Part shown: in pieces, positions 1 through 44,321 of the stretch
Layout of the letters: every line of letters begins with the position of its first letter
Numbering within the stretch: the first letter of the stretch is position 1
Assembly (NCBI GenBank): GCA_035645145.1
Contig: DASQNC010000013.1
Span: 1 to 44,321, forward strand
DNA from: Azospirillaceae bacterium
GTDB taxonomy: Bacteria > Pseudomonadota > Alphaproteobacteria > Azospirillales > Azospirillaceae
Length of the DNA stretch: 44,321 nt
Direction of reading: 5' to 3'
The notes under the pieces: generated by a model
Seen by the model: only the letters and a program-made list of their open reading frames with translations
The model's database searches: none
Told to the model about the DNA's origin: nothing
Program-made: the position numbers and the translations under genes

Positions 1-129
1 CGGGCCGGCCCGAAGGATGCTCGGTGAAAACGACGGTCCTGTAAAACGCGGCGCCGGCCGAAACCGGTCCTCCGCGACCCACATGGCCGCCGCCCGCGCA
101 TCCCTTCTCGCACAGACGACTTATACAAT

Positions 130-263
130 TGTCAAAGATCCGGCGATTCTTCCGAACCGCAGAGACCGCAGCACCGCCCGGGCTTACTACCCGGTCGCGC
201 ACTGGCGGGCTGTCAAGATTGCACCCCGGAGACAGCGCATCAAGACCCTCGCGGGTCTTTTTT
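130..263 (+). ncRNA. Possible small RNA ending in an intrinsic terminator
   Basis: A TACAAT box (124-129) lies about 110 nt upstream of a strong terminator with no open frame of recognisable type between them. The interval contains short GC-rich inverted repeats, including one around CGGGCTTACTACCCG. The -35 region is poor. This could instead be the 3' untranslated end of a gene that lies outside the window. The assignment as a small RNA is an inference from box plus terminator only. Confidence 0.2.
242..263 (+). terminator. Rho-independent terminator
   Basis: A perfect 7-bp stem (AAGACCC / GGGTCTT) with the tetraloop TCGC is followed directly by a T-run. It terminates rightward transcription about 315 nt before the M23 gene, so that gene needs its own promoter downstream of it. 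Confidence 0.75.
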
Positions 264-576
264 GCAGAACCGGCTTTCCGGAGACTTCGGCGAGCGGCGA
301 ACCGTGCCGCCCGTCGTGTGGAGCGGTATATAGGTCCCCGGCCGGGGGGCTGTCCAGAGGATTTTTCCGAGGCGTTCCGATTTTTTTCGGCCGGCCCGGC
401 GGGTGTCTTCCGGCGCCGTGGAATAACGGGGATCCGTCGGCGTTCTCCATTGACACGTGTAGAACCTGGCCGCACCCTCGCTTTCCATAACGTACCGGCG
501 ACACCCTGCAATCCCCACGTGATTGGGCGTGCGATATGCAGCGGGGCGCCCTGTCCCCCACCCAGGAGGATCCGGC

Positions 577-2073
577 TTGCAGAGCAAGGCCCTGATCGCA
601 CTGGCCGGCACGGCCGCGTTGCTGACGGCGACATTCGCCGCGATGGACCCGTCCGTCCGGCGTCATTTCGAGCAGAGCCACGAGGCCGCGATCGATCCCT
701 ATTATGCGGAGGGGCCGCACGACGTGGACGGGTCGGGCGAGCCGGCGGCGCCGACCTCGGACGAAACGAACGACACCGTGGCCGAGGCCGAGGCGGCGAC
801 GGACAGTGGAACGGGCCAGCCAACCGTGCAGGCGGATGCGGAGGAGGCCACGGACGTCCAGACCGATGAGGCAGATGCAGGGACCGAGGCCGGGCAAGCG
901 CCGGCCGCGTCGCGCCGTGTGGTTGAGGTGGGCCGCGGCGACACGTTGATGGAGCTGCTTGCGGAGGCGTCCGTGCCGCGGGCCGAGGCGGCGGAGGTGG
1001 TGGGCGCCCTGCGCAAGGTCTACAATCCCCGTCAGCTCCAAGTCGGTCAGCAGATCGCCCTTCTCTTCGAGGAGGCCCATGGGGAGAGCCGGTTTGTTGG
1101 CCTGGAGTTGGAGGCCGACGCCGCGAGGGCGGTGTCGGTGTCCCGTGACGAGGAGGGCTTCGCCGCTTCCGAAACGGTGCGCGCCGTCACCCGGCAACCC
1201 TTCTCCGCCTCGGTCGAGATCCGGTCCAGCCTGTACGAGGCCGCGGTGGACGCGGGCATACCGGCGGCGATCGTCGTCGCCGCAATCCGGACGCTGTCCC
1301 ACGAGGTGGACTTCCAGCGCGACCTTCAGCCCGGCGACCGGTTCGACGTGGTCTTCGACCGGCATGTGACCGAGGACGGCCAGATCGTGCGGGATGGCCA
1401 TCCCGATATGCTCCGCCTGGTGCTGTCGGGGAAGACGCAGTCCTGGTTCCGGTACGAGGCGGCGGACGGCACCATCGACTGGTACGACCGTGCCGGCGCA
1501 TCCATTCGCAAGGCGCTTCTGCGCACACCGGTGGACGGGGCACGCCTGTCGTCGGGGTTCGGCATGCGGCGCCACCCGATCCTGGGCTATAGCCTGATGC
1601 ACAAGGGCGTGGATTTCGCGGCCCCCACGGGAACCCCGGTCTATGCGGCCGGCGACGGTGTGGTGGAGGAGATCGGCCCCAAGGGCGCGTACGGCAACTA
1701 CATCCGTGTGAAGCACAGCACGCAGTTCGCCACCGCCTACGCCCACCTGTCGGCGTTCGCACGCGGCCTGGGCCACGGCCATAGGGTCAAGCAAGGGCAA
1801 CTGATCGGCTATGTCGGCAGCACCGGCCGCTCCACCGGGCCGCACCTCCACCACGAAATCCTGCGCAATGGACAGCAGGTGAACCCGACCAGCATCCAGA
1901 TGCCGGTGGGCCGCACCCTGCAAGGCCGCGAGCTTGCCGCCTTTCAACAGCACGTCGCCGAAGTGGAAAAGCGGTTCAAGGAGGCGGCCGCACGCGGGAT
2001 GCAATTGGTCGGCACGCGTGACACACCGGTCCCGCGCGCGTCCGGTGCCTGCACCGGCAACGCGGGCTGCTGA
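577..2073 (+). CDS. M23 family metallopeptidase (MepM/YebA-like murein endopeptidase)
   Basis: Predicted to cut peptide cross-links in peptidoglycan from the periplasm, anchored by an N-terminal membrane segment. I place the start at TTG 577 because AGGAGGA lies 6 nt before it; the frame also stays open upstream to 523. The 498-residue product has a hydrophobic segment (about 5-22), an acidic low-complexity linker (about 55-110), an OapA/LysM-like region (about 113-165), a Csd3-N2-like region (about 208-275) and a C-terminal M23 domain (about 320-440). The zinc ligands are visible: H342 and D346 in HKGVD, and H423 and H425 in GPHLHHE. This domain order is that of MepM-type enzymes, so an active hydrolase is likely. 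The gene stands alone; the next gene starts 112 nt downstream. Confidence 0.88.
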   Translation: MQSKALIALAGTAALLTATFAAMDPSVRRHFEQSHEAAIDPYYAEGPHDVDGSGEPAAPTSDETNDTVAEAEAATDSGTGQPTVQADAEEATDVQTDEADAGTEAGQAPAASRRVVEVGRGDTLMELLAEASVPRAEAAEVVGALRKVYNPRQLQVGQQIALLFEEAHGESRFVGLELEADAARAVSVSRDEEGFAASETVRAVTRQPFSASVEIRSSLYEAAVDAGIPAAIVVAAIRTLSHEVDFQRDLQPGDRFDVVFDRHVTEDGQIVRDGHPDMLRLVLSGKTQSWFRYEAADGTIDWYDRAGASIRKALLRTPVDGARLSSGFGMRRHPILGYSLMHKGVDFAAPTGTPVYAAGDGVVEEIGPKGAYGNYIRVKHSTQFATAYAHLSAFARGLGHGHRVKQGQLIGYVGSTGRSTGPHLHHEILRNGQQVNPTSIQMPVGRTLQGRELAAFQQHVAEVEKRFKEAAARGMQLVGTRDTPVPRASGACTGNAGC

Positions 2074-2185
2074 AGCGGGACGGCCCCGCGCCGACGATGG
2101 CACTCCGCACGCATAAAGGAACCCGGTCCCCACGCAGATGATTTGCGGGGGAGGCGCGGCACCACGCGCCCGCGGAGCCCGATGC

Positions 2186-2953
2186 ATGTTCCCCGTCCGG
2201 ACCACGGCCCCCCGCCGGCGCACGCCGGTTGTCGTACTGTCGTTGATCGGTGCCAATGCGGCGGTCTTCTTCTGGCAACTCGCCCTCCCGCCGGATCTCG
2301 CATTCCTGTCCGCCGTGGAATGGGGGCTGGTCCCGTTGCGCTACACCGATCCCGACTGGGCGGCATCGGTGGGATTGGACCCCGGCAACCGCATTCCCTT
2401 CGTCACGTCCGCATTCCTGCACGGCGGGTGGCTGCACATCCTCGTCAACATGTGGACGCTGTGGCTGTTCGGCGGCGCGGTCGAAGACCGGATGGGCCGT
2501 CTCCGGTTCACGGCCTTTTACCTCGCCGGCGGGATCGCGGCGGCCGCGGCGCATATCTGGGTGAACCCGGACAGTCCGGTGCCCGTGGTCGGGGCGTCGG
2601 GTGCCATCGCGGCGGTGCTGGGCGCGCATGTCGTGCTGTTCCCCGGCAGCCGCGTGCTGCTGCTGATCCCGATTCTGTTCATCCCGCTGTTCGTGCCCGT
2701 CGGCGCGCTGGTCTATGCCGGCATCTGGTTCGCCATCCAAGTGGCCCAAGGGGCCGGCGCGCTGCTGTCGCCGGAGCTTCCGGGCGGCGTGGCATGGTGG
2801 GCGCACATCGGCGGGTTCGTGGGCGGCTTGGCCACGGCCCGTCTGGTCGCACCGCCCCCGCCGCCAAGCGGGACGGGAATCCGGCTGCCCCCGTCCGGGC
2901 CGGGCAGCGGTCCCGGCCCGGGGCCCCAGACGGGTCCTTGGGGTCGCCGCTGA
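2186..2953 (+). CDS. Rhomboid family intramembrane serine protease
   Basis: An intramembrane protease that cleaves transmembrane segments of substrates; no substrate can be inferred. About 255 residues with roughly six membrane segments. The rhomboid hallmarks are present: an N-H-x-L-x-N-like stretch (LHILVNMW), the serine motif GASGAIAAVLG and the histidine in WWAHIGGFVGG, which together form the Ser-His dyad. The C-terminus is a proline/glycine-rich tail. I chose ATG 2186, which has CGGAG about 9 nt upstream; an in-frame ATG at 2138 would add 16 residues of no membrane character and has no good ribosome binding site. Confidence 0.88.
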   Translation: MFPVRTTAPRRRTPVVVLSLIGANAAVFFWQLALPPDLAFLSAVEWGLVPLRYTDPDWAASVGLDPGNRIPFVTSAFLHGGWLHILVNMWTLWLFGGAVEDRMGRLRFTAFYLAGGIAAAAAHIWVNPDSPVPVVGASGAIAAVLGAHVVLFPGSRVLLLIPILFIPLFVPVGALVYAGIWFAIQVAQGAGALLSPELPGGVAWWAHIGGFVGGLATARLVAPPPPPSGTGIRLPPSGPGSGPGPGPQTGPWGRR

Positions 2954-2989
2954 GGTGCAATTGCCGCGCCGGGCCGGTAGACTGGAGGG

Positions 2990-3580
2990 ATGCCGCCACG
3001 CCGCACATCCCCCACCCTGCCCCACCCGGACCAGTTCGACCTGCTGGAGATGCCGGAAGCGACATCCGTCATGCTGACGTACTCGGGCCGGACGGTGGAC
3101 CTCGCGCAGCCGGACTTCTCGCGCTTCGAGATCGAGGACATCGCGCGCCCCCTGGCCTACCAGTGCCGGTTCGTGGGCAATACCACCGCCTTCTATTCGG
3201 TCGCCCAGCATTGCGTGCTGGCCAGCCACCTGGCCCCGCCCGGCTTCGCATACCTGGCCCTGATGCACGACTGCGAGGAGGCGTTCACGGGGGACTGGCC
3301 GACACCCTGGAAGGTGCGGATCGGGCGCGAGCACGTGAAGGCCGCGGTCGAGCCATTGAAGAAGGCCCTGGCCAAACGCTTCGACCTGCGCCACCCGGAA
3401 CCGCGGGAGGTGAAGCTGGCGGACCAGAGGGCGCTGGCAACCGAGCTGCGCGACCTGTGCGCGCCGCACCGGGTGAACTGGAAGGACCTGCCGCCCCCCG
3501 CCGCGGAGACGATCCGTCCCCTTGAGCCGGATGCGGCCATGCAGGCGTTCCTGGCGCGCTACCGGGAACTGCGGGGCTGA
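2990..3580 (+). CDS. HD-domain metal-dependent phosphohydrolase (YfbR/YedJ-like)
   Basis: An HD-type hydrolase of the small family often seen in alphaproteobacteria and their phages, probably acting on nucleotides. The metal-binding pattern is visible: His in YSVAQHCVLASHL, the HD pair in LALMHDCEEAF, and a later Asp in KLADQRALATE. The start is uncertain. ATG 2990 has GGAGG only 1-2 nt upstream, which is too close; ATG 3050 or 3071 would remove a 20-27 residue extension, and homologues I recall begin near the MLTYSGRTVDL segment encoded from 3071. It is convergent with the MFS gene, with 13 nt between the stops. Confidence 0.75.
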   Translation: MPPRRTSPTLPHPDQFDLLEMPEATSVMLTYSGRTVDLAQPDFSRFEIEDIARPLAYQCRFVGNTTAFYSVAQHCVLASHLAPPGFAYLALMHDCEEAFTGDWPTPWKVRIGREHVKAAVEPLKKALAKRFDLRHPEPREVKLADQRALATELRDLCAPHRVNWKDLPPPAAETIRPLEPDAAMQAFLARYRELRG

Positions 3581-3593
3581 AAATCCCGAGGGG

Positions 3594-4832
3594 TCAGCCC
3601 CGGCGAAGCCAAGGCCGGCCACCCAGTGCCGCGCACCCCGCCCCCATGACCAGAAGTGCGGTCCCGACCGCGAACAGCAGGCGGTAGGATCCGGTTTCGG
3701 CGAACAGCCACGAAAAGCCGTAGGCCCCACCCGCCTGCGCCAGGGCAAAGCCGAGGGTCATCGACCGCCAGGCGCGGGCATAGTTCGCGGGCCCGGCCGC
3801 CTCGGCCGACACGCCCGAGCCGAGCGCCCCCATGCCGGGCGTCAGCGCGCCCACGATAACCGCCGACACGGCGATCGCCAGCGCCTCGTCCGTCACCAAC
3901 GGAAGCGCCACCGCCACCGCCTTCACGAGAAACGCCGCCAGGTAACTGGCCCGGAACCCGAATCGCCCGGCGGCAATCCCGACCACGGCCGCGCCGAGCG
4001 CGGCACCAACGCCGAACAGCATCCAATACTGCGCACCGGCCGCCACCCCACGGTCCAATCCCCGGGCCACGTAGTCGGACAGGAACAGGCTGTGGGGAAC
4101 GAAGCCGGCCCCGTCGCAAGCATACGCCGCGACCAGGAACGGCAGGGATCCGATCCCACCGCGCGCCCCGGCATCGGGTACGGCACCGGCGGCGGCCGCC
4201 GCCGCGGCGGGCGATATCCGCGGCGCGGGTGCCGGCCACAGGCGCCAGGCCGCGGCCGTCAGGACCACCCCCGCCAGCGCCAGCACCAGCCATGCCGGCC
4301 GCGGCCCCGCATCGGCAAGCCAGGCGACGAACGTTCCCGACAGCACGATGCCAAGGCCCACCCCGGTGAACATGATGCCCGCCGCCCGTCCGCGGGCGGC
4401 GGGCGGCACCGCGGCCAGGACCACCGGCGCCGCCAGGATCATCAGAACCGCGCCGGAGAAACCGGCCGCGGAGCGCCAGAGCAGCAGCCACCAGAAGCCC
4501 CAGGGCAGTGCGCAGGCCGCGAAGGTCAGGGCCGTGGCCGCCATCGCCCAGCGCAGTGCCCGCCCCGGGCCGGCCAGGACGCCAATCCGTTGGGAGGCCA
4601 GGGCGCCGATAAGGTAGCCGCCCAGGTTCGCCGCCCCCAGGTACGCGGCCTCCCCCCCGGCCAGCCAACCATGGTCGACCAGGGCCGGCAGCAACGGCGT
4701 GTAGGCGAAACGCCCCAGCCCGACACCCAGGAACAGGGCACAAAAACCGGCGAACGCCCACAAGGCGGGACCACGGGTGTGTGCGGCGGCCGCAGCCCCG
4801 GCCTCGCCCCCCCGCGCGCGTGCCTCGCTCAT
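3594..4832 (-). CDS. YbfB/YjiJ family MFS transporter
   Basis: A major facilitator permease of about 412 residues and about 12 membrane segments. The N-terminal motif GVGLGRFAYTPLLPAL is typical of the YbfB/YjiJ (MFS_4) family; the substrate is unknown. The frame extends upstream to 5147, but ATG 4832 is preferred because GGGAAGGGAA lies about 9 nt before it. The upstream extension would translate the structured repeat at 4991-5146, which makes it implausible. The gene is downstream of clpB on the same strand, separated by 336 nt. Confidence 0.85.
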   Translation of the reverse strand: MSEARARGGEAGAAAAAHTRGPALWAFAGFCALFLGVGLGRFAYTPLLPALVDHGWLAGGEAAYLGAANLGGYLIGALASQRIGVLAGPGRALRWAMAATALTFAACALPWGFWWLLLWRSAAGFSGAVLMILAAPVVLAAVPPAARGRAAGIMFTGVGLGIVLSGTFVAWLADAGPRPAWLVLALAGVVLTAAAWRLWPAPAPRISPAAAAAAAGAVPDAGARGGIGSLPFLVAAYACDGAGFVPHSLFLSDYVARGLDRGVAAGAQYWMLFGVGAALGAAVVGIAAGRFGFRASYLAAFLVKAVAVALPLVTDEALAIAVSAVIVGALTPGMGALGSGVSAEAAGPANYARAWRSMTLGFALAQAGGAYGFSWLFAETGSYRLLFAVGTALLVMGAGCAALGGRPWLRRG

Positions 4833-5168
4833 GCCCAGTTCCCTTCCCGGATTCCCGCGCCCCTGCCATCGGACGGCATGGTGTCGGGAAAGGAGGTGGA
4901 CAGAAAGCGCCTTGGGAGCGAGGCAGCCCTGCACGAACCGCACCCCCGCAAGGCAAAGGGGCCGGACGGATTCCCGCCCGGCTCCGGCATCATACCGCCG
5001 AACGCATGCCCCCACGCACTCGGCTTGTTCCTCAAGCGCCGGCGCTCCGCTTGGCTCGCGCGCCCCTCTATTTGGAATGTGGGGGGCGCGGGGCGCGGTC
5101 GCGCCCGCCGCCGAGCGAAAGTCGAAACTTTCGCTCGGCGGTATCAACCCACCGGCATGCGGCCCCGA
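4833..5168. other. clpB to MFS intergenic region
   Basis: This 336-nt stretch has two parts. The half next to clpB (4991-5146) is a structured repeat described separately. The other half (4833-4990) is the leader of the MFS gene; it contains a Shine-Dalgarno-like GGGAAGGGAA but no promoter boxes I can defend. No gene is seen on either strand. Confidence 0.6.
4991..5146 (-). repeat. Structured 3'-end repeat, copy A (downstream of clpB)
   Basis: Read on the minus strand, this begins 22 nt beyond the clpB stop codon. It contains a 15-bp perfect hairpin with a TTCG loop (5108-5141), one linker base, a second hairpin GGGCGC-GACC-GCGCCC (5091-5106), a GCGCCGGCGC block followed by a TTGAGGAA segment, and a terminal 11-bp hairpin with a GGGG loop (4998-5023) containing G-T wobble pairs. 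The outer ends form near-perfect terminal inverted repeats of ATACCGCCGA type. The same elements occur at 11389-11463 and 27315-27467. It has no coding capacity. It may act as a terminator, an mRNA 3' stabiliser, or a non-autonomous mobile element. Confidence 0.85.
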
Positions 5169-7814
<2,646 letters not shown>

Positions 7815-7878
7815 ATCGGCACTCCCAGGTTCCGGCCGGATCGTCCGCGAGGCAGCCCGATCCGGCGTTGACGCCGCT

Positions 7879-7909
7879 GAATGTGGCCGCAGGGCAACAC
7901 CTCTTCAAG
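7879..7909 (-). promoter_or_regulatory. Sigma-32-type heat-shock promoter of clpB
   Basis: On the minus strand, CTTGAA (7904-7909) is followed after 17 bp by CCACATTC (7879-7886). This resembles the RpoH consensus (CTTGAA ... CCCCATNT, spacing somewhat variable). It sits 65 nt upstream of the clpB ATG, which fits the known heat-shock control of clpB. Confidence 0.65.
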
Positions 7910-7981
7910 ACGGCGGGCGGACGAAGGCACCGGCCGTCCGCCCCGGTGGCGTCCGGCGGCGGCGCGGCTATGGTGGCCGGC

Positions 7982-8476
7982 ATGAGTTTACCCCATCGCA
8001 TTGCAAGCCGCCTGCTGGTGGCCTTCAAACGCCGGCGCCCATGGACCAGCGTCGGCACCCGGACCATTGTGCTGTCCCCGGCAGGCGGGGTCCTGCTGGT
8101 CCGGCACAGCTATGTGGCGGGCTGGCATCTGCCGGGGGGCGGCGTCGACCGGTTCGAAACGCTGGCCGCCGCCGCCGCGCGCGAGGTCCGCGAGGAGACG
8201 GGCGTGGACCTGGCGGCTCCACCGCGCCTGTTCGCCCTGTACGCCAACTTCGGCGGGGGCTTCAGCGACCACGTCGCGCTGTTCGTGGCGGACGGGGTGA
8301 CGGGCACGCCACGCCCGGACCAGGGCGGGCTTTTTGCCGGCGAGATCCTGGAGGCCGGAATTTTCCCGCTGGATGCGCTGCCACCCGGCACGACCCGGGC
8401 GACGCGACGGCGCTTGGCGGAAATCCGGGGCGAGGCACCGGTTGCGGAGCATTGGGGGTCGGAAGCCCCGGATTGA
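7982..8476 (+). CDS. NUDIX domain hydrolase
   Basis: A hydrolase of nucleoside diphosphates linked to another group; the substrate cannot be inferred. The complete Nudix box is present: Gly, then five residues, Glu, then seven residues, then REVREETGV, beginning in GGGVDRFETL. The product has about 164 residues. I chose ATG 7982; an open extension to 7868 would run across the clpB promoter and lacks any domain. It is divergent from clpB and ends 49 nt before the MOSC gene, on the same strand. Confidence 0.82.
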   Translation: MSLPHRIASRLLVAFKRRRPWTSVGTRTIVLSPAGGVLLVRHSYVAGWHLPGGGVDRFETLAAAAAREVREETGVDLAAPPRLFALYANFGGGFSDHVALFVADGVTGTPRPDQGGLFAGEILEAGIFPLDALPPGTTRATRRRLAEIRGEAPVAEHWGSEAPD

Positions 8477-8525
8477 CCCGTACCCCGAGGGAGCCGTGAT
8501 TGACAGTGCCCGCACCCGCCCGGAT

Positions 8526-9299
8526 ATGCTCACCACCATGACGATCACGATCGCCCGCATCAGCCGCTATCCCGTCAAAGGATTGAGCGCCCAGGAGCTC
8601 GACGCGGTGGAGCTGTCGCCCGGCGAGGGCCTGCCGGAGGACCGCCGATTCGCCCTGGCGCACGGCGCCTCCGCCTTCGATCCGGCCGCACCCGCCTGGC
8701 AGCCGAAATCCAATTTCCTGGTGCTCGCGAAGAACGAACGGCTGGCGGTGCTGGACACCGAATACGACCCGGCCACTTCGACGCTCACCGTCCGGCGCAA
8801 CGGCCGGCAGATCGCGCGGGGCACACTGACGACGCCGACCGGCCGTCTCGTCATCGAGCAGTTCTTCGAAGCCTACATGGGCGAGGAGGCGTTCGGGCGG
8901 GTGCGCGTGGTGGAGGCGCCGGGCCACATGTTCTCGGACGCGCGGGACAAGTACGTGTCCTTGATCAACGCCGCCACCGTGAAGGACATGGAGCGGGTGG
9001 CGAAGGCGCCGCTGGATCCTCGCCGGTTCCGCGGCAACCTCCTGCTGGAAGGCATGGCGCCCTGGGCCGAGCACGAGCTGCTGGGCCGGACCCTGACGAT
9101 CGGCGGCGCGCGGCTGCAGGTGGAGCGCCGCATCCCCCGATGCACCGCCACCAACGTCAATTTGGAGACCGGGGAGCGGGACATGAACCTGCCCTTGGCG
9201 CTCCAGCGCGGGTACGGCCACATTGACTGCGGGATCTATGCCCGTGTGGTCGATGGCGGCCGGATTGCCATCGGCGACACCGTCGAGGCGCTGCCCTGA
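8526..9299 (+). CDS. MOSC domain-containing protein
   Basis: MOSC proteins bind molybdenum cofactor or sulfur at a conserved cysteine; the exact reaction here is unknown. The 257-residue product starts with a MOSC_N beta-barrel (ISRYPVKGLS is its hallmark) and ends with the MOSC domain, in which the cysteine of RIPRCTATNVN is the expected catalytic or ligand residue. The start is uncertain: ATG 8526 or ATG 8538 both fit homologues, while GTG 8496 has a purine-rich stretch only 2 nt away. It is followed 121 nt later by tam on the same strand. Confidence 0.85.
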   Translation: MLTTMTITIARISRYPVKGLSAQELDAVELSPGEGLPEDRRFALAHGASAFDPAAPAWQPKSNFLVLAKNERLAVLDTEYDPATSTLTVRRNGRQIARGTLTTPTGRLVIEQFFEAYMGEEAFGRVRVVEAPGHMFSDARDKYVSLINAATVKDMERVAKAPLDPRRFRGNLLLEGMAPWAEHELLGRTLTIGGARLQVERRIPRCTATNVNLETGERDMNLPLALQRGYGHIDCGIYARVVDGGRIAIGDTVEALP

Positions 9300-9420
9300 C
9301 CATCGGCCGGGCCGGCGGCGGCATCACGCGGGTACACAGCGACAGCAACGGCACGGAGTTCGCGCTGGAGCCTCCTGCGGACCCGTAGCAATCTCCCTGT
9401 GTCCGGCGGAAGAGGCGGCA

Positions 9421-10194
9421 ATGGCCTGGGATCCCGCGCAGTACGACAAGTTCCGCGCCCAGCGCGAGCGCCCGGCGATCGATCTGCTGGCCGCCATCCC
9501 GGCGGTCGAGGCCAGGACCATCGTCGACCTTGGCTGCGGAACCGGGGCACTTGCCCGGCGGCTGGCCGCGCGTTGGCCCACGGCCCGGATCACCGGCGTG
9601 GATGCCTCCGACGCCATGCTCGCCAAGGCCGCGGCCGAGCCGTCGCGCATTGCATGGGTCCAGGCCGACATCGCCGCCTGGCGGCCGGACCGGCCGGTGG
9701 ACCTGATCGTCTCCAACGCCGCGCTGCATTGGCTGCCCGACCATGCGTGTCTGTTCCCGCACCTGATGGCCCAGCTCGCCCCCGGCGGTATCCTGGCGGT
9801 GCAGATGCCCCGCAACGGCGATGCGCCGAGCCACCGGTCGATCCACGAGATCGCGGCCCACGGACCATGGGCCGACCGCCTGCGCGGCAAGCTGGACCCG
9901 GCGCCGGTGGCGCCGCCGGAGTTCTACCACGACCTGCTCGCCCCGCGGTCGGCGCACCTGGACATCTGGGAGACCACCTACCTCCAGGTGCTGGAGGGCG
10001 AGGATCCGGTATTGGAATGGGTGAAGGGGACGACCCTGCTGCCGGTGGCGTCCGCCCTGGCCGACACGCCGGACCTGCTGGACGCGTACACACAGACGTA
10101 CGGGGCGCGGCTGCGCGCCGCCTATTCCCGCCGCTCGGACGGCACCACGCTGTTCCCGTTCCGCCGCCTGTTCCTGGTGGCCCGCGTGCCATAA
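9421..10194 (+). CDS. tam: Trans-aconitate 2-methyltransferase
   Basis: Methylates trans-aconitate with S-adenosylmethionine, which detoxifies a spontaneous by-product of the citric-acid cycle. The 257-residue product begins with the family-typical MAWDPAQYDKF and carries the SAM motif VDLGCGTGALARRLA, then a VDLIVSNAALHWL segment typical of Tam. GGAAGAGG lies 7 nt before the ATG. It is convergent with the O-methyltransferase gene, 10 nt apart. Confidence 0.92.
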   Translation: MAWDPAQYDKFRAQRERPAIDLLAAIPAVEARTIVDLGCGTGALARRLAARWPTARITGVDASDAMLAKAAAEPSRIAWVQADIAAWRPDRPVDLIVSNAALHWLPDHACLFPHLMAQLAPGGILAVQMPRNGDAPSHRSIHEIAAHGPWADRLRGKLDPAPVAPPEFYHDLLAPRSAHLDIWETTYLQVLEGEDPVLEWVKGTTLLPVASALADTPDLLDAYTQTYGARLRAAYSRRSDGTTLFPFRRLFLVARVP

Positions 10195-10204
10195 CGGCGC
10201 GCCG

Positions 10205-11215
10205 TCATTCCGGCACGCCCTCGATGATGCTGAACCTTGTTCCGGTCGGGACGACGTCCACCAGGCGGAAACCCGCGGCCGCGAAAAGATCGGCGAACTC
10301 CTCGCGGGTGCGCTCCAACCCACCCGGCCCGACCAGCATGTTGAGGTCGCTGAGCTTCGTCTCCGGCGTTTTGTTCGGCGGCCCGACCAGACTCTCCACG
10401 ACCAGCAGCCGCCCGCCCGGCCGGATCACCCGACGGCAGGTTTGCAGGATCGCGATCCCCTCCGCATCCTCCCAGTCGTGCACAATCGCCTTGAGCAGAT
10501 AGGCATCCCCGCCTTCGGGAACGTCCTCGAAGAAGTTGCCCGCCACCACCGTGCACCGGTCGGCGACACCGGCCGCCCGCAACACCGCGTCGGCACCGGA
10601 CAGAACATGCGGCTGGTCGAACAGGATGCCGCGCGCGTCCGTGTGGACCGCCAGGATATCGGCAAGCAGCGCGCCCTGCCCGCCGCCGACATCCACGATG
10701 CAGCCGAAACGCCCGAAATCGTATGCCGCCGCGACCGCCCCGCCGACGCCGCGCGACAGGCCCGTCATGGCCCGGTCGAAGATCGCTCCCTCGTCGGCGT
10801 GCCGGGCGCGGTATGTCCATGCGTCCATGCCGTGGATGTGGCGGAAGGCGTTCTCCCCGGTCCGTATGCTGTGGAGCAGGTCGCTCCACGCCCGCCAATG
10901 GTATGGACGGCCGATGAAGGCCGCCCATGGCGCAACGGAACCCGGTGCGTCCGTCCGCAGGCGGTCGCCCATGGGGGTCAGGCCGAAACGCCGCTCGGGC
11001 TCCTCGTGGAAGACGCCGAATGCGGCGAGTGCACGCAGCAGCCGGTAGAGCGTACGCGGATGCGCCCCTGTCGCGGTGGCGAGGTCGTCGCAGGTGCGTG
11101 GCCCGTCCTTGAGCATGTCGGCGATGCCGAGAGCCGTGGCGACGTGAATCGCCTGGGACACCTGGTAGCCGTTGACCAGGCGCATGAGTTCACTGGAGGG
11201 ATCCCGCTCGGGCAT
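10205..11215 (-). CDS. SAM-dependent O-methyltransferase (acetylserotonin OMT-like)
   Basis: A class I methyltransferase of 336 residues with an N-terminal winged-helix dimerisation domain (about 1-100) of the plant-OMT type, then a Rossmann fold with the SAM motif VDVGGGQGALLADIL. The catalytic-base region is recognisable as LKAIVHDWED. Enzymes of this fold methylate hydroxyls of small molecules such as carotenoids and polyketides; the substrate here is unknown. It is monocistronic, as far as can be seen, with 174 nt of leader between it and the repeat at 11389. Confidence 0.82.
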   Translation of the reverse strand: MPERDPSSELMRLVNGYQVSQAIHVATALGIADMLKDGPRTCDDLATATGAHPRTLYRLLRALAAFGVFHEEPERRFGLTPMGDRLRTDAPGSVAPWAAFIGRPYHWRAWSDLLHSIRTGENAFRHIHGMDAWTYRARHADEGAIFDRAMTGLSRGVGGAVAAAYDFGRFGCIVDVGGGQGALLADILAVHTDARGILFDQPHVLSGADAVLRAAGVADRCTVVAGNFFEDVPEGGDAYLLKAIVHDWEDAEGIAILQTCRRVIRPGGRLLVVESLVGPPNKTPETKLSDLNMLVGPGGLERTREEFADLFAAAGFRLVDVVPTGTRFSIIEGVPE

Positions 11216-11388
11216 GACTGGCCATCCTGCGCCGTCAACGAACCAAGCGCGGTCACCGGCAGAGCCGCCCCGTCATGGCGCGCCTGTCTCCACGGACGTG
11301 GCGGCATCATGGAATAGCCGGAAACCGCCCGGCGCCACGACGATTAAGGACAGTCGGCGAGCACAACCGACAGAGCGGACCGGCAACC

Positions 11389-11463
11389 TCATACCGCCGA
11401 GCGCATGTCTCCATGCACTCGGCTCGTTTCCCCAGGCGCCGGCGCTCCGCTCGGCGGTATCAA
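11389..11463 (-). repeat. Structured 3'-end repeat, copy B (compact form, at the CYTH-CHAD stop)
   Basis: The minus-strand element begins at the TGA stop of the CYTH-CHAD gene: the outer TTGATACCGCC end of the repeat contains that stop codon. It lacks the two 5' hairpins found in copies A and C, but keeps the GCGCCGGCGC block, the GGGGAA segment and the terminal hairpin of 11 bp with a GAGA loop (11397-11422). Its outer ends are perfect inverted repeats ATACCGCCGAGCG / CGCTCGGCGGTAT, so it is a natural deletion form of copy A. Confidence 0.85.
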
Positions 11464-13076
11464 TCCTCGACCCAGAAGGGATCGGCCCGCCGGAAGGCCT
11501 CCCAATCCGCGACCAGTTGGGCTTCCATGTCGGCGGCACCGCGGGCGTGCCAGCCGACCACCAGACCGGCCGCCTCGCGCCAGGCCGGATCGGCCCTGGT
11601 CTCCGCGGCCAGCAGCACCAGCCCGCCGATCAACCGGGTGGCCGTGGCCACGTCGTTCAGGTGCCCGAGCCCGTCCTGCAGGCCGGACAGGCGCCGATGG
11701 TACCGGTCGTAGGCCTTGCCTTCGTAGAGCGGCCGGAAGAATTCCGTCGCGTAGCGCAGCTTCTTCAACGCGATGCGCAACTGGTGCCGGTGGTGGCTGT
11801 CCAGGGTTTCGAACCCGGCCCCCCTTTTCCTGGCCTGCTTGTGCCGCTTGGCCAGGAGCTCGCCTGCGCGGGACCGGACGGGTGCGAGCAGGCCGGGCGC
11901 CGGGGCGTCCCGGTTCCCGACGCGCCAGCCGCGGGTTTCGATCCACTCGCCCAGACGCAACAGCAGCGTGGTGTAGCGCGGGGATGCGACCGCCGCTCCG
12001 GCCCGCTCCCGTCCCCGGGTGCGCGCCAACTCGGCCAGGCTGCGGAATGCCGCAACGGCCGGAGCGTGGTGCGGACTGTCCCGGAACCCGGCCTCGACCG
12101 GCGACCAGAGCTCGTCCACGAAAACATCCCAGTCGCGGGCGGCCCCCAGCTCGTCGGTGAGCCATCTCAGCTCCTCCGCCAGTTCCGCGCGTTGCGTCTC
12201 GGGGATCAAGCCTTTGAAAATGGACAGTGCCGAGCGGAACCGGCGCAGCGCCACGCGCATCTGGTGGATGCCTTCGGGGTCCGGCCCCTCCACGACGCAG
12301 GGCTCGTTCGCCGTCAGGTGCGCCAGACCCTCGCGGGCTATGACGGTCAGGGCCTGCTCCATGGTCGCCCCGGCCGGGAAGACGATGCGCCCCGCACGCT
12401 TCGGTGCGAGGGACGTCCCGCCCCCCATGGCGAGCGCGTAGCCCCGCTCCGCCTTGGTGCGCCGCTCCACCCGCATGGGAACCTGGGCGTTGAGCATCCG
12501 CGCCAAACGGTAGAGGGCGCCGGGATCGCCCCCCTTCAATTCCAACTCGACCTCGGCGATGGGCTGGGACCGGTCGTCGGGGGTCCGGATCTCGCCGACG
12601 TCGATGGCCACCTCGATCCTGTCGGCCCCACCGTCGCCGGTGCCGGTCGCAACGGCCGCCGTAGGATCCCCGACGATGCGGACGGTGCGTTCGACATGGC
12701 TGGCGAACATCGGCTTCAGGCCATTGCCGGCCACCGCTTCGGCAACGGCATCGGCCAACGGTCCCAGATGCGTCCGGGCGGCCGGGTCGGCCAGCAGCGC
12801 CGGCTGCGGTTCGGGCCCGGGAACCGGGACTTCCCATTCGCCGCGGTGCTGGACGATGCCGTGAGCGCGCGGAGGCCCCTTCACGGTCTGGACGAAGCCC
12901 TCGTCCTGACGCCGGACCCGGAACGAAACCTTCTCCCGCAGGAGGTGGAGATCCGGCGTGTCGTAATAGGTGCTCTCCAACCGCTGGATCGCACCCGGCC
13001 CGGACAGGACCGGCAGGCCTGCAAGCCGCGGCACATCCGCAGGGTCGATGCGGAGCTTGAGTTCGACCTCGTCCAT
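11460..13076 (-). CDS. CYTH and CHAD domain-containing protein (triphosphatase-like)
   Basis: An N-terminal CYTH domain (about 1-200) of the triphosphate tunnel metalloenzyme fold is followed by a C-terminal CHAD domain (about 215-510). CYTH starts at once with the ExExK signature (E3, E5, K7), and contains the YYDTPD and SFRVRR segments that line the tunnel. CHAD has the conserved HQMRVALRRFRS and LKKLRYATEFF segments that bind polyphosphate. The family includes inorganic triphosphatases such as YgiF, so action on triphosphate or polyphosphate granules is likely. The frame extends to 13115, but ATG 13076 has GGAGGGG ahead and matches the family's N-terminus. Its stop codon lies inside repeat copy B. 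It is 54 nt downstream of a methyltransferase gene on the same strand. Confidence 0.88.
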   Translation of the reverse strand: MDEVELKLRIDPADVPRLAGLPVLSGPGAIQRLESTYYDTPDLHLLREKVSFRVRRQDEGFVQTVKGPPRAHGIVQHRGEWEVPVPGPEPQPALLADPAARTHLGPLADAVAEAVAGNGLKPMFASHVERTVRIVGDPTAAVATGTGDGGADRIEVAIDVGEIRTPDDRSQPIAEVELELKGGDPGALYRLARMLNAQVPMRVERRTKAERGYALAMGGGTSLAPKRAGRIVFPAGATMEQALTVIAREGLAHLTANEPCVVEGPDPEGIHQMRVALRRFRSALSIFKGLIPETQRAELAEELRWLTDELGAARDWDVFVDELWSPVEAGFRDSPHHAPAVAAFRSLAELARTRGRERAGAAVASPRYTTLLLRLGEWIETRGWRVGNRDAPAPGLLAPVRSRAGELLAKRHKQARKRGAGFETLDSHHRHQLRIALKKLRYATEFFRPLYEGKAYDRYHRRLSGLQDGLGHLNDVATATRLIGGLVLLAAETRADPAWREAAGLVVGWHARGAADMEAQLVADWEAFRRADPFWVED

Positions 13077-13130
13077 TCGGCCCCTCCGGCGGGGATCACG
13101 GTGCAACGCTGGCACGACCGGTCCGTCCGA

Positions 13131-14201
13131 TCAACCGGCCCCGGCGGGCAGAGTATCGGCCACCCTCTCGAAGGTCATGATCTTGCTCATGTACGCATAC
13201 GCCGTGCGCCGCAGGGCCAAGCCGCGGGCGGCGAACAGCGCGGCCAGGTCCTGGCGCGTGTAGTCGTCGTAGTAGGGTTCGTGGAAGGCCAAGGGGAACA
13301 GGGTCAAAAGACCGTCCAGGTGTGGCCGGTCCCCGCGTTGCAGGCTGTCCACCAGGACCAGGATCCCGCCCGGCTTGAGCACGCGCGCGATCTCGTCCGC
13401 GACCTCGGCCCGGACCCCGCGGGGCAGCTCGTGGAACAGGTAGACGCAGGTGACGATGTCCTGACTGGCCGTGGCAACGGGCATCGCTTCGGCAGGGGCC
13501 GTCACGAACCCCACTCCGCGCCAGGGAGCCAGCCGGCGGCGCGCCTCGGCCAGGTAGGGCGGGGACAGGTCGAGTGCGGTCACCGGAAGCCGGGGCCAAT
13601 TGTCCTTCACGAAGGTGAGGAGCCGGCCGGTGCCGGTGCCCACGTCCAGCAGACGGCAGTCGGCGGACCGGCGCTCCTTCAGATGGGCTTGGATGGGCAC
13701 CAGCGCCTGTCGGCGCATGGCGTCCGCACCGCCGCCGAACAGGACTTCCACCTGATGGTCGTAGACCCGGGCGGACCGTTCCGACAACCAGCCGTCGGTC
13801 TGGTAATGGAAATTCTGCAGGTAGTAGCGCGGCAGCTTGGGCGTGCCCGGCGGCGGCGCGCGGAACGGCTCGGCGTTGATGCGGTCGCGCCGGCGCGCCG
13901 CCACGTTCGGCAGGTCGCGGAAGAACCGCACCATCCCCTCGACCGCCTCGCCGGGCCGCATCACCAAATCGTGGGGCATCCGGTAGATGCCCGCGCGGAT
14001 GTTCGCCAGATCCAACTCGAACAGGGCGCGGAGTTCGGCCAGCAGCACATCGCGTCCGGGCAGCCGCAGGCCGGGGGGCAACCGCTCCCTGGGCACGGCC
14101 GGGCCGGTCAGCCGGGCCGCCAGGGCCGATTGGCCCACGTACCACGACACCCGGGCCGTCTGGCCCAAGGCATAGGCGATCCGTTCCACCGTTCCGATCA
14201 T
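13131..14201 (-). CDS. Class I SAM-dependent methyltransferase
   Basis: About 356 residues with a helical N-terminal part (about 1-165) and a methyltransferase type 11/25 domain in the second half, with the SAM motif LLDVGTGTGRLL and a post-motif LKPGGILVLVDS. No substrate can be inferred. The N-terminal half has no domain I recognise. ATG 14201 is chosen; AAGGGGACGGG precedes it by about 10 nt, and the open extension to 15350 is a shadow of meaB. It is likely co-transcribed with the CYTH-CHAD gene 54 nt downstream. Confidence 0.78.
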   Translation of the reverse strand: MIGTVERIAYALGQTARVSWYVGQSALAARLTGPAVPRERLPPGLRLPGRDVLLAELRALFELDLANIRAGIYRMPHDLVMRPGEAVEGMVRFFRDLPNVAARRRDRINAEPFRAPPPGTPKLPRYYLQNFHYQTDGWLSERSARVYDHQVEVLFGGGADAMRRQALVPIQAHLKERRSADCRLLDVGTGTGRLLTFVKDNWPRLPVTALDLSPPYLAEARRRLAPWRGVGFVTAPAEAMPVATASQDIVTCVYLFHELPRGVRAEVADEIARVLKPGGILVLVDSLQRGDRPHLDGLLTLFPLAFHEPYYDDYTRQDLAALFAARGLALRRTAYAYMSKIMTFERVADTLPAGAG

Positions 14202-14348
14202 ACGCCGCCCGTCCCCTTCGCAGCACCGGTCGTCGCCACACCGGCCTGTGTTCAACGGTCCTGGCCGTTCGACGATCCGCCGCCCACCCCGCGGGGGCAG
14301 CCACAGCAGACCCTTCACCGGCGCCGGCCGCACGGATAGGCTGGCGCC

Positions 14349-15338
14349 ATGCCAGAGACCACGCACGAGCTTGCGGACCAGTTGCGCGCCGGCGACCGCC
14401 GGGCCCTGGCCCGCGCCATCACCCTGGTGGAGTCCACCCGCCCGGACCACCGGCGCGCCGCCGACGACCTGCTGGCCGGCATCCTGCCCGACACCGGGCG
14501 GGCGATGCGGGTCGGCATCTCCGGCGTGCCGGGCGTGGGCAAGTCCACGTTCATCGAGGCGTTCGGGCTGCACGTGATCGGCCAGGGGCAGAAGATCGCC
14601 GTGCTGGCCGTCGACCCCTCGTCCCAGCGGTCCGGAGGGTCGATCCTGGGCGACAAGACGCGGATGACGGACCTGTCCCGCAGCCCGTCCGCCTTCATCC
14701 GCCCCTCGCCCGCCGGCGCAACGCTGGGCGGCGTCGCACGGCGCACGCGCGAGGCGATGCTGCTGGTCGAGGCCGCGGGCTACGATGTGGTGGTGGTCGA
14801 AACGGTGGGTGTCGGCCAATCGGAAACCGCCGTGGCCGACATGGTCGACGCCTTCATGCTGCTGCTGCTGCCCGGCGGCGGGGACGAGTTGCAGGGCATC
14901 AAGAAGGGCATCGTCGAGCTGGCCGACATCGTCGTGGTGAACAAGGCCGACGGCGACATGGTGGCGGCCGCCCGCCATGCCATGGCCGAGTACCGTCATG
15001 CCCTTGCCCTGTTGAAACCGCCGGTGGCGGACTGGCGGGTCCCGGTGCTCAGCGCCTCCGCCGTCTCCGGGGCCGGCATCGCGGAGGTTTGGGATACGCT
15101 GCGCCGGCACCGGGACACGATGGACCGCCTGGGCCGGCTCCAGGCCCGCCGGGCCGAACAGGCGCGGGCCTGGCTGTGGGCGGAGATCCGGGAAAGCCTG
15201 GTCGCCGCCTTCCGCGCCCACCCGTCGGTGCGCGACGCCCTGCCCGGCCTGGAGGCCGAGGTCCAGGACGGACGGACCACGCCGGGCACGGCGGCCGGCA
15301 TTCTGTTGGACCGTTTCGGTGTTCCACCGGCCGGATAG
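14349..15338 (+). CDS. meaB: MeaB/ArgK family GTPase chaperone of methylmalonyl-CoA mutase
   Basis: A G3E-type GTPase that guards and reloads adenosylcobalamin in methylmalonyl-CoA mutase. The 329-residue length fits. The P-loop GVPGVGKST is at about residues 59-67, the VDPSS segment follows a strand at about 90, the G3-like site is ETVGVGQSE, and the base-specificity motif is NKAD. No mutase gene is in the window, so the partner is encoded elsewhere. It is divergent from the methyltransferase gene at 14201; the lipocalin-like gene starts 17 nt after its stop. Confidence 0.92.
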
Positions 15339-15355
15339 GGAGAGGGGCAAGGGCG

Positions 15356-15769
15356 ATGGACGAGGCGGCGAGGCGGCTTGTGGGCGGATGGCGCCTGTTC
15401 GCGTGGCGGGCCCAAGGCGGCGGACCCCAAGGCGGCGAAACGGTGTGGCACCCGATGGGGCCGGACGCGCGCGGCCATCTGCATTACGGTCCCGACGGAC
15501 TCATGTCGGCCTTCCTGGTCCGCGCCGCCTTTTCCGACGCCACGCCCGACACGCCGGCCCTGGGCAACTTCACCGCCTACTTCGCCCGCTGGTGGATTGA
15601 GGGCGACCGGGTCATCCACGAGGTGCTGGAATCAAGCCAACCCTGGCGGCTGAAGGACCGGCTGGTGCGTGTGATGTCCTGGCAGGGCGAGGATCTGGTC
15701 CTGACGACGCCCGACCAGCACACCGCCAAAGGAACGATGCGCAACATCCTGCACTGGCGCCGGATGTAA
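15356..15769 (+). CDS. Lipocalin-like domain protein
   Basis: A 137-residue protein of the lipocalin-like (PF13924-type) family, which has a small beta-barrel that probably binds a hydrophobic ligand. The family pattern LVGGWRLFAW at the start, GHLHYGPDGLMSAFL in the middle and a C-terminal W-rich segment are visible. There is no signal peptide. A GGAGAGGGG stretch precedes the ATG. It is probably translated from the meaB transcript, though a functional link is not evident. Confidence 0.75.
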   Translation: MDEAARRLVGGWRLFAWRAQGGGPQGGETVWHPMGPDARGHLHYGPDGLMSAFLVRAAFSDATPDTPALGNFTAYFARWWIEGDRVIHEVLESSQPWRLKDRLVRVMSWQGEDLVLTTPDQHTAKGTMRNILHWRRM

Positions 15770-15796
15770 CCGCGCCGGGCCGGGCGGACCGGATGT

Positions 15797-16867
15797 TCAG
15801 CCCCGCCGGACGGGGACGGTCAGGCGGGCAGGGTCCAGCACCCGGCCCAGCTCGTCGAGGTTGACCAGGGCCTGGGGCCGGCGGCCGGCCTCCACCTCGT
15901 GCACCATGGTGGTCAGCCGCCGCAGCAGCGGCGTTTCCAGGCCGTGCCGCTCGGCGATCTCGGGCACCACGCCGACCAGGGTGTCCACTTCGGTTCGCCG
16001 GTTGTGCACCACGATGTCCTGCCACGCCTCGCTATGGGTCTTGGCGCTGCGCCGGTTGTGGGCGGCGATGGCATCCAGCGAAGCGCGCACCCGGCCGGGT
16101 TCGGCGCCCGCCAGGAAGGCATCGGGCTCGAAGCCGTTGAAGCCCTCCGGCGACACCTTCTCCAACATGGCGGTGGTCATGACCTCGACGGCCAGCGCAT
16201 GGAACAGGCGCATGAACTCCGGCCGGTCCAGGCAATCCGCCACCGGATCCGTGGTCAGCGCGGTTGCGAACAGCAGGGCCACGTAGCCGAGCTTGCCCCA
16301 CAGATAGCCCCAGATGTTCGCAGTGGCGAACGCCGTGGGTTCGAACACGGCCAGAAGGTCGCGCAGCTCCTCGATCCGTGGCGTGCGGGTTCCGTCCAGT
16401 TCACCAAGCCCGAGCGCGCCCCGGCCGGCGTAGAGGACGTGTCCCGGGCGCTGGTACAGGGCGCCGAAATTCAGGAAGCCCGCCACGGTCCGCCGGGCCC
16501 CGACCAGTTGCGCGATGTGGCCGGCGTTCAAGCCGTTCTGCAAAGAGACGACACACCCCTCGTCGGAGAGGTGGGCGTAGAGCTGACGCACGGCATCCAC
16601 CGTCTGGTGCGCCCGCACGCACAGGAGGATGCGGTCGTAGGTGCCCGTCACCTCGGTCGGCATCCAAACCGGCGCATGGATCTTGAACGCGCCGGCCGGG
16701 CCGGAGACCTGCAGCCCGACCTCGCGGATGCGCATGACATGCTCGGGATTGGCGTCGACGAACGCCACCGGGTGCCCGGCGCGCTTCAGGTGGGCCCCAA
16801 CGGTGCCGCCGATGGCACCGGCACCCCACACAAGGATTCGACCGTTCAAGCCCTGGCCCTCCGTCAT
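15797..16867 (-). CDS. Ketopantoate reductase (PanE/ApbA) family protein
   Basis: NAD(P)H-dependent 2-hydroxyacid dehydrogenase fold: a Rossmann N-domain with WGAGAIGGTVGAHL and a helical ApbA_C domain (about 190-340). The family member that makes pantoate from ketopantoate is PanE; this one, about 356 residues, is longer than PanE (about 300), so another 2-oxoacid is equally possible. The lysine in LWGKLGY and the asparagine in QNGLN fit the PanE catalytic pattern. I chose ATG 16867 over 16909, because homologues begin just before the Rossmann strand. The ribosome binding site is weak at both. Confidence 0.72.
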   Translation of the reverse strand: MTEGQGLNGRILVWGAGAIGGTVGAHLKRAGHPVAFVDANPEHVMRIREVGLQVSGPAGAFKIHAPVWMPTEVTGTYDRILLCVRAHQTVDAVRQLYAHLSDEGCVVSLQNGLNAGHIAQLVGARRTVAGFLNFGALYQRPGHVLYAGRGALGLGELDGTRTPRIEELRDLLAVFEPTAFATANIWGYLWGKLGYVALLFATALTTDPVADCLDRPEFMRLFHALAVEVMTTAMLEKVSPEGFNGFEPDAFLAGAEPGRVRASLDAIAAHNRRSAKTHSEAWQDIVVHNRRTEVDTLVGVVPEIAERHGLETPLLRRLTTMVHEVEAGRRPQALVNLDELGRVLDPARLTVPVRRG

Positions 16868-17067
16868 CGGCACCCGGCACAGTCTGCACCAAAAGTGGTA
16901 ACCCACCAAGCACAGGTCTACGGGGCACGGATCTGCGGGCCGGCCGCGGGCCGGTCACCGACCCGACCCGTCCGGGGTTCCGCGGGCGATGCCATCGCGA
17001 TCGAACGGCGCAACCCACGACCGGCCGCGGCACACATCGAGGCGCAGCGGGAGTGTCCCCGTCGCGC

Positions 17068-17556
17068 TCAGCCGATGCGCTTCAGCTCCACGATGGGACG
17101 GCTGAACTGCAACTCCACGTCCCAGGGGAAGAAGATCCAGGTGTCCTGGCTGAATTCCGTGATGAACGTGTCCACCAGCGGCCGACCCGCGGGTTTCGCG
17201 TAGATCGTTGCGAAATGCGCCTTGGGCAACCGCTTGCGCAGCAGCTCGAACGTCTTGCCGGTGTCCACCAGATCGTCGATCACCAACCAGCCTTCGCCAT
17301 CGCCCGGATCGACAACATCCTTCAGCAACCGGGCTTCGCGCTGGTTCATGTGGTCGTAGCTGGACACGCAGGCGGTATCGACCAGCCGGATTTCCAGCTC
17401 GCGCGCAATGATCGCCGCGGGGACCAACCCGCCGCGGGTGACGGCGATGATGCCCTTCCAGGGGCCCTTCTCGCTCAGCCGCCAAGCCAAGGCCTTGGCA
17501 TGGCGGTGGAGTTCCTCCCAGGACACCGGGAAATTCTTGTTGCCACCGTCCGACAC
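17068..17556 (-). CDS. gpt: Xanthine-guanine phosphoribosyltransferase
   Basis: Converts xanthine or guanine and PRPP to the nucleotide in purine salvage. The PRPP-binding motif appears as [11 protein letters not shown], and the N-terminal [12 protein letters not shown] matches the XGPRT family. At 162 residues it is close to the E. coli enzyme. GTG 17556 is chosen: AGAGGAG lies about 9 nt upstream, and the family N-terminus starts there; the open frame continues to 17592 without a ribosome binding site. Confidence 0.9.
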
Positions 17557-17666
17557 GACCGCCGCACTCCTCTGAACGAATCCAGGCGCCAAGGTATAGC
17601 GGAAGCGGCGCGACGGGGGTAGCTCGTCGCGTGAGGCCGTTCAGCCGGCAGTGGTGGACTGTGGCA

Positions 17667-18107
17667 TCAGGTCGCCACGCCGGGCACCCGGACCAGGATG
17701 CAGCCCGCGATCCGCCAGCCCCCCTCGCTTTCCACCATGATGTAGTGGGCCATCACGGGCAGCCCGTCGGGCCCGACCAGCAGCACCCGCTGCACGAGGG
17801 TCCCGTCCACGCTGGCGATGTCCACGAAGCTGACTTCGCGCGGGCGGTAGACCGGCTGGTAGGTCTCGCGGACCATCCGCATGAAGACGTCGGGACTGCC
17901 GAACATGGCCTGCACGTTCGGGGCCGCGTGGGCGAAGGCCGCCGCGCCATCGTCGCGCTGGAACGCCAGGAGCTGCTGGCGGATCACGTCCACGATGGCC
18001 GTACGGTCCGCCTCGGCCACCTCCTGGGCATGAAGCGGCTTCGGGGCCAGGCCGACGGGCGCCAGCCCCAGCCCCAGGACGAACAAAGCCGCAACGATGG
18101 AGCGCAT
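17667..18107 (-). CDS. DUF4864 family secreted protein
   Basis: A 146-residue protein with a clear Sec signal peptide (a positive start, a run of Leu/Val/Ala, and a cut after LHAQ), then a DUF4864 fold. The family is common in alphaproteobacteria, is of NTF2-like shape, and has no known function. GGAGG precedes ATG 18107 at good spacing. It is downstream of the zf-CHCC gene on the same strand but 99 nt away. Confidence 0.78.
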   Translation of the reverse strand: MRSIVAALFVLGLGLAPVGLAPKPLHAQEVAEADRTAIVDVIRQQLLAFQRDDGAAAFAHAAPNVQAMFGSPDVFMRMVRETYQPVYRPREVSFVDIASVDGTLVQRVLLVGPDGLPVMAHYIMVESEGGWRIAGCILVRVPGVAT

Positions 18108-18206
18108 GACGCCTCCGGTGCTGAAGCGACAAAGTTGAAGCTTCAACACCGGCAGCGGACGCATTGTCCCATCCCGGTCACACCGGACCGGGATGCCCGG
18201 GTGCGG

Positions 18207-18395
18207 TCAGTGGCCGTGGCCGGAAATGTCGGCGTTTTCGGACAGCACGTACAGGCGTCCGCAATAGGGGCAGGAAACCGACCCCTCCTTGCCCATGACG
18301 AGATAGACGAGCGGGTGGCCCAACTGGCCGCCACCGCCGTCGCAGCCGACCGTCGCAGCATCCTCCACCACGATCGTCTCGACCGGCTGGCTCAT
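18207..18395 (-). CDS. Zinc-finger domain-containing protein (zf-CHCC, NDUFS6-like)
   Basis: A 62-residue protein with the zf-CHCC pattern: Cys and His in VGCDGGGGQLGHP and two Cys in SCPYCG, which coordinate one zinc. It is homologous to the C-terminal part of mitochondrial complex I subunit NDUFS6, so a role at NADH dehydrogenase is plausible. ATG 18395 has GAAGGGGATTGGG ahead of it. An upstream ATG-less extension to 18440 is not supported. Confidence 0.82.
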   Translation of the reverse strand: MSQPVETIVVEDAATVGCDGGGGQLGHPLVYLVMGKEGSVSCPYCGRLYVLSENADISGHGH

Positions 18396-18463
18396 TTCCC
18401 AATCCCCTTCTGCACCCATTCCACCGCCGGGATCCCGCATGGCCGGACGTCGGCGGGCGGCCC

Positions 18464-18494
18464 CAGGCCGATTGACCCCCAGGTCGATTGACCC
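18464..18494 (+). promoter_or_regulatory. Tandem repeat in the divergent zf-CHCC / ABC promoter region
   Basis: CAGGCCGATTGACCC (18464-18478) and CAGGTCGATTGACCC (18480-18494) occur head to tail with a period of 16. Each holds a TTGACC -35-like box; the second is followed after 17 bp by ATACCC, a poor -10 box. It could be a duplicated operator or promoter for the ABC gene at 18629. Only the repeat is seen directly; the function is inferred. Confidence 0.3.
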
Positions 18495-18628
18495 TTGTCG
18501 GGCGCGGATGATACCCGTTGTTGCCGACGGTGCAACGTCGGACCTTGCCGATCCCGGACCGCGGACGCGGCCACGGCGTGCGGCGGAATTGCCCCATTGG
18601 TTCCCGCCTTCAGGAAAGCCAATCGACC

Positions 18629-19612
18629 ATGGCGGCCGATTTCCATTCCCTCCCCGCCCATGCCATCGAGGTGGAGGGCCTGGTCAAGACCTACCGGGCC
18701 AGCGGGCGCGCTCCGGCCAAGGAGGCGCTGAAGGGCATCGACCTGGCGATCCCGCGCGGCAGCCTGTTCGGCCTGCTTGGCCCGAACGGCGCCGGCAAGT
18801 CCACCATGATCAACATCCTGGCGGGCCTGGTGAACAAGACCGCGGGCACCGCGCGGATCTGGGGCTTCGACATCGACAAGACCCCCCGGTCGGCCCGTGC
18901 CGCCATCGGCATCGTGCCCCAGGAACTGAACCTGGACCCGTTCTTCACGCCGTTGGAGCTCCTGGACCTGCATGCCGGCCTCTATGGCGTCCCGAAGCGC
19001 GAACGCCGCAGCATGGAGCTGCTGGCCGCGGTCGGCCTCGCCGACAAGGCCAATGCCTACGCCCGCACCCTGTCCGGCGGCATGCGCCGGCGGCTGATGG
19101 TGGCGAAGGCGATGGTGCATTCCCCGCCCGTCCTGGTCCTGGACGAGCCGACGGCCGGTGTCGACATCGAACTGCGCCAGTCGCTGTGGGCCTATGTGCG
19201 CGAACTGAACCGTGCCGGCACCACGGTGTTGCTGACCACGCACTACCTGGAGGAGGCGCAGGAGCTGTGCGACTCCATCGCCATCATCAACCACGGCCGG
19301 GTCGTGGCCCACGAGTCCACCCGCCAGCTTCTGCGCCGGCTGGACAGCAAGGCGTTGTCGGTCATCGTCGACCGCGACCTGGACGAGGTGCCGGCGCCGT
19401 TGCGGCCGTTCGAGGCGCAGTTGGCCGAACCGCGGCGCCTGGTGGTCCGCTACCAGCCCAGCCGGCAGGCGATCGGCGCCATCCTGGCCGCCGTGGGCGA
19501 GGCCGGGCTGTCGATCATCGACCTCTCCACCGAAGAGGCCGACCTTGAGGACATCTTCCTTCAGCTCACCCGCGGCAGCCACGACCCCGGAACCGCCCGC
19601 GGCGCGGCGTAG
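18629..19612 (+). CDS. ABC-2 type transporter ATP-binding protein
   Basis: A cytosolic ABC ATPase of 327 residues, of the multidrug/Nod-factor type (YadG/NodI-like). Walker A is GPNGAGKST, the signature is LSGGMRRR, Walker B is VLDEPTAGVD, and the H-loop is TTHYLEEAQ. A C-terminal region of about 80 residues (DUF4162-like) follows. AGGAAA is 12 nt before ATG 18629. No permease gene lies next to it; the next frame is a lipase-like lipoprotein that overlaps its end by 68 bp. The partner permease must be elsewhere, or this is an orphan. Confidence 0.86.
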   Translation: MAADFHSLPAHAIEVEGLVKTYRASGRAPAKEALKGIDLAIPRGSLFGLLGPNGAGKSTMINILAGLVNKTAGTARIWGFDIDKTPRSARAAIGIVPQELNLDPFFTPLELLDLHAGLYGVPKRERRSMELLAAVGLADKANAYARTLSGGMRRRLMVAKAMVHSPPVLVLDEPTAGVDIELRQSLWAYVRELNRAGTTVLLTTHYLEEAQELCDSIAIINHGRVVAHESTRQLLRRLDSKALSVIVDRDLDEVPAPLRPFEAQLAEPRRLVVRYQPSRQAIGAILAAVGEAGLSIIDLSTEEADLEDIFLQLTRGSHDPGTARGAA

Positions 19613-20918
19613 CGGGGCGCGCCTCCACGCGGGGCTGCGGCGCAGCCCGCGCATCCGCGGCTTTTGCACCTGTGCGGTGCTGTTCCCGGCCCTGCTGCTG
19701 GCGGCCTGCGCGCCGTCGTTGCAGCCCATGGGGCCCGTTGTGGCGGTGCCCCAAGTCACCGACACGGCCTATGTCGCGCCGGACGGCACGCCCCTGCCCC
19801 TGCGCCGTTGGCTGCCCGAAGCCGGACGGCCCGAGGCGGTGGTCCTGGCCGTGCACGGGTTCAACGACTACTCGAACGCCTTCGACGGGACCGGAAAATG
19901 GCTCTCGGCCCGGGGCTTGGCGGTCTATGCCTACGACCAGCGCGGCTTCGGACAGACCCGGCGGCCCGGGATCTGGCCCGGCACCGACACCCTGGTGGCC
20001 GACCTGGAGGGGGCCGCGCGGGCCGTGCGGAAGCTCCATCCCGGCGTGCCGCTGTTCCTGCTGGGTGAAAGCATGGGGGGCGCGGTGGCGTTGGCCGCCG
20101 TTGCCGGCCGGGTGCCGCCGGAGGCGGTGCTGCCCGGCCCCGAACCCAAGGCCGAGGTTGCGGCCACGCCCGGCTCCGACACGCCGGGAACGAGTCCGGA
20201 CGCTGCCGGCGTCACGGGGATAAGGGCGCTGGTCGACGGGATCATCCTGTCCGCGCCCGCGGTCTGGTCGCTGGACACGATGCCCTTCTACCAGCGCTGG
20301 GCGCTGTGGCTGGCGCTGAACCTGGTGCCCGGCATGCATCTGACGGCCCCGCCGGAGCTGCGCATCTTCCCGTCGGACAATATTGAGATGCTGCGCGCGC
20401 TGGGCCGCGATCCGCTTGTGATCAAGAGCACGCGGGTGGATGCCGTCGCCGGCCTGACCCAACTGATGAGCGTCGCGTTGGCCGCGGCGCCCCGCCTGCC
20501 CGGACGTCCCCCGGCCCTGGTGCTGTTCGGCGACAACGAACAGGTCATCGCGCGCAAGCCCGTGGGCATGGCCCTCGCGTCGATCCCCCGTACCGGCAAC
20601 ACCGTCGCGGTGTACCCGAACGGCTACCACATGCTGCTGCGCGACCTTCAGGCCGAAGTGGTCCTGCGCGACATCCTGGCCTGGATCCGGAACCCGGACG
20701 CGCCGCTGCCCAGCGGCGCCGACCAGCGGACGTGGACCGAAAAGGCCCCGCCCTCCAAGCAGGGTCCGGGGCAGGCTCCCGGGCGCACGCCCCCGGGAAC
20801 CGGACCGGCCCACCCGGCGGCCCCGCAGCCGGTTCCCCCGGCCATACCGCGGCCGGCATCCCTGCCCGCGGCTCCCGACGCGGCCGCCCCGGCGAGCCCC
20901 CGCACGGCCGGCGGTTGA
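19545..20918 (+). CDS. Alpha/beta hydrolase lipoprotein (monoacylglycerol lipase-like)
   Basis: A serine hydrolase of the Hydrolase_4 (monoacylglycerol lipase) family. The nucleophile is in GESMGG, the acid in FGDNEQ and the histidine in NGYHML. A hydrophobic stretch followed by LLLAAC is a lipoprotein signal, so it is anchored in a membrane and faces the periplasm. The C-terminal 70 residues are a Pro/Ala-rich tail with no domain. The insert between strands 3 and 4, after GRVPPEAV, is longer than in relatives. The start is uncertain: TTG 19545, preceded by GAAGAGG, overlaps the ABC gene by 68 bp; later starts lack ribosome binding sites and would cut the signal peptide. Confidence 0.78.
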   Translation: MRTSSFSSPAAATTPEPPAARRSGARLHAGLRRSPRIRGFCTCAVLFPALLLAACAPSLQPMGPVVAVPQVTDTAYVAPDGTPLPLRRWLPEAGRPEAVVLAVHGFNDYSNAFDGTGKWLSARGLAVYAYDQRGFGQTRRPGIWPGTDTLVADLEGAARAVRKLHPGVPLFLLGESMGGAVALAAVAGRVPPEAVLPGPEPKAEVAATPGSDTPGTSPDAAGVTGIRALVDGIILSAPAVWSLDTMPFYQRWALWLALNLVPGMHLTAPPELRIFPSDNIEMLRALGRDPLVIKSTRVDAVAGLTQLMSVALAAAPRLPGRPPALVLFGDNEQVIARKPVGMALASIPRTGNTVAVYPNGYHMLLRDLQAEVVLRDILAWIRNPDAPLPSGADQRTWTEKAPPSKQGPGQAPGRTPPGTGPAHPAAPQPVPPAIPRPASLPAAPDAAAPASPRTAGG

Positions 20919-20973
20919 ACCCCCCACGGCGCGGGACCGTTGTCCCGCTGCCGCAACGGGGATTTCGACCGCC

Positions 20974-23091
20974 ATGCCAACCGACGCCGGACCCGTTCAA
21001 ACCGGGTCGGCCCAAGCCGGGCCGCCCACGCCACGGCCCAGCGGGAACGGGGCCAGCGGGAACGGGGCCGGCGGATCGCCCGCGGGCCGCACCCCGGTCG
21101 GCAGCACATACCTCGGCGGATCGCCGTCGCCGCTCGCCACCCTGACCGGACTGGCGGCGGCGGCCGTGATCGTGGTGACGCTCTACTTCGGGCGCAGCAT
21201 CCTCACCTCGCTGGCCCTGGGCCTGCTGCTCAGCTTCGCCCTGACGCCGCTTGCCGGGCGCCTGCGGCGCTGGGGCCTTGGGAAGGTCCTGTCCGCCGTC
21301 ATCGCGGTGACGCTCGCCACCACCGTCATCGCCGGCATCGGCAGCGTGCTCGCCTACCAGTTGATCGACCTGGCCGGGAACCTGCCCGCCTACGAGGGCA
21401 ACATCCGGCAGAAGATCCGGACCATACGCGAGGCGTCGCCGGGCGGCGGCATCCTCGAGCGGACGACCGAGGTCATCCGGGACCTGGGGCGCGAGATCTC
21501 GGAGCCGGGACAGCAGACCGGGCAGCCGCCCCCGCCCGGCGTCGCCGAGGCCGAGCGCGAGCCGCTGCCGGTGCAGGTCATGCCGCCGGCGGCCTCGCCG
21601 GTCCAGGTGCTGCGTGACATCGGCGGCCCGTTGATCGGCCCGATCGGCAACGCCAGCATCGTCTTCGTGTTCGTGGTGTTCATCCTGCTCCAGCGCGAGG
21701 ACCTGCGCGACCGGGTGATCCGCCTGGCCGGCGTGAACGACATGAAGCGGACGACCGAGGCGCTGAACGACGCCGCCTACCGCGTCAGCCGCTTCCTGCT
21801 GGTCCAGCTCCTCTACAACATGGGCTATGGGGTGGCGGCCGGGCTGGGGCTGATGCTCATCGGCGTGCCGAACGCGGTCCTTTGGGGGCTGCTGGCGGCG
21901 GTCCTGCGGTTCATCCCCTATCTCGGCCCGGCCGTCGCCGTCACCTTCCCCACCCTGCTGTCCATCGCGGTGGACCCGGGCTGGACGATGCCGCTCATGA
22001 CCATCGGCCTGTTCGTCGTCCTGGAGTTGGTCAGCAACAACGTGGTCGAGCCGTTGATCTACGGCGGCAGCACCGGCCTGTCGGCGTTCGCGGTGGTCCT
22101 CGCGGCCATCTTCTGGACCAGCCTGTGGGGACCCGTCGGGCTGCTGCTGTCCATGCCGTTGACGGTCTGCCTGGTGGTCCTGGGCCGGCACATCCCGCAG
22201 TTGGAGTTCCTGGACGTGCTTCTGGGAAACACGCCGGTGCTTTCACCCGAGACGCGCATCTACCAGCGGCTCCTGGCCCGTGCCCCCGACGATGCCGCCC
22301 TGATCGCCGACGAGGCCTCCAAGGACCATCCGGTGATCGAGGTCTACGAGACGCAGCTCCTGGCCGCGTTGCGGATCGCGGAGGGCGACCGCACCCGCGG
22401 CGCGCTGGACGACGACACGCTGCGGAGCATGCTGGAAGGCATCAACTACGTGGTCGACTACTTCGCGGACGCCGAGCCGGAGGAAAACACGCCGCAGGTC
22501 AAGGCCCCGGGACGCATCCTGTGCATCGCCGGTCGCACCGACCTGGACGAGGCGGCGGCAACCCTTCTGGCCGATCTGCTGAACCGTGGCGGCTGGACCG
22601 CCATCGTCCTGCCGTGCGAGGTGGTGAACACGCGGGCCATCCAGTCCCTGTCGCGCGAGGACGTGCGTGCCGTTGTCATGTCCTATGTGAACCCCCGGAG
22701 CGAACGGCACGCCCAGCGCATCACCCGCCGCCTGCACATGCATTTCGGGGCCGGCGCGCCCGTGGTCGTGGGCCTGTGGGGGGCCGGCACACCGGACATC
22801 CCGATGCCCGCCGCCATCCCGGGCGCCATGGCGGTCGTCGGATCCCTGGCGGAGGCCACGGCCGCTGTGGCGACCCTGGTCCCGCTGCCGGACGCGCCCC
22901 CGTCCGAGGACACGGAACCCGGCGCCCCGGCCACCGACGAACCTTCCGCGCAAGCGGCGGACAGGACGCTGGGCCAAGCGGCGGACGCCATGCGCACCGC
23001 CGACCAGGGGGCCGCCCACCCCCGTCCCGAACCGGCAGGCACCGGCACCGCCCCGCCGAACGGCAGGCCCAACCTGCCGCCCGGGATCTGA
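20974..23091 (+). CDS. AI-2E family transporter with a C-terminal cytosolic domain
   Basis: A permease of the PerM/UPF0118 (AI-2E) family. The first 490 residues contain a Gly/Ser-rich start, then about 8 membrane segments, with GLLLSFALTPL and LRFIPYLGPAVA as family motifs. The protein continues past the usual 350 residues: a soluble segment (about 425-495), a Rossmann-like region (about 510-615, starting GRILCIAGR) and an acidic Pro/Ala tail. The soluble region resembles a B12-binding/flavodoxin fold but no cofactor histidine is evident. The family exports or imports small molecules or acts as an ion antiporter; the substrate here is unknown. Confidence 0.8.
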   Translation: MPTDAGPVQTGSAQAGPPTPRPSGNGASGNGAGGSPAGRTPVGSTYLGGSPSPLATLTGLAAAAVIVVTLYFGRSILTSLALGLLLSFALTPLAGRLRRWGLGKVLSAVIAVTLATTVIAGIGSVLAYQLIDLAGNLPAYEGNIRQKIRTIREASPGGGILERTTEVIRDLGREISEPGQQTGQPPPPGVAEAEREPLPVQVMPPAASPVQVLRDIGGPLIGPIGNASIVFVFVVFILLQREDLRDRVIRLAGVNDMKRTTEALNDAAYRVSRFLLVQLLYNMGYGVAAGLGLMLIGVPNAVLWGLLAAVLRFIPYLGPAVAVTFPTLLSIAVDPGWTMPLMTIGLFVVLELVSNNVVEPLIYGGSTGLSAFAVVLAAIFWTSLWGPVGLLLSMPLTVCLVVLGRHIPQLEFLDVLLGNTPVLSPETRIYQRLLARAPDDAALIADEASKDHPVIEVYETQLLAALRIAEGDRTRGALDDDTLRSMLEGINYVVDYFADAEPEENTPQVKAPGRILCIAGRTDLDEAAATLLADLLNRGGWTAIVLPCEVVNTRAIQSLSREDVRAVVMSYVNPRSERHAQRITRRLHMHFGAGAPVVVGLWGAGTPDIPMPAAIPGAMAVVGSLAEATAAVATLVPLPDAPPSEDTEPGAPATDEPSAQAADRTLGQAADAMRTADQGAAHPRPEPAGTGTAPPNGRPNLPPGI

Positions 23092-23252
23092 CAGCGGACC
23101 CGGCGCCGCCGTCGACCGGGGTAATCTCATCCAGCGCCGACCTGACCGATCGCGCCCCATCGACGAGGGGAGGTTCCGATTACCCTCGTTCCTGGATGGC
23201 GATGCGGAAACCTCCGCACGCCACGGCGAACTCCGGCGCGACAGGGGGTGCG

Positions 23253-23333
23253 ATGACCCTGGGCGAACTGGCTCCCGTCCCGCCCTTCGGGGCCCGGCCC
23301 GCGCGTCCCTGCGCGAACCGGCCGGAGGCATGA
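23253..23333 (+). CDS. Possible leader peptide upstream of glpS
   Basis: A 26-residue open frame (MTLGELAPVPPFG... ending in RPEA) with AGGGGG just upstream. It ends 4 nt before the glpS ATG, so translation could be coupled. The frame can be extended in phase to ATG 23196 (45 residues). It is proline- and arginine-rich, with no hydrophobic part. The ribosome binding site of glpS (GGAGG) lies within its last codons. It may also be chance, as the region is GC-rich. Confidence 0.25.
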   Translation: MTLGELAPVPPFGARPARPCANRPEA

Positions 23334-23337
23334 CCCG

Positions 23338-24441
23338 ATGACGCTGGTCCTGGACGGCATCGCCAAGGTCGTCGGCCGCGAAACCCATCTGGACGGCATC
23401 ACGCTGGAACTGGCCCCCGGCAGCATGAACGTGCTGCTGGGCCGCACGCTGGCCGGCAAGACGACGCTGTTGCGGATCATCGCCGGCCTGGAGCCGCCGA
23501 CGACCGGACGGCTGCACTGGCACGGCCGGGACGTGACCGGGGTGCCCGCGCGCCGGCGCGACGTGGCGGTGGTGTACCAGCAGTTCATCAACTACCCGGC
23601 GTTCACCGTCTACGACAACATCGCCGCCCCCTTGCGCCGCCAGGGCCTGGACCGGGCGGAGATCGACCGGCGGGTCCGCGACACGGCGGGGATGCTGGGG
23701 GTCGGAAACCTGCTGGACCGGCTGCCCGCCGAACTGTCGGGCGGTCAGCAGCAGCGCACGGCCATCGCCCGCGCCCTGGTCAAACGGGCCGGCCTGCTGC
23801 TGATGGACGAGCCACTGGTCAACCTGGACTACAAGCTGCGCGAGGCCCTGCGCGAGGAGTTGCGCGAGCTGTTCGCCGGCACCGGCACCATCGTCGTCTA
23901 TGCCACCACCGAACCGGCCGAGGCGCTGATCCTGGGCGGACACGTGGCGGTGCTGGACGAAGGGCGGCTGCGGCAATTCGGGCCGACGCTGGATGTGTAC
24001 CATCGCCCGGCGGACACGGTGGCGGGCGCCATCTTCAGCGATCCGCCCATGAATTTCCTGCCGGCGGAGTTGGCACGCGACCGCCTGGCACTGGGCGACG
24101 GCACCGCCCTGCCCCTTCCCGTCCATGCCCGCGGGCTGCCCCCCGGTCCCTGCACCGTGGGCGTGCGCGCGAATCATCTGACGATCCTCCGCCGCAAGGC
24201 GACCGATGTGGGCATCCCCGTCCGGGTCGAACTGGCGGAGATCGCGGGGTCCGAGACGATCCTGCACGTCGGCCACGCCGGTGTGGCGCTGGTGGCCCAG
24301 GAACCGGGGGTGCACCCCCATGCCCTGGGCGAGGAGGCGACGATCCACGTGGATCCCGACCGCGTGTTCGTCTTCGCCCCCGACGGACGGCTGCTGGCGG
24401 CCCCCGAGGCGCAGGCGCGCGCCCTGTCCAGCGTGGCTTGA
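23338..24441 (+). CDS. glpS: Glycerol ABC transporter ATP-binding protein GlpS
   Basis: First of two ATPases of the GlpSTPQV-type glycerol uptake system known in Rhizobium leguminosarum. It has 367 residues. Walker A is GRTLAGKT (35-42), which fits GxxxxGKT although the usual second glycine-serine is changed. The signature is LSGGQQQR, Walker B is LLLMDEP, and the C-terminal TOBE-like part runs from about 270. The operon continues with four more genes spaced by 0-20 nt. It starts 4 nt after a small leader frame; GGAGG lies in that frame. Confidence 0.87.
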   Translation: MTLVLDGIAKVVGRETHLDGITLELAPGSMNVLLGRTLAGKTTLLRIIAGLEPPTTGRLHWHGRDVTGVPARRRDVAVVYQQFINYPAFTVYDNIAAPLRRQGLDRAEIDRRVRDTAGMLGVGNLLDRLPAELSGGQQQRTAIARALVKRAGLLLMDEPLVNLDYKLREALREELRELFAGTGTIVVYATTEPAEALILGGHVAVLDEGRLRQFGPTLDVYHRPADTVAGAIFSDPPMNFLPAELARDRLALGDGTALPLPVHARGLPPGPCTVGVRANHLTILRRKATDVGIPVRVELAEIAGSETILHVGHAGVALVAQEPGVHPHALGEEATIHVDPDRVFVFAPDGRLLAAPEAQARALSSVA

Positions 24442-24451
24442 GGAGGACGGG

Positions 24452-25564
<1,113 letters not shown>

Positions 25565-25581
25565 GGGGAAGAGGGGACGCC

Positions 25582-26450
<869 letters not shown>

Positions 26451-26454
<4 letters not shown>

Positions 26455-27317
26455 CCGCGGACGCGACCGCCACCACCCGCGCGGCCCATCCGACGCTCGC
26501 CCGTCCGGGCATGCGTGCGATCGGCGCCGGCACCATCGGCCTGCTGGTCTACCTGGTCTTCCTGCTGCTGCCGATCTACTGGCTGGTGAAGATGTCGCTC
26601 CAATCGACGGAGGACATCCTCGGCCGGTTCAGCCTGCTGCCGGTGAACCCGACCCTGAACAACTACGCCAAGATCTTCTCCGACCCGGCCTGGTACTCGG
26701 GCTACATCAACTCCATCACCTATGTGGCGCTGAACACGGCGGTGTCGCTGCTGGTCGCGCTGCCGGCCGCCTATGCCTTCTCGCGGTACCGGTTCCTCGG
26801 CGACAAGCACATGTTCTTCTGGCTGCTGACGAACCGCATGGCGCCGCCCGCGGTCTTCCTGCTGCCGTTCTTCCAGCTCTATTCCACCATCGGCCTGTTC
26901 GACACCCATGTCGGGGTGGCGCTGGCGCACTGCCTGTTCAACGTCCCCCTGGCGGTGTGGATCCTGGAGGGGTTCATGTCCGGCGTCCCGCGGGAGGTGG
27001 ACGAGATGGCCTATCTGGACGGCTATTCGTTCCCGCGCTTCTTCACGACCGTGTTCGTGCCGCTGATCCGCGGCGGCATCGGCGTGACCGCCTTCTTCTG
27101 CTTCATGTTCAGTTGGGTGGAGCTGCTGCTGGCGCGCACGCTGACGTCGGTGGACGCCAAGCCGATCGCCGCCACCATGACCCGCACCGTCAGTGCGGCC
27201 GGCATGGATTGGGGCCTGCTGGCCGCCGCCGGTGCGCTCACCATCGTGCCGGGCGCCTTGGTGATCTGGTTCGTGCGCAACTACATCGCCAAGGGCTTCG
27301 CCCTCGGCCGGGTTTGA
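26451..27317 (+). CDS. glpQ: Glycerol ABC transporter permease GlpQ
   Basis: The second permease (288 residues, six segments, UgpE/MalG-like), with an EAA-type loop in EVDEMAYLDGYS. ATG 26451 overlaps the previous stop by four bases (ATGA), so translation is coupled. Its stop codon is also the first element of repeat copy C. The next gene of the operon starts after that repeat. Confidence 0.87.
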
Positions 27318-27467
27318 AGCCGGTGGGCGAAGGTTTCAACCTTCGCCCACCGGAGGGTGCGACCGCACCCCGCGCCGGACGGCGCGCAAGCCGAGCCCCC
27401 GAACGGGGGCGCCGGCGCTTGAGGAACACGAGCCGAGTGCATGGCTTCATGCGCTCGGCGGTATGAA
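27315..27467 (+). repeat. Structured 3'-end repeat, copy C (inside the glp operon)
   Basis: Begins at the glpQ stop codon. The first hairpin (27320-27353) has a 15-bp perfect stem and a TTCA loop; one base later the second hairpin GGGTGC-GACC-GCACCC follows (27355-27370). Further on are short hairpins of GCGCC and CCCCC, then GCGCCGGCGC with TTGAGGAA, and the terminal 11-bp hairpin with a GCTT loop (27433-27458). It ends with CGCTCGGCGGTATGA. Compared with copy A, the stem differs at four positions and each change is matched on the other arm. Only here does the element lie between two genes of one operon, and its last bases run into the ribosome binding site of the next gene. Confidence 0.85.
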
Positions 27468-27479
27468 GGGAGCGCGGCC

Positions 27480-27758
27480 ATGAACTTCGAATGGATGGCC
27501 TGGACGACGCCCACGGCGGTCTTCTTCGCCTCCATCGCACTGATCCTGGCCGCCATGACCGCGTGGCAGCTCGTCCATCCGACGGCGGAGCGCCGCGGCC
27601 TGCTGCCGATCGCGACGACGCGCGGGGACCGGCTGTTCGTCGGCCTTCTGGGCAGCGCCTACCTGACGCTCGCCTGGATCGGCCTGACGGAATTGGATCT
27701 CTGGTACGCGCTGGCACTGTGCGTCGTCCTCGTCGCCGCCACGCTCAGGTTCGGGTGA
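27480..27758 (+). CDS. DUF2160 small membrane protein of the glycerol transporter
   Basis: A 92-residue protein with about three hydrophobic segments. The family occurs beside glpQ in alphaproteobacterial glycerol ABC operons and its role is not known. ATG 27480 has AAGGGAG about 7 nt before it, right after the repeat copy C. It lies before the binding-protein gene, which starts 77 nt after its stop. Confidence 0.85.
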   Translation: MNFEWMAWTTPTAVFFASIALILAAMTAWQLVHPTAERRGLLPIATTRGDRLFVGLLGSAYLTLAWIGLTELDLWYALALCVVLVAATLRFG

Positions 27759-27835
27759 CCCGCCGGGGCCGCCCCAAACATGTCCGGGCCGGAAGGGCCC
27801 AGGACGGAAGGCAACAAACGGGATGGGAGGAAACG

Positions 27836-29617
<1,782 letters not shown>

Positions 29618-29653
29618 CGGGGCCGGTTGATCCCACCCTGCGGGACCAAACTC

Positions 29654-29685
29654 AAAAGGGGCGGCTTCGGCCGCCCCCTTCTTTT
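29654..29685 (+). terminator. Rho-independent terminator of the glp operon
   Basis: The stem GGGGCGGC / GCCGCCCC with a TTCG loop is flanked by AA and a single-base bulge on the 3' side and ends in CTTCTTTT. It stops the glp transcript 37 nt after glpV. Confidence 0.85.
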
Positions 29686-29708
29686 CCGCATGGCCGCGGG
29701 GACAGGTT

Positions 29709-30158
29709 TCAGCCCACCACCAGCAGGATCAGCACGACGACCGCCGCCATCATCCCGGCCACCCAGCCCGGTTTCAACCAGCCGTCTTCGCCCACCCCGG
29801 GCTGCGCCGGCTCGGGCACGGCCGACCGGCGGGAGGCCCCGACGCCATACTCCGACCCGTCCTGCACCGCGGGCGGACGAACCACCGGGGTGGCGGTCGC
29901 GGGTGCCAACCCTGGATCGTTCGCGGGCAGCAAAGCCTCACCCGTGGGCTCGGTCGGCTCGCCCCGGGGACGGCGGAAGAGCAGTTCGTCGAACTCGACC
30001 GCGACACCTTCGGCATCCAGGCGCTCGATTAGAAAAGCAATCTCCGTGGGTGCCATGTCGGCCAGCGGCAGTTCGCGCCCGATTTCCTCGGGCGTCAGCG
30101 ATCCCCGCTCCCGTCCCAGGGCGACAAGGCGGTCCAAGGCTTGTGCGGCAACGGCCAT
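29709..30158 (-). CDS. Tail-anchored protein with a sigma-70 region 1.1-like domain
   Basis: A 149-residue protein. Residues about 6-52 look like the N-terminal region 1.1 of primary sigma factors: LVALGRERGSLTPEEI, then ADMAPTEIAFLIERLDAEGVAV. The middle is proline- and alanine-rich and charged. The last 20 residues (GWVAGMMAAVVVLILLVVG) form a single membrane segment with no charged tail, so it is a C-terminal anchor. No DNA-binding part of a sigma factor is present. The function is unknown; it could bind RNA polymerase or an anti-sigma partner at the membrane. It is 55 nt downstream of the terminator, transcribed oppositely. Confidence 0.6.
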   Translation of the reverse strand: MAVAAQALDRLVALGRERGSLTPEEIGRELPLADMAPTEIAFLIERLDAEGVAVEFDELLFRRPRGEPTEPTGEALLPANDPGLAPATATPVVRPPAVQDGSEYGVGASRRSAVPEPAQPGVGEDGWLKPGWVAGMMAAVVVLILLVVG

Positions 30159-30248
30159 GGTCGGCGAACTCCTTACTTCCGTGCGGTCGGGAGCGGACGC
30201 ACCCGGGCAGGCCGAGGTGCTCCCCGCTTTCCGTCGTCGTGTCCCCCT

Positions 30249-31133
30249 TCAGCGGAACGTGACCGTGACCTTCGGGTCGCCCGGCAGGCCGACATAGCGT
30301 GCCGTCACCGTTTGCCCCGGCTTGGGTGGGGTCAGGGGCGTGAAGGACCCGACGCTGATGAGGTCCCCGGGCCGGAGCCGCCGGCCGCTCTCCGCCAGGG
30401 TGCGGGCCACCCAGACCGCCACGGCCAGGGGGTTGCCCAGGACGGCGCTTCCCTTGCCCTCGGCGAGCGTGGCCCCGTCCGCGTCCGACACCGCGACGGT
30501 CATCCCGGCCAGGGTCTGGACGGGGTTCGGGATGGTCTCGAGGGGCAGTTCGGCCCCCACCACCCCCAGGCGCGCACCGACATTGGCGGCGGTGAGAGCC
30601 ACGCCGTCCATCGGTTCGCCCTCGGCATACATCAGGTCGGGCAGCTCGATGAAGGGACGGACGGCCGCGATGTGCCGGACCGCCTCCTCGGGCGAGGCGG
30701 CCTGGTTGATGCCCTCGTCCCCGACGACCAGCAGCAGGTCGGCCTCGTAGAGCGGGCGGGCCCCGAACGCGGCGGGGATGGTCGCCCCGTCCTCCACCAG
30801 CATGCCCGAAAGCAACTGCCCGAGCACGGGGCCGGAGACCTTGAAGCGGTCCTGCAACGGCTTGCTGGTCAGCCCCGCCTTGTAGCCGACCACCCGGCCC
30901 AGGCCCGGCGTGATTCGCTCCACCAGCATGCCTTGGGCGCAGTAGGCGTCTTCCAGCGAGCCACCGGCAACGACGGCGCGGGCGGGGGTCTTGGCCGTCC
31001 AGTCGCGGGCGAACGCGTCCATCGCGGCGGCGGACGGGCATGCGGCATGAGCGGCCCCGCCGGCCAGAACGACGGGAAGGGCAAGCGCCGGCGTGAGGCG
31101 GCGCAGGGAGACGATCGGGAGCAGGTGGCGCAT
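30249..31133 (-). CDS. Exported fumarylacetoacetate hydrolase/2-keto-4-pentenoate hydratase-like protein
   Basis: MhpD-like fold (FAH superfamily) of 294 residues with a Sec signal peptide: a basic start, then LTPALALPVVLAGGAAHAA. The acidic residues of this family that bind the divalent metal are partly visible (LYEADLLLVV and ELPDLMYAEG). The typical members act in the cytosol on aromatic-degradation products, so export is unusual. I chose ATG 31133; the open frame continues to 31289 but without signal or ribosome binding evidence. No partner catabolic genes are near. Confidence 0.72.
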   Translation of the reverse strand: MRHLLPIVSLRRLTPALALPVVLAGGAAHAACPSAAAMDAFARDWTAKTPARAVVAGGSLEDAYCAQGMLVERITPGLGRVVGYKAGLTSKPLQDRFKVSGPVLGQLLSGMLVEDGATIPAAFGARPLYEADLLLVVGDEGINQAASPEEAVRHIAAVRPFIELPDLMYAEGEPMDGVALTAANVGARLGVVGAELPLETIPNPVQTLAGMTVAVSDADGATLAEGKGSAVLGNPLAVAVWVARTLAESGRRLRPGDLISVGSFTPLTPPKPGQTVTARYVGLPGDPKVTVTFR

Positions 31134-31337
31134 TCCGGTCCCCACGAGATTGCATCCATTGCGGCGGTGGCAGCATCGCGTACCCCTGGGCACGGTGCCA
31201 TTGCACCAAGGGGCGGCGACGAAGGGCAAAAGGCGGATTTGCCGGGGCGGACACGATGCGTCCTCGCCACGCATCGCGTTCGTGTGCAAACCCCTTTGAC
31301 TCGGCGGCCAATTCCGCTAATGTGCGGCCCCTGGCAC

Positions 31338-31414
31338 GGACCCGTAGCTCAGCTGGATAGAGCGTTGCCCTCCGAAGGCAAAGGTCGGACGTTCGAATCG
31401 TCTCGGGTCCGCCA
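31338..31414 (+). tRNA. tRNA-Arg (anticodon CCG)
   Basis: The acceptor stem GGACCCG / CGGGTCC, the D-loop AGCTGGATAG, the anticodon arm TTGCC-CTCCGAA-GGCAA and the T-arm with GTTCGAATC are all in place. The loop gives anticodon CCG, which reads CGG (Arg). The CCA end is encoded. The downstream gene content changes from core-like to catabolic after this tRNA, as is common where integrating elements use a tRNA 3' end. Confidence 0.95.
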
Positions 31415-31507
31415 GTTTCCCTGAAAATTTAGTGGCCAACTGGGCAGAGCAGCCGGGGGGATTTCCCGGCGTTTCGCCGCTACGGCCACCTTCTGCTTAA
31501 TGAAATG

Positions 31508-31563
31508 GGCACCCGGTGAAGGGTGCCGTTGCGACCGGCTGCCGGCCAAAACGTTCTGGCCGG
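31508..31563. other. Two adjacent hairpins between the tRNA and rpiR stop
   Basis: GGCACCC / GGGTGCC (31508-31527, loop of 6) and CCGGCCA / TGGCCGG (31542-31563, loop of 8) are perfect 7-bp stems with no long T-run on either strand. They could serve as a Rho-dependent or weak terminator of the rpiR-end transcript and protect the tRNA from run-through. The remaining tRNA-distal bases 31415-31507 show no gene. Confidence 0.35.
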
Positions 31564-31595
31564 TTGTCTTGGTCGCGCAATGCGGGCCGACGGCG

Positions 31596-32489
31596 TCACA
31601 CCCGCGTCTCCTGAACGTACCTGTCGGTCTCGCGAAGAACCGCGACCGCTTCCTTGTGATGGCGCACGGCATAGGCCGAATACAGCACGTCGATGATCGC
31701 GATCTGGCCGATCTTGGCCGTCGTCGCCTCGCGGTACATCTCGCGTTCGAAGGAGTCCGACTGCTCCGAGGTGATCAGCGCGAAATCCGCATGCTTGGTG
31801 ATCGGCGAATTGCGGAAGGATGTGATGCACACCGTCGTGGCCCCCCGCTCCCTCGCCGTCTGAAGCGCACGCACCGTCGACTTGGTCCGCCCGGAGTTGC
31901 TGATCCCGATCGCCAGGCATTTGGCGTCGAGGTTGATGGACGACATCCGCTGCACGCTCTGGTCATGAAAGAACAGGCAGCGCTTGCCGACCCGGACGAA
32001 GCGGATGACGCCGTTCTCCGCCGCGAGCGCCGACGACCCTGTGGCGAAGAAGACGACGAGCTCGGATCGCCCCAACGCGGCGACGACCTGCTCGACGACC
32101 TCCGGCTTGAAGTTGGCCAGGGTCTGGTCGAGCGTTTCGCGCAGCGAGGCGTGGACCTTGCGGATGATGATGTCGAGGGGATCCGACGCCTTGATGTCCT
32201 CGTAGATCTCCCGCGGCAGCGAAGCCGCCGATGCCTGCACATCCCGGCGCGACAATTCCTCGGCGAGCAGGATCTTCATCTGCTGGAAGCTCTCGAGCCG
32301 CAGCTCGCGGACGAACCGCGAGACGGTCGCCTCCGAGACGTTGCACGCCTGCGCCAGCTCCCGGATCGTGAGCGACTTGGTCTTCGCCGGGGACGTCACG
32401 ACATAGGTGCCGATACGGCGCAACGCCGGGTTGAGGTCGGGCAGCCGTTCGCGGATCGCAGCCAGGGTTCCGTCGGGCATGGTCGTCAT
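31596..32489 (-). CDS. RpiR/MurR family transcriptional regulator with SIS domain
   Basis: A sugar-phosphate-sensing repressor or activator of 297 residues. The N-terminal helix-turn-helix (HTH_6) runs from about 1 to 77, with a recognition helix near SEATVSRFVRELR. The SIS domain (about 125-265) has the phospho-sugar binding pattern FFATGSSALAAE and GISNSGRT. ATG 32489 is used. It is the last gene of the operon, after the TRAP genes, and is the candidate regulator of that operon. The expected signal would be a phosphorylated intermediate. Confidence 0.86.
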   Translation of the reverse strand: MTTMPDGTLAAIRERLPDLNPALRRIGTYVVTSPAKTKSLTIRELAQACNVSEATVSRFVRELRLESFQQMKILLAEELSRRDVQASAASLPREIYEDIKASDPLDIIIRKVHASLRETLDQTLANFKPEVVEQVVAALGRSELVVFFATGSSALAAENGVIRFVRVGKRCLFFHDQSVQRMSSINLDAKCLAIGISNSGRTKSTVRALQTARERGATTVCITSFRNSPITKHADFALITSEQSDSFEREMYREATTAKIGQIAIIDVLYSAYAVRHHKEAVAVLRETDRYVQETRV

Positions 32490-32586
32490 CGTATCGAGGA
32501 TCGCAAGGCGCCTTGGCGGTCGGGTGCAATGTGCATGCGGGCCGTCATCGCGATGGCGGGATCCGCACGGTCGCCTCCCCGGCGGA

Positions 32587-33885
32587 TCAGAGATACCGAT
32601 ACCACAACGAAAACTCGGGTACGTAGGTGATCACCGCCAGGACGGCCAAGGCCGTGCCGATGAACCAGCCGATGTGGCGCAGCATCGCCGTCAAGGCGAC
32701 GTTGTTCGTCCGGGCGGCGACGTAGAGGTTGGCGGCCATGGGCGGCGTCAGCAGGCCGAGTTCGATGTTCGTGACCAGGATGATGCCGAAATGCACGGGG
32801 TCGATGCCGTAGCGCGCTGCCGCGGGTGCCAGCAGCGGCCCCATCAGCAGCGTGGCGGCATTGCTCTCCATCAGCATGCCGATCAGCAGAAGCACGCCGT
32901 TGACCACCAGCAGGAAGACGACCGGGCTTTCGGTGTAGCCGGAGGCGAACGCCGCGATCGACTGCGGGACCTGTTCGAGAACCATCGCCCGGTTGAAGAT
33001 GCTGGTGAAGCCGATCACGACCAGGATCGCGGCCGAGGTCAGGGCCGCGCGGTGGAACGCCTCCAGGAGCTCGCCGCCGCCCATCATCCGCCCGGCCAGG
33101 GTCACCAGCAGCGCGTAGGCGACGGCGACCGCGGCGGCCTCGGTCGGGGTGAAGACGCCCGAATAGATGCCGCCCAGCACGACGACGGGCAGCAGCATCG
33201 CCGGGATCGACCGTGCCAGCAGGGCAACCGCACCGCCGACGGCCTTCCCGGCGGTCACGGCCCCCGCCGGCCGCCGGTCCTGGCCGCCTTCGTGCCCCCC
33301 GACCAGGACGCGCCGCGCCAGCAGGCCATGGACCACCATGAAAACGAGCATGAACACGGTCCCGGATAGGATCGCCGCAAGGAAGAGCTGCGTGATCGAG
33401 ACACCGACGATCGAGCCGTAGAGGATCAGCGGGATCGACGGCGGGATCAGCACGCCCAGCAGCCCGGCCGACGCGTTGAGCGCGGCCACGTAGCCGGGCT
33501 GGTAGCCGCGCCGGATCATCTCCGGGCCCACGGCCGAACCCATCGCCGCGACCGTGGCGACCGACGATCCGGTGATCGCGCCCATGAGCGCGCTCGCCAG
33601 GATCATGACATGGCCCATGCGGGCGCGCGCCCATCCCAGCACCAAGTCGCAGACGTTGGTGAGCTGGCGGACCAGGCCACCGCGGTTCATGATCTCGCCG
33701 CCCAGGATGAACAGGGGGATCGCGAGCAGCGGAAAGGCCGAGATGGTGTCGATCGTCACCGACGGCAGCACCGACCAGTCGATGCCCCAGGCATCGGCGT
33801 TCGCGATCACGATCAGACTGAAGGCGATGCCGATCGGAACACCGGTCACGAGCAGCGCGAGCAAAAGGAAGGCAACGGCGATCAT
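32587..33885 (-). CDS. TRAP transporter large permease (DctM)
   Basis: The large membrane subunit (432 residues, about 12-13 segments) of a tripartite ATP-independent periplasmic transporter, driven by the sodium or proton gradient. The family motif GGEIMNRGG is near residue 55 and SASAGLLGVLIPPS-like segments are visible in the middle. ATG 33885 overlaps the stop of the small subunit (ATGA). The frame upstream to 34449 is a shadow of the small subunit. Confidence 0.9.
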   Translation of the reverse strand: MIAVAFLLLALLVTGVPIGIAFSLIVIANADAWGIDWSVLPSVTIDTISAFPLLAIPLFILGGEIMNRGGLVRQLTNVCDLVLGWARARMGHVMILASALMGAITGSSVATVAAMGSAVGPEMIRRGYQPGYVAALNASAGLLGVLIPPSIPLILYGSIVGVSITQLFLAAILSGTVFMLVFMVVHGLLARRVLVGGHEGGQDRRPAGAVTAGKAVGGAVALLARSIPAMLLPVVVLGGIYSGVFTPTEAAAVAVAYALLVTLAGRMMGGGELLEAFHRAALTSAAILVVIGFTSIFNRAMVLEQVPQSIAAFASGYTESPVVFLLVVNGVLLLIGMLMESNAATLLMGPLLAPAAARYGIDPVHFGIILVTNIELGLLTPPMAANLYVAARTNNVALTAMLRHIGWFIGTALAVLAVITYVPEFSLWYRYL

Positions 33886-34430
33886 GGCGGGGCGGCCTCC
33901 GGGTCCCCTTGGAAGGACAGGCAGCGCCGGATGTCCGCGGCGGTGTGGAGGAGCACCAGCGCCATTCCCAGCGGCAGGAACACCACCGGCACCGCCACGG
34001 GGGTCCCCAGGTCGATCAGCCGCTCGCCGGACTCGAGCGTGCTGGTCAGGAAGGTCCAGCCGGTGACCAGGTACACCGTCGCGAACACCAGGGTGGCCGC
34101 CGACACCGCGAAGCGTGACAGGCGGCGCACCGTCGGGCTTCCGAGCGTGTCGATCACGTCGACGGCGATGTGCGATCCCGTGTAGGAGCACATCGCCGCA
34201 CCGACGAAGGTCAGCGGCGACATGGCGATCACGGCCCATTCGCCGAGGCTGGGCAGGGGCAGGTTGAAGTACCGGACGGCGACGCTCTCGATCGTCGCCA
34301 GCAGCATGACCGCCAGGGCCGATATGCAGAGCAGGCGCTCGAAGCGGAACACCCGTCCCTCGAAGGCGTCCAGCCGCGACGCGCCGCCGGACGCCATGGA
34401 TCCCCCGACGATCCCGGTCGAGGCGCTCAT
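33882..34430 (-). CDS. TRAP transporter small permease (DctQ)
   Basis: The small membrane subunit (182 residues, four segments). VRYFNLPLPSLGEWAVI is the typical DctQ segment after the first helix. Start and stop overlap with its neighbours by four bases on both sides, so the three TRAP genes are translationally coupled. Confidence 0.87.
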   Translation of the reverse strand: MSASTGIVGGSMASGGASRLDAFEGRVFRFERLLCISALAVMLLATIESVAVRYFNLPLPSLGEWAVIAMSPLTFVGAAMCSYTGSHIAVDVIDTLGSPTVRRLSRFAVSAATLVFATVYLVTGWTFLTSTLESGERLIDLGTPVAVPVVFLPLGMALVLLHTAADIRRCLSFQGDPEAAPP

Positions 34431-35446
34431 CCCCCGCTCGCCCTCGCAACCTCTTGCCGCAGGGCTTGGATGCGCTCGGCGCCGTAACGCGGCGTCAGTT
34501 GGTCCCAGATGGTTTGGCCGATCCGGACGAACTCGGCCGTCGCCTCCGGGGTCAAGTGGGTGATCTTGAGACCCGCCTGTTCGAGCTTGGCCAGGAACTC
34601 CTCGTTGATCCCGCGATTCTTCTGGATCTGGTTCCGGCTCGCTTCCTCCGCCGCATCGACCAGGATCCTCCGGTCGTCCTCGGACAGGCGCCTCCAAACC
34701 TGCGAGCTCGCGCTGAACGTCCCCATGGCATAGACGTGGTGCAGCGGGGTCATGTAGCGCTGGGTCTCGAAGAGCCGCGACTCATAGGTCAGGGAAGGGC
34801 CATTGTCCTGGCCGTCGACCGTCCCCTGCTGGAGGGCGGTGAAGAGTTCCGGGAACGGCATGGCCACCGCCTGGGCGCCGGCCGCCTCGAAGAACCCCTT
34901 GATGGCCGCCGAGCTCGGCACACGCAGCTTGAGGCCTTGCAGGTCCGCCGGCTTCTCCACCGGACGGACCGAGTTGGTCACGGCCCGGAACTCCAGCTCG
35001 TAGAAGGCCAACGTCTCGATGTTGTTCTTCGCGAGCGCCTCGCGCAGCGTCTTCTGAATCGTTCCCTGCGGATTGTAGAAGACGGCGTCGACCGTCTTGT
35101 AGTCGGTCGCGATGAACGGCAGGTAGTGGATGTCGAGCAGGGGGTCGAGCCCGGCGAGCGACCCCGGACTCAGCAGGGCCATGTCGAGCGCCCCGCGCGA
35201 GAGGTCGCGCGCGTTCGCCTCCACGCCGCCGAGCTGGCTGTTGGGGAACAGCGTGACGGCGATCCGCCCGTCGGTGCGCTCGCCCACCAGCTTGGCGAAT
35301 TCCTGGCCGGCCTGGTCGATCGGGCTGTTGATCGCCGCGTAGTGCGCGAGGCGGAGCTTCCTCTGCTGCTGTGCCGAGGCGGGCGATCCCAGCGACATCA
35401 GCGCGAATGCCGCCATCGCGGCCAAGGCGGTCGTCTTGCGGTTCAT
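34427..35446 (-). CDS. TRAP transporter substrate-binding protein (DctP)
   Basis: The periplasmic binding protein, 339 residues with a Sec signal (cut near SPASAQQQ). The arginine in LKLRVPSS and the region around MPFPELFTALQQGTVDGQDN are the DctP landmarks; that arginine usually forms a salt bridge with a carboxylate of the ligand, so an acid is transported. GGGAGGGGACA lies before the ATG. The gene is 60 nt after the dioxygenase gene in the operon. Confidence 0.9.
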   Translation of the reverse strand: MNRKTTALAAMAAFALMSLGSPASAQQQRKLRLAHYAAINSPIDQAGQEFAKLVGERTDGRIAVTLFPNSQLGGVEANARDLSRGALDMALLSPGSLAGLDPLLDIHYLPFIATDYKTVDAVFYNPQGTIQKTLREALAKNNIETLAFYELEFRAVTNSVRPVEKPADLQGLKLRVPSSAAIKGFFEAAGAQAVAMPFPELFTALQQGTVDGQDNGPSLTYESRLFETQRYMTPLHHVYAMGTFSASSQVWRRLSEDDRRILVDAAEEASRNQIQKNRGINEEFLAKLEQAGLKITHLTPEATAEFVRIGQTIWDQLTPRYGAERIQALRQEVARASGG

Positions 35447-35506
35447 TGTCCCCTCCCTGTCGTTTTCGTTGTGTCCGTCCGGTCCGGAACCGGACGGCCA
35501 AGGGCG

Positions 35507-36298
35507 TCAGACGACCTGCGGCTCGGTCACCCTGCTGCCGGTGCGGGCGCTGAACGGGCGCTCGTCGCGCTGGACGGGCGTGAAATCGTGATGCGCGATG
35601 AACTCGGCACGCTTCGGGTTGCGGAGGTGGTTCGACACCGCCGAGTAGGTGACGTAGAGGATGCGACGCGGCAGCGGCGTGATGTTGCCCGCGGAGCCGT
35701 GGACCGAGTTGCCGTGGAACAGCAGGACGCTGCCCGCCTTCCCGGACGGGATCGCGATGTCGTCCTGGCTCTTGATCACGCGCTCGACGTCCGCGCGGGT
35801 CATCCAGCGCCGCCCGTTGACGTCGGGGGCGTGGATCATCCCGAGCTTGTGGCTGCCGGGAACGAACATGAGCGCGCCGTTCGACGGCCCCACATCGTCG
35901 AGGAAGATGGCGATGTTCATCGCGCGCGGCTCCGGCATGCCGTCGTCGGGGTGCCAGGTCGCGAAATCCTGGTGCCAGGGGAACGGGTCGCCGTCGAACG
36001 CGACCTTCGGGTTCACCTTGAACTGGTGGATGTAGATGGGCTCGCCGAAGATCTGCTGGACCGGATCGTGGAGCCGGGCATCGGTGGTCAGCGCGCGGAA
36101 CAGTTCGCTGTAGCGATGGCAGCCGAACGCAGTTCTGGGCGCACCGTTCTTCTCGCGCCAGATCTCCGGCCGGTGATGCTCGAACACCTCGACGGACTCC
36201 GCGCGAAGCAGGTCGACTTCCGCGGGCGTGAAGACGCCGGGGATGACAAGGAACCCATCCCGATCGTATTGGGCGAGCTGCTGGGCATTCAGTTTCAT
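35507..36298 (-). CDS. Phytanoyl-CoA dioxygenase (PhyH) family protein
   Basis: An Fe(II)/2-oxoglutarate oxygenase fold of 263 residues. The iron-binding facial triad is visible as HQD in WHQDFATWHPD and H in SVHGSAGN, and the 2-oxoglutarate-binding Arg is likely in PLPRRILYVTY. Substrates of the family vary from acyl-CoA to ectoine and phosphonates; here the neighbours point to a carbohydrate acid. ATG 36298 is chosen; a purine-rich GGAAGGAAA sits about 11 nt before it, and the extension to 36376 has no domain. It lies between the kinase and the TRAP genes. Confidence 0.82.
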   Translation of the reverse strand: MKLNAQQLAQYDRDGFLVIPGVFTPAEVDLLRAESVEVFEHHRPEIWREKNGAPRTAFGCHRYSELFRALTTDARLHDPVQQIFGEPIYIHQFKVNPKVAFDGDPFPWHQDFATWHPDDGMPEPRAMNIAIFLDDVGPSNGALMFVPGSHKLGMIHAPDVNGRRWMTRADVERVIKSQDDIAIPSGKAGSVLLFHGNSVHGSAGNITPLPRRILYVTYSAVSNHLRNPKRAEFIAHHDFTPVQRDERPFSARTGSRVTEPQVV

Positions 36299-36366
36299 TG
36301 GAGGGTTTCCTTCCCTTGGAGAGGTTTCCTGGTCCCGGGCACGGCCACGCCCAACGGCGGAGCCCG

Positions 36367-37713
36367 TCATGCCCATCCGTCCCCCCGGCGCGCCGCGGAG
36401 AAGTAGTCCGGGCCGCCGTTCTGGCCGGCCTTCAGCAGCACCTGCGCGCCGTCGAGGCGGCTTTCGCCCGCGTGGATGCGCAGCAGCGGCTCCTGGCTTT
36501 CGACATTGACCGCGACGATGCTCAAGGCCTCGACACCGAGCGCGCGCATCGTCCGGCTCGCGGTGTCGCCGCCGGCCAGGAGGAAGCGTGCGATCCGCGT
36601 CCGGCTCGTGACGCGCCGGAGCACCGCGCCGTAGATCCCGCCGATCACCGCGGAGGACTCGCGCCCGATCCGCTCGAACAGGTCTTTGCCGGCAGGGATG
36701 CCGTCGTCATCGGGGCCCGCCGCGGTGTAGACGACGATGTTCCGCCCCTGCGAAGCCGCAGCGCCGACCTCCGCCGACATCGCGTCGATCACCGCCGCCT
36801 CGCCGCGTTGGGGGAGTTGTTCGATCGGCAGCCGCACGACAGCCCAACCCTCCGCGCGGGCATGGGCGATCTGCTCGGCGGTGCGCGGCGTGCAGCTTCC
36901 CGAAAGGACGAGGAGGCTGTCGACCGCGCCGGGCGGCCCGCCATTGGCCTGCGGCGGGGCTTCCCTGCCGGCCGCCATGTGCGTCGCGAGCCCCGCGGAG
37001 AGGCCGTGCGCGGACACCGCGAACGTCGGCCGCTCCCCGGATGCCCGCCAGACGCTCGCGGCGATGCGCACCAGATCGTCCGGCTCGAGCGCGTCGCAGA
37101 CCACGGCGCCCGCAACGTCGCCGCGGAGCATCCCATCGAGCCCCCGGGCGTCGCCGCGCAGGACACGGAAGTCGCAAAGCCGGATCGGCCAGTCCGTCTG
37201 CTCGGCCAGGTGCCGGCGCAGGTCCGCCTCGCGCATGGGCGTCGCCGGGTGCCGGGACATGCTCGGATGCCGGTCGAGCCGGTGCACCTCGGACTTGTAC
37301 TCGGCGAAATGATGGCCGAAGGCCGTGTACCGGCCGAAATCCGGATGGGCGGCCACCACCGGCACGGGCTGTGCCCCGAAGAGGTCGCGCGCGACCTCAA
37401 GCACCGGGCCGAAACTCCCCCGTTGGGGCGAGGAGTCGAAGGTCGAGCAGATCTTGTACTGCACCACCCGGCAGCCCAGGTCCCGCAGCCGCTCCAGCGC
37501 GGGGCGCACCTCGCGCGTCATGTCCCGGGGGGCGAGCGAGCGGGAGATGCCGGCGATGCCAACCACGTCGAGCCTGTCGAGGTGGGGTGCCAACCGCTCG
37601 GGCGCGGGCGTGTCGACGAACAACAACCCGCCGAGGCCGCGCCGGTGGAATTCGAGCAGGTTTGCCGAGGCGCCGGTGAAATCGTCCGCGTAGAAGCCGA
37701 TCGGGACGTTCAT
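36367..37713 (-). CDS. DUF1537 four-carbon acid sugar kinase family protein (OiaK/OtnK-like)
   Basis: An ATP-dependent kinase of 448 residues. The N-terminal domain begins with IGFYADDFTGASANLL, the family's DDxTG motif that binds the substrate, and the C-terminal nucleotide-binding domain has FLLAGGDTASRTMRAL. The family phosphorylates threonate, erythronate, 3-oxo-tetronate or 3-oxo-isoapionate. In D-apiose pathways the last type (OiaK) acts just before a RuBisCO-like decarboxylase (OiaX), which matches the gene order here. GAAGGGGAAGG precedes ATG 37713; 23 nt separate it from the RuBisCO-like gene. Confidence 0.85.
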   Translation of the reverse strand: MNVPIGFYADDFTGASANLLEFHRRGLGGLLFVDTPAPERLAPHLDRLDVVGIAGISRSLAPRDMTREVRPALERLRDLGCRVVQYKICSTFDSSPQRGSFGPVLEVARDLFGAQPVPVVAAHPDFGRYTAFGHHFAEYKSEVHRLDRHPSMSRHPATPMREADLRRHLAEQTDWPIRLCDFRVLRGDARGLDGMLRGDVAGAVVCDALEPDDLVRIAASVWRASGERPTFAVSAHGLSAGLATHMAAGREAPPQANGGPPGAVDSLLVLSGSCTPRTAEQIAHARAEGWAVVRLPIEQLPQRGEAAVIDAMSAEVGAAASQGRNIVVYTAAGPDDDGIPAGKDLFERIGRESSAVIGGIYGAVLRRVTSRTRIARFLLAGGDTASRTMRALGVEALSIVAVNVESQEPLLRIHAGESRLDGAQVLLKAGQNGGPDYFSAARRGDGWA

Positions 37714-37736
37714 GGCCGCCTTCCCCTTCCTTCGCC

Positions 37737-38966
37737 CTAAGCGAAGGCGCTGATCGCGCGCCGCAGCTCCGGCAAGGTGTTCGAGAACTCGTCCAGCGGG
37801 ACGCCGCGCATCGCCGCCTCCCACGCCTGGCGGATGCTCTCGACCCCGGCCCGGATGCCGTCCGGGTGGGCGATGATGCCGCCTCCGCAGGCGTAGATCA
37901 GGTCGACGGAACCAAGCGCCTGGTACGTCTTCGATGCCTGCAGGACGGTCTGCTTGGACGAGAAGACGGGCATCACCCGCATCGGCGCGCCGCCGTCGGC
38001 GAAGACCGGCTCCAGGCACGCCCGGGCCGAGCGGATGACGGACTCGTTCGTCTCGTAGAACTTGTTGTCGATCCCATTCACGTGCAGGTGGTCGGCGCCG
38101 GCGATGCGGAAGAACTTGTGCCAGGCCAGGAAGTCCACGCCGACCGACGGCCCCCGGTTCAGGATCCCCCAGCCGTTGCGGTGGCCATGGATCGGAAGCG
38201 AGGCATGCCGGCGCAGGTGCGCCAGCCCGGTCACACCGACCCAGTTCAGGCTCACCATCACGCAACTGCCGCCGAGCGCGGCCACCTGGTCGTGGCGGCG
38301 CAGCATCTGGTCGATCTCGCCGGTGATGTTGAACGCGTACATCACGCGGCGGCCGGTCCTCTCCTCATGGCGGCGCAGCACCGCCATCACCGCCTCGGCA
38401 CGCCGCTCGAACGGGCAGTGCGGCGGGTCGGCCATCAATTCGTCGTCCTTGATGAAGTCGATCCCGCCCTCCGCGAGCCGGGCCACCAGATCGGCGGTCT
38501 CCTCGGGGGTCAGCCCGACGCTCGGCTTGACGATCGTGCCGATGAGCGGCCGCCCGGTGGCGCCCAGAAGCTCGCGCGTGCCGTCGATACCGAATTGCGG
38601 GCCGGCGTAGGCCTGCCGCAATGCCGACGGCAACGCGACATCCAGCAGGCGCAGCGAGGTGACCGAGGCGACGTCGAACAGATTGCCGGCGACGGTCGCC
38701 AGTATGTTCGGCAGAGACGGACCGGTGTTCTCGAGCGGCCAGGACAGCGTGACGTCGGCTCTTCGGACCACGCGGCCGTCCCTGGATGCGGTCTCCGTTT
38801 CCGCAAGCCGCTCGATGCGGGCGCCATGGCGTCCGGCGATGTCGGCGCGCTCGCCCGGGATGCGCACGAAGGTTGCGGTCGACGACTCCCCAGCCATCTC
38901 GGTCGCGGCGGCCACTGGATCGCCGGACGTTTCGATGGCGTAGGTCGCGGAGAAGCGGTCGTTCAC
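37737..38966 (-). CDS. RuBisCO-like protein (form IV; OiaX-like)
   Basis: A RuBisCO large-subunit homologue of 409 residues that is not a CO2-fixing RuBisCO. The carbamate and metal site is kept (K173, D175, E176 in FIKDDE), as are the lysine in TIVKPS (K147), H262-R263, H295, the loop-6 lysine K302 and the phosphate-binding GGG (361-363). The second lysine of the KPK motif is changed to Ser149, which removes a residue needed for carboxylation in true RuBisCO. Together with the DUF1537 kinase this fits a phospho-3-oxo-acid decarboxylase or isomerase. GTG 38966 has GAGGACGGG ahead. It is the first gene of the operon. Confidence 0.88.
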   Translation of the reverse strand: MNDRFSATYAIETSGDPVAAATEMAGESSTATFVRIPGERADIAGRHGARIERLAETETASRDGRVVRRADVTLSWPLENTGPSLPNILATVAGNLFDVASVTSLRLLDVALPSALRQAYAGPQFGIDGTRELLGATGRPLIGTIVKPSVGLTPEETADLVARLAEGGIDFIKDDELMADPPHCPFERRAEAVMAVLRRHEERTGRRVMYAFNITGEIDQMLRRHDQVAALGGSCVMVSLNWVGVTGLAHLRRHASLPIHGHRNGWGILNRGPSVGVDFLAWHKFFRIAGADHLHVNGIDNKFYETNESVIRSARACLEPVFADGGAPMRVMPVFSSKQTVLQASKTYQALGSVDLIYACGGGIIAHPDGIRAGVESIRQAWEAAMRGVPLDEFSNTLPELRRAISAFA

Positions 38967-38994
38967 GGCCCGTCCTCGTCAGTTCGTCATTGCA

Positions 38995-39034
38995 TGAAAT
39001 TTCCATTCATTGCGACCAGTCAAAAGAAATTTCA
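38995..39034 (-). promoter_or_regulatory. Paired palindromic operator, candidate RpiR site of the RLP operon
   Basis: TGAAATTTC (38995-39003) and GAAATTTCA (39026-39034) are the two halves of the palindrome TGAAATTTCA, each nearly a complete palindrome itself. Their centres are 31 bp apart, about three helix turns. They lie 29-68 nt upstream of the GTG start of the RuBisCO-like gene in the only AT-rich patch of the area. RpiR-type regulators bind such A/T-rich palindromes; the link is inferred from position and symmetry. Confidence 0.5.
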
Positions 39035-39378
39035 TTACCTGTACTCTTTTGCTTCCGGACCGGCATGGGCCGGCCGTGCCCTATCGATCCCGCCCGTGCG
39101 CAAGGGAACGCCAACCAGCCGGGCATGGAGGCGGTGAGCGCATCCGTGTCCTTTGGAACCATGGGAAACGACGGCCCGTCGGGCTTTCCGCGAAGGCAGG
39201 ATCCGCCCGGCCGCACTTCGTCGGGTTTGGATATGCCCGTCGAGGCGATCGGCGCATGCCGCCGGCCAATCCCCTCGCGGGTCCCGTCATTCCTGGTTCG
39301 GCTCCCAACCGACCCCTACCGGCTGTTCAACTCGCCAGGATCAGGGGCATCGATCATCAAGACCCGAGGTCTCAAGCC
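39035..39378. other. Intergenic region between the RLP operon and the NIPSNAP remnant
   Basis: No gene or domain is recognised in this 344-nt region on either strand. Open frames cross it without a family match. It could be the decayed front of a gene or simply a long leader. The AT-rich patch ends near 39055, so the RLP operon promoter probably lies to its left. Confidence 0.4.
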
Positions 39379-39735
39379 GTGATCACCGGCTTCATCCGCT
39401 ACGAGATCAACCCGTTCCGGGTCGATGCCTTCGAACAGCAGGCCCGCACCTGGGGACAGGCCGTTCCGCGCAACGGGGCGGACTTGATCGGCGACCAAGC
39501 GCCCCACGAGGGGCCGATCGTCCACGGTGGCCCACGGCGTCGACAACATCGAGAGCCTCGCGGCCTACGAAGCCGACCGGACCCGGCTGCGAAGCGACCC
39601 ACAGGGCGCGGGAACTACGAATTCGCCAAGCGCGAAGGCACCATCCGCCGCGAGGAGCGGATTTCCTGCGTCTCGCCTCGGCACCGCACACGTCCCTGGT
39701 CCGGCCGTGGCCGCCCCTACGAGAACCATTCGCCC
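39379..39735 (+). pseudogene. NIPSNAP family protein, frameshifted remnant
   Basis: A NIPSNAP-like sequence can be read only in pieces. From GTG 39379, one frame gives VITGFIRYEINPFRVDAFEQ... up to APHEGPIVHGG (about 39531); the next frame gives VAHGVDNIESLAAYEADRTR (39527-39613); then the first frame returns with NYEFAKREGTIRREE (about 39610-39663); and the third frame gives FLRLASAPHTSLVRP to about 39735. These pieces join in the right order to a full-length NIPSNAP protein, so at least three indels disrupt it. Its end overlaps the LysR stop on the other strand. Confidence 0.72.
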
Positions 39736-40634
39736 CTGTCCCGGATGAATTCCTGTTTCAGGTGTTCGACAAGTTGATGGACGGCCGGCCGGCCACTGGT
39801 TCGGGCGTGCGTGACGATGGACAGGGGGATCGGCTCGCCCACCTGGATGGGAAGCATCACCACGTCCAGCAGCACATGCCGGAGATACGACGGCCCCGCC
39901 ACGACCCCGACATTCCCGCGCACCGCAGCGACCAGCTCCTCGGACGAGCCGACCACCACAGCGGGCGGCTCGGTCCACGGCAGCAGCGGCCGGAACCACT
40001 CCGCCGTCTTGTCGGACGTCCGGTAGCAAAGCCGGTGGCCTGCCAAGTCGTCCAGGCCCTTCGGCATGCCGTAACGGTCCAGGTACGCGCGGGCGGCGAA
40101 CAGGGCAATGCGAACCACGCCCCGCGCGTGGACCTTGAGTTCGGGGTCGTTCGGCAACGGCCCGAAGCGCAACGCGATGTCGGCCTCGCCGGACGCCAGA
40201 TCGGCCATTGCATTGCCGGGAAGGGTCTCCACCGTCACGCCCGAATGCGTGAACAGGAAGCCAGCCAGGCGGGGAACGACCCAATTCGCAAGCAGCCCCT
40301 GGGTCGCGGCGATCGTGACGATCTCGATCCCGCCCGCCCCCACCTGCCGCAGTGCGCGCTCGACCAGGGCCTCCATGCTCGCCGCCGTGTCCGCGAAAAT
40401 CATCCCCTCCGGCGTGAGCGCGGTTCCGGTGCGTGTCCGCTCGATCAGCTTGGCGCCAACCTCCTCCTGCAGGAACCCGACCCGGCGCGACACCGTCGCG
40501 ACGTTCAGGCCGACTTGGCGGGCGGCCGGCAAGACACCGCCGTGACGTCGTATGGCCTGCAAAGTCGCCAAATTGTCCCATTGCCCCCAAAGCGCCGGAA
40601 GCTCCCTGGTTCTGAGGGCCTTGCGCATTTTCAT
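39717..40634 (-). CDS. LysR family transcriptional regulator
   Basis: A 305-residue regulator. The helix-turn-helix (about 15-75) reads GVLPAARQVGLNVATVSRRV, with threonine-valine-serine where many LysR proteins have alanine-valine-serine. The effector domain runs from about 95. ATG 40634 has no strong ribosome binding site; ATG 40628 is an alternative. It is divergent from the small gene at 40716 across an 81-nt AT-rich gap, a typical place for its own operator. It may control the tct genes or the small genes. Confidence 0.87.
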   Translation of the reverse strand: MKMRKALRTRELPALWGQWDNLATLQAIRRHGGVLPAARQVGLNVATVSRRVGFLQEEVGAKLIERTRTGTALTPEGMIFADTAASMEALVERALRQVGAGGIEIVTIAATQGLLANWVVPRLAGFLFTHSGVTVETLPGNAMADLASGEADIALRFGPLPNDPELKVHARGVVRIALFAARAYLDRYGMPKGLDDLAGHRLCYRTSDKTAEWFRPLLPWTEPPAVVVGSSEELVAAVRGNVGVVAGPSYLRHVLLDVVMLPIQVGEPIPLSIVTHARTSGRPAVHQLVEHLKQEFIRDRGEWFS

Positions 40635-40715
40635 ATGGCGCTGCGAATTCTCGGAGGTCCGAAACGGTTTTATCTAAAATACAACATTTGCATACGATTC
40701 TAGGCGGAACATGGT

Positions 40716-41132
40716 ATGCAATCCGAAATTCAGCAGAATGGCGGCACCTCCACCGGAATGCTTGCCAGTACAGGGGAAGACGGGCCGGCGCGCTTACGGA
40801 CGCGCGCACAGGATCCGGCAATCGCCGCACTTCGAAACCTGCAACACGCCATCTCGGAAGCCGACCGGCTGGACGGCCCCGGCGGGCCGCCCAAGGCCGT
40901 TATTTCCGCACTGTTGGCCGCCGACCATGCCTTCGTGAGCACCGCGGCCACGACATGGCGTGGCGCCATGCGCAAGCTGGGCTATGCGCTGGCACAAACC
41001 AGCCCCGAGGAGCGCGGGGAACATCCCACACGGTATTTCGTCTCGGCGGCGGAGGATTTGCAACGCATGTCCGCCGACACAAGGGGCCGGCCAGTCCGCC
41101 TGCGCCTGAAGTCCCGGGGGCGGAAACTCTGA
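40716..41132 (+). CDS. Hypothetical protein, all-helical
   Basis: A 138-residue protein I do not recognise. After a flexible Ser/Thr/Gly-rich start of about 35 residues it appears helical, with a conserved-looking patch around ALLAADHAFVSTAATTWRGAMRKLGYALAQTSP. No membrane segment, signal or cysteine motif. ATG 40716 follows GGCGGAAC; an overlapping ATG at 40711 in another frame is not favoured. It forms a pair with the gene that starts 1 nt after its stop. Confidence 0.6.
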   Translation: MQSEIQQNGGTSTGMLASTGEDGPARLRTRAQDPAIAALRNLQHAISEADRLDGPGGPPKAVISALLAADHAFVSTAATTWRGAMRKLGYALAQTSPEERGEHPTRYFVSAAEDLQRMSADTRGRPVRLRLKSRGRKL

Positions 41133-41133
41133 A

Positions 41134-41397
41134 ATGCCGCCGGCCGTCCCATCCTCGCCTCGACAGCCCGCAGCCATACAGGTGGGCGATACGGTGCGGA
41201 TCCCCGGCATGGAAGCGGTGACCACGACCGCGATGCCCGACGGACGGTCCCGCCATTCCCGCGGTCCCGCCCTTGGAACGGTGATCGCACATCTTCCCGG
41301 CGGCAGGGTCCGGGTCACCGCCCCGTTCGGCAGCCTCGTCCTGGACAAGGTCGGCCTGATCCGGGTCTCCGGCGATGTCGCCGGAAACAGGGCGTAA
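41134..41397 (+). CDS. Hypothetical small protein, SH3-like barrel
   Basis: An 87-residue protein that starts right after the previous stop (TGA-A-ATG). The sequence QVGDTVRIPGMEA and GTVIAHLPGGRVRVTAPFGSLVLD is beta-rich and reminiscent of a KOW or SH3-like barrel. No known family is recognised. Co-translation with the preceding gene is likely. It converges on tctA, 71 nt apart. Confidence 0.55.
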   Translation: MPPAVPSSPRQPAAIQVGDTVRIPGMEAVTTTAMPDGRSRHSRGPALGTVIAHLPGGRVRVTAPFGSLVLDKVGLIRVSGDVAGNRA

Positions 41398-41468
41398 CGA
41401 ATACTCTTGCCGGAACCCCTGCCTGGTATGGGGGCGGGCCGCCCGCATGGACCGACCCGCCCACCGTA

Positions 41469-42968
41469 TCAGGTGCCGGACAGCCCCTTGCGCCAACCGA
41501 ACGCGCGGGCCGCGACCAGAAGCGCGGCGACAAGCGCGATCGCGGTCAGCAGTCCCTGGGCGGCCGGCCCGGTGACGAAGACCGTGTAGTCCCCGTCCGA
41601 AACGGTCAGCGCCCGGCGGAAGCTCGTCTCCAACCGGTCGCCAAGCACCAGGGCCAGGAGCAAGGGGGCCACGTCGAACGAGAATTTCCGCAGCACGTAC
41701 CCGATCGCCCCCGCCCCGGCCATCAGCATGAGGTCCAGGGCCGAGGCGTCGACCGCATAAACACCGATGATCGAGATCAGCAGGACGAGCGGGCTCAGGA
41801 TGCCGCTCGGGATCCGCAGCAGGCTGGTGAACAGGCCGACGAACGGCAGGTTCAGCAGGAGCAGGATCAGGTTGCCCAGATACATGCTGGCGATCAGGCC
41901 CCAGAACACCTGCGGATGGTCGCTGATGAGCTGGGGTCCCGGCTGCACGCCGTGCACGAGCATGGCCGAGAGCAGGATGGCGGTCGCCGGGATGGCCGGA
42001 ATGCCCAGGACCAGCAGCGGGATCATGGACGATCCCGTCGTCGCGTTGTTCGCCGTCTCCGGCCCCGCCACGCCCGCGATGGCGCCCTTGCCGAACTCCT
42101 CCGGCCGCTTCGAAAGGCGCTTCTCCAGGGCGTAGGACACGAACGTGGACACGATGTGCGAGATGCCCGGCACGATCCCGAACACGAACCCGACGACCGA
42201 GCCGCGCGCGATGGCGGGCGCCGCCTCCTGCAGATCCGCGCGCCGCGGCAGCAGGTCCCGCAGCCGGGGCGGCTTGGGCGCCTCCAGCCGTTTCTCCTCC
42301 AGGTTCAGCAGGATTTCCGACACGCCGAACAGGCCGATGGCGATGGGCACGAACCCCAGCCCCTCGGTCAGGGCAAGCGAGCCGAAGGTGAACCGCGGAT
42401 ACGCCGTGAGCTGGTCGAGCCCGACGGTCGCAAGCGCCAGGCCGAGCAGCACCATGGCCAGCGTCTTGACCGCGGAACCCGAGCCGATGAACGCGATCAC
42501 CAGCAGCGCCGCCGACATGAGCACGAATTCGGCGGCGGGGCCCACGGCGAGCATGGCCCTGGCCAGCGGGGGCGCGAAGAAGATCAGGCCCAGCACCGAC
42601 AGGCTGCCGCCGATGAAGCTGCCGACCGCGGCGATCATCAGGGCGGGACCCGCCCGCCCGCGGCGGGCCATCTCGTATCCGTCCAGGCAGGTGACCACAC
42701 TCGCCGCCTCGCCCGGGATGCGGACCAGGATCGAGGTGGTCGAGCCGCCGTACATGGCCCCGTAGAAAATCCCCGCGAGCATGATGATCGCGGTTTCGGG
42801 CGGCAGGCTGAAGGTGAACGGCAGCAGCAGCGCCATCCCCGCGAGCGGACCCAGACCCGGAAGGACGCCGACGACCGTGCCCCAGAAGCAGCCGATGAGG
42901 CACCAGAGCAGGTTCGTCGGCGTGAGCGCCACCCGGAATCCGTCGAGGAGATGGCCGAGATTGTCCAT
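41469..42968 (-). CDS. tctA: Tripartite tricarboxylate transporter permease TctA
   Basis: The large membrane subunit of a TTT transporter (499 residues, about 12 segments), the family's normal length. The family signature GVLPGLGPLAGMALLLP is at about residues 34-50, and YGGSTTSILVRIPGE follows. Substrates of this family are citrate and other carboxylates. ATG 42968 is used. It is 7 nt downstream of tctB. Confidence 0.92.
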   Translation of the reverse strand: MDNLGHLLDGFRVALTPTNLLWCLIGCFWGTVVGVLPGLGPLAGMALLLPFTFSLPPETAIIMLAGIFYGAMYGGSTTSILVRIPGEAASVVTCLDGYEMARRGRAGPALMIAAVGSFIGGSLSVLGLIFFAPPLARAMLAVGPAAEFVLMSAALLVIAFIGSGSAVKTLAMVLLGLALATVGLDQLTAYPRFTFGSLALTEGLGFVPIAIGLFGVSEILLNLEEKRLEAPKPPRLRDLLPRRADLQEAAPAIARGSVVGFVFGIVPGISHIVSTFVSYALEKRLSKRPEEFGKGAIAGVAGPETANNATTGSSMIPLLVLGIPAIPATAILLSAMLVHGVQPGPQLISDHPQVFWGLIASMYLGNLILLLLNLPFVGLFTSLLRIPSGILSPLVLLISIIGVYAVDASALDLMLMAGAGAIGYVLRKFSFDVAPLLLALVLGDRLETSFRRALTVSDGDYTVFVTGPAAQGLLTAIALVAALLVAARAFGWRKGLSGT

Positions 42969-42975
42969 TGCGGCC

Positions 42976-43431
42976 TCAGAGCGGGAGGATGCCGGCGGGC
43001 AGGCCGACGCCGAGCACCCGTGTGAAGACGGACCAGGCGACCGCCGAGGCCGCGATGCCCAGAAGCCCGCAGCGCAGGAAACCGTAGTCGCCGAGCAGCC
43101 GCGCCCAGACCGCCGTCGCCACCGCGAGGGTGACGGGGGCACCGACCGGCTCGAAGGCAAGCCCGACGAGGCTGAGCGTCGCCAGTGCCCCCCATGTCCT
43201 GGCACCGCCCAGGCCGACCGCCCCCCCGGTCCCCCGCTGGCACCATGCCGACACCGCGCAGCCGCTGCCGGCCAATGCGAGCAGCACACCGATCGCCAGC
43301 GGCATGAACCCCGGCCCCGGCAGGGCCACACTGCCGGCCGGCATGCGCGAGGCGAGATATGCGAGCGTCGCCCCGACCCCGGCCAGGGCACAGCCCAGGG
43401 CGGCCTCGCCGGCCTTGCGGTCGGCCGTCAC
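42976..43431 (-). CDS. tctB: Tripartite tricarboxylate transporter small subunit TctB
   Basis: The small membrane subunit (about 151 residues, four segments). GTG 43431 starts one base after the tctC stop. The protein has the pattern of TctB: a GxGFMPLAIG segment after the first helix and a LLGIAASAVAWSVF helix at the end. The open frame continues upstream inside tctC and is not used. Confidence 0.82.
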   Translation of the reverse strand: MTADRKAGEAALGCALAGVGATLAYLASRMPAGSVALPGPGFMPLAIGVLLALAGSGCAVSAWCQRGTGGAVGLGGARTWGALATLSLVGLAFEPVGAPVTLAVATAVWARLLGDYGFLRCGLLGIAASAVAWSVFTRVLGVGLPAGILPL

Positions 43432-43432
43432 G

Positions 43433-44321
43433 TCAGTTCGCCTTCTTCTCGGCGCCGATCGCCCGGGCGACTTCGCCCAGGGCGGCGAGTTCGTTGCGGA
43501 TGGCCTTGTCCATCGCGGCGCCGTCCTTGACGGCGTGGACGGCCCCCTGCGCGGCCATGACGTCCTTGAAGCGGGGATCGTTCGCGGCCTCGGTGAAGAC
43601 CTTGGCAAGGGTTGCCAAGCGATCGGCGGGCACGCCCTTGGGTGCGATCAACCCCCACCACAGCACCGTCTCCTCCGCGCCGATGCCGAGGCTGGACAGG
43701 CCGGACGCCCGGGGAAGGGCCTCGTTGCCCTCGGCCGACGTAAGCATCAGGCATTTGGCCGCCCCGGCCTTGGCGTGGGGCAGGATCGGCGGCAGCGAGC
43801 CACCGTAGAAGGTCACGTGCCCGCCCAGGAAGTTCTTGGCCGTTTCGCCCGCACCCCCGAACGGAACCGGGCGGACCTTCAGCTCCAGCTTGCGGAAGAT
43901 CCGTTCCGCGGCGAGCTGCATGGTCCCGCCAACCCCGTCGTTGCCGTAGGTGAACTTGCCCGGGTTCGCCTTGATATGGGCCACCATCTCCTGGGCGTTG
44001 GCCGCCGGGAAGTCGGGCTGGGCGCACAGCACGTAGGACGAGTAGCCGATGGACAGCAACGGTGCGTAGCTGTCCGGCGTGTAGCCGACGGGCAGCGTGT
44101 GGGGGCTGGTGGTGAGCGGCGAGTTCCAGACGAACCCCAGCGTGTGGCCATCGGGCTTCGCCGCGGAAATCAGGGCGGTCCCGATCGTCCCGCCGCCACC
44201 GGCCTTGTTTTCCACGACCACCTTCTGCCTCAGGCCGGCCTCGGCCAGCTCGGCGAGCCGCCGTGCGAAGACATCGGTGCCACCGCCGGGCGGGGCCGGC
44301 ACGATCAACGTGATGGGCCGC
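43433..44321 (-). CDS. tctC: Tripartite tricarboxylate transporter substrate-binding protein TctC (5' end outside the window)
   Basis: The extracytoplasmic binding protein (Bug family). The portion in the window starts in the conserved RPITLIVPAPPGGGTDVFAR and runs to the end; only the signal peptide and about 25-35 residues are missing. The GGGGTIGTALISAAKPDGHTL segment is the second family motif. A partial gene: its start codon lies beyond 44321. First gene of tctCBA on the minus strand. Confidence 0.92.
   Translation of the reverse strand, partial: RPITLIVPAPPGGGTDVFARRLAELAEAGLRQKVVVENKAGGGGTIGTALISAAKPDGHTLGFVWNSPLTTSPHTLPVGYTPDSYAPLLSIGYSSYVLCAQPDFPAANAQEMVAHIKANPGKFTYGNDGVGGTMQLAAERIFRKLELKVRPVPFGGAGETAKNFLGGHVTFYGGSLPPILPHAKAGAAKCLMLTSAEGNEALPRASGLSSLGIGAEETVLWWGLIAPKGVPADRLATLAKVFTEAANDPRFKDVMAAQGAVHAVKDGAAMDKAIRNELAALGEVARAIGAEKKAN

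Follow-up and report, generated by a model that had tools for sequence, protein, structure and literature searches.

An operon of a RuBisCO-like protein, a DUF1537 kinase and a PhyH-family dioxygenase in three bacteria suggests an undescribed oxygen-dependent route for consuming small branched acids

Which enzyme supplies the oxidising step when a RuBisCO-like protein (RLP) and its DUF1537 kinase share an operon with a PhyH-family dioxygenase? The question arises from a 44,321-nucleotide stretch of Azospirillaceae DNA (the window), for which a sequence-only reading had proposed that PhyH forms the 3-oxo group needed by a kinase/RLP pair of the OiaK/OiaX type. The combination of RLP, DUF1537 kinase and PhyH was not described in the literature that we searched, although a description may still be in print.

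The operon and its counterparts in Caballeronia

The minus-strand order RLP, DUF1537 kinase, PhyH, DctP, DctQ, DctM, as read from the sequence, was confirmed by Pfam, with every named family scoring above its gathering score, and the gaps of 23-68 nt and the ATGA overlaps match the recomputed gene boundaries. The RLP (37737..38966, 409 aa, GTG start; RuBisCO_large 234 bits, RuBisCO_large_N 44 bits) is followed after 23 nt by the DUF1537 (four-carbon acid sugar) kinase (36367..37713, 448 aa; SBD_N and NBD_C 185 and 91 bits) and after another 68 nt by the predicted PhyH-family Fe(II)/2-oxoglutarate dioxygenase (35507..36298, 263 aa; 122 bits). A gap of 60 nt leads to the TRAP solute-binding protein DctP (34427..35446, 339 aa; 242 bits), which overlaps by 4 nt with the small permease DctQ (33882..34430; 73 bits), as does DctQ with the large permease DctM (32587..33885; 302 bits). 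The RpiR-family regulator with SIS domain, also on the minus strand (31596..32489), lies 97 nt beyond DctM (HTH_6 and SIS 50 and 67 bits), and the conserved unit reaches this gene, one gene beyond 32587-38966. Upstream of the RLP, on the same strand, a promoter/operator-like stretch (38967..39060) contains two GAAATTTC palindromes at 38996 and 39026, 30 bp apart and the sole copies in the window, with TTTGACT between them. Across the three operons described below, the TTTGACT block can be aligned, and the palindromes are not letter-for-letter identical.

RLP, kinase, PhyH and RpiR occur in identical order in the betaproteobacteria Caballeronia telluris and C. udeis (loci L139 and L140), with identities to the window of 71 and 69% for the RLP, 57 and 56% for the kinase, and 68% in both operons for PhyH as well as RpiR. 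This repeated gene order goes beyond chance; PhyH lies between kinase and DctP in one alpha- and two betaproteobacterial genomes. The Caballeronia TRAP transporter is non-orthologous to that of the window (27-31% identity), with DctQ and DctM fused in L139; the enzymes and the regulator thus travel together and the transporter does not. The three RLPs form one clade (SH-aLRT 100, in a tree made by a quick method), as do the three PhyH proteins (support 99/98) and the three kinases (support 100, by FastTree only and with a long-branch warning); in the PhyH tree, EctD, an NRPS-linked PhyH and L259 sit on very long branches, and their placement was set aside. The neighbourhood comparison of the RLP clade that the sequence-only reading had suggested placed PhyH beside all three members, and among the best RLP loci the remaining 78 (RLP ≤60% identical; matches below 60 bits not counted) gave no PhyH match, nor did a further set of 20 RLP loci. 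By sequence comparison across three genomes, a distinct RLP/kinase subfamily therefore has PhyH as a conserved partner.

Relation to D-apiose catabolism

D-apiose catabolism through OiaK and OiaX was reportedly described by Carter and co-workers in 2018, and the reference cluster used here was that of R. etli CFN 42, with its annotated oiaX. In both systems the RLP adjoins a DUF1537 kinase. OiaX (NF042437) is the nearest curated model to the RLP (428 bits; MtnW-type models ≤179), and OiaK (NF042436) is the nearest to the kinase (316 bits). To this extent the proposed OiaK/OiaX assignment stands, but both proteins score below the cut-offs of 700 bits, the kinase far below, and so do their counterparts in L139 (433 and 332 bits). 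None of nine other RLPs scored against OiaX reaches 700 bits either, and four other RLP-linked kinases (L052, L053, L250, L146) score 473-575 bits against OiaK. A grouping with methionine salvage, which had been named as evidence against the proposal, was not seen, since the MtnW models gave 179 and 140 bits against cut-offs of 409 and 513.6. Form III RuBisCO (TIGR03326) gave 258 against 497, and PDB RLPs other than 3nwr gave at most 207 bits against 382 bits.

K147, K173, D175, E176, H262, R263 and K302 of the window RLP are the same in all 109 other RLPs, and H295 in 107 of them, both exceptions (Q) being annotated OiaX rows. We take these eight residues, by their RuBisCO roles, to be the carbamylation lysine, the metal ligands, the loop-6 lysine and other catalytic residues, and the carbamylated-lysine chemistry of RuBisCO is likely kept. 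The clade differs from all 109 others, two annotated OiaX included, in S28, A31 and K/R338, where the others have Q, G and G/A, and these private changes are predicted to fall close to where the active site is expected. For K338 the assignment is uncertain, because RuBisCO S379-G380-G381 was paired with RLP S337-K338-Q339 by motif and the HMMER alignment to 6hun is two residues off.

Differences from the reference cluster extend to gene content. The window has PhyH and a TRAP transporter, where the reference has an ABC transporter, and no homologue of ApnO, no isomerase of the TPI-like or RpiB-like kind and no Gfo/Idh/MocA relative was found in it. The PGDH_C-type protein is here taken to be the apionate oxidoisomerase (putative ApnO), and the R. 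etli cluster's TPI-like gene presumably encodes L-erythrulose-1-phosphate isomerase. That the oxidoisomerase is missing from the window holds for the ApnO homologue and extends to the whole genome (1e-5) as well as to the genome of C. udeis, with the positive control recovered; in C. telluris an ApnO homologue is present on another contig (70%). In the window's assembly, the genome-wide search was for ApnO homologues, for DXR-II-like proteins and for the TPI-like isomerase, the last of which gave one 38% match, perhaps the housekeeping TpiA; another dehydrogenase may be encoded elsewhere in this genome.

The dioxygenase and the oxidising step

The operon PhyH has the iron motif WHQD (H109, D111) and the distal H200. 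Two identities that would have spoken against a role in this pathway, ectoine hydroxylase and an acyl-CoA-type enzyme, were not seen: the EctD model (TIGR02408) gives 170 bits where 336.5 are required, as compared to 383 bits for an EctD adjoining ectA and ectB, and the acyl-CoA-type PDB relative, human PHYHD1, scores 34 bits, the best match 188. No ect gene was found among the neighbours scanned, and with respect to the EctD signature F-x-W-H-S-D-F-E-T-W-H-x-E-D-G-M/L-P (PMC5924519), the window's FPWHQDFATWHPDDGMP has three mismatches (S>Q, E>A, E>D). Both proteins nevertheless share the sequence family and the iron motif, and of the EctD product contacts listed in PMC6890836 (Q127, H144, T149, W150, R280, Leu284), all are kept in the alignment except Leu284, which is Ile. 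Their conservation fits a small carboxylic acid as substrate. EctD acts on C5 of ectoine, the carbon adjoining the carboxylate-bearing one. It also acts on L-proline at C3. By analogy, the position next to the carboxylate-bearing carbon would be the one that must become the 3-oxo group. The private residues F106 and P107 adjoin the iron motif and are found only in PhyH of the three operons; together with G59 they replace W, Q and A, which occur in 59/59, 59/59 and 57/59 relatives. An AlphaFold2 model of PhyH from a three-row alignment (pLDDT 38) was set aside.

How do other RLP loci oxidise their substrates? Within 8 kb, at least one protein of a query set of oxidising enzymes was found in 90 of 110 RLP loci, the window left out: an ApnO homologue in 57, Gfo/Idh in 17, SDR in 16, VOC in 12, a HIBADH relative in 10, DXR-II-like in 2, PhyH in 2 and none in 20 (four of the SDR loci form two pairs with identical RLPs). 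PhyH is the sole match in the window and in both Caballeronia loci, and neither ApnO homologue nor SDR lies within 8 kb in these three. That PhyH is the window's sole match lends some support to the idea that it supplies the oxidising step; no dehydrogenase was seen in the window's operon by Pfam, by the gene list or with the query set. RLP-kinase-SDR loci (R. etli NXC12, A. tumefaciens CG920, A. oryzae) likewise combine the pair with a nearby non-ApnO oxidising enzyme, but this is a dehydrogenase where the window has an oxygenase. In Caballeronia, an enzyme encoded away from the operon could carry out the oxidation, because DXR-II-like oxidoreductases are encoded elsewhere in both genomes (66 and 55%), in addition to the distant ApnO homologue of C. 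telluris.

The wider PhyH family shows another stable context, mostly in Alphaproteobacteria, in which PhyH (43-56% identical to the operon PhyH) stands between an FCD regulator and a DXR-II-like oxidoreductase. We know of no characterisation of this module, which differs from the window in being free of an RLP/kinase cluster. DXR-II-like genes were found in 29 of 47 PhyH loci and in 9 of 12 of a second set, SDR plus TRAP in 2 of these 12, and the window's RLP and kinase have no clustering counterpart in the other 46 PhyH loci; genes were called by a GC3-based script that misses some, such as PhyH in L110 and L120, which tblastn finds. Since the relatives mostly stand beside separate dehydrogenases, the family may make alcohols.

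The transporters were searched for clues to the substrate. The second-best PDB match of the window DctP, 7bbr (E 2e-46), is titled a sugar acid binding protein, which gives a faint hint of a sugar-acid-type ligand. The DctP of C. telluris is 27% identical to that of the window, and its AlphaFold2 model (22 rows, pLDDT 86) best matches 4oan (54% identity, Z 44.9, rmsd 1.5 over 308 residues), which we take to be a solute-binding protein modelled with 2-acetolactate, a 2-hydroxy-2-methyl-3-oxo acid. According to a review (PMC5812351), the TRAP ligands newly found in Vetting 2015 include 2-acetolactate. The Caballeronia protein is 43-51% identical to those of RLP plus SDR loci (L175, L184, L204) and also of PhyH-SDR loci (L238, L239), all of them reached through RLP or PhyH. 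Because none of 12 neighbourhoods picked by the Caballeronia-type protein alone has an RLP or PhyH (a PhyH-type SDR occurs in one, L264), this likeness was dropped as evidence for the substrate.

Proposed pathway and its alternatives

For the operon as a whole we tentatively propose, with a confidence that falls somewhat short of even, that under control of RpiR the TRAP transporter would import a small 2-hydroxy acid branched at C2, that PhyH would oxidise its C3 with O2 and 2-oxoglutarate, that the kinase would phosphorylate the terminal hydroxyl, and that the RLP would decarboxylate the phosphorylated 3-oxo acid, yielding a ketose phosphate. In this scheme PhyH would fill the slot held in related loci by the putative oxidoisomerase ApnO or an SDR. 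We infer the C3 regiochemistry, the order of steps and the substrate class. If C3 is already hydroxylated, one turnover of PhyH would give a gem-diol and hence the ketone; a methylene at C3, of the kind found in xyloisosaccharinate-type acids, would call for two. The strict version, in which PhyH makes the 3-oxo group by the gem-diol route with no nicotinamide dehydrogenase and with a 2-branched acid that is not 3-oxo-isoapionate as substrate, is in itself unlikely. The substrate is probably not 3-oxo-isoapionate, because the OiaX and OiaK cut-offs are missed, PhyH is not EctD and the RLP has its private changes.

What alternatives exist for C3 oxidation by PhyH? PhyH could hydroxylate or de-alkylate a side position (C2-methyl to C2-hydroxymethyl, or O-methyl), leaving C3 to a dehydrogenase encoded elsewhere. 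This is rather doubtful, yet far from negligible: the separate dehydrogenases beside most PhyH relatives, the DXR-II-like genes elsewhere in both Caballeronia genomes, and F106 and P107, which fit an altered position or substrate, speak for it, while it has to account for the want of a dehydrogenase in the window's operon and, by the query set, in both Caballeronia operons, given that most other RLP loci keep a query-set protein nearby. A D-apiose pathway via 3-oxo-isoapionate, with PhyH simply in place of the oxidoisomerase, is not supported and appears improbable. It would agree with the best curated models and with a genome devoid of an ApnO homologue, but the scores are too low (a shortfall shared with the nine other RLPs), the private residues set the RLP apart from annotated OiaX, and the reference isomerase finds no more than its 38% match in the genome. 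Moreover, conversion of apionate to 3-oxo-isoapionate needs a carbon-skeleton shift, a reaction not to be expected from an oxygenase. It is slightly more improbable still that PhyH acts independently, for example in the synthesis of a compound for signalling or protection, and was merely caught in the operon; the FCD and DXR-II-like context of its relatives and their separation from RLP and kinase would suit such an origin, but not the fixed place between kinase and DctP in three genomes, nor the agreeing clades.

RLPs are a test case for the evolution of RuBisCO chemistry, and here an oxygenase has become tied to one of their subfamilies. Formation of the 3-oxo acid by PhyH, if it takes place, would open a new way to a RuBisCO-type decarboxylation. 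The operon, as judged from its genes in three bacteria, suggests an undescribed oxygen-dependent route for consuming small branched acids. With its own regulator and transporter it is a small, testable system for finding the substrate, and the widespread module of PhyH and a DXR-II-like oxidoreductase can be tested with the same acids.

The operon and its Caballeronia counterparts

The six closely spaced genes of the sequence-only reading, encoding the RuBisCO-like protein (RLP), the DUF1537 kinase, the dioxygenase-family protein PhyH and the transporter components DctP, DctQ and DctM, are all recovered by gene calls in the window with gaps of 23 nt (RLP–kinase), 68 nt (kinase–PhyH) and 60 nt (PhyH–DctP) and 4-nt overlaps at the DctP/DctQ and DctQ/DctM junctions, and RpiR, 97 nt from DctM, adds a seventh gene to the unit. 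The operon is preceded, on its own strand, by genes for a LysR regulator and a tripartite TctC/TctB/TctA transporter (39717-44320). The genome's family is probably Azospirillaceae: one locus from that family (L032) shares an identical RLP with Azospirillum endophyticum (L204), and PhyH coordinates coincide between Indioceanicola profundi (Azospirillaceae) and G053, another genome of the family.

An RLP scan of species genomes matched at least 594 stretches, of which the best 80 loci were kept. The neighbourhood comparison suggested earlier found RLP, kinase, PhyH and RpiR in the window's order in two of these 80, from Caballeronia telluris and C. udeis, which share the window's gene order (identities, respectively: RLP 71/69%, kinase 57/56%; PhyH 68%, RpiR 68%). 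In the other 78, RLP identity to the window's does not exceed 60%, and PhyH was not found by tblastn (1e-6, matches of at least 60 bits). Twenty neighbourhoods taken from the window's family have RLP and kinase no more than ~1.1 kb apart and never contain PhyH. PhyH was searched in overlapping sets of 82 genomes of the order, 385 of the class, 398 of the phylum and 349 of the Caballeronia family; among the matches listed in all four sets, PhyH is at most 56% identical outside the window and the two Caballeronia.

The three RLPs form one clade (SH-aLRT 100), as do the three PhyHs (support 99/98) and the three kinases (FastTree support 100). A TTTGACT block is common to the upstream stretches of all three operons, and their alignment centres on it. 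Two GAAATTTC palindromes precede the window operon, where simple composition predicts 0.07 in the whole window; the Caballeronia upstream stretches do not preserve them letter for letter. For DctP and DctM, identity to the window's proteins is just 27-31%. One alphaproteobacterial and one betaproteobacterial lineage thus have enzymes and regulator in common, with the transporter exchanged. The operon unit is conserved.

The RLP family crosses domains: plasmid matches H15, H20, H23, H24 and H40-H42 are haloarchaeal RLPs 50-54% identical to the window's, and many of the best 80 loci come from Acidobacteriota. In genome G081, one RLP gene (L036:9028-10302) is broken by a single TAG, and the contig carries, ~26 kb away, a second RLP gene without internal stop.

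Oxidising partners of RLP loci

For 110 loci, the window excluded, partners were counted up to 8 kb from the RLP; two locus pairs have identical RLPs. A homologue of the PGDH_C-type protein ApnO, the putative apionate oxidoisomerase, occurs in 57, a Gfo/Idh/MocA relative in 17, an SDR in 16 (14 with identical-RLP pairs counted once), a VOC protein in 12, a 3-hydroxyisobutyrate-dehydrogenase relative in 10, a DXR-II-like protein in two and a TauD relative in one; 20 loci, several cut by contig ends, contain no member of the query set. PhyH occurs in two, both Caballeronia, with no other member of the set. In the window, these queries match RLP, kinase and PhyH only, which leaves PhyH as the sole oxidising enzyme found in the operon by this query set. 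The apionate oxidoisomerase, already reported missing from the window, has no homologue matching there, in the 3.9-Mb host genome or in that of C. udeis; in C. telluris, a 70% homologue sits on a contig other than the operon's. The window's genome lacks a DXR-II-like oxidoreductase of the kind linked to PhyH (the only match is a 34% stretch, E 9e-10), but both Caballeronia genomes encode one outside the operon.

At one locus (L184:8036-15030), two SDRs, two TRAP solute-binding proteins and a gene resembling, by eye, a beta-keto acid cleavage enzyme flank the RLP, and no DUF1537 kinase match was found. The kinase next closest to the window's (46%) is that of Ramlibacter locus L177, where a TauD/TfdA-like dioxygenase gene (by eye; L177:15415-16293) ~3 kb away is possibly a second oxygenase pairing with RLP and kinase.

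Relatives of the three enzymes

Against the models of OiaX and OiaK, the 3-oxo-isoapionate-4-phosphate decarboxylase and 3-oxo-isoapionate kinase of D-apiose catabolism, with curated cut-offs of 700 bits, the window's RLP scores 428 and its kinase 316. Nine other RLPs also stay below 700 (404-472 bits), so the RLP's shortfall says little alone; four other RLP-linked kinases reach 473-575 bits, and the window's kinase is lower. The RLP clade has private residues S28 and A31 (Q and G in 109/109 other RLPs), in what we take to be the segment of the RuBisCO E60 loop, R40 (T in 108/109) and K/R338 (G in 105, A in 4 of 109). In PhyH, residues G59, F106, P107, R163, R164 and D180 are not shared by 57-59 of the 59 relatives compared. 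Judged by sequence, both proteins are changed near their expected active sites, and the operon's substrate probably differs from that of OiaX; with three sequences of two lineages only, some private changes may be drift.

PhyH's nearest curated model is ectoine hydroxylase (EctD), at a score far below cut-off, and the membership in that group once considered as counter-evidence was thus not found. Its best PDB matches are a phytanoyl-CoA dioxygenase set (7dzz and others, whose titles give no substrate), leucine hydroxylase and EctD. EctD acts on ectoine at the beta position relative to the carboxyl carbon, and the same is described for L-proline. The EctD product-contacting residues listed in PMC6890836 are kept in the alignment with PhyH, apart from Leu284, which is Ile, and a small carboxylic acid is thus its likely substrate. 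OiaK/OiaX-type chemistry needs a ketone at the beta carbon that EctD attacks; by homology (~37% identity), PhyH may act at this position.

The wider PhyH family and the oxidising step

Elsewhere, PhyH belongs to a widespread, mostly alphaproteobacterial module of FCD-type regulator, PhyH and DXR-II-like (DRL_cat/SAF) oxidoreductase (L051:11238-15035 and other loci), to our knowledge uncharacterised, which sometimes adds a 3-hydroxyisobutyrate-dehydrogenase relative. The oxidoreductase, which matches Brucella DXR-II (3upl, E 1e-57) and Pfam DRL_cat, is present in 29/47 PhyH neighbourhoods, window included, and in 9/12 further loci; the FCD regulator is in 21/47. PMC3847144 describes DLO1 and DLO2, sister families of DXR-II, as uncharacterised. 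In one family of another class, an amidohydrolase resembling N-acyl-D-amino-acid deacylase follows the PhyH/DXR-II-like pair (L246:5257-7879, Pfam Amidohydro_3; L247:6409-8142, by eye). Two Burkholderiaceae genomes have an SDR and a TRAP system downstream of PhyH. Such pairing with separate dehydrogenases speaks for hydroxylation to an alcohol by the family elsewhere.

For the operon, the proposal that PhyH hydroxylates a carbinol carbon, the gem-diol giving the ketone for the kinase/RLP pair, is chemically reasonable, and the favoured reading of the evidence is an RLP/kinase pathway for a small 2-branched acid in which PhyH performs the oxidation.
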